Source: Roseateles sp.
Lineage (GTDB): Bacteria; Pseudomonadota; Gammaproteobacteria; Burkholderiales; Burkholderiaceae_C
Length of the DNA: 64,000 nucleotides
NCBI GenBank assembly: GCA_016790285.1
Contig: JAEUPJ010000072.1
Location: 62,001 to 126,000, forward strand
Direction of reading: 5' to 3'
Shown in pieces: positions 1-64,000 of the stretch; the stretch's first letter is position 1, and the number at the start of each line of letters is the position of its first letter. The position numbers and the translations under genes were made by a program. Below the pieces are notes generated by a model. That model did no database searches, had not been told where the DNA came from, and worked only from the letters and a program-made list of their open reading frames with translations.

Positions 1-105
1 GAGGAAGCCGCCGGTGACCCGGCCCGGGTGGCGGCGATCGCCGCCTTGCGCTCACGCCTGCGCGACGCGGTGCGGGCGCGTGCGGTCGAGCGCTTCCTGC
101 CTTGA
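1..105 (+). CDS. 3' end of an unidentified gene (partial)
   Basis: Frame 1 is open from the window edge to a TGA at 103-105, giving 34 C-terminal residues rich in Ala and Arg that end in AVERFLP. Codon use has the same GC third-position bias as the neighbours, so this is most likely the tail of a real gene. The fragment is too short to assign a family. It runs the same way as the Lgt-like gene 67 bases downstream. Confidence 0.55.
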   Translation, partial: EEAAGDPARVAAIAALRSRLRDAVRARAVERFLP

Positions 106-172
106 GGGCACCCCCGGGCACCTTCCACTACGATGGGCCGTCAGCCCCTGCGGGTCAGCGATTCATTTCCCC

Positions 173-898
173 ATGGCCCTCGACTCCTTCACCGCCGCCT
201 GGGCCCACAGCGGCTTTGCCTGGGCCGGCATGGCGATCGGTGCGGCGATGTGGCGCGCCACGATCCGCCGTCAACCCACGGGCGGGGCGCTCGCGCCCGG
301 CAACTTCGCCGTGCTCGTCGGCCTGCTGATGGGCGCGGCGCTGGGCAACAAGGCCGTCTTCCTGCTGGAGCGGCCCGACGTGGCGCTCGCCCTGTGGCAG
401 GGCCAGCCGGTGTGGCCAGGGCAGAGCATCGTCGGCGGCCTGCTGGGCGGGCTCATCGGCGTGGAAGTCGCCAAGAAGCTCACCCGCCAGACGCGCAGCA
501 CGGGCGATGCCATGGTCTGGCCCATCGCCGTGGGCCTGGCCATCGGCCGCGTGGGTTGCTACCTCGCCGGACTGCATGACGACACCTACGGCCTGCCCAC
601 GACGTTGCCCTGGGGCGTGGACTTCGGCGACGGCGTGCCGCGCCACCCGACGCAGCTCTACGAGATCGCCTTCGTGCTGCCGCTGGGCTGGGCGCTGCAC
701 CGCGCCCGCCTGGCCACGCCGGGGGCGGCGTTCAAGCTGTTCCTGAGCAGCTACCTCGCCTGGCGCTTCGTCGTCGAGTTCATCAAGCCCGTGCCGGTGG
801 CCTGGCCGCTGGGCCTGTCGGGCATCCAGTGGACCTGCCTCGTCGCGCTGGCCGTCTATCTGCCTCTCACGCTGCGGGCCACCCGCGCCACCCCATGA
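173..898 (+). CDS. Divergent Lgt-like (prolipoprotein diacylglyceryl transferase family) membrane protein
   Basis: A 241-residue polytopic inner-membrane protein. Family marks are HPTQLYE at residues 158-164 and a GRVGCYLAG segment at 125-133. The second aligns with the Lgt signature GRxGNFxNGE but carries Cys where Lgt has its conserved Asn. Housekeeping Lgt moves diacylglyceryl from phosphatidylglycerol to the lipobox Cys. The altered signature and the short length suggest a paralogue with another lipid-related job. An upstream in-frame start at 14 exists, but the ATG at 173 gives the family-like N-terminus. Its TGA overlaps the ATG of the radical SAM gene by four bases, so the two are translationally coupled. 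Family membership is fairly sure; the reaction is unknown. Confidence 0.8.
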   Translation: MALDSFTAAWAHSGFAWAGMAIGAAMWRATIRRQPTGGALAPGNFAVLVGLLMGAALGNKAVFLLERPDVALALWQGQPVWPGQSIVGGLLGGLIGVEVAKKLTRQTRSTGDAMVWPIAVGLAIGRVGCYLAGLHDDTYGLPTTLPWGVDFGDGVPRHPTQLYEIAFVLPLGWALHRARLATPGAAFKLFLSSYLAWRFVVEFIKPVPVAWPLGLSGIQWTCLVALAVYLPLTLRATRATP

Positions 899-2352
899 GC
901 CGCAAAGTCCGCCCCTACCTCTTCTACGACACGACGAGCTCGGTCTGCACGACCTGCCTGCACCCGGTGGAGGCCAAGATCCTCGTGAAGGATGGCCAGG
1001 TGTTCATGGACAAATGGTGCCCCGCCCACGGCAGCGAGCGCGTGCTGGTGAGCGACGACGCCGACTACTACCGCCTGTGCCGCGAGGTCTACGTGAAGCC
1101 GCCCGAGATGCCCGCGCGCTTTGCCACGCCCATGAAGTACGGCTGCCCCTACGACTGCGGCCTGTGCCCCGACCACATGCAGCACAGCTGCCTGTCCATC
1201 GTCGAGATCACCGACCACTGCAACCTGCGCTGCCCCACCTGCTACGCCGCCTCGGGCCCCGAGCGGCTCACGCACCGCCCGCTGGCCGAGGTCATCGCCA
1301 TGCTGGACGCCGTCGTGGCGAGCGAGGGCGAGGCCGACGTGGTGCAGATCTCCGGCGGCGAGCCCACGCTGCACCCGCAGTTCTTCGAGATCCTGGACGC
1401 CGCCCGCGCGCGCCCCATCAAGCACCTGATGGTCAACACCAACGGGCTGCGCATCGCCCAGGATGCCGCCTTCGCCGAGCGGCTGGCGGGTTATGCACCG
1501 GGCCTGGAGGTCTACCTGCAGTTCGACTCGCTCAGGCGCGAGGCGCTGATGGACCTGCGCGGCGCCGACCTGCGCGGGCCGCACGAGGCCGCACTCGCGC
1601 GGCTGGACGCGCTGGACCTCTCCACCACGCTCGTCATGACCGTCAAGCGCGGCGTCAACGACGACGAGATCGGCGACGTGATCCGCCACGGCGTGGCCCA
1701 CAGCAGCGTGCGCGGCGTGACGCTGCAGCCCATCCAGGACGCCGGCCGGGTGGAGGGTTACGACCCCGCCCGGCACCGCCTGACGGTCAGCGAGCTGCGC
1801 CGGCGCATCGCCGCGCAGAGCGGCAGCTTCACGCTCGCCGACGTGCTGCCCGTGCCCTGCAACCCGGACACCCTGGCCATGGCCTACGCGCTGCGCACGG
1901 ACGAGGGCCTGGCGCCCCTCACGCGCTTCGTGGACGCACCCACGCTGCTGGCCGGCGAGCGCAGCACCATCGCCTTCGAGGGCGACGTGAACTTCAAGCA
2001 GCAGCTCTTCAAGCTGCTGGCCACCAACCACTCGCCCGAGAGCGGCGCGAACTGCCTGTCCGAGCTGCTGTGCTGCCTGCCGCGCGTCGATGCGCCGACC
2101 CTGGGCTACCGCGACGTCTTTCGCGTGCTCATCGTGCAGTTCATGGACGCGCAGTCGCTGGACATCCGGGCCCTCAAGAAGAGCTGCGTGCACATGGCCC
2201 GCCCCGACGGGCGCATGATCCCGTTCGAGGCCTACAACCTCTTCTACCGGGACGAGCGAGCGCAGGGGCTCGATGCCATCCGGGCCGGGCTGGAGACTGC
2301 GCGGCAACAGCGCGACATGGCCCATCCGATGCTGCGAATGCCCCGGCGCTGA
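895..2352 (+). CDS. Radical SAM protein of the Tes/MJ0619-like type
   Basis: A 485-residue cytoplasmic enzyme. The radical SAM cluster motif CNLRCPTC is at Cys109, Cys113 and Cys116. Before it lie extra Cys sets: CTTC at 18-21, Cys42 and Cys62 (possibly a rubredoxin-like iron site), and CPYDCGLC at 84-91 followed by Cys99. More Cys occur near the C-terminus (NCLSELLCC). This N-terminal layout matches the family of archaeal tetraether lipid synthase (Tes), which couples lipid chains through radical chemistry; bacterial members are mostly uncharacterised. The ATG at 895 overlaps the Lgt-like stop (ATGA) and is preferred over the longer frame opening at 829. The coupled lipid-enzyme-like neighbour supports a lipid substrate, but this is inference. 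Confidence 0.8.
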   Translation: MSRKVRPYLFYDTTSSVCTTCLHPVEAKILVKDGQVFMDKWCPAHGSERVLVSDDADYYRLCREVYVKPPEMPARFATPMKYGCPYDCGLCPDHMQHSCLSIVEITDHCNLRCPTCYAASGPERLTHRPLAEVIAMLDAVVASEGEADVVQISGGEPTLHPQFFEILDAARARPIKHLMVNTNGLRIAQDAAFAERLAGYAPGLEVYLQFDSLRREALMDLRGADLRGPHEAALARLDALDLSTTLVMTVKRGVNDDEIGDVIRHGVAHSSVRGVTLQPIQDAGRVEGYDPARHRLTVSELRRRIAAQSGSFTLADVLPVPCNPDTLAMAYALRTDEGLAPLTRFVDAPTLLAGERSTIAFEGDVNFKQQLFKLLATNHSPESGANCLSELLCCLPRVDAPTLGYRDVFRVLIVQFMDAQSLDIRALKKSCVHMARPDGRMIPFEAYNLFYRDERAQGLDAIRAGLETARQQRDMAHPMLRMPRR

Positions 2353-2505
2353 CACGCCCCTGACGGCAGCGCCTGCGCAGAAGTTCACGCTTTCACGCCC
2401 CCCGGGAGGCGGGGCCCGGTTTCTTGACGATGCGCATGTGCCCCCGGGAGCGCCAGCGCCCAGAATTTCGGCCAGATGCGACGTCATCGCACCGCTGGAG
2501 ACCCG

Positions 2506-3336
2506 ATGAAGATCCTGACCGCCCTCCTCGCCGCGTTCAGCCTGGCCCTGCCCGCCGTGGCGCAGACCGAGTACCGCTTCTCGCCGGTCAACCAGGCCAA
2601 CATCGCCACGGCCGCCTCGTACTGGAACCCGATCGTGGCCTACGTGTCCGAGAAGAGCGGCGTGAAGATCACCCTCAAGCTCGGCCGGACCTCGGCAGAC
2701 ACGACCGCCTATGTGCTCGCGCAGGAGGTGGACTTCGCCTTCACCAACCATCTCTTCAGCCCCGACCGGGAGCAGCTGGGCTGGAAAGTGTTTGGACGCC
2801 GCACGACGCCCGCCCTGCACGGCACCCTCGTCGTGCCGGCCGACTCACCCATCACCGACCTGGCCCAGCTCGAAGGCAAGGAAGTGGGCTTTCCCGGTCC
2901 CGAGGCCTTCATCGCCTACAAGGTGACCTATGCGCAACTGATGCAGCGCAAGATCAACGTGCGCACCGTCTTCGGCGGCAACATGGACGGCGCCTTCGCG
3001 CAGCTGTTCAGCGGCAAAGTCGCCGCCGTGGGTGCCAACTCGCAGCTCGCCGAGGGCTACACCAAGCGCGAGGGCAAGGCCTTTCGCGTGCTGTGGACGT
3101 CCGAGGGCTACCACGACCTCGCCCTGATGGTGGCACCAAAGGTCCCTGAGCGCGATGCGCAGGCGGTGGCACGCGCCTTCGTCGGCATGGCCAGCGACCC
3201 TCAGGGCCGCGAGATCCTGGCCAGCGTCAACAAGCTCATCGGCCTGCCGGCGGACGCGGTCTTCGTCGCCTCGGACGGCCGCGAGTACGCCGCCTACCGC
3301 CGCTTCTACCAGACGGCACCTGCGTCGCTGCGCTGA
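2506..3336 (+). CDS. PhnD/PtxB-like periplasmic phosphate/phosphonate-type binding protein
   Basis: A 276-residue protein with a signal peptide (MKILTALLAAFSLALPAVAQ) and a periplasmic-binding fold resembling the PhnD family: an N-terminal YRFSPVNQ strand, then motifs such as DFAFTN and GKEVGFPGPEAF. PhnD-type proteins bind phosphonate, phosphite or similar oxyanions. No permease or ATPase gene follows. Instead a sensor kinase starts 11 bases downstream, which suggests the protein presents its ligand to the kinase instead of feeding a transporter. The true ligand is unknown. The ATG at 2506 is chosen because it begins the signal peptide. Confidence 0.8.
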   Translation: MKILTALLAAFSLALPAVAQTEYRFSPVNQANIATAASYWNPIVAYVSEKSGVKITLKLGRTSADTTAYVLAQEVDFAFTNHLFSPDREQLGWKVFGRRTTPALHGTLVVPADSPITDLAQLEGKEVGFPGPEAFIAYKVTYAQLMQRKINVRTVFGGNMDGAFAQLFSGKVAAVGANSQLAEGYTKREGKAFRVLWTSEGYHDLALMVAPKVPERDAQAVARAFVGMASDPQGREILASVNKLIGLPADAVFVASDGREYAAYRRFYQTAPASLR

Positions 3337-3347
3337 CCTGCCCGCCG

Positions 3348-5570
3348 ATGCCGCGCCTCGCCGCCCTGCTGCCACGCTCGCTGCTCAGCCGCGTGATGCT
3401 GCTGTACGTGGCGGCGCTGGTGCTGCTGGTGACGCTGGGCTTCGGTGCCTTCCTGACCTACGAGGTGCGCTCCACACTGGACGACGCCGAGGTCGGCTCG
3501 CATGCCATGTCGGCGCTGCTGGCACCGGCCGTCTCGGAGGCCGCTGTCATCGGCGACTACGACACCATCAAGCGCACGCTGGACCGCGCCATCGCCCACC
3601 CGCTGTTCGAGCGCGCTGCCTTCATCGACCTCAAGGGCGCCCGCATCGAGGTCGTGCGCCAGGACCACCCCAGCCCCACGCCGCCGCAGTGGCTGGTAAA
3701 GCGCGTGGCCGCCGACCTGGACGTGATCAACACGCCCATCGTCGTGGGCGGGCGCGACTACGGCATCACGCGGCTGCACGTGTGGAGCGAGCGCATCGCG
3801 GCGGACATCTGGCAGGTCATGCGACTGGGCCTGGCGCTGGCCGGCTTCGGGCTGCTGGCCGGTGCGGCGCTCGTGTGGTGGCCGCTGCGGCGATGGCTGG
3901 GTCACCTGGACCGGATCCAGACCTTCGGCGCCCAGCTGCGCCAGGGGGATGCGCTCATCCAGCCCGTCAGCCCGGGCGAGGCGCCGCTGGAGTTCCAGCG
4001 CACCTTCGAGGTGTTGAACCAGGTCGCGGCCTCGCTGCAGGCCGAACGCGCGCAGGCGGCGGTGACGCTGTCGTCCATTGCCGAAGGCGTGGCGGCCGTC
4101 AACCGCGGGGGGGAGGTGGTGCTGGCCAACCCGGTGCTGGGAGAGCTGCTGGGCCAGCCCAGCCAGGCGCTGCTCGGCCAGCCGGTGGCCACGCTGCTGC
4201 CGGAGCTGGCCGACGGTCTGCAGGCGCCTGGCGAGGACGGCTGGCGCGGCCGGCGCTTCGAGCGCGACGAGCAGGTGCTGGAGGCCAGCCTCACGCTCGT
4301 GCGCGGCGAACAGGGCGAGGCCGCCGGCGTGGTGCTCGTGCTGCGCAACGTGACCGAGCAGCAGACGCTCGAGAACCAGCTGCGCGCCGAGCTCGCCGCG
4401 CGCGCCCACGCCATGCAGACCATGAGCGAGCTGCTGGGCTCGGCCGGCGCGCCGGCCGATGCGCGCCAGGTCAACGCCGTGGAGGCCCTGTCGCGCCAGG
4501 TGGGCGACCTCGTCGTGCGGCTGCGCCAGCAGGCCGACCAGCTCCGCGCCATCTTCAACCTGAGCCCCGACGGCTTCATCTCCTTCGACGCCGAGCGCCG
4601 CGTGCAGTACGTGAGCCCGGCCTGCGCGCTGCTGACGGCCATCGGCGACCGCCATGTGCTGGGCCAGGACGAGGCGGGGCTGGAGGCACTGCTGCAGGGC
4701 CGCATCGAGCATGCCGACAGGCAGCGGCCGCTGCGGCTGCAGGAGCTGCGCGAGCAGCCGCGCACCGTGCAGATGGCCCGCCCGATGCCGCGCATCCTGA
4801 GTTTCGCGCTGCACGACGGTGGCGGCTCGCAGACCTCGCAGATGCTGCACATCCGCGACGTGAGCCAGCAGTTCGAACTCGACCGCATGAAGAGCGAGTT
4901 CCTCACCACGGCCGCGCACGAGCTGCGCACGCCGATGACGAGCATCTTCGGCTTCTCAGAGCTGCTGCTGCACCGGCAGATGAAGCCCGAGGTGCAGGCC
5001 GACCTGCTGCAGCGCATCCACCGGCAGAGCAAGGCCATGGTGGACATCCTCAACGAGCTGCTGGACCTCGCCCGCATCGAGTCCCGCCGCGCGCTGGACT
5101 TCGAGTTCAGCGCGGTCTGCCTGCAGGACCTGGTGCGCCAGACAGTGGGCGACTTCGGCACGCCCGACGGCCGCGCCGCAGCCGAGCTGCATCTCGCCGA
5201 ACCCCCGCAATGGGTGCGGGTGGACGCCAGCAAGCTCAGCCAGGCGCTGCGCAACCTGCTGTCCAACGCCTACAAGTACTCGCCGGGTGGCGGGCGCGTC
5301 ACCGTACAGGTGGCGGTAGCACTCGAGGGGCACGTCGACGTCGAGGTGCAGGACGAAGGCATCGGCATGACGCCCGACGAACTCGCGCGCGTGACCGAAC
5401 GCTTCTACCGCGCTGACAAGTCAGGCGCCATCCCCGGCACGGGCCTCGGGATGGCCATCGTCAAGGAGATCGTGGAGCTGATGGGCGGCAGCCTGCAGCT
5501 GGCCAGCGAGCCCCAGCGCGGCACCTGCGTGACGGTGCGGCTGCCGACCATCCCGGCGCCTCAGGCTTGA
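3348..5570 (+). CDS. Membrane-bound PAS-containing sensor histidine kinase
   Basis: A 740-residue kinase. One membrane helix lies near residues 16-40, a periplasmic sensor region spans about 40-153, and a second helix runs about 154-180, followed by a HAMP-like linker. Two PAS-like regions follow (about 235-345 and 395-510). The HisKA motif AAHELRTPM contains the predicted phospho-His524. The HATPase domain shows an NLLSNAYKYSPGG N box and GTGLGMAIVKE. It starts 11 bases after the PhnD-like gene, so the two are an operon and probably a ligand-sensing pair. No response regulator lies beside it, so the partner must be elsewhere. The 3' end overlaps the convergent gene at 5561 by ten bases. Confidence 0.92.
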   Translation: MPRLAALLPRSLLSRVMLLYVAALVLLVTLGFGAFLTYEVRSTLDDAEVGSHAMSALLAPAVSEAAVIGDYDTIKRTLDRAIAHPLFERAAFIDLKGARIEVVRQDHPSPTPPQWLVKRVAADLDVINTPIVVGGRDYGITRLHVWSERIAADIWQVMRLGLALAGFGLLAGAALVWWPLRRWLGHLDRIQTFGAQLRQGDALIQPVSPGEAPLEFQRTFEVLNQVAASLQAERAQAAVTLSSIAEGVAAVNRGGEVVLANPVLGELLGQPSQALLGQPVATLLPELADGLQAPGEDGWRGRRFERDEQVLEASLTLVRGEQGEAAGVVLVLRNVTEQQTLENQLRAELAARAHAMQTMSELLGSAGAPADARQVNAVEALSRQVGDLVVRLRQQADQLRAIFNLSPDGFISFDAERRVQYVSPACALLTAIGDRHVLGQDEAGLEALLQGRIEHADRQRPLRLQELREQPRTVQMARPMPRILSFALHDGGGSQTSQMLHIRDVSQQFELDRMKSEFLTTAAHELRTPMTSIFGFSELLLHRQMKPEVQADLLQRIHRQSKAMVDILNELLDLARIESRRALDFEFSAVCLQDLVRQTVGDFGTPDGRAAAELHLAEPPQWVRVDASKLSQALRNLLSNAYKYSPGGGRVTVQVAVALEGHVDVEVQDEGIGMTPDELARVTERFYRADKSGAIPGTGLGMAIVKEIVELMGGSLQLASEPQRGTCVTVRLPTIPAPQA

Positions 5571-6067
5571 GGGCGGCCGCGCACGCGTCGCCACCAGCGG
5601 CGCACGCCGGCCTTGATGCCGCGCGCCGTGCGCCACACCGCGCTGGCGCGGACCCACGCCAGCAGCTCGGCCTTCCAGGCCGTCCAGCGCGCATGCAAGC
5701 GCGCGAACCACGGCAGCTGCATCAGTGCAGGCTGGATGAGCTGGAAGAGCCAGGCCAGCAGCGCCGTGCCGACCAGCTTAGCCACCACCACCACCCCCAC
5801 ACCCAGCACGACGCGGCCCTGCGCCACCAGCCACAGCGCCGCGAGCTTGACCGGCAGGATCAGCAGGCTCGGCAGCAGCAGCACGACGAAGGCCCAGCGC
5901 GGCGGCAGGCGCTTGAGCAGGGCCTCGACCTGCCGGATGACGGGCAGCCGCGCCAGCAGCGCGAACGCGCGCCGCAGCGGCTCCCAGCCCCATTCCTCGA
6001 AGAGGATGAGCAGCGCGAAGACCAGGCGGAACAGCCAGCGCAGCGGGGCGAGCAGGAGCTTGAGCAT
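5561..6067 (-). CDS. Conserved hypothetical inner-membrane protein
   Basis: A 168-residue protein with a hydrophobic N-terminus (residues 4-22) and two further hydrophobic stretches at about 58-82 and 85-110, then a basic, Trp- and Arg-rich tail ending in RRWWRRVRGRPQA. The tail suggests contact with the membrane surface or nucleic acid, but no family is recognised. The frame keeps strong GC third-position bias throughout, supporting a real gene. It lies just downstream of tgt on the same strand (38 bases), so it may be co-transcribed with it. Function unknown. Confidence 0.7.
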   Translation of the reverse strand: MLKLLLAPLRWLFRLVFALLILFEEWGWEPLRRAFALLARLPVIRQVEALLKRLPPRWAFVVLLLPSLLILPVKLAALWLVAQGRVVLGVGVVVVAKLVGTALLAWLFQLIQPALMQLPWFARLHARWTAWKAELLAWVRASAVWRTARGIKAGVRRWWRRVRGRPQA

Positions 6068-6105
6068 TCAGCGATCTTCGGGCGCTGCGCGGCGGGTGCC
6101 GAAGG

Positions 6106-8122
<2,017 letters not shown>

Positions 8123-8128
8123 CACGCC

Positions 8129-8734
8129 ATGGCCCTCACCCTGGCCGCGCCCGCGCGGCATGAACTCGTCGTCAAGAAGAGCCGCTTCCTGGGCTGCGTG
8201 GAGCCCTGCGCCGACCGCGCCGCAGCGCTCGCGCGCGTTGCCGAGCTGCGCGCCGAACACCCGGGTGCCGTGCATGTGTGCTGGGCGCTGCTGGCCGGCG
8301 GCCACTCGGCCGCCAACGACGACGGCGAACCGGGCGGCACCGCGGGCCGCCCCATGCTGGACGTGCTGCGCCACCAGGGGCTGGACGGCGTGCTGGCCAC
8401 CGCGGTGCGCTACTGGGGCGGCGTGAAGCTGGGCGCCGGCGGCCTGGTGCGGGCCTACACGGACTGCATCGCCCAGGCGCTGCTGTCGGCCGAAAAGTTG
8501 GAGCGTGTGGCGCAGGTGGAGCTGGGCTGCGAGCTGCCGTATGAGCTGGAGGGCAGGTTGCGGCGGCTGGCTGAGCAGCACGGCGCAAAGCTTGTCGCCG
8601 TGGCGCATGCAGCGCGCGTCAGCATGCGCTTCAGCTTGCCGGTGACGGCGCGCGCCGCATTCGCGGCGGCCGTCGACGACACGGCTCAGGGCCGCGTCGC
8701 GTGGGCGCGCGAGGGCACTGTCATGACACGCTAG
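8129..8734 (+). CDS. yigZ: IMPACT/YigZ family protein (UPF0029)
   Basis: A 201-residue protein with the full family signature: KKSRFLG near residue 17, DDGEPGGTAGRPMLDVL, then VRYWGGVKLGAGGLVRAY. YIGZ/IMPACT proteins have a ribosomal S5-like N-terminal domain and a ferredoxin-like C-terminal domain. The eukaryotic member regulates Gcn2; the bacterial role is not settled. Length is normal. It lies six bases downstream of the orphan binding protein and probably shares its transcript. Confidence 0.93.
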   Translation: MALTLAAPARHELVVKKSRFLGCVEPCADRAAALARVAELRAEHPGAVHVCWALLAGGHSAANDDGEPGGTAGRPMLDVLRHQGLDGVLATAVRYWGGVKLGAGGLVRAYTDCIAQALLSAEKLERVAQVELGCELPYELEGRLRRLAEQHGAKLVAVAHAARVSMRFSLPVTARAAFAAAVDDTAQGRVAWAREGTVMTR

Positions 8735-8758
8735 CGGACGGCGCAGTTCATCTTTGCC

Positions 8759-11098
8759 TCAGTTGCCCCCGCTGCCCGTCGCTAGCACCGTGCCGGAATC
8801 GCCGGTGATCCAGGCCGTGTTGCTGTCCACCACCTCGATGGAGCTGAGCTCGACGCTGGCGCCACTGACCTGCTGACGCCAGGTCTTGCCGCCGTCCTGC
8901 GTGGCCAGGATCAAGCCGTCCCAACCGATGATCCAGCCGACCTTCGCATTGGCGAACCTGATGCCATTCAGCGTTGCGTTGGCGACGGGCAGCGTGACCG
9001 CGGTCCAGCTGGCGCCTGCGTCGGCGGACTTCAGCAGCGTGCTGGCCGACCCCACGGCCCACACGGTCCTGGCGTCCGAGAAAGCCACGGCGGTAAGGTA
9101 GGCCGAAGTCCCTACTTCGACGGTCTTCCAGGTGCCGCCCGCATCCGTAGAGACATACACCGGCCCCACGCCACCCACGGCCACCCAGCTCTGCTCGCCC
9201 TGGCGCAGTGACGCCACCCTGGCGGGCAGGGCCAGCTCGGTCCAGGTCTTGCCGCCATCCCGCGTGGCCGCGAACGGGGCGCCGCCATCCCAGCCGCGCC
9301 CCGACCAGCCCAGCGCTTCGTTCTCGAAATGGACGCTCCTGAAGCTCAGGCCCGCCGCGGCGGTGACAGGCGCCCAGTTCTGCCCCGCATCGGTGGACTT
9401 GTAGAGTCGTTCATCGGCGCCGACCAGCCAGCCGGTCTGCTTGCCGACGAATTGCACGGCACGCACCTTACCGAGGGCAAGGTTCTTCACCACCCAGTTG
9501 GCGCCGCCATCCTTGGTGGTGAAAAGTCCTCCAGACCCGTCGCTCAGGAAGCCAGTCTTGGCATCGATGAATGCGACCGTGCCGCTCACGTTGAAGATTT
9601 TGCTGCTGTTGCTGATGTCGACCAGCTGGAAGACCGAGGCCCAGGATTGGCCGTCGTCTTTGCTCAGCAAGAGGCCAACCTGCAGCGTGTTCGCCTCGAC
9701 CCGACGGACGTAAAGCGCCGTGTCGTACCCGCCCGTGGGGTTGCCGAGCCTCGTCCAGGTCTGGGCGCCGTCCTTGCTCATCCACAAGCCGCTTAGATTG
9801 CTGGACAAGATTTCACCACCGGGCAGGGAGGCGTAGTAGGTCAACTGGGCCGACGATGGCGAAGGCACCACGGTCCAGGTGCGGCCGCCGTCAGTACTGC
9901 GTGTCAGCTTGTCGTTGCCGGCCAGCAGCACCTTGCCATCGGCCGACATGCTCAGGATCCCTCCCATCGTCGAGTCGCTCGGGCTGTCCGCCCTGGACGA
10001 CCAGCTCGCCCCGCCGTCGGTGGTCGTGTAGATGCTTTGGAAGTAGCTCCACGTCTGCGTGGCACGGTCGAAGGCCGAAGCATTCGCGTAGGCAACGGCA
10101 CGCTGGTCGCCCAGGACCTGCAGGCGGGGGCTGCCGAAGTCGTGGCCCGTCGGCAGATCGAGCGTCAGCACCGCGGTGTAGGTCTGGCCGCCATCCGTGG
10201 ACACGCTCACCGTCTTGTCCTGCAGGGCCCACAACTTGCCCGTCGCCGTGACTACCGTCGCCGGCCTCGCCATCGACTGCCAGGTGGCACCGCCATCCTT
10301 GCTGGCGTACATCCGGAGGTTGCTGTCGGACGCGCTGCCCGTTCCTGCGCGGCCGACATACACCGTCCTGGCGTCGACCGCCGTGATGGTCGCAACGTCA
10401 ACAGGCCCGACGCTGGACTCGTCGCTCAGCCTGGCCGCTGCCCAGGTGCTGCCACCATCGGCCGTTCGCAGCACGATGCCGGACGCGGCGGTGACCCAGC
10501 CGGTCGTTGTGTTCAGGAAGCGGATGCCGCGGATCGACGCGGTGATGCCCGAGTTCTGGCGCACCCAGGTCACGCCGCTGTCGATCGTCTTGAAGATGTC
10601 ACCGCTGTCGCCGCCGCGCCAGCCGGTGCTGGCGTTAAGGAAGTACACCGTGTTGATCCGGTTGCCGGTCGGCTTGGGGTTCTGCCAGCACCAGCCCGTG
10701 TTCGCAGGGCCCGAGCATTCGAGGCCGCGCACGTTGGCGATGTTGGTGATCGATAGCTTGGCGCGGGTCTCGCGGCTGCTGCCGGCTTCGTTGGTGACCT
10801 TGAGCACCACCTCGAACTCGCCGCCGCTGGCGAAGCTGTGGCTGGGCGCCGCGTCCGTGCTGGTGCTGCCGTCGCCAAAGTCCCATTGGTACTTCAACCC
10901 GGCGAGCGCGCCGGTCGAGTTGCCGAAAGCCACCGCCGTCGCCGATTCGGCCGTCGCTGGCGCCGTAATGGCAAGGTTTTCCGGGATGGCCGTGGGCACG
11001 GGCGGCGGGCTCGTCCCCGCATCGCCGCCACCGCCACCGCACCCACTCAAGACAATGGCCATCAATGCCGCAAGTGCGGCTGCTCTGACGTGCTGCAC
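8759..11098 (-). CDS. Large PKD plus BNR/Ycf48-like repeat lipoprotein
   Basis: A 779-residue exported lipoprotein. The signal peptide ends in the lipobox LSGC, followed directly by GGGGGDAG. A PKD domain follows at about residues 50-120 (YQWDFGDGSTST). The rest, from about 130 to the end, is a series of beta-propeller repeats of the BNR/Ycf48 type with recurring DGGxTW and TGW/AVG segments (for example TADGGSTW, KDGGATW, QDGGKTW). Such propellers bind proteins or polysaccharides at the cell surface. The start is GTG (CAC at 11096-11098) with a GGGGAG ribosome site just upstream. No enzyme motif was seen; the role is unknown. Confidence 0.85.
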   Translation of the reverse strand: MQHVRAAALAALMAIVLSGCGGGGGDAGTSPPPVPTAIPENLAITAPATAESATAVAFGNSTGALAGLKYQWDFGDGSTSTDAAPSHSFASGGEFEVVLKVTNEAGSSRETRAKLSITNIANVRGLECSGPANTGWCWQNPKPTGNRINTVYFLNASTGWRGGDSGDIFKTIDSGVTWVRQNSGITASIRGIRFLNTTTGWVTAASGIVLRTADGGSTWAAARLSDESSVGPVDVATITAVDARTVYVGRAGTGSASDSNLRMYASKDGGATWQSMARPATVVTATGKLWALQDKTVSVSTDGGQTYTAVLTLDLPTGHDFGSPRLQVLGDQRAVAYANASAFDRATQTWSYFQSIYTTTDGGASWSSRADSPSDSTMGGILSMSADGKVLLAGNDKLTRSTDGGRTWTVVPSPSSAQLTYYASLPGGEILSSNLSGLWMSKDGAQTWTRLGNPTGGYDTALYVRRVEANTLQVGLLLSKDDGQSWASVFQLVDISNSSKIFNVSGTVAFIDAKTGFLSDGSGGLFTTKDGGANWVVKNLALGKVRAVQFVGKQTGWLVGADERLYKSTDAGQNWAPVTAAAGLSFRSVHFENEALGWSGRGWDGGAPFAATRDGGKTWTELALPARVASLRQGEQSWVAVGGVGPVYVSTDAGGTWKTVEVGTSAYLTAVAFSDARTVWAVGSASTLLKSADAGASWTAVTLPVANATLNGIRFANAKVGWIIGWDGLILATQDGGKTWRQQVSGASVELSSIEVVDSNTAWITGDSGTVLATGSGGN

Positions 11099-11168
11099 GG
11101 AAAACTCCCCGGTCTGTATTTCGATGCGGCCCGGACCGGTCCGCGACCTAACCTCGTCATCTTATGGG

Positions 11169-11198
11169 GCCTGGCTGCCGCCATTGCCGCAGCCAGGC
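11169..11198. terminator. Perfect 10-bp stem-loop after queA (terminator candidate)
   Basis: GCCTGGCTGC at 11169-11178 and its exact complement GCAGCCAGGC at 11189-11198 flank a ten-base loop. It lies between the end of queA and the GTG of the PKD/BNR gene, both on the minus strand, so it could separate their transcripts. Neither side has a T run, so it is a weak intrinsic terminator candidate. Confidence 0.35.
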
Positions 11199-11219
11199 AT
11201 CAATCTGTAAGCAGCGCGA

Positions 11220-12266
11220 TCAGCGCGTCAGCAGCATCGCGTCGCCGTAGCTGAAGAAGCGGTAGCGGTGCTCTCTCGCGTGGCCGTAGAGATCGCGGAT
11301 GCGCTCATAGCCCGCGAACGCGCTGACCAGCATCATCAAGGTGCTGCGCGGCAGGTGGAAGTTGGTGACCAGGCGGTCCACGACGCGGAACTGGAAGCCC
11401 GGCGTGATGAAGATGTCGGTCTCGCGCGCACCCGCTTCGAGCGTGCCGCGCAGCGCTGCCGACTCCAGCGCCCGCAAGGTGGTGGTGCCCACGGCCACGA
11501 CGCGACCACCACGCGCTCGGCAGGCTGCCACGGCGTCTACCGTGGCCTGGCTCACCTCGAACCATTCGCTGTGCATCTTGTGATCGGCCAGCGACTCCAC
11601 GCGCACCGGCTGGAAGGTGCCGGCGCCCACATGCAGCGTCACATGCGCCTGCTGCACGCCGCGCTCTGCCAGGCGCGCCAGCAGGGCCTCGTCGAAATGC
11701 AGGGCCGCCGTGGGCGCGGCGACGGCGCCGGGCTCCCTGGCGAACACCGTCTGGTAGCGGCGCACGTCGTCCTCGCCGTCGGCGTGTGCAATGTACGGCG
11801 GCAGCGGCACGTGGCCGTGGGCCTCCAGCAGCGCGAAGGGGTCGCCGGCAAAGCGCAGGTGAAAGAGGCCGTTGTCAGGCCCGCATCGGCCCAGCACCTC
11901 GGCGTCGAAGGCGTCGGCAAAGCGCACCCGGCTGCCGGGCTTGGGGCTCTTGCTGGCGCGCAGGTGCATCCACACCTCCTGCGTGCCGGGCAGCACGCGC
12001 TCCACGAGCGCTTCGACGTTGCCGCCCGTTGCCTTCATGCCATACAGGCGCGCCTTGATGACGCGGGTGTTGTTGAAGACGAGCAGGTCCCCCGGTGCGA
12101 GCAGCCCGGGCAGCTCGCGGAACACGCGGTCCACCGGCGTGGGGCCGGTGCCGTCCAGCAGGCGCGAGGCGCTGCGTTCGGGCGCCGGGTGCTGCGCGAT
12201 CAGCTCGGGGGGAAGGTCGAAGTCGAAATCGGCGACGGTGTACGTCGAAGCGGCAGGCGCGTGCAT
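11220..12266 (-). CDS. queA: S-adenosylmethionine:tRNA ribosyltransferase-isomerase
   Basis: A 348-residue QueA that adds the ribosyl part of SAM to preQ1-modified tRNA to form epoxyqueuosine. Family marks include [12 protein letters not shown] near the start, [48 protein letters not shown] and [17 protein letters not shown]. The frame opens 13 codons further upstream, but ATG at 12264-12266 matches the usual family length. In many genomes queA sits next to tgt; here four kilobases of other genes divide them. Confidence 0.97.
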
Positions 12267-12394
12267 GCGGGGATTGAGGGCCGGACAGACCCGTACCAAG
12301 GACAAAAGGGCGCAGATTCTCCCATCGCCCGGTGTTGATGCAGCTCAAGGCGCCCGCACCCCGCCACTGCGAGCATGGGTCCCAGGAGGTTTCC

Positions 12395-12766
12395 ATGACC
12401 ACTGCCCTCACCCCCGGCCAGCACGCGCTGCTGGAGAGCGAACTGAACCTGGCGCGGACACGCGTGCAGGCGGCCCTGCAGGCCCAGCGCGAAGGCGCCA
12501 GCCGTGTGGCCCACGCCGCAGCGTTGCTGGCCGACGACCCGCATGACCAGCGCGAGCACGAGGCCGACCGCGCACTCGACCAGGCCCGCGACAGCCACCT
12601 GCTGGCCGAGCTGCAAGCCCTGGACGACGCCCTGATGCGGCTGAAGACGCCCGGCTATGGCCGCTGTGTCGACTGCGCCGCCGTCATCCCCTTCGACCGC
12701 CTGCAACGCCAGCCGCAAGCCCTGCGCTGCGTCGACTGCCAGACGGCCGCCGAAGCCACCCATTGA
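12395..12766 (+). CDS. TraR/DksA-type zinc-finger protein
   Basis: A 123-residue protein with a long charged helical N-terminal half and a C-terminal four-Cys zinc finger, CVDCAAVIP followed by CVDCQ. DksA relatives enter the RNA polymerase secondary channel and alter promoter response. This one is shorter than classical DksA, so it is a DksA-like paralogue, not the main copy. The ribosome site AGGAGGT (12384-12390), four bases before ATG, fixes the start. The next gene follows after 22 bases, probably in the same operon. Confidence 0.88.
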   Translation: MTTALTPGQHALLESELNLARTRVQAALQAQREGASRVAHAAALLADDPHDQREHEADRALDQARDSHLLAELQALDDALMRLKTPGYGRCVDCAAVIPFDRLQRQPQALRCVDCQTAAEATH

Positions 12767-12788
12767 CACACACCACCGGAGATCTCGC

Positions 12789-13157
12789 ATGTTCCACGCT
12801 GTCGTCCATCTCGACCACCACCACGCCCAGGTGCTGCATTTCGACGCCCACCAGGTGCACGCTGCCCGCATCGAGGCGCATGAGCGCCACAGCCACGGCC
12901 ATGACGAGCGCCGCGAACAGGCGCTGTATGAGTCCCTGTGCCAGGCGCTGCAGGACACCCCGGAGGTGCTGGTGACCGGCTCGCACGTCGTCATCAGCCA
13001 GTTCCGGCACTACGTCGAGGCCCACCGCCCCAAGCTCGTGCCGCACATCGCCGACTACCGGCCCGCCGCCGAGCTCAGCCAGGGGCAGTTGCTGGCCATG
13101 GCGCGCCAGTTCTTCCTCGCCCACGACCGCATGGCCGGCGTGCCGACCCCGAGCTGA
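12789..13157 (+). CDS. Small His-rich protein resembling Burkholderiales 'translational machinery' proteins
   Basis: A 122-residue soluble protein starting MFHAVVHLDHHHAQVLHFD, with many His residues in the first 45 positions and a VTGSHVVISQFRHYVEAH stretch near the middle. The layout recalls short bacterial relatives of the archaeo-eukaryotic release factor domain, often annotated in Burkholderiales as translational machinery protein; this is from memory of the family, not a search. The ATG at 12789 is chosen over a longer frame because the upstream part overlaps the DksA-like gene. Coupling to a DksA-like gene hints at a stress or stationary-phase role. Confidence 0.7.
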   Translation: MFHAVVHLDHHHAQVLHFDAHQVHAARIEAHERHSHGHDERREQALYESLCQALQDTPEVLVTGSHVVISQFRHYVEAHRPKLVPHIADYRPAAELSQGQLLAMARQFFLAHDRMAGVPTPS

Positions 13158-13253
13158 GCCCGCGCCGCTGCGGGAAACCGCACACCCGGCAGGCTTCTCC
13201 TCGAAAGACTGTCATCTGAGCGCCCTAGACTCCCGCGGCCCCCGACTGCCGCC

Positions 13254-14003
13254 GTGAGACGTCGTTCCTGCCTTGCCCTGCCCGCCTTGTTCGGCCCCTG
13301 CCTCGCCCTGGCGGGGCCGGATGAGCCCATGCTCGTGGGCATCACGGAGAACCTGCCCCCGCTGAACTACCTGGACGACAGCGGCGCGCAGGGCTTCAGC
13401 GTGGAGTTGCTGCGCCTGATGGCCACCCAGGCCGGCGTGCGGCTGGAGCTGCAGGTGATGCCCTGGCAGCGCGCCATGCAGGCGGCCGAGGCGCAGCCCA
13501 ACAGCATCCTGTTCTCGCTGACCCGCACGCCCGAGCGAGAGGCGCAATACCAGTGGGTCGGCCCGATCGCACAGCGCCGCATCCTCATCTACCGGCTGGC
13601 CAGCCGCGCCGACCTGAACATGGCCCAGTTCCACGAGCTGGGCAATGCGCGCATCGGCGTGGTGCGCGACTCGGCCGCCGACCGCCAGCTGCAGGCCGAG
13701 GGCCTGCGCCCCGGCCTGCAACTCGAGCATGGCCTGGATGACGCCACCAACGTGCGCAAGCTGCTGGCCGGGCGCATGGAGTACGTGGCGCTGCTGGACT
13801 GGGCCGCGGCCTGGAACCTGCGCCAGCTGCAGCTGCCCTATGGCACGCTGCACCCCGTGATGGAGCAGGACAGCGCGCGCAGCTACTACTACGGCCTGCG
13901 CCCCGACACCGACCCGGTGCTGGTGAAGCGGCTGCAGCAGGCCCTGGACACCCTCAAGCGCGACGGCCGCTACGAGCGGCTGCGCCAGCGCTACTTCCGC
14001 TGA
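13254..14003 (+). CDS. Periplasmic substrate-binding protein, SBP_bac_3 family
   Basis: A 249-residue protein starting at GTG, with a short signal peptide (ending near LALAGP) and a family 3 binding domain: VGITENLPPLNYLDDSGAQGFSVEL, then FSLTRTPEREAQYQWVGPI and GNARIGVVRDSAAD. These residues resemble polar amino-acid receptors and the related family of orphan sensory binding proteins. No transporter genes follow. It is convergent with the anti-sigma gene, four bases away. This is the second orphan family 3 protein in the window, but the two differ clearly in sequence. Confidence 0.85.
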   Translation: MRRRSCLALPALFGPCLALAGPDEPMLVGITENLPPLNYLDDSGAQGFSVELLRLMATQAGVRLELQVMPWQRAMQAAEAQPNSILFSLTRTPEREAQYQWVGPIAQRRILIYRLASRADLNMAQFHELGNARIGVVRDSAADRQLQAEGLRPGLQLEHGLDDATNVRKLLAGRMEYVALLDWAAAWNLRQLQLPYGTLHPVMEQDSARSYYYGLRPDTDPVLVKRLQQALDTLKRDGRYERLRQRYFR

Positions 14004-14007
14004 CGGC

Positions 14008-14850
14008 TCAGCCCGCCAGCTGCTCGTGCACGCGCCGGGCCAGCGGCTGCAGCTCGGTGGACGGCTGGGCGCTCAGCGCATAGCCAAAGTCGCCATCGAC
14101 CCAGTACAGCGTCGTGCGGCCGTCCTGCTGCAGCAGCCGGAACTCGGTGGCGGCCGGGGCCACGCCGGGCTTGAAGACGGCGACGTACAGCGTGAGCCGG
14201 TCGCCGTCGGCGTTCTCGTACATGAACTGTGCCCGCGGGCTGCCGGCCTGCGCAGCGTCGCCCGGCAGCAGCCGGCCGCCGAGCAGCGCGTAGCCGTGGT
14301 CGGTCAGCACCGGCACCGTCAACGGCCGGCCCAGCCGCTTGCTGAGCCACTGCACGAGGTGGGCCTGCTCGGCCGCGGACACCTCCACCGGGTGGCGCTT
14401 CTCGGCGCTGTAGACGGCATAGGCCACGCCCGCCTGGGCGGCGAACTCCGGCACGCCGGCACTGCGGCCGGCCGTCACGGCAGGCCACGACGCGCCACCG
14501 CCGTCGTGTCGCCCCCACTGGTAACCCCCGGCCAGGCCGAGCGACAGCAGCACGCCAGCGGCCAGCGCCTGGGGCAGCAGGCGCCACCAGCGCTGCGTGG
14601 CAGCCGCGCGCATGACGATGCCGCTGAGGTCAGGCGGCGTCTCGTCCAGGGGCCAGTCACGGGCCAGGCCGCGCAGGGCCTGCCGCTGGGCCTGCCACTG
14701 GGCGACGCGCGCGGCAGTCGCGGGGTCGGCGTGCAGCTGCTCGCGCACCGCGGCCCGCTCCTCGGCGGGCAGCTGGCTATCGACGAACGCATGCAGCCGC
14801 GCCTCGTCAGGCGGCAGGGCGGGAGGTGGAGGGGGAAAGGGGGAACTCAT
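14008..14850 (-). CDS. Transmembrane anti-sigma factor
   Basis: A 280-residue protein. The cytoplasmic N-terminal domain carries DEARLHAFVDSQLPAEERAAV, typical of anti-sigma factors with a short sigma-binding helix bundle. One membrane helix follows at about residues 94-112 (LAAGVLLSLGLAGGYQWG). The C-terminal part is periplasmic and contains YVDG-like strand motifs. The ATG overlaps the TGA of the sigma gene by four bases, the standard arrangement for coupled sigma/anti-sigma pairs. The much longer frame reaching 15240 is an overlap with the sigma gene and was not used. Confidence 0.88.
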   Translation of the reverse strand: MSSPFPPPPPALPPDEARLHAFVDSQLPAEERAAVREQLHADPATAARVAQWQAQRQALRGLARDWPLDETPPDLSGIVMRAAATQRWWRLLPQALAAGVLLSLGLAGGYQWGRHDGGGASWPAVTAGRSAGVPEFAAQAGVAYAVYSAEKRHPVEVSAAEQAHLVQWLSKRLGRPLTVPVLTDHGYALLGGRLLPGDAAQAGSPRAQFMYENADGDRLTLYVAVFKPGVAPAATEFRLLQQDGRTTLYWVDGDFGYALSAQPSTELQPLARRVHEQLAG

Positions 14851-15362
14851 CGCTTCACTCGCGCCAGGTTCACGATCTGGGCACCTGAGGGCAAGGCGGC
14901 CGGCGCCAGGCGCAGCCGCAGGGCCTCGCGCCCGCGGTGCAGGCGTGACATCACGGTGCCGATGGGCACGCCCAGGATCTCGGCAGCCTCGGCATAGGTG
15001 TACTCCTCGACGACCACCAGCAGCATCACCGCCCGCTGGCCCGGTGGCAGCTCGGCCAGCGCCCGCTCCAGGTCGAGCCGCTCGCCGGCCGGCGCGCCGG
15101 GGTCGGCCGGCTCGGGCAGGTCGTCCAGCAGGGCGTGGCCTTCGTCCAGGTGCCAGTCGCGCAGCTGGTTGAGGTGCAGGTTGTGCATGATGGACAGCAG
15201 CCACGGCCGCAGCGCGGTGCCCGGGCGCCACAGGCTCCACTTGCGGCAGGCGCGCTCCAGGGTGTCCTGCACCAGGTCGTCGGCCCGCGTGGCGTCGCCC
15301 GTCAGCAGCCGCGCATACCGGCGCAGGGCCGGGATGTGCAGCAGCAGTTGTTCGACGGCCAT
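14847..15362 (-). CDS. ECF RNA polymerase sigma factor
   Basis: A 171-residue ECF sigma factor. Region 2 shows ARLLTGDATRADDLVQDTLERA and RPWLLSIMHNLHLNQLR; region 4 shows LPPGQRAVMLLVVVEEYTYAEAAEILGVPIGTVMSRLHRGRE. The ATG at 15360-15362 gives the usual N-terminus (MAVEQLLLHIPALRRYARLL). It is held by the coupled anti-sigma gene downstream. The COG4315 lipoprotein lies upstream on the same strand and may be part of the regulon or the operon. The inducing signal is unknown. Confidence 0.93.
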   Translation of the reverse strand: MAVEQLLLHIPALRRYARLLTGDATRADDLVQDTLERACRKWSLWRPGTALRPWLLSIMHNLHLNQLRDWHLDEGHALLDDLPEPADPGAPAGERLDLERALAELPPGQRAVMLLVVVEEYTYAEAAEILGVPIGTVMSRLHRGREALRLRLAPAALPSGAQIVNLARVKR

Positions 15363-15420
15363 GGCGGGTCCTCGCTTACTGCGGGCCGAGCGCCGAGCCG
15401 CTCGCAAGCCGGCCCGCACG

Positions 15421-15457
15421 GGCGATGTGCGTGGCGGTCAAGCCGCCACGCATCGCC
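15421..15457. repeat. 15-bp hairpin between lipoprotein and ECF sigma genes
   Basis: GGCGATGTGCGTGGCGG (15421-15437) pairs with CCGCCACGCATCGCC (15443-15457) over 15 bp with a two-base GT bulge and a five-base loop. It lies in the 159-base gap between the lipoprotein stop and the sigma factor ATG, both on the minus strand. There is no T run, so it may be an attenuator, a processing or stabilising stem, or a dispersed palindrome. Confidence 0.5.
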
Positions 15458-15521
15458 GCCCCCTCGGGCTGCCGACTGGGGTCGCCCGCGTTCAGCGGGG
15501 CAAGGCCGGGCGAGGGGCTCA

Positions 15522-15893
15522 TCAGGGCTTGGCCAGCTGCCAGACCTTGTTGAAGCCGTCACCGGTGCGGTCGCCGGGCTTCTGGTCCTTGGCCCAGAAG
15601 TACAGCGGCTTGCCCTTGTAGGCCCACTGGCGGCTGCCGTCGTCGCGGGTGACGACCGTCCAGTCGCCGCTGCCCGCGGCACCCGCCGCGGCCATCAGCG
15701 GGGGCCAGTTGGTGGCGCACGGCCCGTTGCACACGCTCTTGCCGCTGCCGGCGGCGTCCTTGTCGAAGGTGTAGAGCGTCATGCCGTTGGCGCCCACAAA
15801 GACGCCATTGGCCACATTGGCCGGGGCCGGCGGGGTGGAGGCGCAGCCGGTGACGGCCAGGACAGCCGCGCAGGCCAGGAGTCGGATATTCAT
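15522..15893 (-). CDS. COG4315-type lipoprotein of unknown function
   Basis: A 123-residue lipoprotein with lipobox VTGC at residues 14-17. The mature part contains the paired motifs seen in this family: GMTLYTFDKD (Yx[FWY]xxD type), CNGPCATNWPPLMA, and GKPLYFWAKDQKPGD. The family has two related repeats of unknown function and is often found beside ECF sigma systems in Proteobacteria. ATG at 15891-15893 starts the signal peptide; the longer frame was not used. Confidence 0.85.
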   Translation of the reverse strand: MNIRLLACAAVLAVTGCASTPPAPANVANGVFVGANGMTLYTFDKDAAGSGKSVCNGPCATNWPPLMAAAGAAGSGDWTVVTRDDGSRQWAYKGKPLYFWAKDQKPGDRTGDGFNKVWQLAKP

Positions 15894-15978
15894 GTCGGAA
15901 CCCATGGAAAGTGGAAGGGACATGACGGTAAACACGCGAGGCAGCCCGACTATTCCATGCCACCCGCATCAAGCGCCT

Positions 15979-17529
15979 TCAGTCGCCCCGTGACAACAGC
16001 CTGAGCACCTCCGGCACCGGCTGCCCGCCCTCGATGGCGGTGATCACGCCCCGCATGCGGGCGGCAAAGGCGGGGTCATGCGGGTTGGCCGCCAGAGGCC
16101 TCAGGGCCCGCACGGCACGCTCGCGATCACCGCCGGCCAGGTCGACCTGCGCCTCGAAGAACGCGTACTCCGGCACCGTCGGCTCCAGCGCCCGCGCCCC
16201 CCGAGCCGCATTGGCCAGGCTGGCATCCTGGCCGCGCCGGGCCAGCGCCATGGCCAGGCGGTACAGGTTGGGCGCGTCGACCTTGTTCTGACGGTAGGCG
16301 CTGAAGAAGTGCGCACGGGCCTCGTCGAACCGCGCCTCGCGCGCTTCACCCGACAGCTTGCCGGCCTGCTGCGTCAGCACGCGGCCCATCAGGTGGTGGG
16401 CCTCGAAGCTGGCCGGATCCTCGGCCAGCACGCTCGCCAGTTCCGCCTCGGCGGCCGCCTCGTCGCCGAACAGCAGCTCCGCGCGGGCCAGCGCCAGGCG
16501 GAGCTCGGGCACCGGCGTCTCGCGCTGCTGTCGCAGCGTGCGCAGCTCGGCCAGCAGCTTCTCGCCGTGGCTCTTGCCCGGGCAGACCCGCAAGACCATG
16601 CGCTTCACCAGCACCTCGCCCTGTGCGTCGGTCAACGGCGTGACGCGGACCTGCACCGCACGCGCCTCCTTGCCGGTCATGCGCAGCGCGGCGGCCGTGC
16701 GCAGGTAGCGCTCCATCACGAGGGGCAGGCCCGCGGCCTGAAGCCCGGTCGTGTCCTCGAAGGCCGCCACCGCGTCCTCACCGTCGGCCACCCGATCCAG
16801 GTAGCGGTTGAGCTGCTGGGCCCGGGCGCTGTCGTTGAACAGGTAGTGGGTCAGCAGCCAGGACTTGAAATAGAAGTCCGCTTCCGTCTTGGGGGCGCCC
16901 GTCGTCGCCCGCAGCAGGTCCGGCCAGGCGATGACCTCGCTGCCCACCCAGCGCCCCGCCAGCTTGGCATCGGCCTGCGGCGGCGCCTTGCCGAACGTGA
17001 CGCGGTCGCCTTCCAGCGTCGTGCGGCTCATGTACTCCGCAAAGCCCTCCACGAACCAGCGGGGGTAGACGCGGTGGGTGTACTCGAACATCAACCTGTG
17101 CGCGACTTCATGGAAGAGCACCACCTGGCCGAAATCGTCCTCGGCCTGGCGCACCTTCGTGGCCTCGGCAGAAAACGCCGCCGAACCGTCGGCGCACTGC
17201 AGGTAGACCCCCGCGTAGCCCTTCTCCATCCCGGGCCGCACGACGGCCAGGGCCGCGGTGTCCGGCAGCATGACCACGTCAAAGCGCCGCGTCGTGCGCG
17301 ACTTGCCGTCGGCGATGCCCAGGAGCAGCAGCGCCGCCTCGTGGAAGCGCTCCAGCTGGATGGCACGCTGCCGCAGCGCCGACTCCCCACTCTGGCCATG
17401 GATGACGAAATGGTCGGTCTCCGCCCTCATCCACCCCGCCGGAGCGCCGTGCGCCCCGAAGGCCATCAGCGCGAGCACCACCATCCCCAGCCGGCGCCAC
17501 AACCCGTGGGCGCTGCTCCTGTCGTTCAT
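15979..17529 (-). CDS. Secreted HExxH metallopeptidase-like protein with TPR-like C-terminus
   Basis: A 516-residue protein with a signal peptide (ending near GAHGAPAG). The central domain has HEVAHRLMFEYTHRVYPRW followed by FVEGFAEYMSRT, giving the zinc ligands HExxH plus a downstream Glu (gluzincin pattern), like DUF1570-type peptidases. The C-terminal half (about 345-510) is Ala-rich helical repeats of TPR type. The ATG at 17527-17529 follows a GGGAGAGAAG ribosome site; the open frame continues antisense to recG and was not used. The substrate is unknown. It is divergent from recG. Confidence 0.82.
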   Translation of the reverse strand: MNDRSSAHGLWRRLGMVVLALMAFGAHGAPAGWMRAETDHFVIHGQSGESALRQRAIQLERFHEAALLLLGIADGKSRTTRRFDVVMLPDTAALAVVRPGMEKGYAGVYLQCADGSAAFSAEATKVRQAEDDFGQVVLFHEVAHRLMFEYTHRVYPRWFVEGFAEYMSRTTLEGDRVTFGKAPPQADAKLAGRWVGSEVIAWPDLLRATTGAPKTEADFYFKSWLLTHYLFNDSARAQQLNRYLDRVADGEDAVAAFEDTTGLQAAGLPLVMERYLRTAAALRMTGKEARAVQVRVTPLTDAQGEVLVKRMVLRVCPGKSHGEKLLAELRTLRQQRETPVPELRLALARAELLFGDEAAAEAELASVLAEDPASFEAHHLMGRVLTQQAGKLSGEAREARFDEARAHFFSAYRQNKVDAPNLYRLAMALARRGQDASLANAARGARALEPTVPEYAFFEAQVDLAGGDRERAVRALRPLAANPHDPAFAARMRGVITAIEGGQPVPEVLRLLSRGD

Positions 17530-17652
17530 CTTCTCTCCCAGCTGCCGCAGTGAAGCGCGGCGGGCGGATTCTTGCAGCGCGCAACCACCAAGTTGACCGC
17601 CTCTGGCGGTGTCCTGTCGCGTGATCGCCGGTGCGGCCCGCAAAATAGCCCC

Positions 17653-19764
17653 ATGCCCCCGGCCGCCGCCACGCCCCCGACCCAGACCCCGACCGCGTCC
17701 AAGTCCGCTCCCCAGAAGGCGATGGAAAAGCTCGGCCTGGTGCGCGACATCGACCTGGCCCTGCACCTGCCCATGCGCTATGAGGACGAAACGCGCCTCA
17801 CGCCGATCGGCGCCTTGCGCGAGGGCGAACCCGCGCAGGTGGAAGGGGTGGTGGTGGACTGCCAGGTGGAGATGCGCGGCCGGCGCCAGCTGCTCGTGCG
17901 GCTGAAGGACGACACCGGCACGCTGCTGCTGCGCTTCCTGCACTTCTACCCGTCGCAGCAGAAGCAGATGTCGGGCGCCCACCGGCTGCGGGTGCGCGGC
18001 GAGGCGCGGGTGGGCTTCTTCGGCCGGGAGATGGTGCACCCGGTGGTGAAGGTGGTGGACGACGACACGCCGCTGGCGCAGTCGCTCACCCCCGTCTACC
18101 CCGCCTCGGCCCAGCTGCCCCAGGCCTACCTGCGCAAGGCCGTGGCCTCGGGCCTGGCGCGGGCGGACCTGCGCGAGCTGCTGCCCGAGGGCGCCGTGCC
18201 GCGCGGGCTGCCGTCGCTGAAGGAGGCGCTGCACTACCTGCACCACCCGCCGCCCAGCGCGTCGCTCGCCGCGCTGGAAGACCACAGCCACCCGGCCTGG
18301 CAGCGCCTCAAGTTCGAGGAGCTGCTGGCCCAGCAGCTGTCCCAGATGCAGGCCCAGCGCGAGCGGGCGCTGCTCGCGGCCCCCGCCTTGCGCGGCGGCC
18401 CCGGCGGCCTGCACGAGCAACTGCTCGCTGCCCTGCCCTTTCAGCTGACCGCGGCCCAGCAGCGCGTGGCCGAGGAGATCGCCCAGGACCTCGCCCGCCC
18501 GCAGCCCATGCACCGGCTGCTGCAGGGCGACGTGGGCTCGGGCAAGACGGTGGTGGCCGCACTCGCCGCCACCGTCGCCATCGACGCCGGCTGGCAGTGC
18601 GCGCTGATGGCGCCCACCGAGATCCTGGCCGAGCAGCACTTCCGCAAGCTCGTGGGCTGGCTGGAGCCGCTCGGGCTGAAGATCGCCTGGATCACCGGCA
18701 GCGTGAAGGGCAAGGCGCGCCAGGCGATGCTGGATTCAGCAGCCTCGGGCGAGGCCCAGCTCATCGTCGGCACGCATGCCGTCATCGAGGACAAGGTGCG
18801 CTTTGCGCGGCTGGGCCTGGCCATCATCGACGAGCAGCATCGCTTTGGCGTCGCGCAGCGGCTGGCGCTGCGGGACAAGCTCAAGGCCGGCACCGGCGAC
18901 GGTCTGCCCCCAGCAGGGCCGGCGATGTCGACGGCGCCGCTGGAGCCGCACATGCTGATGATGAGCGCGACACCGATCCCGCGCACGCTGGCGATGACCT
19001 ACTTCGCCGACCTGGACGTGTCCACCATCGACGAGCTGCCGCCCGGGCGCAGCCCGATCGTGACCAAGGTATTCACCGAGTCCAAGCGCGACGACGTCAT
19101 CGACAAGATCCGCGGCGCGGTGACGGATGGCGCCCAGGTCTACTGGGTGTGCCCGCTGGTGGAAGAAAGCGAGGCGGTGGACCTGCGCAATGCCACCGAG
19201 ACCCACGCCGAGCTGAGCGCGACGCTGGCCGGCACGAGCGTCGGCCTGCTGCACGGGCGCATGTCACCGGCGGACAAGGCGGCCGTGATGGCGCAGTTCT
19301 CCAGCGGCCAGATGAGCGTGCTGGTGGCGACCACCGTCATCGAGGTGGGCGTGGACGTGCCCAACGCCAGCCTCATGGTCATCGAGCACGCGGAGCGCTT
19401 TGGGCTCGCACAGCTGCACCAGCTGCGCGGCCGCGTGGGGCGGGGTGCCAAGGCGAGCGTGTGCGTGCTGCTCTACACGCCGCCGCTGAGCGACACCGGC
19501 AAGTCGCGCCTGAAGGCCATGGCCGAGACCACCGACGGCTTCGAGATCGCGCGGCGCGACCTGGACATCCGCGGCCCCGGCGAGTTCATGGGTTCGCGCC
19601 AGAGCGGCGCGGAGCTGCTGCGTTTTGCCGACCTGCAGGAAGACGCGCCGCTGCTCGTGGCCGCGCGGGCGCTGGCGCCGCAGCTGCTGGATGCCCACCC
19701 CGCCGCCGCCCAGCGCCACGTCTTGCGCTGGCTGGGAACGAAGGCGGAGTTCCTCAAGGCCTGA
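17653..19764 (+). CDS. recG: ATP-dependent DNA helicase RecG
   Basis: A 703-residue branch-migration helicase that processes stalled replication forks and Holliday junctions. The N-terminal wedge (OB-fold) domain precedes the helicase core, with Walker A GDVGSGKT at residues 292-299, DEQH box at 393-396, and motif III MSATPIPRTLAMTYFADLD. The C-terminal helicase half carries VATTVIEVGVDVPNASLMVI and QLRGRVGRG. Length fits the family. The start at 17653 is preferred over the upstream in-frame start at 17572. Confidence 0.97.
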   Translation: MPPAAATPPTQTPTASKSAPQKAMEKLGLVRDIDLALHLPMRYEDETRLTPIGALREGEPAQVEGVVVDCQVEMRGRRQLLVRLKDDTGTLLLRFLHFYPSQQKQMSGAHRLRVRGEARVGFFGREMVHPVVKVVDDDTPLAQSLTPVYPASAQLPQAYLRKAVASGLARADLRELLPEGAVPRGLPSLKEALHYLHHPPPSASLAALEDHSHPAWQRLKFEELLAQQLSQMQAQRERALLAAPALRGGPGGLHEQLLAALPFQLTAAQQRVAEEIAQDLARPQPMHRLLQGDVGSGKTVVAALAATVAIDAGWQCALMAPTEILAEQHFRKLVGWLEPLGLKIAWITGSVKGKARQAMLDSAASGEAQLIVGTHAVIEDKVRFARLGLAIIDEQHRFGVAQRLALRDKLKAGTGDGLPPAGPAMSTAPLEPHMLMMSATPIPRTLAMTYFADLDVSTIDELPPGRSPIVTKVFTESKRDDVIDKIRGAVTDGAQVYWVCPLVEESEAVDLRNATETHAELSATLAGTSVGLLHGRMSPADKAAVMAQFSSGQMSVLVATTVIEVGVDVPNASLMVIEHAERFGLAQLHQLRGRVGRGAKASVCVLLYTPPLSDTGKSRLKAMAETTDGFEIARRDLDIRGPGEFMGSRQSGAELLRFADLQEDAPLLVAARALAPQLLDAHPAAAQRHVLRWLGTKAEFLKA

Positions 19765-19770
19765 GCTGCT

Positions 19771-19959
19771 TCACTTGCAGGTGAAGCTCTTCGCGTTCAC
19801 TTCCTTGACGTTGCCCGCGCCGCAGGTGGCCACGGCCTGTTCGCTCATGCGGGTGATGGAGGCGGAGTCGGTGGTTGACGTGACCGGCGGCGCGAAGACG
19901 CAGGCGCTCAGCAGGGCGGCGGCGGTCAGGGCGGTGGCGGCGGTGGCGATGCGGTTCAT
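19771..19959 (-). CDS. Small lipoprotein
   Basis: A 62-residue protein with a signal peptide and lipobox LSAC (residues 17-20). The mature part of about 43 residues ends in AKSFTCK and has two further Cys residues that could form a disulphide. The frame has the local codon bias. It is convergent with recG, six bases away. No function can be assigned. Confidence 0.65.
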   Translation of the reverse strand: MNRIATAATALTAAALLSACVFAPPVTSTTDSASITRMSEQAVATCGAGNVKEVNAKSFTCK

Positions 19960-20077
19960 GGGCGTTCCCTCGTTGGATGTGTTGAAGAAGCCGGCAGGTT
20001 AGGCGCGCGCGCCCGAGGCGTCGCCCGGCGTGCGACAGGCTGCACGACGGCGGGGTCAGGCTGCAGCAGAGGCGGGG

Positions 20078-21199
20078 TCAGGCCCCCAGGCAGACACCCA
20101 GGTCGCGCGCGGTCGCCAGCGTGTCGCCGTCCAGCGGCACGGCCTTCATGCGGCCGGCGACGTCGGCCAGCGGCACGGGGCGCACGGCGTTGCCGTCCAG
20201 CGCCACCATGACGTCATGCTGCCCCGCCGCCAGCGCCCGCACGGCCGCGGCGCCGAAGCGCAGCGCTGCGACGCGATCGAAGGCCGTCGGGCTGCCGCCG
20301 CGCAGCAGGTGGCCGAGCACCACGCAGCGGGCATCCTTGCCCGTGAGCTGCGCCAGCGCCTGGCTGACCTGCTCGCCCATGCCGCCCAGCCGTTCCGCAT
20401 GGCCCGCCTCGGCCGGCCCGCACAGCACCCGCGCGCCGTCGCGCGGGAAGGCGCCCTCGGCGACGACGATGAGGGAGTGGCTCTGCCCCTGGGCGTCGCG
20501 CCGCTTCACGAGCTCGGCCACGGGGGCCAGGTCGAAGGGCAGCTCGGGCAGCAGGATGGCGTGGGCGCCGCCGGCCAGGCCGGCGTGCAGCGCGATCCAG
20601 CCGGCGTAACGCCCCATCACCTCGACGGCAATGATGCGGTGGTGGCTGGCCGCCGTGGTGTGCAGGCGGTCGATGCACTCGCTGGCGAAGGCCACGGCGG
20701 TGTCGAAGCCGAAGGTCGTGACGGTGCCGTCGAGGTCGTTGTCGATGGTCTTGGGCACGCCCACGACCCGCAGGCCGCGCTGGGCGAGCTGGTGGGCGAT
20801 GGCCAGTGACCCGTCGCCCCCCACCGCCACGAGGGCGTCGATGCCCTCGCGGGCCAGCGCGTCGAGCAGGTCCTGCGAGCGATCGGCAAGCGCCACCGTG
20901 CCGTCGGCCTGCGGCATGGGGTAGGCGAAGGGGTTGCCCCGGTTGGTGGAGCCCAGCAGCGTGCCGCCGAGCGGCGCGATGCCGTCCACGCGCGCCAGGG
21001 TCAGCGGGATGCAGCCGTCGCCGGCCCGGTAGCGCTCGGGCCGCAGCAGGCCGTCGTAGCCGTCGCGGATGCCCACGCACGACCAGCCCCGCTGCAGGGC
21101 CGCGCGCGTGACGGCCTGGATGACGGCGTTCAGCCCGGGGGCGTCGCCGCCGCCTGTGGTGATGGCGATGCGGCGGATGGCGGCGTTCGGCGTGCTCAT
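20078..21199 (-). CDS. 6-phosphofructokinase (PfkA family, phosphodonor uncertain)
   Basis: A 373-residue enzyme of the PfkA family, phosphorylating fructose-6-phosphate. Motifs are TTGGGDAPGLNA near the N-terminus, VAVGGDGSLAIAH, VPKTIDNDLDGT and MGRYAGWIA. In this family GGDG with PGTIDND usually marks the ATP-dependent enzyme, and GGDD with PKTIDND the pyrophosphate-dependent one. Here the pair is mixed: GGDG (ATP-like) with PKTIDND (PPi-like). Long actinobacterial ATP-dependent forms also combine these, so the phosphodonor cannot be read with certainty. The gene stands alone. Confidence 0.9.
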   Translation of the reverse strand: MSTPNAAIRRIAITTGGGDAPGLNAVIQAVTRAALQRGWSCVGIRDGYDGLLRPERYRAGDGCIPLTLARVDGIAPLGGTLLGSTNRGNPFAYPMPQADGTVALADRSQDLLDALAREGIDALVAVGGDGSLAIAHQLAQRGLRVVGVPKTIDNDLDGTVTTFGFDTAVAFASECIDRLHTTAASHHRIIAVEVMGRYAGWIALHAGLAGGAHAILLPELPFDLAPVAELVKRRDAQGQSHSLIVVAEGAFPRDGARVLCGPAEAGHAERLGGMGEQVSQALAQLTGKDARCVVLGHLLRGGSPTAFDRVAALRFGAAAVRALAAGQHDVMVALDGNAVRPVPLADVAGRMKAVPLDGDTLATARDLGVCLGA

Positions 21200-21212
21200 G
21201 CGCCGCAGTCTC

Positions 21213-21932
21213 CTACAGCTCCAGCTTCTCGCGCAGCAGCTTGGCCTGGCGGCGCGACACCTCCACCTGGTGGCCGTCGCGCAGCGTCACGCGGTAGCCG
21301 TCGTTGTGCCAGGGCTCGATGGCCTGCACCCAGCGCAGGTTCACGAGGTGGCTGCGGCTGGCGCGGAAGAAGAGCTGCGGGTCGAGCTTCTCTTCCAGGC
21401 TCGTGAGCGTGCGGTTGATGAGGGGGCTCTGGCCCTCGAACCAGGCTTGCGCGTAGTTGCCCGTGGCCTCGAAGCCGGCGATGTCGCCCAGGCGGACGAA
21501 CCAGCAGCGCTCGCCGTCGCGCAGGAAGACCATGTCGTCGGCCCCCTTGACGGCCGTGGGCGCCGTCGACGCCGGCGCCGGGCGCAGCCGCTCGCGCGCC
21601 TTGGCGAGCGCCGCCTCCAGGCGGTCGGGGGCGATGGGCTTGAGCAGGTAGTCCAGCGCGTTGCGCTCGAAGGCGGCCAGGGCGTGCTGGTCGTAGGCGG
21701 TCGTGAAGACGACGAGCGGCAGGTGGTCGAGCTGGTCCAGCAGGTCAAAGCCCGTGGCGCCGGGCAGCTCCACATCCAGCAGCAGCAGCTCAGGCGCCAG
21801 CCGCTCGATGGCTTCCCGGGCCGGCAGCAGCTCCGCCGCCTCGCCGACGATGTCGGCATCCGGGATGGCGGCCAGCAGGGTGCGCAGTTCCTGGCGGGCC
21901 AGGCGCGAGTCCTCGACGATGAAGATCTTCAT
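21213..21932 (-). CDS. LytTR-family response regulator
   Basis: A 239-residue regulator: an N-terminal receiver (MKIFIVEDSRLAR; phospho-acceptor Asp in LLLLDVELPGATGFDLL; TTAY; LKPIAP) and a C-terminal LytTR DNA-binding domain (FRASRSHLVNLRWVQAIEPW, GHQVEVSRRQAKLLREKL). Its ATG overlaps the sensor kinase stop by four bases, so the two are translated together. Targets are unknown; members of this family control cell-wall, virulence or motility genes. Confidence 0.93.
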   Translation of the reverse strand: MKIFIVEDSRLARQELRTLLAAIPDADIVGEAAELLPAREAIERLAPELLLLDVELPGATGFDLLDQLDHLPLVVFTTAYDQHALAAFERNALDYLLKPIAPDRLEAALAKARERLRPAPASTAPTAVKGADDMVFLRDGERCWFVRLGDIAGFEATGNYAQAWFEGQSPLINRTLTSLEEKLDPQLFFRASRSHLVNLRWVQAIEPWHNDGYRVTLRDGHQVEVSRRQAKLLREKLEL

Positions 21933-22987
21933 GCGCTCAATTGCACACTGACTTTGACGCGGCCGGCGGCCGACTCGATGCGGCAGTCGGCGCCCTCGCC
22001 CCCCGCGCGTTGCAGCCGCTCGCGCAGGTTGGCCAGGCCCAGGCCCGTGCTGGTGGCGCTGGTGGTGCTGCCGGGTTGCCCAGGTTGCCACTCGCCGGGG
22101 TTGTCCACCGCGATGCGCAGCAGCGGGCCGTCGCGGGCGATGTCGATGCCCACCACCCCGCCGCCGGGCGTGCGCGCCACGCCGTGCTTGATGGCGTTCT
22201 CCACCAGCAGCTGCAGCAGCATGGGCGGCAGGCTGGCACCGGCGGTGGCGGGGTCGACGCGCCAGTCCACGCGCAGCCGCTCCTCGTGGTGCAGCTGCTC
22301 CAGGGCCACGTAGTCCTGCACGACGGCGAGCTCGTCGGCCAGCGGCACGCGGGCCTTGGCGCTGTGCTGCAGCGTGTGGCGCAGGGTGTTGGACAGCCGG
22401 CTGACCATCTCGCGGGCGCGGGCGGGGTCCTCGTTGATGAGGGCGCGCAGGTTGTTCAGCGCGTTGAACAGGAAGTGCGGGTTGATCTGGGCCCGCAGCA
22501 CCTGCAGCTCCAGCTCGCGGGCCGCCGTCTCGGCGCGCCACTTGGCGATCTCGCCCAGGCGCCAGCGGTTCAAGGTCTGCACGCCCAGCCATACCGAGAG
22601 CCACAGCCACAGCATGATGGTGGTGTTGACGGTGTAGCCAAAGAGCACGCCCAGGCCCTGCGGCGTGCCGCGCGGGAAGCTGAGCAGGCCGAGCGACAGG
22701 CCCGTGGCGTTGATGGCGTACAGCGTCGCCTGCACGGCCAGGGCCGCCAGCGGCGGCAGCCCGGCCAGGCGCAGCAGCAGCGCGCGGGTGCTGCCGTCCA
22801 GCCAGGCCTGGCGCAGCGCCAGGGCCCGCAGGCCCTCGCTGGCCAGCCACAGCAGCACGCCCAGCATGACCATCACGAAAACCAGCGAGCCGCTCACCGG
22901 CTGGAAGCTCGCGACCATGGCCAGCGAGATCGCGACGTAGCCACCCCACAGCACCGCCTGCAGCGCGGTGCGCCGGCGATTCGTCAT
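21929..22987 (-). CDS. LytS/His_kinase-type membrane sensor kinase
   Basis: A 352-residue kinase of the LytS/YehU type. Four or more membrane helices occupy about residues 10-140. The phospho-acceptor region is QINPHFLFNALNNLRALI, followed by a HATPase domain (LLVENAIKHGVARTPGGG, TGLGLANLRERL). ATG at 22985-22987 is used because it begins the first helix; the frame opens 26 codons earlier. It is upstream of, and coupled to, its response regulator. Confidence 0.92.
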   Translation of the reverse strand: MTNRRRTALQAVLWGGYVAISLAMVASFQPVSGSLVFVMVMLGVLLWLASEGLRALALRQAWLDGSTRALLLRLAGLPPLAALAVQATLYAINATGLSLGLLSFPRGTPQGLGVLFGYTVNTTIMLWLWLSVWLGVQTLNRWRLGEIAKWRAETAARELELQVLRAQINPHFLFNALNNLRALINEDPARAREMVSRLSNTLRHTLQHSAKARVPLADELAVVQDYVALEQLHHEERLRVDWRVDPATAGASLPPMLLQLLVENAIKHGVARTPGGGVVGIDIARDGPLLRIAVDNPGEWQPGQPGSTTSATSTGLGLANLRERLQRAGGEGADCRIESAAGRVKVSVQLSA

Positions 22988-23007
22988 GCCCGAGTCTCCC
23001 GGCCGGA

Positions 23008-23904
23008 TCACTTGGCGGCCAGGAAGCCCTTGACCTCGCCGACCAGCCACTCGGGGTCGTCCCACATCAGGAAGTGGAAGCCGCGCTGGCTCATGGACAC
23101 CTTCACGCCGTTCAGGCCGGCGTACTGGCCCTCGAAGATCTTGCGGGTGCTGTCCATGGTGGAGCCCATGGGCTCGTAGGCGGCCCAGGCGCCCAGCACG
23201 AGGGTGGGCGTGGTGATCCGGGGCAGCAGGGGGCGCAGGTCCTCACCCCAGAGTTCGGACATGGCAAGGGCCGACGTGGCGCGGTCGCTCTTGAGGCTCC
23301 AGCCCGCCACGCGCTCGTTGTTGGCCGCGGTGCGGCTCATGCCCATGGCGCCCTGGCGCGAGCCGGCCTCCCACTGCTCCTGCGTGGCGGCGAGCATCTG
23401 CTGGCGCATCGCCGCCGCGGCGCCCTTGGCGGCTTCGGGGCTCATGCCGCGCAGGCCGGCGAAGAAGGGCAGGGAGTCGACGATGACGAGGCGCTCGATG
23501 CGGCCGGGCTTCTCGGCGGCCATCTTCAAGGCCAGGGCGCCGCCCAGGCTGTGGCCCATGACGACGGGACGCTCGAGCTTGCGGTCGTCCAGGTAGGCCA
23601 GCAGCCGGTCACGCATGCCGTCCAGGAAGGCGTCGGTCTTGACGGCCGGCGCGCCGGCAAAGCCGGGCAGCTGCACGATGTGGCACTGCACCTGGGGCTG
23701 CAGGGCGGCGCAGGTCTCCGTCCAGGTGCTGGCGGCGCTGTTCAGGCCCGGGATCATGAGCACGGGGCGACCCGTGCCGACCACTTCGACCTGCAGGTCG
23801 CGGAACGCCACCGTTGCGGCGTGGCTGCTGCTCACGTACAGCGCGGTGGCAATGCCCACGGCGGAACCGAAGAGGCCCATCCAGGAACGGCTGCGACGCG
23901 TCAT
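23008..23904 (-). CDS. Exported alpha/beta hydrolase
   Basis: A 298-residue hydrolase with a signal peptide (ending near SSSHAATV). The nucleophile elbow is GHSLGG, preceded by an oxyanion-hole-like MIPGLNSAAS. A C-terminal GFHFLMWDDPEWL supplies the likely catalytic His. ATG at 23902-23904 follows a GGAGAAACAAGC ribosome site. It lies upstream of the LytS-type kinase on the same strand with a 20-base gap. The substrate is unknown, likely an ester, lactone or peptide in the periplasm. Confidence 0.85.
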   Translation of the reverse strand: MTRRSRSWMGLFGSAVGIATALYVSSSHAATVAFRDLQVEVVGTGRPVLMIPGLNSAASTWTETCAALQPQVQCHIVQLPGFAGAPAVKTDAFLDGMRDRLLAYLDDRKLERPVVMGHSLGGALALKMAAEKPGRIERLVIVDSLPFFAGLRGMSPEAAKGAAAAMRQQMLAATQEQWEAGSRQGAMGMSRTAANNERVAGWSLKSDRATSALAMSELWGEDLRPLLPRITTPTLVLGAWAAYEPMGSTMDSTRKIFEGQYAGLNGVKVSMSQRGFHFLMWDDPEWLVGEVKGFLAAK

Positions 23905-24069
23905 GCTTGTTTCTCCATCCAGGTTGCGATGGACCGCATGTTGCCGTCGTTTCAGCGCCCGCCCGGGCGCCGGATGACGAACGGCGCGCGGGCGGGACGA
24001 GTGGCGAGGCGCCGGGGCGAACGGCGACGCTCCCCGGCATGAACGCACAGCCTGGGTAGCGCCTGCCTA

Positions 24070-24083
24070 CAATGCATGCATTG
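24070..24083. promoter_or_regulatory. 14-bp palindrome over a -10-like box: putative FitA operator
   Basis: CAATGCATGCATTG is a perfect 14-bp palindrome ending 18 bases before the fitA ATG, and it overlaps TACAAT (24068-24073), a good -10 hexamer. FitA-type antitoxins bind palindromes at their own promoter, so this is the natural site for autoregulation. No matching -35 is clear. Confidence 0.6.
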
Positions 24084-24101
24084 ATTGCACCGGAGGTCTG
24101 C

Positions 24102-24374
24102 ATGGCCAGCTTGACGATCCGCGATCTGGATGATGGCTTGAAGCAGCGCTTGCGTGTGCGCGCCGCCCACCGCAACCGCTCCATGGAAGAGGAAGCCCGG
24201 CAGATCCTGCGCGAGGCGCTGACCGAGGCGCCTGCGCCATCGGCGGACCTCGCGCAACGCATCCGGGCCCGCTTCTCGCCGCTCGGGGATGTGGCGCTGC
24301 CCACCGCGCCGCGCGAAGCCGTGCGCACGCCGCCTGCCCTCGACACGCCCCAGCCCCGGGCCCGTCGTCGATGA
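24102..24374 (+). CDS. fitA: FitA-like ribbon-helix-helix antitoxin
   Basis: A 90-residue protein with a ribbon-helix-helix N-terminus (MASLTIRDLDDGLKQRLRVR) followed by AHRNRSMEEEARQILREAL, the typical FitA/VapB-like pattern. The C-terminal tail should bind and block the PIN toxin. The CGGAGGT ribosome site at 24091-24097 selects ATG 24102 over the in-frame ATG at 24072 inside the palindrome. Its stop overlaps the toxin start by four bases. Confidence 0.9.
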   Translation: MASLTIRDLDDGLKQRLRVRAAHRNRSMEEEARQILREALTEAPAPSADLAQRIRARFSPLGDVALPTAPREAVRTPPALDTPQPRARRR

Positions 24375-24799
24375 AGTGGCTGCTCGACACGAATGTGCTG
24401 TCCGAGCTGTTGCGGGCCGAGCCCGACGGCCTGGTGCTCCGTTGGTTCTCGCAGCAGCATGCCGACGCGCTGTTCGTCAGCGCCATCACCCAGGCCGAGA
24501 TGCTTTACGGTGCCGCGCTGCTGCCGCGCGGCCGCCGCCGGGCGCAGCTGGAGCAAGCGCTGCAGGCCATGTTCGATGAAGAGTTTGCCCGCCGCGTGCT
24601 GCCCTTCGACGGCCAGGCAGCGGTCGCCTACGCCGCCTTGGTGGCCACGCGGCGCAGCACAGGCAAGCCCATTTCGCAGTTCGATGCCCAGATTGCGGCG
24701 ATCGCCCTGACCCACCGCGCCACCCTCGTCACCCGCAATGTCGACGACTTCAACGGATGCGGCCTGACCGTCGTCAACCCTTGGCAGGCGTCCGACTGA
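24371..24799 (+). CDS. fitB: FitB/VapC-like PIN-domain toxin
   Basis: A 142-residue PIN nuclease. The acidic catalytic residues are placed as usual: MKWLLDTNVLSE near the start, ITQAEMLYG, then SQFDAQIAAIA and RNVDDF near the C-terminus. Such toxins cleave RNA and are held inactive by the cognate antitoxin. It is coupled to fitA by an ATGA overlap. All motifs look intact, so the module is probably active. Confidence 0.9.
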   Translation: MKWLLDTNVLSELLRAEPDGLVLRWFSQQHADALFVSAITQAEMLYGAALLPRGRRRAQLEQALQAMFDEEFARRVLPFDGQAAVAYAALVATRRSTGKPISQFDAQIAAIALTHRATLVTRNVDDFNGCGLTVVNPWQASD

Positions 24800-24820
24800 G
24801 TCCCGGGGGCGAACGGCGGC

Positions 24821-25528
24821 CTACTTCAGCCGCTGCATCCAGTACACGAGCACCTCGGTGCGGGGCTCGATGTCCGTGGAGCTGTAGGTGTAGGTGGGCA
24901 CCACGTTGATGGCGTCCAGCGTGTTCAGGCCCGAAATGATGCGGCCGAAGACGGCGTAGCCGGGGTTGGCGGGGCTCTGATAGTCCAGGCTGGTGTTGTC
25001 GTTGACGTTGAAGAAGAACTGGCTGGTGGCGGTGTCGGGGTCGCTGCGCCGGGCCATGGCCAGGGTGCCGCGCAGGTTGGACAGGCCGTTGTTGCTCTCC
25101 AGCTTGATGGGGGCGTAGAGCGCCGCCTTGCTCAGCATGCCACTGGTGTAGCCGCCGCCCTGCACGACGAAGTCGCGGTCCACGCGGTGGATGAGGGTGT
25201 TGCTGTAGAAGCCCGCCGCCACGTACTTGTAGAAGTTGGCCACCGTCTGCGGCGAGTAGGTGTCGTAGAGCTCCACGACGATCTCGCCGCTGCTCGTGAG
25301 CATGCACACCGTGCTCCACTTGCTGGCCGCCGACGCCGCCAGGCCCGCCGGGCTGCACGACAGCGTGCTGGGGTTCGGGTTGGGGTTGGGGCGCGGGTAC
25401 TGGACGCCGCCGCCACCACCCCCGCCACCACCGCCCACTTCGACCTCGACGCCGCCCCCGCAGGCGCTGAGCATCAGGGCGCTGGTCACAGCGAGGAGGA
25501 GGCCGGCGAGTCGGGCAGGAAGGCGCAT
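24821..25528 (-). CDS. Cyclophilin-type peptidyl-prolyl isomerase lipoprotein
   Basis: A 235-residue exported lipoprotein with lipobox LSAC followed by Gly-rich stretches (CGGGVEVEV, then a ten-Gly run) as a flexible tether. The cyclophilin domain (about 68-232) has the expected core: GEIVVELYDTYSPQTVANFYKYV, FVVQGGGYTSG, LAMARRSDPDTATSQFFFNV and YAVFGRIISGLNTLDAI. It accelerates prolyl isomerisation in periplasmic proteins. It is divergent from an FKBP-type isomerase lipoprotein. Confidence 0.93.
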   Translation of the reverse strand: MRLPARLAGLLLAVTSALMLSACGGGVEVEVGGGGGGGGGGVQYPRPNPNPNPSTLSCSPAGLAASAASKWSTVCMLTSSGEIVVELYDTYSPQTVANFYKYVAAGFYSNTLIHRVDRDFVVQGGGYTSGMLSKAALYAPIKLESNNGLSNLRGTLAMARRSDPDTATSQFFFNVNDNTSLDYQSPANPGYAVFGRIISGLNTLDAINVVPTYTYSSTDIEPRTEVLVYWMQRLK

Positions 25529-25584
25529 GAAAGTCTCCAGGGCAATGCACGCTCAACGCCGGCCGGCGCCGCCTGTTGACTCTG

Positions 25585-25615
25585 CTTACAACCGTTTACG
25601 GCGGGTGGCTATAGT
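25585..25615 (+). promoter_or_regulatory. Possible FKBP-gene promoter
   Basis: TATAGT at 25610-25615 is a good -10 box; CTTACA at 25585-25590 is a fair -35 with a 19-base spacing. They precede the tandem-FKBP gene by 51 bases. TTGACT at 25576-25581 is a better -35 by sequence but is too far (28 bases) from the -10. Confidence 0.35.
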
Positions 25616-25666
25616 CCGCGCCGCTGCCTGCGGGCGGCGCCTACCTCCACAGCTGCAGTCACTCCG

Positions 25667-27344
<1,678 letters not shown>

Positions 27345-27352
27345 TCAAACAA

Positions 27353-27428
27353 AGCCACAGAGGCACAGAGGCACAGAGAGGCTCGGAGAAACAAGGCATC
27401 GCCTCTGTGTCTCTGTGCCTCTGTGGCT
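27353..27428. repeat. CACAGAG palindromic repeat, copy 1
   Basis: AGCCACAGAGGCACAGAG begins the left arm (27353-27382); the right arm (27401-27428) is its near complement (GCCTCTGTG ... CTGTGGCT), with a loop of about 18 bases. The first 18 bases pair perfectly. It lies between panB and panC. Copy 2 is at 59527-59609. This type of CACAGAGGCACAGAG palindrome is a dispersed intergenic element in some Proteobacteria. Confidence 0.75.
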
Positions 27429-27441
27429 GTGTTCACGGACC

Positions 27442-28248
27442 TCAGAAGCCATGGATCTCATCGACCGGGAAGGTGCCTGCCTTCACGGCTTCGACATAGG
27501 CCTTCACGCCGCCGAGGATGGAGTCCTGGCCGGCCATGAAGTTCTTGACGAAGCGGGGCTTGCGGCCCTGGGTGATGTCGAGTGCGTCGTGCAGCACGAG
27601 CACCTGGCCGGAGGTGCCCACGCCCGCGCCGATGCCGATGACGGGCACGGGCGAGCCGGCGGTGATCTCCGCGGCCAGCGTGGCCGGCACCATCTCGTAC
27701 AGCAGCATGGCCGCACCGGCGTCCACCAGGTCCTGGGACTCGCGCTTGATGCGCGCGGCACCCGCCTCGTCGCGCCCCTGCACCTTGAAGCCCCCGAGCG
27801 ACGTGACCGTCTGCGGCGTGAAGCCCAGGTGCGCGCACACCGGGATGCCGCGCTCGCTGATGAAGCGCACGGTCTCGGTCGTCCAGCCGCCGCCTTCGAG
27901 CTTGACCATGTGGGCGCCGGCCTTCACGAGCGCGGCGGCGCTCTTCCAGGCTTCTTCCTTGCTGACGTGGTAGCTGTCGAAGGGGAGGTCGGCCACGACA
28001 AAGGCGTACTTCACCCCGCGGCGCACACAGGTCGTGTGGTACAGCATGTCGTCCAGGTTGACCGGGGCCGTGGAGCCGCGGCCCTGGAGCACGTTGCCCA
28101 GGGAATCGCCGATGAGCAGCATGTCCACGCCGGCTTCGTCCAGCAGGCCCGCGAACGCCGCGTCGTAGCAGGTCAGCATGGCGATCTTCTCGCCGCTGGC
28201 GTGCATCTGCGCCAGGCGCGGCAGGGTCATCGGCTTGCGGTCAGTCAT
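27442..28248 (-). CDS. panB: 3-methyl-2-oxobutanoate hydroxymethyltransferase
   Basis: A 268-residue PanB that makes ketopantoate from ketoisovalerate and methylene-tetrahydrofolate. Conserved elements include [59 protein letters not shown] and [20 protein letters not shown]. The start at 28246-28248 gives the normal length; the open frame running on towards 29256 overlaps oxyR antisense and was not used. It shares a strand with panC and is divergent from oxyR. Confidence 0.97.
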
Positions 28249-28311
28249 GTGGCACCTCGGTATAAACCCTGGGAACCCCCGTGGGGCGGCCGCAGTGTAG
28301 CGTTCGGGTCT

Positions 28312-29232
28312 ATGACCCTCACCGAGCTCCGATACATCGTCGCCGTCGCCCGCGAGCGGCATTTCGGCCGGGCGGCCGAAGCCTGCTTCGTGTCGCAGCC
28401 GACGCTCTCCGTCGCGATCAAGAAGCTGGAGGAGGAGCTGGACCTGAAGATCTTCGAGCGCGGCGGCAGCGAAGTCACCGTCACGCCGCTGGGCGAGGAG
28501 ATCGTGCGCCAGGCCCAGTCGGTGCTCGACCAGGCCGGCGCCATCAAGGAGATCGCCAAGCGCGGCAAGGACCCGCTGGCCGGCGCCCTGCGCCTGGGCA
28601 TCATCTACACGATCGGCCCCTACCTGCTGCCCGAGCTGGTGCGCCACAGCATCGAGCTCTACCCGCAGATGCCGCTGATGCTGCAGGAGAACTTCACGGT
28701 GAAGCTGCTGGAGATGCTGCGCACCGGCGAGCTGGACTGCGCCATCATGGCCGAGCCCTTCCCCGACACGGGCCTGGCCACGGCGCCGCTGTACGACGAG
28801 CCCTTCGTCGTCGCCCTGCCGGCCGCGCACCCGCTGGCCACCCGCCAGACGATCTCGGCCGAGGAACTCAAGCGCGAGACCATGCTGCTGCTGGGCACGG
28901 GCCACTGCTTCCGCGACCACGTGCTGGAGGTCTGCCCCGAGTTCGCGCGGTTCTCCAGCGACGGCGAGGGCATCCGGCGCAGCTTCGAGGGCTCGTCGCT
29001 GGAGACCATCAAGCACATGGTCGCCTCCGGCATGGGCATCACGGTCGTGCCGGCGCTGAGCGTGCCCACCGAGCCCTCGGCCCATCTGCGCTACGTGCCC
29101 TTCAGCGACCCCATCCCCACGCGGCGCGTGGTGCTCGCCTGGCGGCGCAGCTTCACCCGCTACGAGGCGATTGCGGCCCTGCGCAACGCCATCTACGCCT
29201 GCAAGCTCGACGGAATGACCCGGTTGAGCTGA
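28312..29232 (+). CDS. oxyR: LysR-type peroxide sensor OxyR
   Basis: A 306-residue LysR-type regulator. The HTH is at about 3-62 ([33 protein letters not shown]). The redox pair falls at Cys199 and Cys208 ([15 protein letters not shown]), the same numbers as in E. coli OxyR; oxidation to a disulphide activates transcription. The neighbouring katG and dps are classic OxyR targets. ATG at 28312 is used, although the open frame reaches back through panB antisense. It is divergent from panB by 63 bases. Confidence 0.96.
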
Positions 29233-29244
29233 CACCGGGTGGCC

Positions 29245-29267
29245 ATCAATAGTCAAAAGCTAATGAT
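29245..29267. promoter_or_regulatory. Putative OxyR-binding palindrome upstream of katG
   Basis: ATCAATAG (29245-29252) and CTAATGAT (29260-29267) form an inverted repeat with one mismatch around TCAAAAG. The core ATAG-N7-CTAA fits the OxyR half-site ATAG-N7-CTAT. It sits in an AT-rich patch about 80 bases before the katG ATG. A second site seven bases on, as in full OxyR operators, is weak. Confidence 0.55.
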
Positions 29268-29307
29268 GACTTACCAGCAATCAAATTGCCCAATTCTCAC
29301 GGGCTGA

Positions 29308-31563
<2,256 letters not shown>

Positions 31564-31581
31564 CCCCGAAAGGACATCCTC

Positions 31582-31686
31582 ATGAAAACCGTCGCACGCA
31601 CCGCCCAGCGCGGCATCGGCTGGCTGATCTTCGCCAGCGGCAACTTCGTCGGCCTGGCGCTGCTCATGCATGGCCTGACGGCCTGA
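31582..31686 (+). CDS. Small membrane protein downstream of katG (34 residues)
   Basis: A short frame reading MKTVARTAQ at the start and ending ALLMHGLTA. Residues 11-32 form one hydrophobic helix with Gly and Ser (GIGWLIFASGNFVG, LALLM), preceded by basic residues, giving an inner-membrane topology. An AAAGGA ribosome site lies at 31569-31574, eight bases before the ATG. It starts 18 bases after the katG stop and precedes a terminator, so it is likely co-transcribed with katG. No function can be assigned. Confidence 0.65.
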   Translation: MKTVARTAQRGIGWLIFASGNFVGLALLMHGLTA

Positions 31687-31734
31687 GTCAGCGGCACGCT
31701 GATTGACCGACCGGCCCGCAAGGGCTGACACGCC

Positions 31735-31774
31735 GAGGGCGAGCCGAATCCGTTAGGCTCGCCCTCATTCGTTT
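31735..31774 (+). terminator. Intrinsic terminator between the katG unit and dps
   Basis: GAGGGCGAGCC (31735-31745) pairs perfectly with GGCTCGCCCTC (31756-31766) around a ten-base loop, followed by ATTCGTTT. This is a strong intrinsic terminator for the katG transcript. Only 15 bases separate its end from the dps ATG, so any dps promoter must lie inside or upstream of the hairpin. Confidence 0.7.
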
Positions 31775-31789
31775 CAGGAGCGACTTCCC

Positions 31790-32290
31790 ATGGCCAAGAA
31801 ATCCCCCAGCACCGCCCCCGCCATCAGCATCGGCATCAGCGAGAAGGACCGCGCCGCGATCGCCGCCGGCCTGTCCAAGCTGCTGGCCGAGACGTACACG
31901 CTGTACCTGACCACCCACAACTTCCACTGGAACGTGACGGGCCCGATGTTCAACAGCCTGCACGCCATGTTCATGGCCCAGTACACCGAGCTGTGGAACG
32001 CCGTGGACCCCATCGCCGAGCGCATCCGCTCGCTGGGCCACGCCGCCCCGGGCAGCTATGCGCAGTTCGCCAAGCTCAGCGGCCTGCCCGACGCCCCGGC
32101 CACGCCCCCGAAGGCGCTGAAGATGGTGGAGCTGCTGATGCAGGGCCACGAGGCCATCGCCCGCACGGCGCGCAGCATCTTCCCGCTGCTGGACAAGGCC
32201 GGCGACGAGCCCAGCGCCGACCTGCTGACCCAGCGCCTGACGGTGCATGAGCAGACCGCCTGGATGCTGAGCAGCCTGCTCGAAGAGTAA
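31790..32290 (+). CDS. dps: Dps-family DNA-binding ferritin
   Basis: A 166-residue Dps protein. The ferroxidase-site pattern THNFHWNVTGP and a helical bundle ending in AWMLSSLLEE are typical. A Lys-rich N-terminus (MAKKSPSTAP) could bind DNA. Dps mineralises iron using peroxide and shields DNA. The CAGGAG ribosome site is just before ATG. Placement after oxyR and katG completes a peroxide-defence block. The DJ-1-like gene starts three bases after the stop. Confidence 0.96.
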   Translation: MAKKSPSTAPAISIGISEKDRAAIAAGLSKLLAETYTLYLTTHNFHWNVTGPMFNSLHAMFMAQYTELWNAVDPIAERIRSLGHAAPGSYAQFAKLSGLPDAPATPPKALKMVELLMQGHEAIARTARSIFPLLDKAGDEPSADLLTQRLTVHEQTAWMLSSLLEE

Positions 32291-32292
32291 GC

Positions 32293-32898
32293 ATGAAGAT
32301 TGCCGTCCTGACCTTCGACGGTTTTAACGAGCTCGACAGTTTCATCGCCCTCGGGCTCATCAACCGGCTGAGGCACCTGGGCTGGCAGGCCGAGATCACC
32401 AGCCCCACGGCGCAGGTGACCTCGATGAACGGCGTCGTCGTGACCGCCCAGCAGCCGCTGGACTTCGCCAACGAGGCGGACGTGGTGCTCTTCGGCAGCG
32501 GCATCCACACCCGGTCCATCGCGGCCGACGGTGCGCTGCTGGACCGCCTGCAGCTCGACCCGCTGCGCCAGCGCATCGGCGGCCAGTGCTCCGGCACGCT
32601 GCTGATGGCGCGCCTGGGGCTGCTGGCTGACATGCCCGCCTGCACCGACTCGATGACCAAACCCTGGGTGGTGGAGGCCGGCGTGCGCGTGGTCGAAGAA
32701 CCCTTCCACGCCCGCGGCCCCATCGCCACGGCGGGCGGCTGCCTGGCCTCGCAGTACCTGGCGGCGTGGGTGATGGCATCCGGCGCGGGGCTGGACGCGG
32801 CCCGCAGTGCGCTGCACTACGCGGCACCCGTGGGCGAGAAGGACAGCTACGTCGAGCGCGTGATGGGCGTGGTCACGCCCTTCCTGGCGCCGCAGTGA
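32293..32898 (+). CDS. DJ-1/PfpI family protein
   Basis: A 201-residue protein with the class I glutamine-amidotransferase-like fold. The reactive Cys sits in GGQCSGTLLMARLG. The N-terminal strand reads MKIAVLTFDGFNELDSF, with a possible catalytic Glu in FNELDS. DJ-1 relatives act as chaperones, deglycases or oxidative-stress sensors. The ATG is three bases after the dps stop, so the pair is probably one operon. The exact role is not known. Confidence 0.88.
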   Translation: MKIAVLTFDGFNELDSFIALGLINRLRHLGWQAEITSPTAQVTSMNGVVVTAQQPLDFANEADVVLFGSGIHTRSIAADGALLDRLQLDPLRQRIGGQCSGTLLMARLGLLADMPACTDSMTKPWVVEAGVRVVEEPFHARGPIATAGGCLASQYLAAWVMASGAGLDAARSALHYAAPVGEKDSYVERVMGVVTPFLAPQ

Positions 32899-32919
32899 CG
32901 ACCACGGCGCCGCCGAGCT

Positions 32920-33552
32920 TCAGCCCTCTGACGATCGCGCCACCAGCGCGGCCATCGCATCGCCACCGGGCTGGGCCTGCAGGCCCGCGGCGACGCCGGC
33001 GCGGTCTTCGGCCGAGCGGTTCTGGCTGACCTTCCACTTGCCCACCAGCTGCTCGATCGGGATCTCGATGCCGACGATGGCGCGCAGCAGTTGCTCGACG
33101 AACTCCGGCGGCGCGTCTTCCACCTGCCAGGGGTGGGCCTGGCGCGCCTCGTGGGTGTCGGTGAGCTGGCTGACGATGCGCAGCACCGAGGGCGCGTCCT
33201 CCAGCACCACCGGCGTGCCGCGTGCATGCACGACCGCGTAGTTCCAGGTGGGCACGACCTTGCCGTGCACCTGCTTGGACGGGTACCAGCCCGGCGACAC
33301 ATAAGCCTGCGCGCCGCCGAACACCAGCAGGCTCGCCTGCGGCGAGCGCCACACCGGGTTGGCGCGGGCGACATGGCCCACCAGCGTGCCGAAGGGGCCG
33401 CGCGAGCGGTCGAGATGGAAGGGCACGTGGTGCACGACGAGTTCGCCGTCCTGGGTCGTCGCCCAGGTGGCCAGCGGGTGGGCGTCGATGAAACCCTGCA
33501 GCGTGGGCAGGTCGCGCTCTTCGAAATGGGACGGCAGGTAGGTCGTGGACAT
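32920..33552 (-). CDS. PaiB-like FMN-binding protein (negative regulator family)
   Basis: A 210-residue protein of the PaiB/FMN-binding split-barrel family. Marks are MSTTYLPSHFEERD, HPLATWATTQDGELVVHHVPF, GHVARANPVWR, QAYVSPGWYPSK and VVPTWNYAVVHARG. PaiB relatives in Bacillus affect sporulation and protease genes; function in Proteobacteria is unclear, perhaps an oxidoreductase. ATG at 33550-33552. The OsmC gene lies two bases upstream on the same strand, so they are one operon. Confidence 0.92.
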   Translation of the reverse strand: MSTTYLPSHFEERDLPTLQGFIDAHPLATWATTQDGELVVHHVPFHLDRSRGPFGTLVGHVARANPVWRSPQASLLVFGGAQAYVSPGWYPSKQVHGKVVPTWNYAVVHARGTPVVLEDAPSVLRIVSQLTDTHEARQAHPWQVEDAPPEFVEQLLRAIVGIEIPIEQLVGKWKVSQNRSAEDRAGVAAGLQAQPGGDAMAALVARSSEG

Positions 33553-33554
33553 GG

Positions 33555-34022
33555 TCAGGCCCGGGGTTCGCAGACGATCTCGCTGCGCAGCGAGTTGGCG
33601 ATGAAGCAGGCGTCGTGCGCCGCGTGGTGGAGTTGCGCCACGACCTCGGCGTCGGGCGCGGCGTCGCCGGCGAAGCGCACCCGCGGGCGCAGCACGATGC
33701 GGGTGATGGCCGCGCGCCCGCGCTCGTCCCGGCCCATGTGGCCCACGGCCTCGTCCTCGTAGCTGTCCACCCGCCAGCCGGCGTCCGCCGCCAGCGACAG
33801 GAACCACAGCAGATGGCAGCTCGACGCGCTCGCCACCAGCGCCTCCTCGGGGTCGACAGCGCTGGGGTCGGAGAAGGGCAGGCGCACGACGCTCGGCGAC
33901 GAGGAGCCGGGCACCACCGCGCCGCCATCGAAATGCCAGCTGTGGCGGCGGCTGTAGCGCTGGTCGACAAAAGGCTCGGCGGGGTCGCGCTGCCAGAGCA
34001 GGCGGGCATGGTGGTCGGACAT
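33555..34022 (-). CDS. OsmC-like protein
   Basis: A 155-residue protein of the OsmC/Ohr superfamily. Two conserved Cys lie in VASASSCHLLWFLSLAADAG and HDACFIANSL, as in thiol peroxidases that reduce organic hydroperoxides. Start at 34020-34022; the longer frame, antisense to the MocR gene, was not used. It is the first gene of a two-gene operon with the PaiB-like gene and is divergent from a MocR regulator, which suggests local control. Confidence 0.9.
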   Translation of the reverse strand: MSDHHARLLWQRDPAEPFVDQRYSRRHSWHFDGGAVVPGSSSPSVVRLPFSDPSAVDPEEALVASASSCHLLWFLSLAADAGWRVDSYEDEAVGHMGRDERGRAAITRIVLRPRVRFAGDAAPDAEVVAQLHHAAHDACFIANSLRSEIVCEPRA

Positions 34023-34091
34023 GGCGACGGCAGGTGCGGTGAATTGGCTTGCCAGAATAGGCGAACATCGCCAGAACGAAGGAGCCAATCG

Positions 34092-35549
34092 ATGGCATCG
34101 ACGCGGGCCAATGTGCCGCTGCGGCTGCAGCTCTACCGCCAGCTGCGCGCCGCCATCGAGGGCGGGAGCCTCGCGCCCGGCAGCCGGCTGCCGCCCACGC
34201 GGGAGCATGCGCTGAGCCTGGGCGTGTCGCGCAACACGCTGCTGTGGGCCATGGCGCGGCTGCAGGCCGAGGGCTATGTGGCGGCCCGCGTGGGCGACGG
34301 CAGCTATGTGGCCGCGGCGCTGGCCCAGCCACGCAGCGCGGCGCCGGCACCGATGCAGCCGCAGCCCGCGCTCTCCCTGCGCGGGCGGGCGATCGCCGAC
34401 ACCCATGCGCGCTGGCAGCCGCCTCTGGTGGCCGCGCTGCCGTTTCGCATCGGGGCGCCGGAGGTGGCGAGCTTTCCCTACGCCCTGTGGGACCGGCTGA
34501 CGCGGCAGATCGACCTGCGCGAGCGCCAGCGCCTGGCGCAGTACCTCGACCCGGCCGGCCATGCGCCGCTGCGCGAGGCCGTGGCGCAGTGGCTCTGGGT
34601 GGCCCGCGGCGTGCGATGCGACGCCGGCCAGGTGCTGGTGTGCTCAGGCTCGCAGCAGGCCCTGGACCTGATCGCCCGGCTGCTGCTGGACCCCGGCGAC
34701 GAGGTGCTGGTGGAAGACCCCGGCTACCCCGGCATCCGCGCGGCCCTGCTGGGCCAGGGCGCGCAGGTGCGGCCGGTGCCGGTGGATGGCGAGGGCCTGT
34801 GCATCGACACCGGCGCCGCGCGCTGGCCCGCCGCGCGGCTGGCGGTGGTGACGCCCACGCACCAGTTCCCCGTGGGCGTGCGCATGAGCCTGGCGCGGCG
34901 CCGGGCGCTGCTGGACTGGGCCGAACGGCACGACGCCTGGGTGGTGGAGGACGACTACGACGGCGAGTTCCAGTACGGCCCGCACCGGCTGGAAGCCCTC
35001 ACCAGCCTGCCGCAGGCCGGCCGCGTGCTCTACGTGGGCACCTTCTCCAAGATCCTGCATCCGGGGCTGCGCCTGGGCTTCATCGTGCTGCCCCCGGCCC
35101 TGCTGCGCGCCTTCGCCGCCGCCCGTGCCGTGTGCGACCGCCACGCGCCCGGCGACAACCAGGCGGTGCTGGCCCGCTTCATTGCCGACGGCCACCTGCT
35201 GCGCCACCTCAACCGCATGCGCGAGCTCTACCCGCGCCGCCAGCAGCACCTCATCCAGGCCCTGGCCGAGGCCAGCGAGGGCCGGCTGCAGCTGGCGCCG
35301 ATCGCCCAGGGCCTGCACCTGCTGCATGAACCGCCCGCGGCCGGTGCGGGTGGCACGCCGCAGGACGATGAGCGGCTGTCGCAGCAGGCCCTGGCCGCGG
35401 GCGTGATGCTGACGCCACTGTCGCGCTACACGATGGCCTCGCCCCGGCGCGGCTGGCTGTTCGGTTACGCCGGCTATGACGAGGCGGCGCTCACCCGCGC
35501 TGCCCAGCGCCTGGCCCCGCTGCTGGGCCGCCTGGGCACCCCGCGATAA
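34092..35549 (+). CDS. MocR-family regulator (GntR HTH plus aminotransferase-like domain)
   Basis: A 485-residue PdxR/MocR-type regulator. An N-terminal GntR winged helix (LRLQLYRQLRAAIEGGSLAPGSRL, SRNTLLWAMARLQAEGYV) is joined to a fold-type I aminotransferase-like domain with the PLP-binding Lys in GTFSKILHPGLRLG. PLP or related amines act as the effector. The 69-base divergent gap to OsmC-PaiB suggests it controls that pair, or itself, although pdx genes are not seen here. An intrinsic terminator follows its stop. Confidence 0.93.
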   Translation: MASTRANVPLRLQLYRQLRAAIEGGSLAPGSRLPPTREHALSLGVSRNTLLWAMARLQAEGYVAARVGDGSYVAAALAQPRSAAPAPMQPQPALSLRGRAIADTHARWQPPLVAALPFRIGAPEVASFPYALWDRLTRQIDLRERQRLAQYLDPAGHAPLREAVAQWLWVARGVRCDAGQVLVCSGSQQALDLIARLLLDPGDEVLVEDPGYPGIRAALLGQGAQVRPVPVDGEGLCIDTGAARWPAARLAVVTPTHQFPVGVRMSLARRRALLDWAERHDAWVVEDDYDGEFQYGPHRLEALTSLPQAGRVLYVGTFSKILHPGLRLGFIVLPPALLRAFAAARAVCDRHAPGDNQAVLARFIADGHLLRHLNRMRELYPRRQQHLIQALAEASEGRLQLAPIAQGLHLLHEPPAAGAGGTPQDDERLSQQALAAGVMLTPLSRYTMASPRRGWLFGYAGYDEAALTRAAQRLAPLLGRLGTPR

Positions 35550-35561
35550 TGCAGGCCATCG

Positions 35562-35609
35562 CCCGCAGCCACCGAGCCTCTCGGTTCGCACTGCGGGCTT
35601 GTCGTTTTT
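35562..35609 (+). terminator. Intrinsic terminator after the MocR gene
   Basis: GCCCGCAG (35562-35569) pairs with CTGCGGGC (35591-35598), with an inner ACCGAG/CTCGGT stem, followed by TTGTCGTTTTT. It begins just past the MocR stop and ends about 13 bases before the prfC ATG, so it lies inside the prfC leader. Confidence 0.75.
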
Positions 35610-35622
35610 CTCCGAGCCGCCC

Positions 35623-37251
<1,629 letters not shown>

Positions 37252-37620
37252 TCAACGCCCTGCTTCGGACGGTCTTGGGGTCATTCGCATGAGCAGGGCC
37301 CGCAGCGCCAGATCCAGCGCGGGCAGGTCATCGTGCAAGATGCTCCAGACCGTTTCAGCTGAAATTCCCAGATAGGCGTGCGCGACACGATTGCGCGTGG
37401 CAACGATCTGGCGCCACGGTACATCCGGCGCCATTCCTCGGACGACCTCGGGCACATGGGTCGCCGCTTCGCCGATGAGTTCAAGGTTGCGCAGGATCGC
37501 GTCGTAGCGCATGGCGTCTGCCGTCAGCGTGGCGCCGGTCAAGGCCGCCGAATAGGCCCGCGCCCTGCCGCAAAACTCGATCATGTCCTCGACGTAAAGG
37601 GCAGCGTCGCGCTCAAACAT
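37252..37620 (-). CDS. hepT: HepT-like ribonuclease toxin
   Basis: A 122-residue HepT (DUF86) protein. The RX4HXY motif is intact as RNRVAHAY, carrying the Arg and His used for RNA cleavage and the Tyr that MntA AMPylates. ATG at 37618-37620 overlaps the mntA stop by eight bases. The frame is also open upstream, but that region is the mntA gene. It abuts prfC tail to tail with no gap. Confidence 0.9.
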   Translation of the reverse strand: MFERDAALYVEDMIEFCGRARAYSAALTGATLTADAMRYDAILRNLELIGEAATHVPEVVRGMAPDVPWRQIVATRNRVAHAYLGISAETVWSILHDDLPALDLALRALLMRMTPRPSEAGR

Positions 37621-37903
37621 GGATGGCGTCGCGCTCCACGAATGGCCGCAGCCGTTCTCGCAGGGCCGTCTCGACGACCAGGTCGACCGGCCGATGCAGC
37701 ATGTCCTCCAGATAGAACTGGAGACCGAAATAACGCTTGGACGTGGCCGGCCCGTCGAAGGACACCAACAGGTCCACATCGCTGTCGGGTCGCGCCGTGC
37801 CTCGTGCCAGGCTCCCGAACAGCGCCAGTCGGCGAACGCCAAAGCGCTCGGCGAGCACGGGCTTGTGCTCGGCCAGCAGCTTCAGCAGCATTTCTCGGTC
37901 CAT
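37613..37903 (-). CDS. mntA: MntA-like nucleotidyltransferase antitoxin
   Basis: A 96-residue minimal nucleotidyltransferase. The signature GSLARG with downstream SDVDLLV gives the metal-binding Asp pair. In MntA-HepT systems this enzyme silences HepT by adding AMP to its conserved Tyr. ATG at 37901-37903 is chosen; the frame opens 34 codons earlier. mntA precedes hepT and overlaps it, the usual layout. Confidence 0.9.
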   Translation of the reverse strand: MDREMLLKLLAEHKPVLAERFGVRRLALFGSLARGTARPDSDVDLLVSFDGPATSKRYFGLQFYLEDMLHRPVDLVVETALRERLRPFVERDAIHV

Positions 37904-38061
37904 GCCCGGATGATGCAACGAAAGCTGCCCGCGTGGCCACTGACGGTGGTGCTTGCTGCGCGCGCCATGGCTTGCAGCATGAGGAAGTCCATGGAGCAAC
38001 CCCAACGTCCTTCGCGGCTGCCCTTGAAGTGGCGAGCCAGGCCTGCGTCTAACATTTGGTG

Positions 38062-38799
38062 ATGTCTTCGGTCACCCCGCGTTCCTGCCCCTCCTGCCAT
38101 GACCGCATGGAGCGCCAGGTGCTGCCGGGCGTGTATGCGGGCGACGTCGAGATCGACGTCTGCTTCGCCTGCCACGGGTTTTGGTTCGACCACCTCGAGA
38201 GCCTGAAGCTCGCGCCGCGCGCCATCGCTCTGCTCTTCAAGGCCATGCACCAGCACCAGGACGCCGCGCGGCTGCCGCTGGCCGAGCGGCTGGACTGCCC
38301 GCAGTGCCGCGTGACGCTGGTGCAGGGCTTCGATGTCGTGCGCGGCGGCCGCTACATCACGCACCGCTGCCCGCAGCAGCACGGGCGCTTCAGCAGCTTC
38401 GCGTCGTTCATGATCGAGAAGGGCTTCGTGCGCCAGCTCACGCGGCCAGAGATCGCCGACATCGCGGCCAAGGTGGGTGTCATCCACTGCAGCAGCTGCG
38501 GCGCGCCGGTGGACCTGCGCCGCGAGGACGCCTGCTCGCACTGCCGCTCGGCGCTGTCGCTGCTGGACCCGCAGGCGGTGGAGAAAGCCCTGCAGCGCCT
38601 GGGCACGGCCGCGAGCGCCGCCCCCATGCCGCCAACGGCCGTGGCCGACGCGCTGGTGGCCATGGCACGCGAGCAGTCCCGCCTCGAACGCGAGCGCCCA
38701 CCGCTCTCCGGGGGGAGCCTGGGCGTCGCTGGCGCCGTGATGTCCGTGGACCTGCTGTCGGTCGGGCTCAGCCTGGTCAGCCGGCTCTGGGACGACTGA
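38062..38799 (+). CDS. Zinc-ribbon protein of unknown function (zf-TFIIB-like)
   Basis: A 245-residue protein with several paired Cys motifs: CPSCHDRM and CFACHGFWFDHLE in the first 45 residues, CPQCRV near residue 74, and CSSCGAP plus CSHCRS at about 150-170. The N-terminal pair resembles zf-TFIIB-type ribbons. The C-terminus is hydrophobic (AGAVMSVDLLSVGLSLVSRL), perhaps a membrane anchor. ATG 38062 is used. The TPR-methyltransferase starts 13 bases after the stop, so the two are probably an operon. Function unknown. Confidence 0.75.
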   Translation: MSSVTPRSCPSCHDRMERQVLPGVYAGDVEIDVCFACHGFWFDHLESLKLAPRAIALLFKAMHQHQDAARLPLAERLDCPQCRVTLVQGFDVVRGGRYITHRCPQQHGRFSSFASFMIEKGFVRQLTRPEIADIAAKVGVIHCSSCGAPVDLRREDACSHCRSALSLLDPQAVEKALQRLGTAASAAPMPPTAVADALVAMAREQSRLERERPPLSGGSLGVAGAVMSVDLLSVGLSLVSRLWDD

Positions 38800-38812
38800 G
38801 AACGCACCCGCC

Positions 38813-40000
38813 ATGAAACCGCCCGCCCACTTCGACCGCGCCCTGGCCTTGCATCGCGAGGGCCGCCTGGCCGAGGCCGAGCCGCTGTACCGCCGTGTGC
38901 TGCGCAGCGCACCCACGCACTTCGACACCCTGCACCTGCTGGGCGCCCTGTGCGGCCAGACCGACCGCTTCGACGAGGCCCTGCAACTGCTGCAGCGGGC
39001 GCTGGCGCAAAAGCCCGACAGCGCCCCGGCGCTCAACAACCTCGGCAACACGCTGGGCAACCTCGGCCGCCACCGCGAGGCGGTGCAGGCCTTCGAGCGC
39101 TCGCTGGCCGTGCGGCCGGACGACGCCAAGGCCCTGCGCAACCGCGGCACCAGCCTGCGCGCGCTGGAGCGGCCCGAGGAGGCGCTCGCGAGCTTCGACG
39201 CCGCGCTGGCCCTGCAGCCGGACTACCCCGAAGCCCTCATCGGGCGCGCCGAGGCGCTGCTGACCCTGCACCGGCGCGCCCAGGCCATCGAGGCCTTCCA
39301 GAAGGCCCTGCCGCTGGGCAAGGACGTCGACCAGATCCGCTATGCGCTGGCCTCGCTCGGCGTGGGCGAGGCGCCGTCCAGCGCGCCGCCGGCCTATGTC
39401 GAGGCGCTGTTCGACATGTATGCGCACAACTTCGACCAGCACCTCGTGCAGCGCCTGGCCTACCGCACGCCGGAGCTGCTGGTGGCCGAGCTGCGCGCGG
39501 CTCAGCCGCCGGAGTCAGCCTGCATCATCGACCTCGGCTGCGGCACCGGCCTGTGCGGGCCGCTGCTGCGCCCGCTGGCGCGCCAGCTCGTGGGCGTGGA
39601 CCTGTCCGGCCTGATGCTGGCCAAGGCGCGCGAGGGCGGCGCCTACGACGAGCTCGTGCACGGCGACGTGGCCGCCACGCTGGCCGCGCGGCCGCTCGCC
39701 TTCGACATCGCCGTGGCAGCGGATGTGTTCGTCTACATCGGCGACCTCGCCGCCGTGTTCACCGCCGCGGCCGCCGCCGTTCGCCCGGGCGGCCTCTTCG
39801 CCTTCTCGGTGGAAGCCTGCCAGGACGACGCCGGGGACTTCCGGCTCGGGGCGACGCGCCGCTACGCCCACGCCCTGCCCTACCTGCAGCGCCTGGCAGC
39901 TGCGCATGGCTTCACGGTCGAGCGCACGCAGCACAGCGTCATCCGCAAGGAAAGCGACGAAGGCGTCGCCGGGCTGCTGCTGGTGCTGCGCCGCGCCTGA
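38813..40000 (+). CDS. TPR-repeat SAM-dependent methyltransferase
   Basis: A 395-residue fusion. Residues 1-165 carry TPR repeats with regularly spaced AEA/EAL motifs (GRLAEAEPLYRRVL, GRHREAVQAFERSLAV). A class I methyltransferase follows (about 195-395) with motif I IIDLGCGTGLCG, VVGVDLSG-type motif II (LVGVDLSGLM), and YIGDLA. The layout fits a protein methyltransferase that picks its target through the TPRs. The target is unknown. Confidence 0.88.
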   Translation: MKPPAHFDRALALHREGRLAEAEPLYRRVLRSAPTHFDTLHLLGALCGQTDRFDEALQLLQRALAQKPDSAPALNNLGNTLGNLGRHREAVQAFERSLAVRPDDAKALRNRGTSLRALERPEEALASFDAALALQPDYPEALIGRAEALLTLHRRAQAIEAFQKALPLGKDVDQIRYALASLGVGEAPSSAPPAYVEALFDMYAHNFDQHLVQRLAYRTPELLVAELRAAQPPESACIIDLGCGTGLCGPLLRPLARQLVGVDLSGLMLAKAREGGAYDELVHGDVAATLAARPLAFDIAVAADVFVYIGDLAAVFTAAAAAVRPGGLFAFSVEACQDDAGDFRLGATRRYAHALPYLQRLAAAHGFTVERTQHSVIRKESDEGVAGLLLVLRRA

Positions 40001-40020
40001 CCCCGCGGCAGCAAGACGCG

Positions 40021-40596
40021 TCAGCAGGACGCGCCGAGCCAGCGGCCGGTGGACAGCATGCGCTGGTCCATCTCCGGGCCGCCCACGGCCTGGCCCGTGC
40101 GGCCATCCACGGCGTTGCCGCGGCCGTTGAGCTCCAGCCGGTAGCTGGTGGGCCCGTAGCTGGCCGTGAAGCGGCCCTGCGTCAGGCCACCGCCGCCGGT
40201 GCGGCAGGCGTAGCTGCCCGCGGCCTCGCTCGCGTCGAGCTTGCTGGCATTGACCTCGCAGGTCCACGGCCCCGAGTTGCTCAGCGACTGCTCGAGATAG
40301 CGGGCCAGGTCGATGCGCGACTGCGCTGGCGTGAGGCAGGCCTGGCGCTCGCTGGCCTGCGCCTTGTCGAGCTCGGCCTTCTGCGCGTCGGTCAGGCCGC
40401 TGCGCACCTTGGCGCGCAGCGCCTGCAGCCCGGGCTTGAGGGACTGGCCATTGATCCAGATCTCGCTGTCGGACGACCACAGGCCGGGCTTGACCTCGAT
40501 GACGGGCGCGGCGCTGGCAGCGGTACCGAGGCCGAGCAAGGCGGTGAATGCAGACAAGCCAAGGGCGACACGGCGGCAGGACGGGAACACGGGCAT
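40021..40596 (-). CDS. DUF3617-like exported protein
   Basis: A 191-residue protein with a signal peptide (ending near TAASAAP). The mature part begins VIEVKPGLWSSDSEIWING, as in DUF3617, and has Cys residues (ACLTPAQ, WTCEV, YACRTG, GASC) that could pair in the periplasm. ATG at 40594-40596 begins the signal peptide. It is convergent with the TPR-methyltransferase and divergent from the PQQ dehydrogenase. Function unknown. Confidence 0.85.
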   Translation of the reverse strand: MPVFPSCRRVALGLSAFTALLGLGTAASAAPVIEVKPGLWSSDSEIWINGQSLKPGLQALRAKVRSGLTDAQKAELDKAQASERQACLTPAQSRIDLARYLEQSLSNSGPWTCEVNASKLDASEAAGSYACRTGGGGLTQGRFTASYGPTSYRLELNGRGNAVDGRTGQAVGGPEMDQRMLSTGRWLGASC

Positions 40597-40754
40597 GGAA
40601 ATGACGGGGCGTTGGAAGGACACGGCGCGCATTGCAGCAGCATCACGGGGCGCGTGACATCCCTCGGTTGCATCCGGTTTCGCATCGACGCGGCCACGCC
40701 ACAGCGCGCGCGCTGCGATGATGCGCGCCTCCCCTTCCCGCCACACCGCCCCCG

Positions 40755-41861
40755 ATGAGCAAGCGACTCCATCCCCTGGCCCTGGGCGCCGCCCTTGCCG
40801 CTTTCGCCGCCACCGCGCAGGCCGCGCCCGAACTCGAAACCGTCGTCGAAGGCCTCAAGACGCCCTGGGCCGTCGCCTTCCTGCCCGACGGCCAGCTCCT
40901 CGTCACCGAGCGCGACGGCGCGATGCGAACGGCCAAAGCCGGCGGCAAGCCCAGTGCACCGATCGCCGGCGTGCCCGCCGTCGTGGCTGAAGGCCAGGGC
41001 GGCCTGCTGGACGTGGTGCTGGACAGCGACTTCGCGCGCAACCGCACGATCTACTTCTGCTACGCCGAGCCCAGCGCCGACAAGAAGACCAACAGCACGG
41101 CACTGGCCCGCGCGCGCCTGAGCGAGGACAGCAAGCGGCTCACCGAGGTGAAGGTCATCTTCAGCCAGTTGCCGAAGGCCGACGCCAAGCACCACTTCGG
41201 CTGCCGCATCGCCGAGGCGCCGGACGGCAAGCTCTTCCTGAGCCTGGGCGAGCGCTTCAAGGGCATGCAGAGCGCGCAGACGCTGGACAACCACCTCGGC
41301 AAGATCGTCCGCGTGAACAAGGACGGCAGCGTGCCAAGCGACAACCCCTACGTGAACACGCCCGGCGCCCTGCCCGAGATCTGGAGCTACGGCCACCGCA
41401 ACTCGCAGGGCCTCATCATCGACGCGCAGGGGCGCCTGTGGGAGCACGAGCACGGCCCGCAGGGCGGCGACGAGCTCAACCTCATCAGCCCGAAGCTCAA
41501 CTACGGCTGGCCCGTCATCACCTACGGCGAGAACTACGGCGGCGGCAAGATCGGCGAGGGCATCGCGGCCAAGGCGGGCATGGAGCAGCCCGTCGTGAAA
41601 TGGGTGCCCTCCATCGCCCCGGCCGGCCTCGTGCGCCTGAAGAGCGCCAAGTACGGCCCCGCCTGGCAGGGCAGCTTCTTCATCGGCTCGCTCAAGTTCG
41701 GCCACCTGGAGCGCGTGAAGCTCGACGCCGACAACCGCCCCGCCGAGCAGGAGCGCCTCTTCCCCGACGCCGGCCGCATGCGCGACGTGCGCGAGGGGCC
41801 CGACGGGCTGCTCTACCTCGTGCTCGAAGGCCACGGCAAGGTCGTGCGCGTGAAGCCCTGA
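40755..41861 (+). CDS. PQQ-dependent sugar dehydrogenase-like protein
   Basis: A 368-residue protein with a signal peptide (ending near ATAQAAPE) and a six-bladed propeller as in soluble aldose sugar dehydrogenase. Marks are LKTPWAVAFLPDGQLLVTERDG, GQGGLLDVVLD, IWSYGHRNSQGL, WEHEHGPQGGDELNLI and GLLYLVLE. It would oxidise sugars in the periplasm using PQQ. PQQ synthesis genes are not in the window. Confidence 0.9.
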   Translation: MSKRLHPLALGAALAAFAATAQAAPELETVVEGLKTPWAVAFLPDGQLLVTERDGAMRTAKAGGKPSAPIAGVPAVVAEGQGGLLDVVLDSDFARNRTIYFCYAEPSADKKTNSTALARARLSEDSKRLTEVKVIFSQLPKADAKHHFGCRIAEAPDGKLFLSLGERFKGMQSAQTLDNHLGKIVRVNKDGSVPSDNPYVNTPGALPEIWSYGHRNSQGLIIDAQGRLWEHEHGPQGGDELNLISPKLNYGWPVITYGENYGGGKIGEGIAAKAGMEQPVVKWVPSIAPAGLVRLKSAKYGPAWQGSFFIGSLKFGHLERVKLDADNRPAEQERLFPDAGRMRDVREGPDGLLYLVLEGHGKVVRVKP

Positions 41862-41900
41862 TGCGAAACCCCGGCTGAGTCTGCGACCATCGGCCCCGCA

Positions 41901-41906
41901 AGGGAG
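41901..41906 (+). promoter_or_regulatory. Ribosome-binding site deciding the start of the 1361-residue protein
   Basis: AGGGAG at 41901-41906 lies directly against an ATG at 41907 (spacing 0) but six bases before the in-frame ATG at 41913. The second spacing is normal, so 41913 is the more likely start. Confidence 0.6.
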
Positions 41907-41912
41907 ATGCCG

Positions 41913-44900
41913 ATGTTCGTCAACAAGATCCGCCACCTCGCGGCCGTGCTGTGCACGGCTGCAGCCGCCACCCACGCCGCCCCGCTCACGCCCGCCGAAC
42001 TCCCCCCGGCCGCGCGCGACTGGCTGCCGTGGGCGCTGCAAGGCCAGCCGCCGCTGGGCTGCCCGGCTGGCGCCGCCGAGGGCGAGGCACCGGTGTGCGT
42101 GTGGCCGGGTCGGCTGCAGCTGACGGCCTCGGCGCGTGAGGCCACGTTCCGCCTGGAGGTGCAGGTGTTCGGCGCGCCCGCGCGCGTGGCCCTGCCCGGC
42201 GAGGCGGGTGCGTGGCCGCAGGACGTGAAGGCCGGCGGCAAGGCGCTGCCCGTCGTCGAGGCCGACAACCGCCCCGGCGTGTGGCTCACGCCGGGCGCGC
42301 ATGTGCTGGAGGGCCGCATCGCCTGGGGCGAGGCCATGCCGCAGAACCTGGCCGTGCCCGCCGGGCTCGCCGCCATCGTCGTGACCAGCGACGGCGCCAC
42401 CCAGACCCGCGCGCCCGACGGCGATGGACGCATCTGGCTGCGCGCCGTCGCCAGCCCCGCCGAGGCAACGGACAGCCTCAGCGTGCAGACCGTGCGCCTG
42501 GTGGACGACGACCAGCCGCTGATGGTGACGACCGCCTTCGAGCTGCGCGTGGCGGGCCGGGCCCGCGCGGTCGAGCTGCCCCTGGCCGTGCTGCCGGGGC
42601 TGCGCGCCGTGGAGCTCAACAGCCCGCTGCCCGCGCGGCTGGCCGAGGACGGCCGCCTCGTCGTGCAGGCGCGCCCCGGCAACTGGCACCTGGAGCTGCG
42701 CGCGCGGTTGAGCACGCCTGTCCAGGCCCTCAAGCTGCCCGATGGCGCCCGCGAGGAAGAGGTGTGGGTGGTGAAAGCCCAGCCGGGTCTGCGCCTCATC
42801 CGCCCCGAAGGCCCGGCCGGCGTGGACCCGCGCCAGGTCGAGATGCCCGAGGCCTGGCGGTCGCTGCCGGCCTTTCGCCTCAAGCCGGGCGAGACGCTCA
42901 AGCTCACCGAACTGCAGCGCGGCAATGCCAAGCCCGCGCCGGACGCCTTGCGCCTGAACCGCCGGCTGTGGCTGGACTTCGACGGCCAAGGCCTGACCGC
43001 CCATGACCGCTTCGAAGGCCAGCTCACGGCCAGCTCACGCCTGGACATGCCCGCGCCCGGCCTGCTCGGCCGTGCGGCATTGCAGGGCCAGGACCAGCCC
43101 ATCACGCGCCTGAGCGCCAACGGCCCGGCCGGCTTCGAGGTGCGCGAGCGCGACACCCGCGTCGAGGCCGACAGCCGCTGGCCCAGCGGCACCGCCCTGC
43201 CGGCCAGCGGCTGGGCCGTCAGCGTGAACGCCCTGCGCGCCCAGCTGCAACTGCCGCCGGGCTGGCGGCTGCTGCATGCCCAGGGCCCGAGCCGGGCCGA
43301 GGGCGCCTGGGTGGCGCTGTGGACGCTGTGGGACTTCTTCTTCGTGCTGCTCGCCGCGCTGGCGGCCTACCGGCTGCTGGGCTGGCGGGTCGGCGCGCTG
43401 CTGGCCGTGGCCCTGGCGCTGACTTGGCACACGCCCGGCAGCCCGCCCGCGGTGCTGTGGTTTGCGCTGCTGGCACTGACGGCCCTGGCGCAGGTGCTGC
43501 CCGCCGGGCGCGTGCAGGCGGCGTTCGCGCGCGGCCGCATCGCCGTGGCGGTACTGCTGGGGCTGGTGCTGCTGCCGTTCGCGGTGGACCAGGTGCGCGA
43601 GTCGATCTACCCGAGCCTGGAGCAGGTCGGGCACCAGACCGGCCTGCCGGCGCTGGAAGTTGCCGCACCGGCGCCGGCGGTGATCGAGGAGCGGGTTGCG
43701 TCGTCCCTGAAGTCCAAGGCGCCGCCCGAGCCGCGCGACCGGATGATGTCCTATTCGACCAGCAATGAGCTGGCGCGCGTGGACCCCAACGCCCGCGTGC
43801 AGACCGGCCCCGGCCTCCCCACCTGGACCTGGCGCAGCCATGTGCTGACGTGGAGCGGGCCGGTCACGCCGGAGCAGACGCTGCGGCTGTGGCTGCTGCC
43901 GCCCTGGGCCACGGCGCTGATGAAGCTCACGGGCCTGGCGCTGCTGGCCCTGGCGCTGACCGTCGTGGCCGGCATGCGGCCGCCGCGGCTGCGCCCGGTG
44001 CCCGCCGGCGGGGCCGCGGCCGCGCTGCTGCTGGCGCTGCTTGTCACACCGACACCGAGCGAAGCGACCACCCCCGTGGCCCCGGCGGGCCGCCCCGCGG
44101 CGGCCGACACTGCCGACACCGGCCGAGCCGCCTGGCCCAGCGGCGCCCAGCTGGAGGCGCTGCGCAGCAAGGTCGCCGCCCCGCCGGACTGCCTGCCGCG
44201 CTGTGCGGAGCTGGCGCGGCTGATGGTGAGCGCGGCCGGCGCCAGCGTGCAGCTGCGCGCCGAGATCCACGCCCAGGCGCTGGTGGCCGTGCCGCTGCCC
44301 GGCCAGGGCAACGGCTGGCAGCCGGGCAGCGTCACGCTGGACGGCCAGCCCGCCGCCGTGCGGCGCAACGAGCAGGGGCAACTGCTCGTGGCCGTGCCGC
44401 CGGGCGTGCACCAGGTCGTGCTGACGGCCGATGTCGGCAGCGCCGCCGGGCTGGACATCGCCCTGCCGCTGCCGCCCCGTGCGCTGCAGGCCGACCTCAA
44501 GGGCTGGACGCTCGCGGGCCTGGACCCGCGCGGCCAGAGCACCGGCGCGATCACGCTCAGCCGCGAGCCCGTGGCCGGCAGCGCCCGCGCCGAAGACGCC
44601 GGCACCCAGCGCGACGCCCTGCCGCCCCTGGTGCGCGTGGACCGCCAGCTGCAGCTCGGCCTGCGCTGGCAGGTCACGACGCACATCGAGCGCCTGGCCC
44701 CGAGCCGCGCGCCGCTGCGCGTGAGCTGGGCGCTGCTGCCGGGCGAGGCGGTGAGCGATGCCCGCGTCACCGTGGACGGCAGCACCGCCAGCCTGCAGCT
44801 CGGCGGCGAGGACGCGGCCGACGTGGACAGCAGCCTCAAGCCGTCCGACACGCTGGCCCTCGTGGCAACCCAGGAGCCGAACCAGGTCGAGCGCTGGATG

Positions 44901-45998
44901 CTGGACGCCTCCACCCAGTGGCATGTGGACGCCAGCGGCCTGGCCGCGACCGCGCTGCAGCAGGACGGCCGCTGGCTGCCCGAGTGGCGCCCCTGGCCCG
45001 GCGAGACGCTCAAGCTCGCCGTTCGCAAGCCCGCCGGCGTGGCCGGCCAGACGCTGACGCTGGACAGCGCACGCACGGCTGTGACGCCGGGCGAGCGCAG
45101 CACCGACCTGACACTCGCCCTGAAGCTGCGCGCCAGCCTCGGCGGCCCGCAGCGCCTGGCCCTGCCGGCCGGCGCCGAGCTGCTGAGCGTGTCGCTCAAC
45201 GGCAGCACGCTGCCGCTGCAGTTGCGCGACGGTGCGCTGACATTGCCGCTGACGCCGGGTGAGCAGCAGGTCGAGGTGCGCTGGCGCGAGCCGGCCGGCA
45301 TGGGCCTGGTGTGGCGCCACGACGGCCTGGCCCTGGGCCTGCCGGGCGTCAACGACGCGCTGACGCTGAACGTGCCCGAGGACCGCATCGTGCTGGCCGT
45401 GGGTGGCCCGCTGATGGGCCCGGCCGTGCTGATCTGGGGCGTGCTGGCCGTGGTGCTGGTGCTCGCGTGGTTCGTGCCGCGCGGCCTGCCCGGCGTGATG
45501 GCGCGGCCGGCGTGGCTCATCCTGGCGCTGGGCGTGGCGCCGGTGTCGCTCGGTGCGCTGGGCGTGCTGGCCGGCTGGTTCGCGCTGCTGGAGGCGCGCC
45601 GGCGCTGGGCGCAGGCCGTGCCGCAGGCGGCGCGCTGGCAGCGCGTGGGCATGCAGTTGCTGATCGTGATGTGGACCCTGCTGGCCATCGGCTCGCTGCT
45701 GGACGTGCTGCGCACCGGCCTGCTGGGCTACCCCGACCTGCTCGTCGCCGGGCCGGAGTCGACCTCGCAGCTGCTGAGCTGGTTCTCCGACCGCTTCACC
45801 GACCGCACGGCCAGCGCCTGGGTGCTGAGCGCCCCCACCTGGCTGTACCGCGCGCTGATGCTGGCCTGGGCGCTGTGGCTGGCGGTGTCGCTGCTGAAGT
45901 GGGTGGGCTGGGCCTGGCGCTGCTTCAGCGAAGGCGGCGCGTGGCCCGCGCGGCCGGCCGACGCGCCCGCAGCCCCCGAGCAAAAGGAGACCCCGTGA
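41913..45998 (+). CDS. Very large polytopic membrane protein of unknown function
   Basis: A 1361-residue protein. A signal peptide (MFVNKIRHLAAVLCTAAAATHAAP) precedes a large exported beta-rich region (about 25-465). Membrane helices cluster at about 470-560, at 665-690 and 700-715. A second large exported region follows (about 715-1155), and four more helices lie near 1163-1187, 1203-1227, 1247-1266 and 1311-1332. The two soluble parts have similar strand-rich character (QLQLPPG, LRALPL-like), hinting at an internal repeat. No catalytic motif or known family was recognised. The ribosome site favours ATG 41913 over 41907. The downstream VOC gene overlaps by a GTGA. Confidence 0.8.
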   Translation: MFVNKIRHLAAVLCTAAAATHAAPLTPAELPPAARDWLPWALQGQPPLGCPAGAAEGEAPVCVWPGRLQLTASAREATFRLEVQVFGAPARVALPGEAGAWPQDVKAGGKALPVVEADNRPGVWLTPGAHVLEGRIAWGEAMPQNLAVPAGLAAIVVTSDGATQTRAPDGDGRIWLRAVASPAEATDSLSVQTVRLVDDDQPLMVTTAFELRVAGRARAVELPLAVLPGLRAVELNSPLPARLAEDGRLVVQARPGNWHLELRARLSTPVQALKLPDGAREEEVWVVKAQPGLRLIRPEGPAGVDPRQVEMPEAWRSLPAFRLKPGETLKLTELQRGNAKPAPDALRLNRRLWLDFDGQGLTAHDRFEGQLTASSRLDMPAPGLLGRAALQGQDQPITRLSANGPAGFEVRERDTRVEADSRWPSGTALPASGWAVSVNALRAQLQLPPGWRLLHAQGPSRAEGAWVALWTLWDFFFVLLAALAAYRLLGWRVGALLAVALALTWHTPGSPPAVLWFALLALTALAQVLPAGRVQAAFARGRIAVAVLLGLVLLPFAVDQVRESIYPSLEQVGHQTGLPALEVAAPAPAVIEERVASSLKSKAPPEPRDRMMSYSTSNELARVDPNARVQTGPGLPTWTWRSHVLTWSGPVTPEQTLRLWLLPPWATALMKLTGLALLALALTVVAGMRPPRLRPVPAGGAAAALLLALLVTPTPSEATTPVAPAGRPAAADTADTGRAAWPSGAQLEALRSKVAAPPDCLPRCAELARLMVSAAGASVQLRAEIHAQALVAVPLPGQGNGWQPGSVTLDGQPAAVRRNEQGQLLVAVPPGVHQVVLTADVGSAAGLDIALPLPPRALQADLKGWTLAGLDPRGQSTGAITLSREPVAGSARAEDAGTQRDALPPLVRVDRQLQLGLRWQVTTHIERLAPSRAPLRVSWALLPGEAVSDARVTVDGSTASLQLGGEDAADVDSSLKPSDTLALVATQEPNQVERWMLDASTQWHVDASGLAATALQQDGRWLPEWRPWPGETLKLAVRKPAGVAGQTLTLDSARTAVTPGERSTDLTLALKLRASLGGPQRLALPAGAELLSVSLNGSTLPLQLRDGALTLPLTPGEQQVEVRWREPAGMGLVWRHDGLALGLPGVNDALTLNVPEDRIVLAVGGPLMGPAVLIWGVLAVVLVLAWFVPRGLPGVMARPAWLILALGVAPVSLGALGVLAGWFALLEARRRWAQAVPQAARWQRVGMQLLIVMWTLLAIGSLLDVLRTGLLGYPDLLVAGPESTSQLLSWFSDRFTDRTASAWVLSAPTWLYRALMLAWALWLAVSLLKWVGWAWRCFSEGGAWPARPADAPAAPEQKETP

Positions 45999-46393
45999 TC
46001 GACCACCTGAGCCTCACCGTCGGCGACCACGCGGCCAGCAAGGCCTTCTACCGCGCCGCCCTGGCGCCGACGGGGCATGACCGCCTCGTCGAGCTGCCGG
46101 CCGCGCCGGGCCAGGCCTCGGGCAGCACCGGCTTCTGCCATGCCGACGGCAGTGATCTGTGGATCCGCCAGGGCGAGGTGATGCGACCGCCGCTGCACCT
46201 CGCCTTTCGCGTGCCGACCCGCGCTGCGGTGGATGCCTTTCACGCCGCCGCCCTGGCCGCGGGCGGCCGCGACAACGGCGCCCCGGGCCTGCGGCCGCAG
46301 TACCACCCGCACTACTACGGCGCCTTCGTGCTGGACCCGGACGGGCACAACATCGAGGCGGTCTGCCACGAAGCGGACCCCGTGCAGTCCTGA
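45995..46393 (+). CDS. VOC (glyoxalase/bleomycin-resistance fold) family protein
   Basis: A 132-residue protein reading IDHLSLTVGDHAASKAFYRAAL, LHLAFRVPTRAAVDAFHAAAL, and HPHYYGAFVLDPDGHNIEAVCH: a single VOC domain with metal-ligand-like His and Glu. It starts with GTG at 45995, overlapping the previous stop (GTGA), and has an AAAGGAGA ribosome site at 45983-45990. Coupling to the membrane protein suggests co-expression. The substrate is unknown. It overlaps a minus-strand hypothetical at its 3' end. Confidence 0.88.
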   Translation: MIDHLSLTVGDHAASKAFYRAALAPTGHDRLVELPAAPGQASGSTGFCHADGSDLWIRQGEVMRPPLHLAFRVPTRAAVDAFHAAALAAGGRDNGAPGLRPQYHPHYYGAFVLDPDGHNIEAVCHEADPVQS

Positions 46394-46599
46394 AGTTCGG
46401 CCTGGGACCGCACCACGGCCGTGTAGCGCGCCACGTTGAGCAGACGCAGGAAGCCCCGGCAGGCACGCCCCGCCTGCCGTGCGCTCGGATAGGGCCCCAG
46501 CAGCCGCGCGGGAAGCCGCCCTTGGGCATCGGTCACTTCGACCCAATGCGGGCCCTCGGCTTCGGTGCCAGGCGGGCACCGGGTGCTGTCGTGTTGCAT
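46315..46599 (-). CDS. Hypothetical small protein overlapping the VOC gene
   Basis: A 94-residue frame reading MQHDSTRCPPGTEAEGPHWVE, with RLLGPYPSARQAGRACRGFL further on, then a low-confidence tail antisense to the VOC gene. A good GAGAGGACAG ribosome site precedes the ATG at 46597-46599. The final 26 codons overlap the convergent VOC gene by 79 bases, so the true end is uncertain. It may be a real small protein of the line, but support is only codon bias and the ribosome site. Confidence 0.45.
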   Translation of the reverse strand: MQHDSTRCPPGTEAEGPHWVEVTDAQGRLPARLLGPYPSARQAGRACRGFLRLLNVARYTAVVRSQAELQDCTGSASWQTASMLCPSGSSTKAP

Positions 46600-46762
46600 G
46601 CTGTCCTCTCGGGCCCCGGCCCCGCTGGCCTCGGTGGGACGGCTGCCGGCGGCATGCACGCCAGTCTGCGACCCCCGCGTGAGGCCCGTGCGACGCCCGT
46701 GAAGCGGGCGTGAAGTCCCCGCGCGCCGCGCAGGGGTGGGCAGGCCCGGGTAGGCTCACGGC

Positions 46763-47812
46763 ATGAGCAGCACCGCCCTTCTTTCCCTCGTGCCCCTGGG
46801 CATGCCCTGGCCCACGCTGGACCCTTTCCTCTTCTGCGTCCACCACGACGACGCCTACCCGCGCGGCAACGGCCGCTACGGGCCCGACGCAGCCCTGCTG
46901 CGCGGCCGCCAGATCGGGGCCGATTTCTCGGGCCAGGCCGGCTGGAGCATGTACCACGGCGAACAGGTGCCGGGCTTCCCGGCGCACCCGCACCGCGGCT
47001 TCGAGACGGTGACGCTCGTGCGCCAGGGCCGCATCGACCATTCCGACTCGCTCGGCGCCGGCGCACGCTTCGGCGGCGGCGACGCGCAGTGGCTCACCGC
47101 CGGCCGCGGCATCGTGCATGCCGAGATGTTCCCGCTGCTGCGCGACGACGCGCCCAACCCGCTGGAGCTGTTCCAGATCTGGCTGAACCTGCCGGCGGCC
47201 AGCAAGATGGTGGCGCCGCACTTCACGATGTTCTGGTCGCAGGACATCCCGCGCCATCGCTTCCTGGACGACGCGGGCCGCGCGACCGAGGTCGCCTGCA
47301 TCGCCGGCAGCCTGCCCGGCGGCCCGCCGCCGCTGGCGCCGCCGCCCGACTCCTGGGCCTCGCGGCCCGAGGCCGATGTGGCCATCTGGACACTGCGCCT
47401 GGCGCCGGGCGCGCGCTGGGTGCTGCCCGCTGCGGCCGGCGAGCGCACACGCCGCATGCTGTACTTCTTCGGCGGCAGCACGCTCGCCGTGGACGGGCAG
47501 CCGGTGGCCGTCAAGCACGGCATGGAGCTGCGCGCCGGTGCCGCGGTCACGCTGGTCAATGAGGGCGGCGAGCCCGCCGAGCTGCTGATGCTGCAGGGCC
47601 GCCCCATCGGCGAGCCGGTGGCGCAGTACGGCCCCTTCGTGATGAACACCCAGCAGGAGCTGCAGCAGGCCTTCGAGGACTACCGCCGCACCCAGTTCGG
47701 CGGCTGGCCCTGGGGCGACGCGGCCCCCGTGCACGGGCAGGAAGGCGGCCGGTTCGCCCGCCATGCCGATGGCCGCATCGAGCGCTTCCCGTCCGAGGAA
47801 CCCACCCCCTGA
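46763..47812 (+). CDS. Pirin-family protein
   Basis: A 349-residue bicupin. The N-terminal metal site is in FPAHPHRGFETVTLVRQG, plus RGIVHAE; the second cupin is the C-terminal half (VLPAAAGERTRRMLYFFGG). Pirins bind iron; some bacterial ones have quercetinase or regulatory activity. Length is a little more than typical pirins. A thioredoxin-fold gene starts 17 bases downstream. Confidence 0.92.
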   Translation: MSSTALLSLVPLGMPWPTLDPFLFCVHHDDAYPRGNGRYGPDAALLRGRQIGADFSGQAGWSMYHGEQVPGFPAHPHRGFETVTLVRQGRIDHSDSLGAGARFGGGDAQWLTAGRGIVHAEMFPLLRDDAPNPLELFQIWLNLPAASKMVAPHFTMFWSQDIPRHRFLDDAGRATEVACIAGSLPGGPPPLAPPPDSWASRPEADVAIWTLRLAPGARWVLPAAAGERTRRMLYFFGGSTLAVDGQPVAVKHGMELRAGAAVTLVNEGGEPAELLMLQGRPIGEPVAQYGPFVMNTQQELQQAFEDYRRTQFGGWPWGDAAPVHGQEGGRFARHADGRIERFPSEEPTP

Positions 47813-47829
47813 CCGCCGCGGGGCACGCC

Positions 47830-48156
47830 ATGAGCCACCTTCCCCCCTACACCCCCGAGACCCTCTCCCGCGCCGAGGCCGACGCGCTGCCCGGTGCCAC
47901 CGTGCTGGAGTTTGGCGCCAACTGGTGCAGCATCTGCCAGGGGGCCACGCCCTCGATCGCCCAGGGCCTGGCGGCCCGCACCGGGCTGCGCCATCTGCGC
48001 ATCGAAGACGGCCGCGGCAGGCCGCTCGGGCGCGCCTACGGCATCAAGCTGTGGCCCACCCTCGTGGTGCTGCAGGACGGGCGCGAGGTGGCGCGCGTGG
48101 TGCGGCCCCAGGCGCCCGAGGATGTGCAAGTGGCCCTTGCCGCCCTGGCGGATTGA
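47830..48156 (+). CDS. Thioredoxin-fold protein with CSIC motif
   Basis: A 108-residue protein with thioredoxin fold. The active-site motif is WCSIC where classic thioredoxin has WCGPC, and the cis-Pro loop reads LWPTLVVLQDG. No signal peptide is evident, so it acts in the cytoplasm, perhaps as a reductase for the pirin or another partner. It is 17 bases after the pirin gene and probably co-transcribed. Confidence 0.88.
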   Translation: MSHLPPYTPETLSRAEADALPGATVLEFGANWCSICQGATPSIAQGLAARTGLRHLRIEDGRGRPLGRAYGIKLWPTLVVLQDGREVARVVRPQAPEDVQVALAALAD

Positions 48157-48196
48157 CGGGCGAAGGCGTGGAACGCGGGGAAGGTGGGGAAGGCTG

Positions 48197-48766
48197 CTAA
48201 CGCGCCGGTGGCACGCCGAAGTCCAGGTCCGCCGCGGCGACCACGGTGTTGCGCCGCCCGGGGTAGGAAAGCCACTGGATGGCGGCGTTGAGGTCCTCGA
48301 CGATGGACGCTGCCTGCACGCACCGGCCGGGCCCGAGGTCCAGGTCCATCGTCGTGTGGCCGTCGGCGATAAGCGTGAGATCGAAGCCCCGCTCCAGCGC
48401 CCCGTAGGCCGTCGCCCGGATGCACCAGTTGCTGGCCGCGCCGGCCAGCACCAGGTGGCTGACACCCAGCCGGTCCAGCTCCGCGAGCAGCGGGGTGGAC
48501 TCGAAGGACGAGTTGAACCCCTTGTGGATGAGCGCCTCGCCCTCGCGCGGCTGCAGCTCCGGCACCCACTGCCAAGCCGGCGTGCCGGCCTGGAGTTCGT
48601 CGTCCTGGTGCTGCACCCAGAGCACCGGCACGCCCTGCGCGCGGGCGCGCTCCACGGCGGCCGCGATGTTCTTCACGACCACATCGCGCTGCCAGGCCTG
48701 GGCCACCACGCCGGTCTGCACATCCACCACCACCAGCGCGGTGGCTGAACCGGGTCGGGTCGACAT
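48197..48766 (-). CDS. Isochorismatase-like cysteine hydrolase
   Basis: A 189-residue hydrolase of the isochorismatase fold: Asp in ALVVVDVQTGVV, Lys in HKGFNSSF, and the nucleophile Cys in GAASNWCIRATAYGALERGF. ATG at 48764-48766 has a GGAGCC ribosome site. Members hydrolyse amides such as nicotinamide or carbamoyl compounds; the substrate is not predicted. It is convergent with the thioredoxin gene. Confidence 0.9.
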   Translation of the reverse strand: MSTRPGSATALVVVDVQTGVVAQAWQRDVVVKNIAAAVERARAQGVPVLWVQHQDDELQAGTPAWQWVPELQPREGEALIHKGFNSSFESTPLLAELDRLGVSHLVLAGAASNWCIRATAYGALERGFDLTLIADGHTTMDLDLGPGRCVQAASIVEDLNAAIQWLSYPGRRNTVVAAADLDFGVPPAR

Positions 48767-48837
48767 GGGGGGCTCCTTGCTACGTTGCGGCGGCCGGTGG
48801 GGCCAGGAAGCCGCAGCATACGGCGCCAAGCCCCGCC

Positions 48838-49623
48838 TCAGCCACCCTGCTGCTGCAGCTGATAGTCCCGCAACGCGCGGGCCAGCGCCTGCTGGCGGGC
48901 ACCGGGCGGGAGCTGGCGGGCAACCTGCTCGAAGCGGGCGACGTTGCCGGCATTGAGGAAAGGGCGGATGTTCTCGGCGACGGACTGCGCGGCCTGCCAG
49001 CCGCCGGTGTGCACGAGGCCGACGAACAGGTCGTCATAGCCGCTGTTCAGGCCCAGCTGCTGCCACTGCTGCAGCACAGGGTAGGCCTTGGCCAGCAGCA
49101 CGGCGTCGTAGGTGCGGGACAGCGCCGAGACCGCGGCCGCCACCGTGTCGCTGGCCGGCGGCAGGCGGGCGGCCAGGGCCAAGGCGGCGGCCTGCACGTG
49201 GCCGTCGGGGAAGGCCAGCAGTTCGCGCGCCCAGGCGGCCTGCTCGGCCGGGCTGCCCTGCGCGGCCAGGCGGTCGAGCTGCTGCAAGAGCAGGCCCACC
49301 ACCTCGAAGTGTTCGTCCAGCCCCTCCCCGCGCGTGAGGCGGCAGCTGTCGGCCGCGTAGCAGCGGGTCAGGGTGCGCAGGGCCTGCGACGGCGTCGCCT
49401 GGCCGAGCGAGGCGACCGCCGCGGGTGGGACGGCCTGCGCCGCGGCGGCCAGCGGGCCGCCAGCCGCGTTGGCGCTGCCGGGCAAGGCGGGGGCTGGCGT
49501 GGCCCCCACCGCCGTGGGCGCCGGCAGCACCGAAGGCTCGAGGGGCGCCGCGCCGCCCCACAGCAGCCATGCCGCACCCAGGGCCGCCGTGGCGGCCGCC
49601 GCGAGCACCGGTGCGCGCTTCAT
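48838..49623 (-). CDS. Exported Ala-rich helical protein, function unknown
   Basis: A 261-residue protein with an N-terminal signal anchor (about residues 5-24) and a Pro/Ala-rich linker to about 75. The rest is Ala- and Leu-rich helices (LLLQQLDRLAAQGSPAEQAAW). It contains CYAADSC, a possible disulphide. No family is recognised. It lies 12 bases downstream of the lysozyme-like gene on the same strand, so it may be its partner, for instance an inhibitor or chaperone; this is inference. Confidence 0.72.
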   Translation of the reverse strand: MKRAPVLAAAATAALGAAWLLWGGAAPLEPSVLPAPTAVGATPAPALPGSANAAGGPLAAAAQAVPPAAVASLGQATPSQALRTLTRCYAADSCRLTRGEGLDEHFEVVGLLLQQLDRLAAQGSPAEQAAWARELLAFPDGHVQAAALALAARLPPASDTVAAAVSALSRTYDAVLLAKAYPVLQQWQQLGLNSGYDDLFVGLVHTGGWQAAQSVAENIRPFLNAGNVARFEQVARQLPPGARQQALARALRDYQLQQQGG

Positions 49624-49635
49624 GGGCCGCCCGCC

Positions 49636-51681
49636 TCAGGGCTGCAGGGCCACGAAGGCCGAGGCCGGCCAGCGGTTGGTGCGGCAGTAGGCCGCATTGC
49701 CGCTGCGGGCGAGGCAGGCGTTGACCAGCGCGCTGCCGAACGGCCCGTAGACATCGGTCTCGGCCGCCCCGTTGCGCGTCACGGTCTCGGTGCAGTGGAA
49801 GCGGTGCGCCAGGGAGCGCGCCGCGCCGCGCGGGCAGTCGCCGTTGCCCGTGGCCGCCGCCGCCAGGGCCTTGGACCAGATCGGCAGCGCGAGTGCCACG
49901 CCGTCCACCACCGTGGCGCGGTTGGCGGTGCAGACCGCGCCGCCGCCGGCGTCCACGCAGGCCTGCTGGGCAGCGGCGGTGAAGGGCCCGTAGGTCTGGC
50001 TGGCGCTCATGCACTGGCGCAGGTGGTTGTCGTAGCGCGTGCCGTTGGGGCAGTGCGCCTGCCTCGCCGCCGACGGGGGCGACGTGGCCACGGCCCAGTT
50101 GGCCAGCGTGGAAGCGGGGTAGAGGTTGCCGGCAAAGATCCAGCCGTCACGCAGCACGCCGTCGGTGTGCGTGTACTCGACGCGGTAGTACAGGTTGTTG
50201 GCCGAGGCGGTGCCGAACACCTCCTTCACCTGCACCGGCGTGCCCGCCGGGATGGCGACGAGCAGCGCGCCGCCGGGCGTCGCGCGCATGTTGAGGTTGG
50301 GCACGACCTTGACCCAGTCGCCCGCATACGCGATGGCACCCGGCCCCGTGGGTGCCGCGCCCGCCGCGATGCCGGCATGCGTGGCGGCGGTGCCGGCGTC
50401 GATCCAGCCATCGGTGAGGGCGCCGTTGACGAGGGCGCGGATGCGGTACAGGCGCGTCTGCTGCACGGCGCCGCTGACCATGAAGTCCAGCACCTGGTAG
50501 GTGCCGGCCGCGGCCTGGCCCAGCACCATGCCGTCGGGCGCGGAGCGCAGGTCCAGCGGGCGCTGCGTGGCGATGGCGCTGGCCAGCGACTGCAGGCCCG
50601 GCACCTGCGCGCGGCAGAGCTGGTGGCGGTTGTGGTCGACCCGGGCAAAGCCCGCCGTCTGCGCCACGTAGACCTGCGTGATGCTGCCCTCCTCGTAGGC
50701 GGCGCGGCCGGCCAGGCAGGCGGCGTCGCGCACGTCGTCCACGCACTCCAGCGTGCTGCCATTGAGCACGCAGGCGGCGCTGCCCACCTGCAGCAGCTTG
50801 CCGGCCTCCACCATGCCGCCCACGGGCACCGGGCAGCTCGGCCCGCCGTCCATCAGGCAGGCGACGTCGATGCCGGCGGCCTTGTTGAGGTCGGCCACGT
50901 CGGGCAGCCACAGGCGGTTGTCGTAGTTGTCGCGGTAGCCGTTGTCCTTGGCCACGTTGACGTCGGCCGTGTTCTGCCAGCGGCAGACCTTGCCCGGGCC
51001 GCCGTTGTAGGCCGACCAGGCCGAGCGCGCACGGCCGCGCCAGTACTCGTCGACCTGCGCGGTGGTGCCGGTGGGCGTGGTCACGCCGCCCAGGCAGGCC
51101 GCCGGTGCCGACTCCCACGCCGCGTAGTAGATGTCGATGGCGTAGGTGAAGTTCTGCATCATGTTCCAGCCCTTGCCTTCCTGGAGCTGGACGAAGTGAT
51201 AGCGGTCGTCGACCTGCATCATCCCGTGGCCGTGGCCGCTGTCGCCGCGCATCATCTTCAGCGCATAGGGCTGGCCGGCGGAGAGCTGGGCGTCGCGGTA
51301 GTGCGACCAGAACGTCTCCTGGCGCAGCAGGGCGTAGGTGCCGCGCTGGAAGGCCTCGAGCTCGCGCGCCGACACCGCCGGCTTGCGCGAGCGCAGGTAG
51401 CGGTCGCTCGCGTCGCGGATGACCGGGTACATGGACTGCATGTAGCGCTGGCGCTCGACGGTGAGGCTGCTGGCCGCATCGTTGAAGACGACGCCGCTGT
51501 AGTTGCCACGCACGAAGCTGTCAGGGCCGAAGGCCGAGGCGTCGCAGCCCGAGGGCGCGCGGCCGTGCGTCCAGGTGCCGCCGACCTTGTTCGTGCAGGC
51601 CCAGTCGGCGGGTGTGGCGGTGTAGGCGGCCTGCGCGCTGCCGGCCAGGCCGAGCAGCAGGGCGATGAAGGCGTGTCGCAT
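49636..51681 (-). CDS. Secreted lysozyme/transglycosylase-like protein with two SH3-like domains
   Basis: A 681-residue exported protein (signal peptide ending GSAQAAY). The N-terminal domain (about 75-250) has a lysozyme-like pattern: LLRQETFWSHYRDAQLSAG with the likely catalytic Glu, GDSGHGHGMMQVDDRYHF, and ARSAWSAYNGGPGKV. Two SH3-type segments follow, LDLRSAPDGMVLGQ near 375 and LNMRATPGGALLVAIPAGTP near 465. The C-terminus is Cys-rich (about 545-681) with repeats of the YGPF/AC type. It reads as a peptidoglycan hydrolase targeted by SH3 domains. The start is set by the GAGGAGACG ribosome site. The substrate cell wall, own or foreign, is not known. Confidence 0.8.
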   Translation of the reverse strand: MRHAFIALLLGLAGSAQAAYTATPADWACTNKVGGTWTHGRAPSGCDASAFGPDSFVRGNYSGVVFNDAASSLTVERQRYMQSMYPVIRDASDRYLRSRKPAVSARELEAFQRGTYALLRQETFWSHYRDAQLSAGQPYALKMMRGDSGHGHGMMQVDDRYHFVQLQEGKGWNMMQNFTYAIDIYYAAWESAPAACLGGVTTPTGTTAQVDEYWRGRARSAWSAYNGGPGKVCRWQNTADVNVAKDNGYRDNYDNRLWLPDVADLNKAAGIDVACLMDGGPSCPVPVGGMVEAGKLLQVGSAACVLNGSTLECVDDVRDAACLAGRAAYEEGSITQVYVAQTAGFARVDHNRHQLCRAQVPGLQSLASAIATQRPLDLRSAPDGMVLGQAAAGTYQVLDFMVSGAVQQTRLYRIRALVNGALTDGWIDAGTAATHAGIAAGAAPTGPGAIAYAGDWVKVVPNLNMRATPGGALLVAIPAGTPVQVKEVFGTASANNLYYRVEYTHTDGVLRDGWIFAGNLYPASTLANWAVATSPPSAARQAHCPNGTRYDNHLRQCMSASQTYGPFTAAAQQACVDAGGGAVCTANRATVVDGVALALPIWSKALAAAATGNGDCPRGAARSLAHRFHCTETVTRNGAAETDVYGPFGSALVNACLARSGNAAYCRTNRWPASAFVALQP

Positions 51682-51691
51682 CGTCGTCTCC

Positions 51692-52324
51692 TCAGGCGGT
51701 GGCGCGGCGGCGCGCCGCGATGGCCAGCAGGCCGGCCAGCATCAGGGCGACGCTGCCGGGTTCGGGCACGGCGGCCACGTCGCCCACGCGCACGGCCCAG
51801 GCCTGCGCGAGCGTGTCGGTGGCGAGCTGGTCCTGGGCGCCCATGCCCATGAAGAAGGCCAGCGCCCAGCCCGGCTCGCTGGCGGTGCCCGTCCAGAACA
51901 CGGGGCCGACGGCGTTGGCCGGGTCCACGAGGCCGCTGAAGCTGCCGGTGTGCACGAGGCCCGCGGCTGTGTTGCCCAGGCTCGCGTGGTAGAGGTGGCC
52001 GAGCTCGGTGTTGGCACCGGCGTTGTTCTGCCCGATGTCGGTGGAGCCGTCGTCGGCGTAGTCGAGCTGCAGGGCGATGCCGTTGACCGGCGCCACGCTG
52101 GGCAGCCGCCAGTCGTCGAAGCCGCCGAACTCCAGCGCTGCCGCCCACTGCAGCGCGTCGGCCTGGGTGCGCAGGCCGCCAAGCGCGGCGTCGGCCAGCC
52201 ACGTGAGGTTGGTGGCCGTGTCGTAGACCATGGTGCCGTTGGCGCGGGGCAGCAGGTCGGCGTGGGCCGGGCCGAGCGACAACAGGCCGGCGGCCAGGCC
52301 GGCAAGCAGCGTCTTCTTCGTCAT
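51692..52324 (-). CDS. PEP-CTERM protein with DUF1566-like domain
   Basis: A 210-residue exported protein. The signal peptide ends near GPAHADLL. The mature part begins LPRANGTMVYDTATNLTWL, typical of DUF1566. The C-terminus has the PEP-CTERM sorting signal VPEPGSVALMLAGLLAIAARRR. This implies that an exosortase is encoded elsewhere. ATG at 52322-52324. It precedes the lysozyme-like gene by ten bases on the same strand. Confidence 0.88.
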   Translation of the reverse strand: MTKKTLLAGLAAGLLSLGPAHADLLPRANGTMVYDTATNLTWLADAALGGLRTQADALQWAAALEFGGFDDWRLPSVAPVNGIALQLDYADDGSTDIGQNNAGANTELGHLYHASLGNTAAGLVHTGSFSGLVDPANAVGPVFWTGTASEPGWALAFFMGMGAQDQLATDTLAQAWAVRVGDVAAVPEPGSVALMLAGLLAIAARRRATA

Positions 52325-52561
52325 GATGGGTGGCGAGCGTGTCGCGAGAGCTGAAGGCGGCACGCATGGTCTGCAAAACCACGGTGCACGGACCATCGGG
52401 TTAGTCCGCGGCCTGGCTGCCAAATCGAGCGGCACGCATAACCGCCGTGCATGTGGACTGCGAACGCGCCAAGACCTGCCGCCCCGGCGTCGGCGGGAGA
52501 ATCGGGGGCCTGACGCCCCACCCCCCTAGTTCTTGGCCCTCAGGGCCCCCACTGCCCGCGC

Positions 52562-53104
52562 ATGCCCATCGCCGACTGGTTCTCACCCGCCCAACTCTTC
52601 GGCTACGTCGCCTTCGTGCTCGGCGTCGGCTGCTTCCTGCAGACCGACGACCGGCGCTTCAAGTGGTTCATGGCGGGCGAGTGCGTGGCCTACGTGGCGC
52701 ACTTCGCGCTGCTGGGCAACCCGACGGCGGTGGCCAGCTCGCTCATCTCCATGACGCGCTCGCTCCTGTCGCTGCGCACGCGCTCGCCCTGGGTGGCCGT
52801 GGCGGTGGTGGCCGCCAACATCGGCTTCGGGCTGGCCATCGCGCGCCAGCCCAGCGACTGGCTGCCGCTCACCGCCTCGTGCCTGGGCACCATCGCCCTG
52901 TTCACACTGCAGGGCGTGCCGATGCGGCTGCTGATGCTGTGCGGCACGGGGCTGTGGATCGCCAACAACGTGATCGCCGGGTCGATCGGCGGCACGGCGC
53001 TGGAGATCGTCATCGCGGTCATCAACCTGACGACGATCGCCCGCATGGTCAGGGCGGGCCGGGCTCAGCCGGCCGGTGCGCTCAACGATTCGTCGAGTAG
53101 TTGA
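52562..53104 (+). CDS. YgjV-family inner-membrane protein
   Basis: A 180-residue protein with about five membrane helices. The start MPIADWFSPAQLFGYVAFVLGV and the segment GGTALEIVIAVINLTTIARM are as in the YgjV family, whose role is not known. The 3' end overlaps the convergent MBL-fold gene by 23 bases. Confidence 0.82.
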   Translation: MPIADWFSPAQLFGYVAFVLGVGCFLQTDDRRFKWFMAGECVAYVAHFALLGNPTAVASSLISMTRSLLSLRTRSPWVAVAVVAANIGFGLAIARQPSDWLPLTASCLGTIALFTLQGVPMRLLMLCGTGLWIANNVIAGSIGGTALEIVIAVINLTTIARMVRAGRAQPAGALNDSSSS

Positions 53105-54011
53105 CCGGGAACCAGTCGTAGCCCTTGCCGTCGGCACGCAGGCGGCCGATGCCGGGGAAGCTGACGTGGGTCACCGCCACGTAGTAGCCGTCTTTGGCCG
53201 CCGCGGCATAGGCGGCCTCGCGCGCGGGGCGGGCGGTCTTGGGGTCGGAGTCGAACTGCACGGTCACTGTCGGGTCGGGGAACTGCACGGCCGCGACGTG
53301 CATCAGGTCGCCCCAGAACATCATCTTCTGGCCCTTGCTCTCGGCCACGTAGTTGGTGTGGCCGGGCGTGTGGCCGTAGGCCGGGAAGGCTTTCACGCCG
53401 GGCACGATCTCCACGCCGTCCTTGCTGCCATCAAACGGCTTGAAGCGGCCGGTGTCGGCAAAGCCCTTGACCAGCGCGGCCACGGCCTTGGCGCCGTCGC
53501 CACCCTTGGCGACCTGCTCGGGCGCCAGCCAGAAGTCGCTGTCGCGCTTGTCGATGCGCAGCGTGGCGTTGGGGAAGACGGTGCTGGATGCGCCGCCGAT
53601 GTGGTCGCCGTGCATGTGGGTGATGACGATCTCGTCGACCTGCTCGGGCTTGTAGCCCGCCGCCTGCAGGTTGGCCAGCACGCGCCCGGCCGTCGGGCCG
53701 AAGAGGCCGGCGGTGCCGGTGTCCACGAGCACGACCTTGGCGCCGGTGTTCACGAGGTAGGCGTTCACCGAGGTCTCCAGCGGCACGCCGAGGTAGGCAT
53801 GCTGCAGCGCGCGCAGCGTGTTGGCGGGGGGCTGCTGCAGCAGCTTGTCCACCGGCAGGTCGATGGTGCCGTCGGACAGGGCGGTGATCTCGAAGTCGCC
53901 CAGCTGCACGCGGTACCAGCCTGGCGCCTGACCCTTGAGCTGCGGGCCGGCGGCCAGCGCGGGAATGGCCAGGGCGGTGGCGAGGACGGCGGGAAGCAGG
54001 CGCTTGAGCAT
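53082..54011 (-). CDS. Exported MBL-fold metallohydrolase
   Basis: A 309-residue protein with a signal peptide (ending near ALAAGPQ). The metal-binding motif is THMHGDHIGG, with a later GHTPGHTNYV and GDLMHV supplying further His and Asp. The domain resembles lactonase or hydrolase members of the MBL superfamily. ATG at 54009-54011. It is divergent from the TonB-dependent receptor, across the intergenic region that carries the sigma54 promoter and upstream element, so it may process the receptor's ligand in the periplasm. The substrate is not predicted. Confidence 0.88.
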   Translation of the reverse strand: MLKRLLPAVLATALAIPALAAGPQLKGQAPGWYRVQLGDFEITALSDGTIDLPVDKLLQQPPANTLRALQHAYLGVPLETSVNAYLVNTGAKVVLVDTGTAGLFGPTAGRVLANLQAAGYKPEQVDEIVITHMHGDHIGGASSTVFPNATLRIDKRDSDFWLAPEQVAKGGDGAKAVAALVKGFADTGRFKPFDGSKDGVEIVPGVKAFPAYGHTPGHTNYVAESKGQKMMFWGDLMHVAAVQFPDPTVTVQFDSDPKTARPAREAAYAAAAKDGYYVAVTHVSFPGIGRLRADGKGYDWFPVNYSTNR

Positions 54012-54140
54012 GGCGGGTCTCCGGGGGTTGGGATGAGGCGGCGCAGGATAGCGGCGTGCTGGCCTCCTTGCAGCCCCACGGGCACTTGTCCGGGAAGCGG
54101 ACAGTGCACGGCGCGTCCGTTGACTGGTTTCCAGACAGCG

Positions 54141-54168
54141 ATCGGGCGCCAGACGGCCAAAACGCGGG
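54141..54168. promoter_or_regulatory. Shared upstream element before the receptor gene (putative activator site)
   Basis: ATCGGGCGCCAGACGG then CCAAAACGCGGG. The same element occurs at 58156-58184 upstream of the importer operon. It starts 72 bases before the -24 GG here, 71 bases there. The first part contains the palindrome GGCGCC. It is the best candidate binding site for the activator encoded at 56610. Confidence 0.6.
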
Positions 54169-54211
54169 TTAGCTCGCAAGGGTTTGCCAGAGGTTTGCCC
54201 CGTGTTGGCGC

Positions 54212-54227
54212 GGGCATGGGTCTTGCG
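54212..54227 (+). promoter_or_regulatory. Sigma54 (-24/-12) promoter of the TonB receptor
   Basis: GGGCATGGGTCTTGCG fits the GG-N10-GC rule: -24 GG at 54213-54214, -12 GC at 54225-54226. The region between matches the TGGCACG-N4-TTGC consensus well. Transcription would start near 54237, about 36 bases before the ATG. Confidence 0.7.
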
Positions 54228-54272
54228 CTGAAGGGGGCTGGCACCCCAAGACATCAAACCAGGAGACAAGCC

Positions 54273-56471
54273 ATGCCCCGACGCCTACCGGCGCCTTCGC
54301 CGCTGCATTTCGCCATCCTCGCCGCACTGGCCTCACTGGCCGGCGCGCTGCCCGCCCAGGCCCAGCAGGCCGCCTCGGCCGAGACGGCGGTGACGACGCT
54401 GGACACCGTCAAGGTCACGGCGCGCAAGCGGGAGGAGTCGCTGCAGGACGTGCCGGTGGCCGTCACGGCGCTCACCGCCGAGCAGCTGGACAAGCTCGCC
54501 ATCAAGGACCTCGGTGACCTGCAGGGCCAGGTGCCCAATCTGACCATCTACGCCGCGCGCGGCAGCAACACCACCATCACCACCTTCATCCGCGGCGTGG
54601 GCCAGGCCGACCCGCTGTGGGGCGTGGACCCGGGCGTGGGCATCTACTTCGACGACGTCTACATCGCCCGCCCGCAGGGCGCGCTGCTGGACGTGTACGA
54701 CGTGCAACGCGTGGAGGTGCTGCGCGGCCCGCAGGGCACGCTGTACGGCAAGAACACCATCGGCGGCGCGGTGAAGTACGTCTCCAAGCCCCTGCCCACC
54801 GCCACCGAGGGCGCCGTGACGCTGGCCGTCGGCAACTACGGCCAGGTCAACGCCAAGGCCGGCGTGGGCACGGCGGTGAGCGACGGCCAGCTGCGCTTTC
54901 GCATCGCCGGCGCCAGCCTGAACCGCGACGGCTACGGCCGCAACCTCACCGACGGCGGCCCCGTGAGCGACCAGGCCACCACGAGCGGGCGGCTGTCGAT
55001 GGGCTGGTTCCCGACGGGGTCCAGCTTCAACGCCCAGGTGTCGGTGGACCGCACCGAGGACGCCTCGCACATGCGCGGCTTCCAGCGCCTGAACGTCAAC
55101 CCCTTCGACCCGCTCAAGACGCCCGCCACCACGGGCCGCTACGACGTCGCCACCGGCATGCCCAATGCCAACCGCACGACGAGCGAGGGCGAGTCGCTGA
55201 CGCTGAACTGGGGCCTCACGAGCGACTGGAGCCTGAAGTACGTCCTGGCCCACCGCGCCTCCGACACCAACACGTCCATCGACTTCGACGGCCTGCCCAA
55301 CAAGATCGCCGACGTGCGAGCGGAGTACCACGACAGCTCGCAAAGCCACGAGCTGCAGGCCGCCTACGAGGGCCAGAACAGCTCGGGCGTGATCGGCCTG
55401 TACTACTTCGACGGCCGCGCCGGCGGCACGGTGCGCAACAACTTCTTCAACGCGAGCTTCGGCACCACCAACGGCCAGGTCTATACCGAAGGCAAGGCCG
55501 TGTTCGGCGACTGGAGCTGGCGCCTGACGCCGCAGTTCAGCGTCAGCACCGGCCTGCGCTACACCGACGAGACCAAGCGCGCCGTCGTGCTCAACCAGGC
55601 CTTTGCCAACGACAGCTTCAGCGGCACCCCCATCGCCGTGCCGGCCAACTTCGACAACAGCCGCTCGGTGACGAACACCTCGCCGCGCGTGTCCCTCGAA
55701 TACAAGGCCAGCAAGGAGATCCGCCTCTACACGACCGCCTCGCGCGGCTTCAAGAGCGGCGGCTACAACATCCGCGCCAACACGCTGGCCTTCCCGACGT
55801 CCAGCAAACCCTTCGCCGACGAGAAGCTCGACTCGCTGGAGCTCGGGGCCAAGATGGTGCTGGACGGCGGGCGGCTGGAGCTCAACACCGCCGTTTTCCA
55901 CAACAAGTACAAGAACGTGCAGCTCTCCGTGTTCACGAGCTACACCCAGGCCAACGGCCAGCCGGGCTTCTTCGGCGACTTCACCAACGCCGGCAAGGCC
56001 ACGGTGCAGGGCGCCGAGGTCGAGTTCCTGTGGATGCCGAGCACGGCCTGGCGCCTGAGCGGCAACCTGGCCACACTGCACGCCAAGTACGACGAGTACA
56101 TCGACCGCGGCGTCAACGTGGCCGACCAGAAGAAGTTCACCAACACGCCCAAGTTCCAGGCGAGCGCGAACATCGAGCACAACCTGCCGCTGGCCGTGGG
56201 CACGCTGCGCTCGCGCCTGGGCCTGTCCCACCGCAGCAAGGTCTACCCGACGACCGACCTGTCGGAGTCGCTGGCCCAGGATGCCTACACCCTCGTCAAC
56301 GCGGGCCTGATCTGGGAGAAGGACAGCCGCCTGAGCTTCTTCCTGCAGGGCAGCAACCTCACCAACAAGGCCTACAAGACCGACGGCTACAACATCGCCG
56401 CACTCGGCGTGCTCAACGCCTACTACGGCCCGCCGCGCACCTTCACCATCGGTGGCACCTACAAGTTCTGA
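54273..56471 (+). CDS. TonB-dependent outer-membrane receptor
   Basis: A 732-residue receptor with a signal peptide (ending near PAQAQQAAS). The plug includes VKVTARKREESLQDVPVAVTAL (TonB-box/N-terminal plug signature) and RVEVLRGPQGTLYGKNTIGGAV. The beta-barrel ends in the expected C-terminal strand TFTIGGTYKF. Such receptors import iron complexes, cobalamin or carbon compounds; the ligand is not readable here. Its leader AGGAGACAAGCC sits directly before ATG. It is preceded by a sigma54 promoter and lies upstream of the sigma54 activator gene, so it is likely part of that regulon. Confidence 0.95.
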   Translation: MPRRLPAPSPLHFAILAALASLAGALPAQAQQAASAETAVTTLDTVKVTARKREESLQDVPVAVTALTAEQLDKLAIKDLGDLQGQVPNLTIYAARGSNTTITTFIRGVGQADPLWGVDPGVGIYFDDVYIARPQGALLDVYDVQRVEVLRGPQGTLYGKNTIGGAVKYVSKPLPTATEGAVTLAVGNYGQVNAKAGVGTAVSDGQLRFRIAGASLNRDGYGRNLTDGGPVSDQATTSGRLSMGWFPTGSSFNAQVSVDRTEDASHMRGFQRLNVNPFDPLKTPATTGRYDVATGMPNANRTTSEGESLTLNWGLTSDWSLKYVLAHRASDTNTSIDFDGLPNKIADVRAEYHDSSQSHELQAAYEGQNSSGVIGLYYFDGRAGGTVRNNFFNASFGTTNGQVYTEGKAVFGDWSWRLTPQFSVSTGLRYTDETKRAVVLNQAFANDSFSGTPIAVPANFDNSRSVTNTSPRVSLEYKASKEIRLYTTASRGFKSGGYNIRANTLAFPTSSKPFADEKLDSLELGAKMVLDGGRLELNTAVFHNKYKNVQLSVFTSYTQANGQPGFFGDFTNAGKATVQGAEVEFLWMPSTAWRLSGNLATLHAKYDEYIDRGVNVADQKKFTNTPKFQASANIEHNLPLAVGTLRSRLGLSHRSKVYPTTDLSESLAQDAYTLVNAGLIWEKDSRLSFFLQGSNLTNKAYKTDGYNIAALGVLNAYYGPPRTFTIGGTYKF

Positions 56472-56550
56472 GGGCGGTGCCCTCGCGGCCTGGCGGGTCG
56501 CGGCCTGCCCTGCGACGAGCCGGGGCCACGCGTGAGTGCGCCCCTCATGC

Positions 56551-56574
56551 GTAGGGCGGGCCTGGACCCGCCAC
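56551..56574. repeat. REP-like GC-rich palindrome
   Basis: GTAGGGCGGG, CCTGGA loop, then CCCGCC: stem GGCGGG (56555-56560) with CCCGCC (56567-56572). The GTAGGGCGGG start resembles a dispersed palindrome seen in several Proteobacteria. It lies between the receptor and the regulator gene and may also act as a weak terminator. Confidence 0.4.
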
Positions 56575-56609
56575 CACCGGCCGCGCTCCCGCGGTACATT
56601 GCCGCGGCC

Positions 56610-58130
56610 ATGCCCCTGTCCAAAAACCAGACACCCGCCGCCCTCGACATCCCGCAGGACGTCGACGGCCTGCTGCGCCTGGCCGCGCAGTCGATGTTCG
56701 ACGTGCTGGCCCGGTCCACCGAAGGGATGATGGTCGTGGACCGCAACCACCGCGTGGTGTGGATCAGCGACGGCTACAAGCGCTTCCTGCCGGCGCTCGG
56801 GTTCAACGACGAGCATGAGTTCGTCGGCAAGCGCGTCGAGGACGTCGTGCCCAACACGCAGATGCTGCAGGTGCTGGCCACCGGCAAGCCGGTGCTGGTG
56901 GACCTGCTCACCAACAAGGCGGGCACCTTCCTCGTGAGCCGGCTGCCGCTGCGGAACGACGCCGGCGAGGTGATCGGCGCGCTGGGCCTCGTGCTGCTGG
57001 ATCACCCCGAGACGACCATGCAGCCGCTGATCCAGAAGTTCGGCCGGCTGCAGCAGGAGCTGGAGGACACCCGCCGCCAGCTCGCCGCGCAGCGCCGCCC
57101 GAAGTACACGATCGCGAGCTTCATCGGCGCGAGCCCCGCGGCGCTGGAGGTCAAGCGCCAGGCGCGGCGCGTGGCCCAGACCGACTCCACCGTGCTGCTG
57201 CTGGGGGAAACGGGCACCGGCAAGGAGCTGCTCGCCCACGCCATCCACTCCGCGTCGCGCCGCGCGCACCGGCCGCTGGTGAGCGTCAACATCGCCGCGG
57301 TGCCCGAGACGCTGCTGGAGGCGGAGTTCTTCGGCGTCGCCCCGGGCGCCTACACGGGGGCGGAGCGCAAGGGGCGCGACGGCAAGTTCAAGCTCGCGGA
57401 CGGCGGCACGCTCTTCCTCGACGAGATCGGCGACATGCCGCTGGCGCTGCAGAGCAAGCTGCTGCGCGTGCTGCAGGAGCAGGAGGTGGAGCCGCTGGGC
57501 TCCAACACCGTGCTGCGCGTGGACGTGCGGGTGATCGCGGCCACCAGCCGCGACCTGGCTGCGATGGTGGCGGCCGGGAGCTTTCGCGCCGACCTCTACT
57601 ACCGCCTCAACGTGCTGCCCATCCGCGTGCCGGCGCTGCGCGAGCGGCTGGACGACATCGAGGCCCTGGCCGAAGCGTTGGGCGAAGACATCGCCCGGCG
57701 CAGCGGCATGCCGCAGAAACTGCTGAGCCCCGACGCGCTGGAGTGGCTGGCCCGCCAGGCCTGGCCCGGCAACATCCGCGAACTGCGCAACACGCTGGAG
57801 CAGGTGAGCCTGATGAGCGACGACATGCAGCTGACCGCGGCTCATTTCCAGGGCGGCGCGGCGCTGCCGGTCGCCGCCGAGCCGCCCGCGCCCGAGGCGG
57901 CGCCCTTGCCGGCGCCGGCGCCCACGGTCACCACGGCCCAGGCTGTCGCCCCGCTGCCCGAACTCATCGAGGCCCTGGAGCGCGACGCCATCCGCCGCGC
58001 CCTGCAGGCCACCGGCGGCAACCGCATGGCTGCCGCCCGGCTGCTGCAGATCTCGCGCGCGTCGCTGTACGAGCGGCTGGCGAGGTGGCCGGAGCTGGAA
58101 GCGAAAGTCCAGGTTTCAGGCGACGCCTGA
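56610..58130 (+). CDS. PAS-containing sigma54-dependent activator
   Basis: A 506-residue regulator. The N-terminal sensor is PAS-like ([20 protein letters not shown]). The central AAA+ domain has Walker A GETGTGKE at about 199-206, the sigma54-contact loop GAYTGA at 246-251 (Phe to Tyr in the usual GAFTGA), [10 protein letters not shown], and [13 protein letters not shown]. The C-terminal Fis-type HTH is [21 protein letters not shown]. There is no receiver domain, so it should sense a small molecule directly. It lies between two operons with sigma54 promoters and a shared upstream element, making it their likely activator. ATG 56610 is used. Confidence 0.95.
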
Positions 58131-58155
58131 AATTCAGACACTCAGCGTCGCAAGA

Positions 58156-58184
58156 ATCGAGCGCTAACCGCCCAAAACCTCGGG
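58156..58184. promoter_or_regulatory. Shared upstream element before the importer operon (putative activator site)
   Basis: ATCGAGCGCTAACCGC then CCAAAACCTCGGG. It matches the element at 54141-54168 in 11 of the first 16 positions, in all of CCAAAAC and in CGGG. It starts 71 bases before the -24 GG. The palindrome AGCGCT lies where the other copy has GGCGCC. Confidence 0.6.
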
Positions 58185-58225
58185 ACAACCCGCACGAAAA
58201 CCGTCCCCGGCGCCCCTTCCCCGCC

Positions 58226-58241
58226 GGGCACGACCCTTGCA
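58226..58241 (+). promoter_or_regulatory. Sigma54 (-24/-12) promoter of the importer operon
   Basis: GGGCACGACCCTTGCA matches TGGCACG-N4-TTGCW almost exactly: -24 GG at 58227-58228, -12 GC at 58239-58240, exact GG-N10-GC. Transcription would start near 58251, about 50 bases before the ATG. Confidence 0.8.
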
Positions 58242-58300
58242 AAAAGGGAAGACACCGTCTGCCGACAGAGCAGACCTGACGAACTTCAGGAGACAAGCCC

Positions 58301-59500
58301 ATGCGCTTCATCACGCGTCGCTGCGCCCTCGCCGCGGTCACCCTCGCGGCGGCCCTGCCTGGCCCGACCCAGGCCGCCGGCAACGAGATCCGCATCGCCC
58401 ACGTCTACAGCAAGACCGGCCCGCTGGAGGCCTACGGCAAGCAGACCCAGATCGGCCTGATGATGGGCCTGGACTACGCCACCGGCGGCACCATGATGGT
58501 GGGCGGCAGGAAGCTCGTCGTCATCGAGAAGGACGACCAGGGCAAGCCTGATGTGGGCAAGAGCCTGCTGGCCGCGGCCTATGGCGACGACAAGGCTGAC
58601 ATCGCGGTGGGCCCGTCATCCAGCGGCGTGGCGCTGGCCATGCTGCCCGTGGCCGAGGAGTACAAGAAGATCCTGCTGGTGGAGCCGGCCGTCGCCGACT
58701 CCATCACCGGCGACAAGTGGAACAAGTACATCTTCCGCACCGGCCGCAACTCCTCGCAGGACGCCATCGGCAACGCCGTGGCCTCCGACATCCCCGGGCT
58801 GAACATCGGCGTGCTCGCGCAGGACTACGCCTTCGGCCGCGACGCCGTGAAGGCCTACAAGGAAGCGCTCAAGAAGGCGAAGATCGTCCACGAGGAATAC
58901 CTGCCCACCCAGACCACCGACTTCACCGCGGGCATCCAGCGCCTGGTGGACGCGCTGAAAGACAAGCCCGGCCCCAAGGTCATCGCCGTCGTGTGGGCCG
59001 GTGCCACGACGCCGTTCGGCGCGCTCGCGGCGCTGGACCTGCAAAAGCGCTACGGCATCGCCGTGGGTTCGGGCGGCAACATCCTGCCGGCCATGACGGC
59101 CTACAAGCAGTTCCCCGGCATGGAAGGCGCAACCTACTACTACTTCGGCATTCCGAAGAACCCGGTCAACGAGTGGCTCGTGGCCAACCACTACAAGCAG
59201 TTCAAGCAGCCGCCGGACTTCTTCACCGCCGGCGGCATGAGCGCCGGCATCGCGCTGGTGGAGGCCCTCAAGAAGACGGGCGGTGACACCGCCACCAACA
59301 AGCTCATCAAGACCATGGAAGGCATGAGCTTCGAGACGCCCAAGGGCAAGATGACCTTCCGCGCGGAAGACCACCAGGCGATGCAGTCGATGTACCACTT
59401 CCGCATCAAGGTGGACCCCGCCTTCCCGTGGGGCGTGCCGGAGCTGGTGCGGGAGATCAAGCCCGAGGAAATGGCGGTCCCCATCCGCAACAAGCGCTGA
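58301..59500 (+). CDS. LivK-like periplasmic substrate-binding protein
   Basis: A 399-residue protein with a signal peptide (ending near GPTQAAGN). The ligand domain begins EIRIAHVYSKTGPLEAYGKQ, with VGPSSSGVALAMLPVAEEY and DYAFGRDAVKAY, as in the branched-chain amino-acid/aromatic family 6 binding proteins. The ligand is likely a small carboxylate or aromatic compound rather than an amino acid, but this is not proven. It is the first gene of the importer operon. The AGGAGACAAGCC leader precedes the ATG, as for the TonB receptor. Confidence 0.92.
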   Translation: MRFITRRCALAAVTLAAALPGPTQAAGNEIRIAHVYSKTGPLEAYGKQTQIGLMMGLDYATGGTMMVGGRKLVVIEKDDQGKPDVGKSLLAAAYGDDKADIAVGPSSSGVALAMLPVAEEYKKILLVEPAVADSITGDKWNKYIFRTGRNSSQDAIGNAVASDIPGLNIGVLAQDYAFGRDAVKAYKEALKKAKIVHEEYLPTQTTDFTAGIQRLVDALKDKPGPKVIAVVWAGATTPFGALAALDLQKRYGIAVGSGGNILPAMTAYKQFPGMEGATYYYFGIPKNPVNEWLVANHYKQFKQPPDFFTAGGMSAGIALVEALKKTGGDTATNKLIKTMEGMSFETPKGKMTFRAEDHQAMQSMYHFRIKVDPAFPWGVPELVREIKPEEMAVPIRNKR

Positions 59501-59526
59501 AGGCCCTCTCGACCGCTGAAGAAACA

Positions 59527-59609
59527 AGCCACAGAGACACAGAGGCACAGAGAGACTGCGCAGCCGCCGAGAGAAGCCCGCTTCTCTGTGCCTCTGTGCC
59601 TCTGTGGCT
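59527..59609. repeat. CACAGAG palindromic repeat, copy 2
   Basis: AGCCACAGAGACACAGAGG (59527-59545) begins the left arm, and CTTCTCTGTG ... CTGTGGCT (59581-59609) is the right arm. It is the same element as copy 1 at 27353-27428, with a different loop. It lies in the gap between the binding-protein gene and the first ATPase gene, so it is transcribed within the operon. Confidence 0.75.
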
Positions 59610-59622
59610 GTGTTGCAGGCCC

Positions 59623-60381
59623 TTGCCCGACAAGCCCGTGCTCGAAACCAAGAACCTCACCATCCGCTTCGGTGGCCATGTGGCCGTCGATGGCGTGAGC
59701 TGTGCCTTCCAGCCCGGCACGCTCACCGCCATCGTCGGCCCCAACGGCGCGGGCAAGACGACCTACTTCAACCTCATCTCCGGCCAGCTGCCCGCCAGCA
59801 GCGGCGAGGTGTGGCTGGACGGCGAGAACCTCACCGCGCTCGGCGCCCCGCAGCGCACGCGCCGGGGCCTGGGCCGCGCCTTCCAGCTCACGCAGCTGTT
59901 CGCCCACCTCACGGTGCTCGAGAACGTGCGCCTGGCCGTGCAGGCGCGCCGGGGCCTGGGCCTGAAGCTGCTGTCGGTGTGGCTGTCGCACCGCGACCTC
60001 ATCACCGAGGCCGAAGCCATCCTCAAGCGCGTGCGGCTGGACCACCGCGCCACCGACTTTGCCGCCAGCCTCCCCCACGGCGACCAGCGCAAGCTGGAAG
60101 TGGCCATGCTGATTGCGCTCGACCCCAAGGTGTACCTCTTCGACGAGCCCACCGCCGGCATGAGCGTGGACGAGGTGCCCGTGGTGCTGGACCTGATCCG
60201 CGCGCTCAAGGCCGAGAAGAAGCACACGCTGCTGCTGGTGGAGCACAAGATGGACGTCGTGCGCGAGCTGGCCGACCGCATCATCGTGCTGCACCAGGGC
60301 AAGCTCGTCGCGGACGGCGACCCCGCCACCGTCATCGCCTCGCCCATCGTGCAAGAGGCTTACCTCGGGGTGGCCGCATGA
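59623..60381 (+). CDS. LivG-like ABC transporter ATPase
   Basis: A 252-residue ATPase. Walker A GPNGAGKTT, Q-loop region RAFQLTQLF, a signature-like SLPHGDQRKLEVAMLIAL (the usual LSGGQ is altered), Walker B VYLFDEPTAG and the H-loop VEHKMD. There is no good ATG at the N-terminus: TTG 59623 (PDKPVLETKNL) is used, with GTG 59638 as an alternative. The upstream leader is the CACAGAG repeat. Its stop overlaps the next gene by four bases. Confidence 0.9.
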   Translation: MPDKPVLETKNLTIRFGGHVAVDGVSCAFQPGTLTAIVGPNGAGKTTYFNLISGQLPASSGEVWLDGENLTALGAPQRTRRGLGRAFQLTQLFAHLTVLENVRLAVQARRGLGLKLLSVWLSHRDLITEAEAILKRVRLDHRATDFAASLPHGDQRKLEVAMLIALDPKVYLFDEPTAGMSVDEVPVVLDLIRALKAEKKHTLLLVEHKMDVVRELADRIIVLHQGKLVADGDPATVIASPIVQEAYLGVAA

Positions 60382-61109
60382 ACCTGCTGGAGTTGCACGG
60401 CGTTCACACCCACGTCGGGGCGTATCACATCCTGCACGGCGTGGACCTGGCCGTGCCCGTGGGCGAGGTGACCATGCTGCTGGGCCGCAACGGCGCGGGC
60501 AAGACCAGCACGCTGCGCACGCTGATGGGGTTATGGACGGCCAGCGCCGGCACCGTGACCTTCAAGGGCGAGGACATCACGAAGCTCGCCACACCCGACA
60601 TCGCCGCCCGCGGCATCGCCTACGTGCCCGAGACCATGGGCATCTTCGGCGAGCTGACGGTGGCCGAGAACCTGCTGCTGGCGGCGCGCTCGGCCAAGCG
60701 GCTGGCGGACCTGGACGCGCAGCGGCTGGACTGGCTCTTCGGCCTGTTCCCGGCGTTGAAGACCTTCTGGACCCGCCCGGCGGGCAAGTTGAGCGGCGGG
60801 CAGAAGCAGATGGTGGCCATCGCCCGCGCGCTGGTGGAGCCACGAGAGTTGCTGGTCATCGACGAGCCAAGCAAGGGCCTGGCCCCGGCGATCGTGGCGA
60901 ACCTGATCTCGGCGCTGCGGGAGCTGAAGGCGACGCGCACGACGGTGCTGCTGGTGGAGCAGAACTTTCGCGTGGCCGCTGAGTTGGGCGATTCGGTCGC
61001 CGTGATGGACGACGGCCGGGTGGTGCATCGGGGCGCCATGCGCGAATTGATCGAGGACGCGTCGTTGCAGCAGCGGTTGCTGGGGTTGTCGTTGGGGGCG
61101 CATCAGTGA
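60378..61109 (+). CDS. LivF-like ABC transporter ATPase
   Basis: A 243-residue ATPase: Walker A GRNGAGKTS, signature LSGGQKQMVAIARAL, Walker B LLVIDEPSKGLAP, H-loop VEQNFR. Second ATPase of a branched-chain type importer, coupled to the first by ATGA. It is followed by an unusual 445-base gap before the permease genes. Confidence 0.95.
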   Translation: MNLLELHGVHTHVGAYHILHGVDLAVPVGEVTMLLGRNGAGKTSTLRTLMGLWTASAGTVTFKGEDITKLATPDIAARGIAYVPETMGIFGELTVAENLLLAARSAKRLADLDAQRLDWLFGLFPALKTFWTRPAGKLSGGQKQMVAIARALVEPRELLVIDEPSKGLAPAIVANLISALRELKATRTTVLLVEQNFRVAAELGDSVAVMDDGRVVHRGAMRELIEDASLQQRLLGLSLGAHQ

Positions 61110-61554
61110 CTGCACTCGGGTCTTGGATAGGGGCTTTTGCTGAAAGCCTCAGCGCCTCACGAGTTGAAGTCAAGCGCCGCTCGGGCGGCGCGTCGGCCCG
61201 GCGTGGTGCCTTCACTGGTGAGCCCGGCGTGCAGCCGGCGTTAACCGGCGCGAAGGTGCGATGGATGGTGCCCGTGACAGAGACAGCAGCGAGAGCGCAG
61301 CGGCTCGCTTCGCCGCAGAGGCTGAGCGCGAGTTTTCGCGCGAGAGCCTTCGCCCAAGCCCGCTGGCGTGCGGTTGGCGCCTCTCTTTTGGTGACTTTTC
61401 TCTGGCAAGACAGAGAAAAGTTATTCGCCCGCCGGGGCGAACTCCCGGCACGGTGCACCGAGCTGCAAAGGCTCCACGCAAAAGCATGCGAACGACCCGC
61501 GCGACGAGTCGTCAGCCTCTCAGCACGAGCAACCGAACAACACCCCGGCCGCGC
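61110..61554. repeat. 445-base intergenic region inside the importer operon, with repeat-like DNA
   Basis: No convincing gene is present; short frames here have repeat-like protein content. It contains a perfect 11-bp hairpin, ACTTTTCTCTG (61394-61404) and CAGAGAAAAGT (61411-61421) with a six-base loop, and Gly/Arg-rich runs typical of dispersed intergenic elements in Burkholderiales. It separates livF-like from livH-like genes in an otherwise tight operon. The hairpin could stop or slow transcription, or be an inserted element. Confidence 0.6.
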
Positions 61555-62529
61555 ATGAAGCTCGACCCCAAACCCCTCGCGCTCCTCGCAGCGCTCATCC
61601 TCCTGGCCCTGCCCCTCACCGGCAGCCCCAGCACCTGGCTCAACCTGACCCTGGCCGGCGTCGCCATGGGCCTGATCATCTTCGTCATCGCCTCCGGCCT
61701 CACGCTCGTCTTCGGCCTGATGGACGTGCTGAACTTCGGCCACGGCGTGTTCATCGCGCTGGGCGCATTCATGGCCACGACCGTGCTGGCCGCACTCGCC
61801 CCGTGGGCCACAAGCCCGGACGTCGCCGCCAACCTCGCCGCGCTGGCCGCCGCTTGTCTCGCCGGCATGGCCGTCGCCGCAGCGGTGGGCGTGGTGTTCG
61901 AGCGGGTGCTCGTGCGGCCCGTCTACGGCCAGCACCTCAAGCAGATCCTCATCACCATGGGCGGCATGATCATCGGCGAGGAGCTGATCAAGGCGACCTG
62001 GGGTGCGCAGATGATCCCGCTGGAGCTGCCGCAGACGCTGCGCGGCATCTTCGTCCTCGGCGACGTGGCGGTGGAGAAGTTCCGCGTGCTGGCCATGGTC
62101 GTCGGCGTGGCGGTGCTCGTGGGCCTGTTGCTCGTGCTCAACCGCACCAAGATCGGCCTGCTCATCCGCGCCGGCGTGCAGGACCGCGAGATGGTGGAGG
62201 CCCTGGGCTACCGTGTGCGGCGCCTGTTCGTGGGCGTGTTCGTCGCGGGCTCGGCGCTCGCCGGCCTGGGCGGCGTGCTCTGGGGCCTGGTGCAGCAGGG
62301 CGTCACGCCGCAGATCGGCGCACAGGTGAACCTGCTGCTCTTCATCGTCATCATCATCGGCGGACTGGGCTCCACGGTGGGCTGCCTGGTGGGCGCGCTG
62401 CTGGTGGGGCTGGTGGCCAACTACGTCGGCTTCCTGGCGCCGAAGGCCGCGCTGTTCTCGAACATCGGCCTGATGGTGGCGGTGCTGCTCTGGCGCCCGC
62501 AGGGCCTCTACCCGGTGGGAGCCAAGTGA
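61555..62529 (+). CDS. LivH-like ABC transporter permease
   Basis: A 324-residue permease with about eight to nine helices. Motifs are SGLTLVFGLMDVLNFGHGVFIALGAF and AGLGGVLWG, then IVIIIGGLGSTVGCLVGAL. ATG 61555 is used because the upstream part of the frame is repeat DNA. Its TGA overlaps the next ATG by one base. Confidence 0.95.
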   Translation: MKLDPKPLALLAALILLALPLTGSPSTWLNLTLAGVAMGLIIFVIASGLTLVFGLMDVLNFGHGVFIALGAFMATTVLAALAPWATSPDVAANLAALAAACLAGMAVAAAVGVVFERVLVRPVYGQHLKQILITMGGMIIGEELIKATWGAQMIPLELPQTLRGIFVLGDVAVEKFRVLAMVVGVAVLVGLLLVLNRTKIGLLIRAGVQDREMVEALGYRVRRLFVGVFVAGSALAGLGGVLWGLVQQGVTPQIGAQVNLLLFIVIIIGGLGSTVGCLVGALLVGLVANYVGFLAPKAALFSNIGLMVAVLLWRPQGLYPVGAK

Positions 62530-63611
62530 TGCGCGCCCTGCTTTCGCACGACCTGCCGCGCAGCCGCATCCTGGCCGGCCTGCTCATCGCCTGCTTCGTC
62601 GGGCTGCTGGGTGCGCCGTTCATCTTCCCCGGCACGCAGGCGCTGAACGTCGCGGCCAAGATCCTCGTCTTCATCCTGCTCGTGGCCAGCTACGACCTGC
62701 TGCTGGGCTACACCGGCATCGTCAGCTTCGCGCACACGATGTTCGTCGGCATCGGCGCCTACGGCATCGCCATCGCGTCCACGCGGCTGGGGGCCGACTG
62801 GGCGTCGCTCGCCATCGGCTTCGCCGCGGCCCTGGGCTTGAGCGCCGTGCTGGCGCTGGGCATGGGGCTGGCCAGCCTGCGCGTGAAGGCCATCTTCTTC
62901 GCAATGATCACGCTGGCCGTGGCGTCGGCCTTCATGACGCTGGCGTCCCAACTGAGCGACATCACCGGCGGCGAGGACGGCCTGAACTTCCAGCTGCCTT
63001 CAGCGCTGCGGCCTTCCACCGAGTTCATGGACGAGCCGGTGCTGGGCGTGATGCTGGACGGCCGGCTGCTGACCTACTACCTGCTCTTCGTCGCCGTCAC
63101 GTTGCTGATCGCGCTGCTGCTGCGCATCGTGAATTCGCCCTTCGGCCGCGTGCTGCAGGCCATCCGCGAAAACGAGTTCCGCGCCGAGGCCATCGGCTAC
63201 CGCACGGTCGTCTACCGCACGGGCGCCAACGTCATTGCCGCGCTGCTGGCCTGCTGCGGCGGCGCGCTGCTGGCGCTGTGGCTGCGCTACACCGGGCCGG
63301 AGACGGCCATGAGCATGGAGATCATGCTGGACCTGCTGCTCATCGTCGTCATCGGCGGCATGGGCACGGTCTACGGCGCCGTCATCGGCAGCGTGCTCTT
63401 CATCGTGGCGCAGAACTACCTGCAGGCCCTGCTCAAGTCGGCGGGCAGCCTCGTGGAAGGCGTGCCGGTGCTGAGCACGCTGGTCTCGCCCGACCGCTGG
63501 CTGCTGTGGCTGGGGCTGCTGTTCGTGCTGGCCGTGTATCACTTCCCCGGCGGCATCGTGGGCCGGCTGCGGCTGGCCGCGTGGACGCGCGGCCGCAGGA
63601 GCCCGCCATGA
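62529..63611 (+). CDS. LivM-like ABC transporter permease
   Basis: A 360-residue permease with about ten helices. Motifs are YDLLLGYTGIVSFAHTMFVGIGAY, AIRENEFRAEAIGYRTVVYR and LLLIVVIGGMGTVYGAVIGS. The C-terminus is basic. The next ORF overlaps by four bases (ATGA), so the hydrolase is coupled to the importer. Confidence 0.95.
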   Translation: MRALLSHDLPRSRILAGLLIACFVGLLGAPFIFPGTQALNVAAKILVFILLVASYDLLLGYTGIVSFAHTMFVGIGAYGIAIASTRLGADWASLAIGFAAALGLSAVLALGMGLASLRVKAIFFAMITLAVASAFMTLASQLSDITGGEDGLNFQLPSALRPSTEFMDEPVLGVMLDGRLLTYYLLFVAVTLLIALLLRIVNSPFGRVLQAIRENEFRAEAIGYRTVVYRTGANVIAALLACCGGALLALWLRYTGPETAMSMEIMLDLLLIVVIGGMGTVYGAVIGSVLFIVAQNYLQALLKSAGSLVEGVPVLSTLVSPDRWLLWLGLLFVLAVYHFPGGIVGRLRLAAWTRGRRSPP

Positions 63612-64000
63612 GATCGCGCTACGTCACCTGCCTGGGCCGCGAGCTGCACGTCACCGAGTGGGGCGACGCGAGCGCGCCGACCATCGTCGCCTGGCACGGC
63701 CTGGCCCGCAGCGGTCGCGACTTCGACGACTTCGCCGCGGCGCTCAGCGCCCGCTGGCACGTCGTTTGCCCCGACACGCTCGGCCGCGGCCTGTCGCAGT
63801 GGGCCGTCGACCCCGCCAAGGAGTACTGCCTGTCGTTCTACGTGGAGCAAGCCGAAGCGCTGCTGGACGCTCTCGACCTGGACAAGGTGCACTGGGTGGG
63901 CACGTCCATGGGCGGCGCCATCGGCACGCTGGGTGCGGCGAGCCGCCTGCGCGGGCGCATCCGCCGCCTGGTGCTCAACGACAACGGCCCCGAACTCGCG
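63608..64000 (+). CDS. Alpha/beta hydrolase (3' end cut by the window)
   Basis: The first 131 residues of an alpha/beta hydrolase. Motifs are TIVAWHGLARSGRDFDDFA (oxyanion-hole strand), CPDTLGRGLS, and the nucleophile elbow GTSMGGAIGTLGAA. No signal peptide, so it is cytoplasmic. It is translationally coupled to the LivM-like permease and probably hydrolyses the compound the importer delivers. The end of the gene lies beyond the window. Confidence 0.9.
   Translation, partial: MRSRYVTCLGRELHVTEWGDASAPTIVAWHGLARSGRDFDDFAAALSARWHVVCPDTLGRGLSQWAVDPAKEYCLSFYVEQAEALLDALDLDKVHWVGTSMGGAIGTLGAASRLRGRIRRLVLNDNGPELA

Follow-up and report, generated by a model that had tools for sequence, protein, structure and literature searches.

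A predicted sigma54 regulon joining an ABC importer and a TonB-dependent receptor through a 17-bp palindrome in Roseateles

Gene content of the locus

The window, the whole 64,000-nucleotide stretch of Roseateles sp. DNA analysed here, carries near its end two operons on the forward strand with a regulator gene between them. A TonB-dependent receptor gene (54273–56471; Pfam plug and barrel) is followed by an activator gene (56610–58130; ATG start presumed) and by livK, which encodes a periplasmic binding protein (58301–59500; Peripla_BP_6). Next come livG and livF for the ABC ATPases (59494–61109; Pfam), the permease genes livH and livM (61261–63611; livM assigned by Pfam, livH by position and a conserved reading frame, its true start probably lying further inside) and an alpha/beta hydrolase gene (63612–64000, continuing beyond the window end; Abhydrolase_1 when read on along the contig). 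A PDB search with the first 129 residues of this hydrolase gave no match. In gene set and domains the operon is like Liv (branched-chain-amino-acid-type) ABC importers, but it differs from them in its sigma54-type promoter, its linked activator, the hydrolases that follow and a LivK that reaches only 58 of 477 bits on the branched-chain amino acid binding-protein model. The nearest solved chains to LivK in a PDB search are 3n0x (E = 1.6e-161) and 3nnd (E = 2.5e-154), and neither entry gives a ligand.

As originally predicted, the gene between the operons encodes a PAS/sigma54-AAA/Fis-HTH activator by Pfam. The sigma54-interacting AAA domain scores 230.7 bits (Sigma54_activat) and the C-terminal Fis-type helix–turn–helix 44.4 bits (HTH_8); the PAS_4 score of 23.0 bits falls just under the cut-off of 23.1. 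The GAFTGA-type loop, here GAYTGA, is invariant in 15 of 15 aligned orthologs, the window's included, and sigma54 genes are present in the same genome. The protein belongs to a class that is already known, PAS-type enhancer-binding proteins with upstream activating sites; NtrC, NifA and NorR typify such bacterial enhancer-binding proteins. With these it shares the sigma54-AAA domain, the GAYTGA loop, the Fis-type helix–turn–helix and palindromes upstream of a -24/-12 promoter, whereas its predicted operator sequence and target operons are its own. It lies far under the cut-off of each NCBIfam family shown, the best being PrdR (352 of 795 bits).

HbcR (PA2005) of Pseudomonas aeruginosa is described as a sigma54-dependent regulator of (R)-3-hydroxybutyrate catabolism (PMC8694187). 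By that description it resembles the window activator in having one N-terminal PAS domain (17–123 in HbcR, about 36–128 here), in sigma54 dependence, predicted for the window activator, and possibly in compound class. A Bordetella sRNA paper names a sigma54 activator (PMC11722255). Among titles and abstract openings of the open-licence literature, outside which most subscription papers lie, we found no paper on this activator–importer pair.

Of 200 genomes sampled from the family, 102 have a match to the activator. We fetched 60 of these 102, mostly the most similar ones, with long flanks: livK is linked to the activator in 58 of the 60 neighbourhoods, 52 contain an alpha/beta hydrolase gene and 8 the TonB receptor, counting a 26% match in L048 (in 7 the match is at least 65%). 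At Pseudomonas activator homologs (49–52%; L170–L175), this livK was not found within the fetched stretch.

Promoters and palindromes

Both predicted GG-N10-GC 16-mers are present, giving putative -24/-12 promoters GGGCATGGGTCTTGCG before the TonB gene (54212–54227) and GGGCACGACCCTTGCA before livK (58226–58241). The livK site scores 15.5 and is one of only two sites of at least 15.5 on both strands of the window. The TonB site scores 13.5, a level that 55 window sites reach, so its call as a promoter rests on conservation in relatives. Across the 60 livK regions, 58 have a -24/-12 site of at least 13.5 within 150 bp, against 5.0% of random stretches; at a stricter cut of 14.5, 51 of 60 still have one near livK, against 0.4%.

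De novo motif search yielded a 17-bp palindrome with the consensus TGTCTGAAATTCAGACA, which we predict to be the likely operator. Its best copy in the window, CGCCTGAAATTCAGACA (58124–58140; 22.3 bits), lies 102 bp before the livK -24 box; the second, TGTCCAAAAACCAGACA (56617–56633; 20.5 bits), lies at the start of the activator gene as a predicted autoregulatory site; and the third, TGACTGGTTTCCAGACA (54121–54137; 19.7 bits), a predicted enhancer site also found in L041 and L156, lies 91 bp before the TonB -24 box. All are on the forward strand. These are the top three of the 64-kb window under both de novo models, and a model from other genomes (57 livK regions) also puts them first. Weaker forward-strand copies, AGTCCAGGTTTCAGGCG (58106–58122), which is 120 bp before the livK -24 box and matches 13 of 17 consensus positions, and TGTCCGGGAAGCGGACA (54087–54103), which is 125 bp before the TonB -24 box and ranks sixth in the window at 11.4 bits, would give both promoters repeated upstream activating sites. 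The stop codon of the activator gene sits inside the palindrome at 58124–58140. The copy at the activator start had been overlooked in the original prediction.

The search ran on one set of 24 livK upstream regions and, separately, on a set of 33 others, and a one-site-per-sequence model found the same palindrome in both. Each set's model recovered sites of 13 bits in the other, in 24/24 and 22/33 regions, where shuffles averaged 0.40 and 0.05; there were three shuffled controls per set, run with 40 starts against 120 for the real sets. An earlier run with a poor objective had returned an AT-rich, low-information motif that transferred weakly, and was replaced by the one-site-per-sequence model with more starts. 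The scoring model was then trained on 57 of the 60 livK regions (window, L040 and L041 left out); counted on this training set itself, 50 of the 57 have a strong site and 7 do not. Among the matches listed, 9 of 10 named livK upstream regions carry a palindrome of at least 18 bits (80 of at least 594 named loci were kept, 31 scanned and the 10 with livK scored; some may be of the same species as training genomes). The best site at L157, of 10.4 bits, is not a strong one, and the livK region of L040, from the same genus, has no site of 13 bits.

Spacing is fixed mainly within one clade: of 117 sites, 60 lie at 67/68, 90–92 or 109–111 bp and the rest at 83–192 bp, with one downstream. A site of at least 12 bits near the activator start occurs in only 8 of 61 cases. 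Twenty activator-homolog loci (36–53% identity) without this livK have no tandem array among the matches listed; within the same matches, single sites occur at three of them, and that at L181 precedes a good -24/-12 match. In the window's own genome, a degenerate palindrome pattern matches as often in the reversed control, so only the clustering of three of the five places is informative. Two non-exhaustive pattern searches there found no further site above 19 bits, and the next one (L118; 18.7 bits) has no good -24/-12 site nearby. A strict pattern found the TonB site in each of two same-genus genomes (18.5 and 11.7 bits), missed the livK and activator-start sites, and matched other places at 9.6–16.6 bits.

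A probable local regulon

Linkage, promoters and palindrome together argue that the activator encoded between the two operons very probably controls both. This much of the original prediction stands, with the palindrome in place of the 28-bp element that it had named as the route of control. We estimate a probability of about 0.8 that the activator, the 17-bp palindromes, the two -24/-12 promoters, the importer and the TonB receptor form a small local regulon. The activator would bind the palindromes, usually arranged in tandem, upstream of both promoters and there remodel sigma54-RNA polymerase, switching on the livKGFHM importer with the alpha/beta hydrolase, together with the TonB outer-membrane receptor in this lineage and a few others. 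Its PAS domain may sense the imported compound, and the palindrome at its own start would probably control its synthesis, most likely by repression. In place of a weak element there is now a testable operator, conserved across dozens of genomes, from which one can predict targets of an activator that is uncharacterised and has matches in about half of the sampled family genomes.

Candidate cargo of the importer

In 15 of the 60 loci, the gene next after livM encodes a 3-hydroxybutyrate-oligomer hydrolase, which hints at import of hydroxyacid oligomers; one such hydrolase (PF10605), checked by Pfam, scores 1078 bits, and as a PDB query the oligomer hydrolase gave no match. The linked hydrolase points to a class of cargo through which the use of bioplastic oligomers might come under sigma54 control; we tentatively propose short esters or oligomers of hydroxyacids, for instance those of 3-hydroxybutyrate. 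There is an even chance that the cargo, under the same regulation, is instead aromatic acids or some other compound that is not an ester. Some Rhodopseudomonas palustris ABC binding proteins are reported to bind benzoate-type acids (PMC3223731), the nearest solved LivK relatives come without a ligand, and an oligomer-hydrolase search of the window's own genome found no match, although it found none in the control genomes either; the oligomer hydrolases after livM and the alpha/beta hydrolase in most loci weigh on the other side.

More doubtful is the wider idea of a widespread, so far unnamed Burkholderiales sigma54 regulon for scavenging polyester (3-hydroxybutyrate) oligomers. In such a regulon, the PAS activator would sense the product, tandem palindromes would drive the ABC importer with oligomer hydrolases, the TonB receptor would bring oligomers across the outer membrane in some lineages, including the window's, and another input would be marked by a second element, in fixed register 26 bp above the -24 box.

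Alternative regulatory sites

The palindrome might belong to another regulator, with the activator acting elsewhere or at another sequence. Some activator–livK loci have no strong site, and binding by the activator is a prediction; however, the palindrome lies upstream of the -24/-12 promoters of the linked operon and, in a subset, where the activator gene itself begins; loci that have a homolog but not this livK show no tandem array among the matches listed. We consider this alternative unlikely and retain the palindrome as the activator's probable operator.

The original prediction had proposed a 28-bp element as the regulator site (forward strand, 54141–54168 and 58156–58184), and its strings do occur at both promoters, as 23-mer matches that start at 54141 (72 bases before the -24 GG) and at 58156 (71 bases before it). 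The further argument, that matching spacing speaks for function over chance, was not confirmed: the element has a +1/-1 segment score of 13, a value that 8 of 400 Markov shuffles also reached, as did 72 of 592 pairs of 150-bp stretches taken at random from the window. Nor do three close relatives preserve the whole element: in them its 5′ half is not kept and livK is without the adjoining 11-bp block, although the CCAAAAC part is partly kept at livK. Of 66 further LivK/TonB upstream regions, 3 match the element at 16 of 23 positions or better, where shuffles give 3.6; the best matches in these regions average 14.12, a little more than in the shuffles (13.80; s.d. of means 0.12), and a TonB promoter from the same genus matches at 18 of 23. 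In the 5.88-Mb genome, the 22-base core occurs without mismatch only at the two known places, from which the pattern was itself built, and with two to three mismatches at five more, against one in the reversed control. With the element weak and poorly conserved, and the palindrome just upstream of it at each promoter (54121–54137 and 58124–58140), we rejected it on balance; the operator first named is probably wrong, and the chance that the activator binds there is slight indeed.

That sigma70 promoters read both operons and the -24/-12 matches are decorative would suit the common-level score of the TonB site but is very improbable given the conservation at livK and the sigma54-type activator beside the promoters.

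The leader AGGAGACAAGCC (forward strand, 54261–54272 and 58288–58299), also pointed out in the original prediction, is indeed common to both genes next to the ATG; as a sign of co-regulation it is not specific. AGGAGACA-N2-7-ATG occurs 60 times in the genome and AGGAGACAAGC-N0-3-ATG five times, each with none in the control, which marks a general ribosome-binding leader of the genome that says little about co-regulation. A leader AGGAGACAGACCATG at a second livK, deduced from its translation, was withdrawn, as it is absent from the genome leader list. The leader is a conserved feature of livK all the same: 53 of 60 livK genes have GGAGAC no more than 60 bp from their extrapolated start, against 0/61 for the activator, 0/55 for livG, 1/41 for livF, 0/54 for livH and 2/54 for livM.

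A candidate operator upstream of livK

Of 200 family genomes, 102 hold an orthologue of the activator gene (56610–58130; PAS, sigma54-AAA and Fis-HTH domains) at E ≤ 1e-100, and 60 neighbourhoods were retrieved for comparison. A 17-bp palindrome recurs 5′ of livK. Motif searches assuming one site per sequence, without a supplied consensus, returned the motif TGTCTGAAATTCAGACA from two disjoint sets of 24 and 33 regions, with log-likelihoods of 264 and 246 (33–45 for shuffled sets, three each). When each model was applied to the other set at 13 bits, 24/24 and 22/33 regions matched (shuffle means 0.40 and 0.05). A seeded model, trained on 57 regions from outside the window's genus, found a 12-bit site in 50 of those same training regions (shuffle mean 0.4). 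All three models agree on the top three places in the window: 58124–58140 upstream of livK (58301–59500), which contains the activator stop codon; 56617–56633 at the activator gene start; and 54121–54137 upstream of the TonB receptor gene (54273–56471). The seeded model scores these at 22.3, 20.5 and 19.7 bits, and the fourth-ranked place at 13.5. Genome-wide, a degenerate form of the pattern occurs at five places, three of them in this region; the reversed control has equally many matches, so only this clustering is informative. Among named relatives, including Hydrogenophaga borbori and Paucibacter, 9 of 10 livK upstream regions carry a site of at least 18 bits, the exception (locus L157) reaching 10.4. 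Judged from these patterns, the palindrome is likely to be an operator.

The palindrome accompanies the activator–livK pair, which is linked in 58 of 60 loci. No tandem palindrome array occurs in 20 homologue loci without this livK (L167–L186; 36–53% identity); three have a single palindrome, and the copy in L181 precedes a good −24/−12 match. The palindrome also lies at the activator gene start in 8 of 61 cases (the window, L041, L047, L049, L051, L056, L067 and L077), compared with about 1.3% of random stretches, and likewise in L156. Given both associations, the activator is the likely binder, and autoregulation is likely in a subset of loci.

Upstream of livK, 117 palindromes of at least 13 bits cluster at 67/68 (22), 90–92 (22) and 109–111 bp (16) before the −24 box, with the remainder scattered. 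This tight spacing belongs mainly to the clade L077–L099; elsewhere, copies lie at about 68–192 bp, often spaced by 18 or 19. In the window, palindromes stand at −102 (strong) and −120 (weak) for livK, and at −91 (strong) and −125 (weaker) for TonB. The relatives' livK palindrome is at −90 or −91, with a second at −109 in the same-genus loci L040 and L041 (below 13 bits in L040). An 11-bp block in the window, adjoining the livK copy of the 28-bp element discussed below and absent from L040, L041 and L156, would displace both livK palindromes by roughly one turn of the helix, leaving them on the same DNA face. Twenty of 64 livK/TonB promoters (carriers in L042–L075, for example L044, L050 and L053) contain a second element, RGKGTTTGCACY, whose first base lies exactly 26 bp upstream of the T of TGGCAC; random 120-bp stretches reach 10/12 matches in 1.5% and 9/12 in 14.5%.

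Promoters, leader and the 28-bp element

The original prediction placed a GG-N10-GC promoter before each operon, with the activator gene between them, and both promoters are present (54212–54227 and 58226–58241), as is the intervening gene. At livK, the −24/−12 box is conserved: within 150 bp of the start, 58/60 loci score at least 13.5 (random 5.0%) and 51/60 at least 14.5 (0.4%). Matches to the sigma54 DNA-binding domain (C33:10804–11262 and C39:98579–99052, contigs of the window's own genome) indicate two rpoN copies. The proposed common leader, AGGAGACAAGCC, does precede both start codons. The genome has 60 copies of AGGAGACA-N2-7-ATG, against none in the reversed control. AGGAGACA is a general ribosome-binding leader, though GGAGAC is kept at livK in 53/60 cases.

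The similar 28-bp stretches invoked as the regulator site exist (54141–54168 and 58156–58184) and are probably not that site. The top score of an ungapped segment between them is 13, a level also attained by 8/400 Markov-shuffled versions of the promoter pair and by 72/592 random pairs of 150-bp window stretches; the 5′ half is unconserved at both promoters in L040, L041 and L156. Among 66 other LivK/TonB upstream regions, three reach 16/23 matches (3.6 expected). Some weak constraint is possible, since the mean best match (14.12) slightly exceeds that of shuffles (13.80, s.d. of means 0.12), the highest match (18/23) is a same-genus TonB promoter, and the CCAAAAC portion is partially conserved at livK. 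Between palindrome and TonB promoter, GGGTTAGCTCGCAAGGGTTTGC (54166–54187) is nearly identical across four aligned relatives and better conserved than the 28-bp element. Of the predicted co-regulation, the sigma54-type promoters on both operons stand, and the two operons are probably under one activator; the 28-bp element as its site does not survive.

Gene neighbourhood and possible cargo

An MBL-fold hydrolase gene (53082–54011, minus strand) is oriented away from the TonB gene, with one upstream region common to both; its top NCBIfam model is AidB N-acyl homoserine lactonase, yet at 174 of 360 bits. Onward lie the TonB receptor, the activator, livK-livG-livF-livH-livM (livH assigned by position and conserved frame only) and an alpha/beta hydrolase gene crossing the window end. 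The latter occurs in 52/60 loci; a 3-hydroxybutyrate-oligomer hydrolase is the next queried gene after livM in 15/60 (gap 0–291 bp), and a Cache-domain chemoreceptor occurs in 7/60, six times between activator and livK. These genes hint at a small ester or hydroxyacid oligomer as cargo. The window's own genome gave no oligomer-hydrolase match, but neither did any control genome in the same search. The activator–importer system is of an already known kind; HbcR of Pseudomonas aeruginosa (PMC8694187) offers a functional parallel.

Malonate-type genes lie near the activator in, for example, L047, L051, L055 and L061. Across 61 neighbourhoods we counted an AMP-binding ligase in 16, a TctC binding protein in 14, malonyl-CoA decarboxylase in 13 and, by eye, a GntR-like regulator in 10. 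Past the window end (6512–11390 of L008, the extended locus), a second livG-livF-livK-livH-livM-like set lies 3′ of the alpha/beta hydrolase gene, as in L040 and L041.
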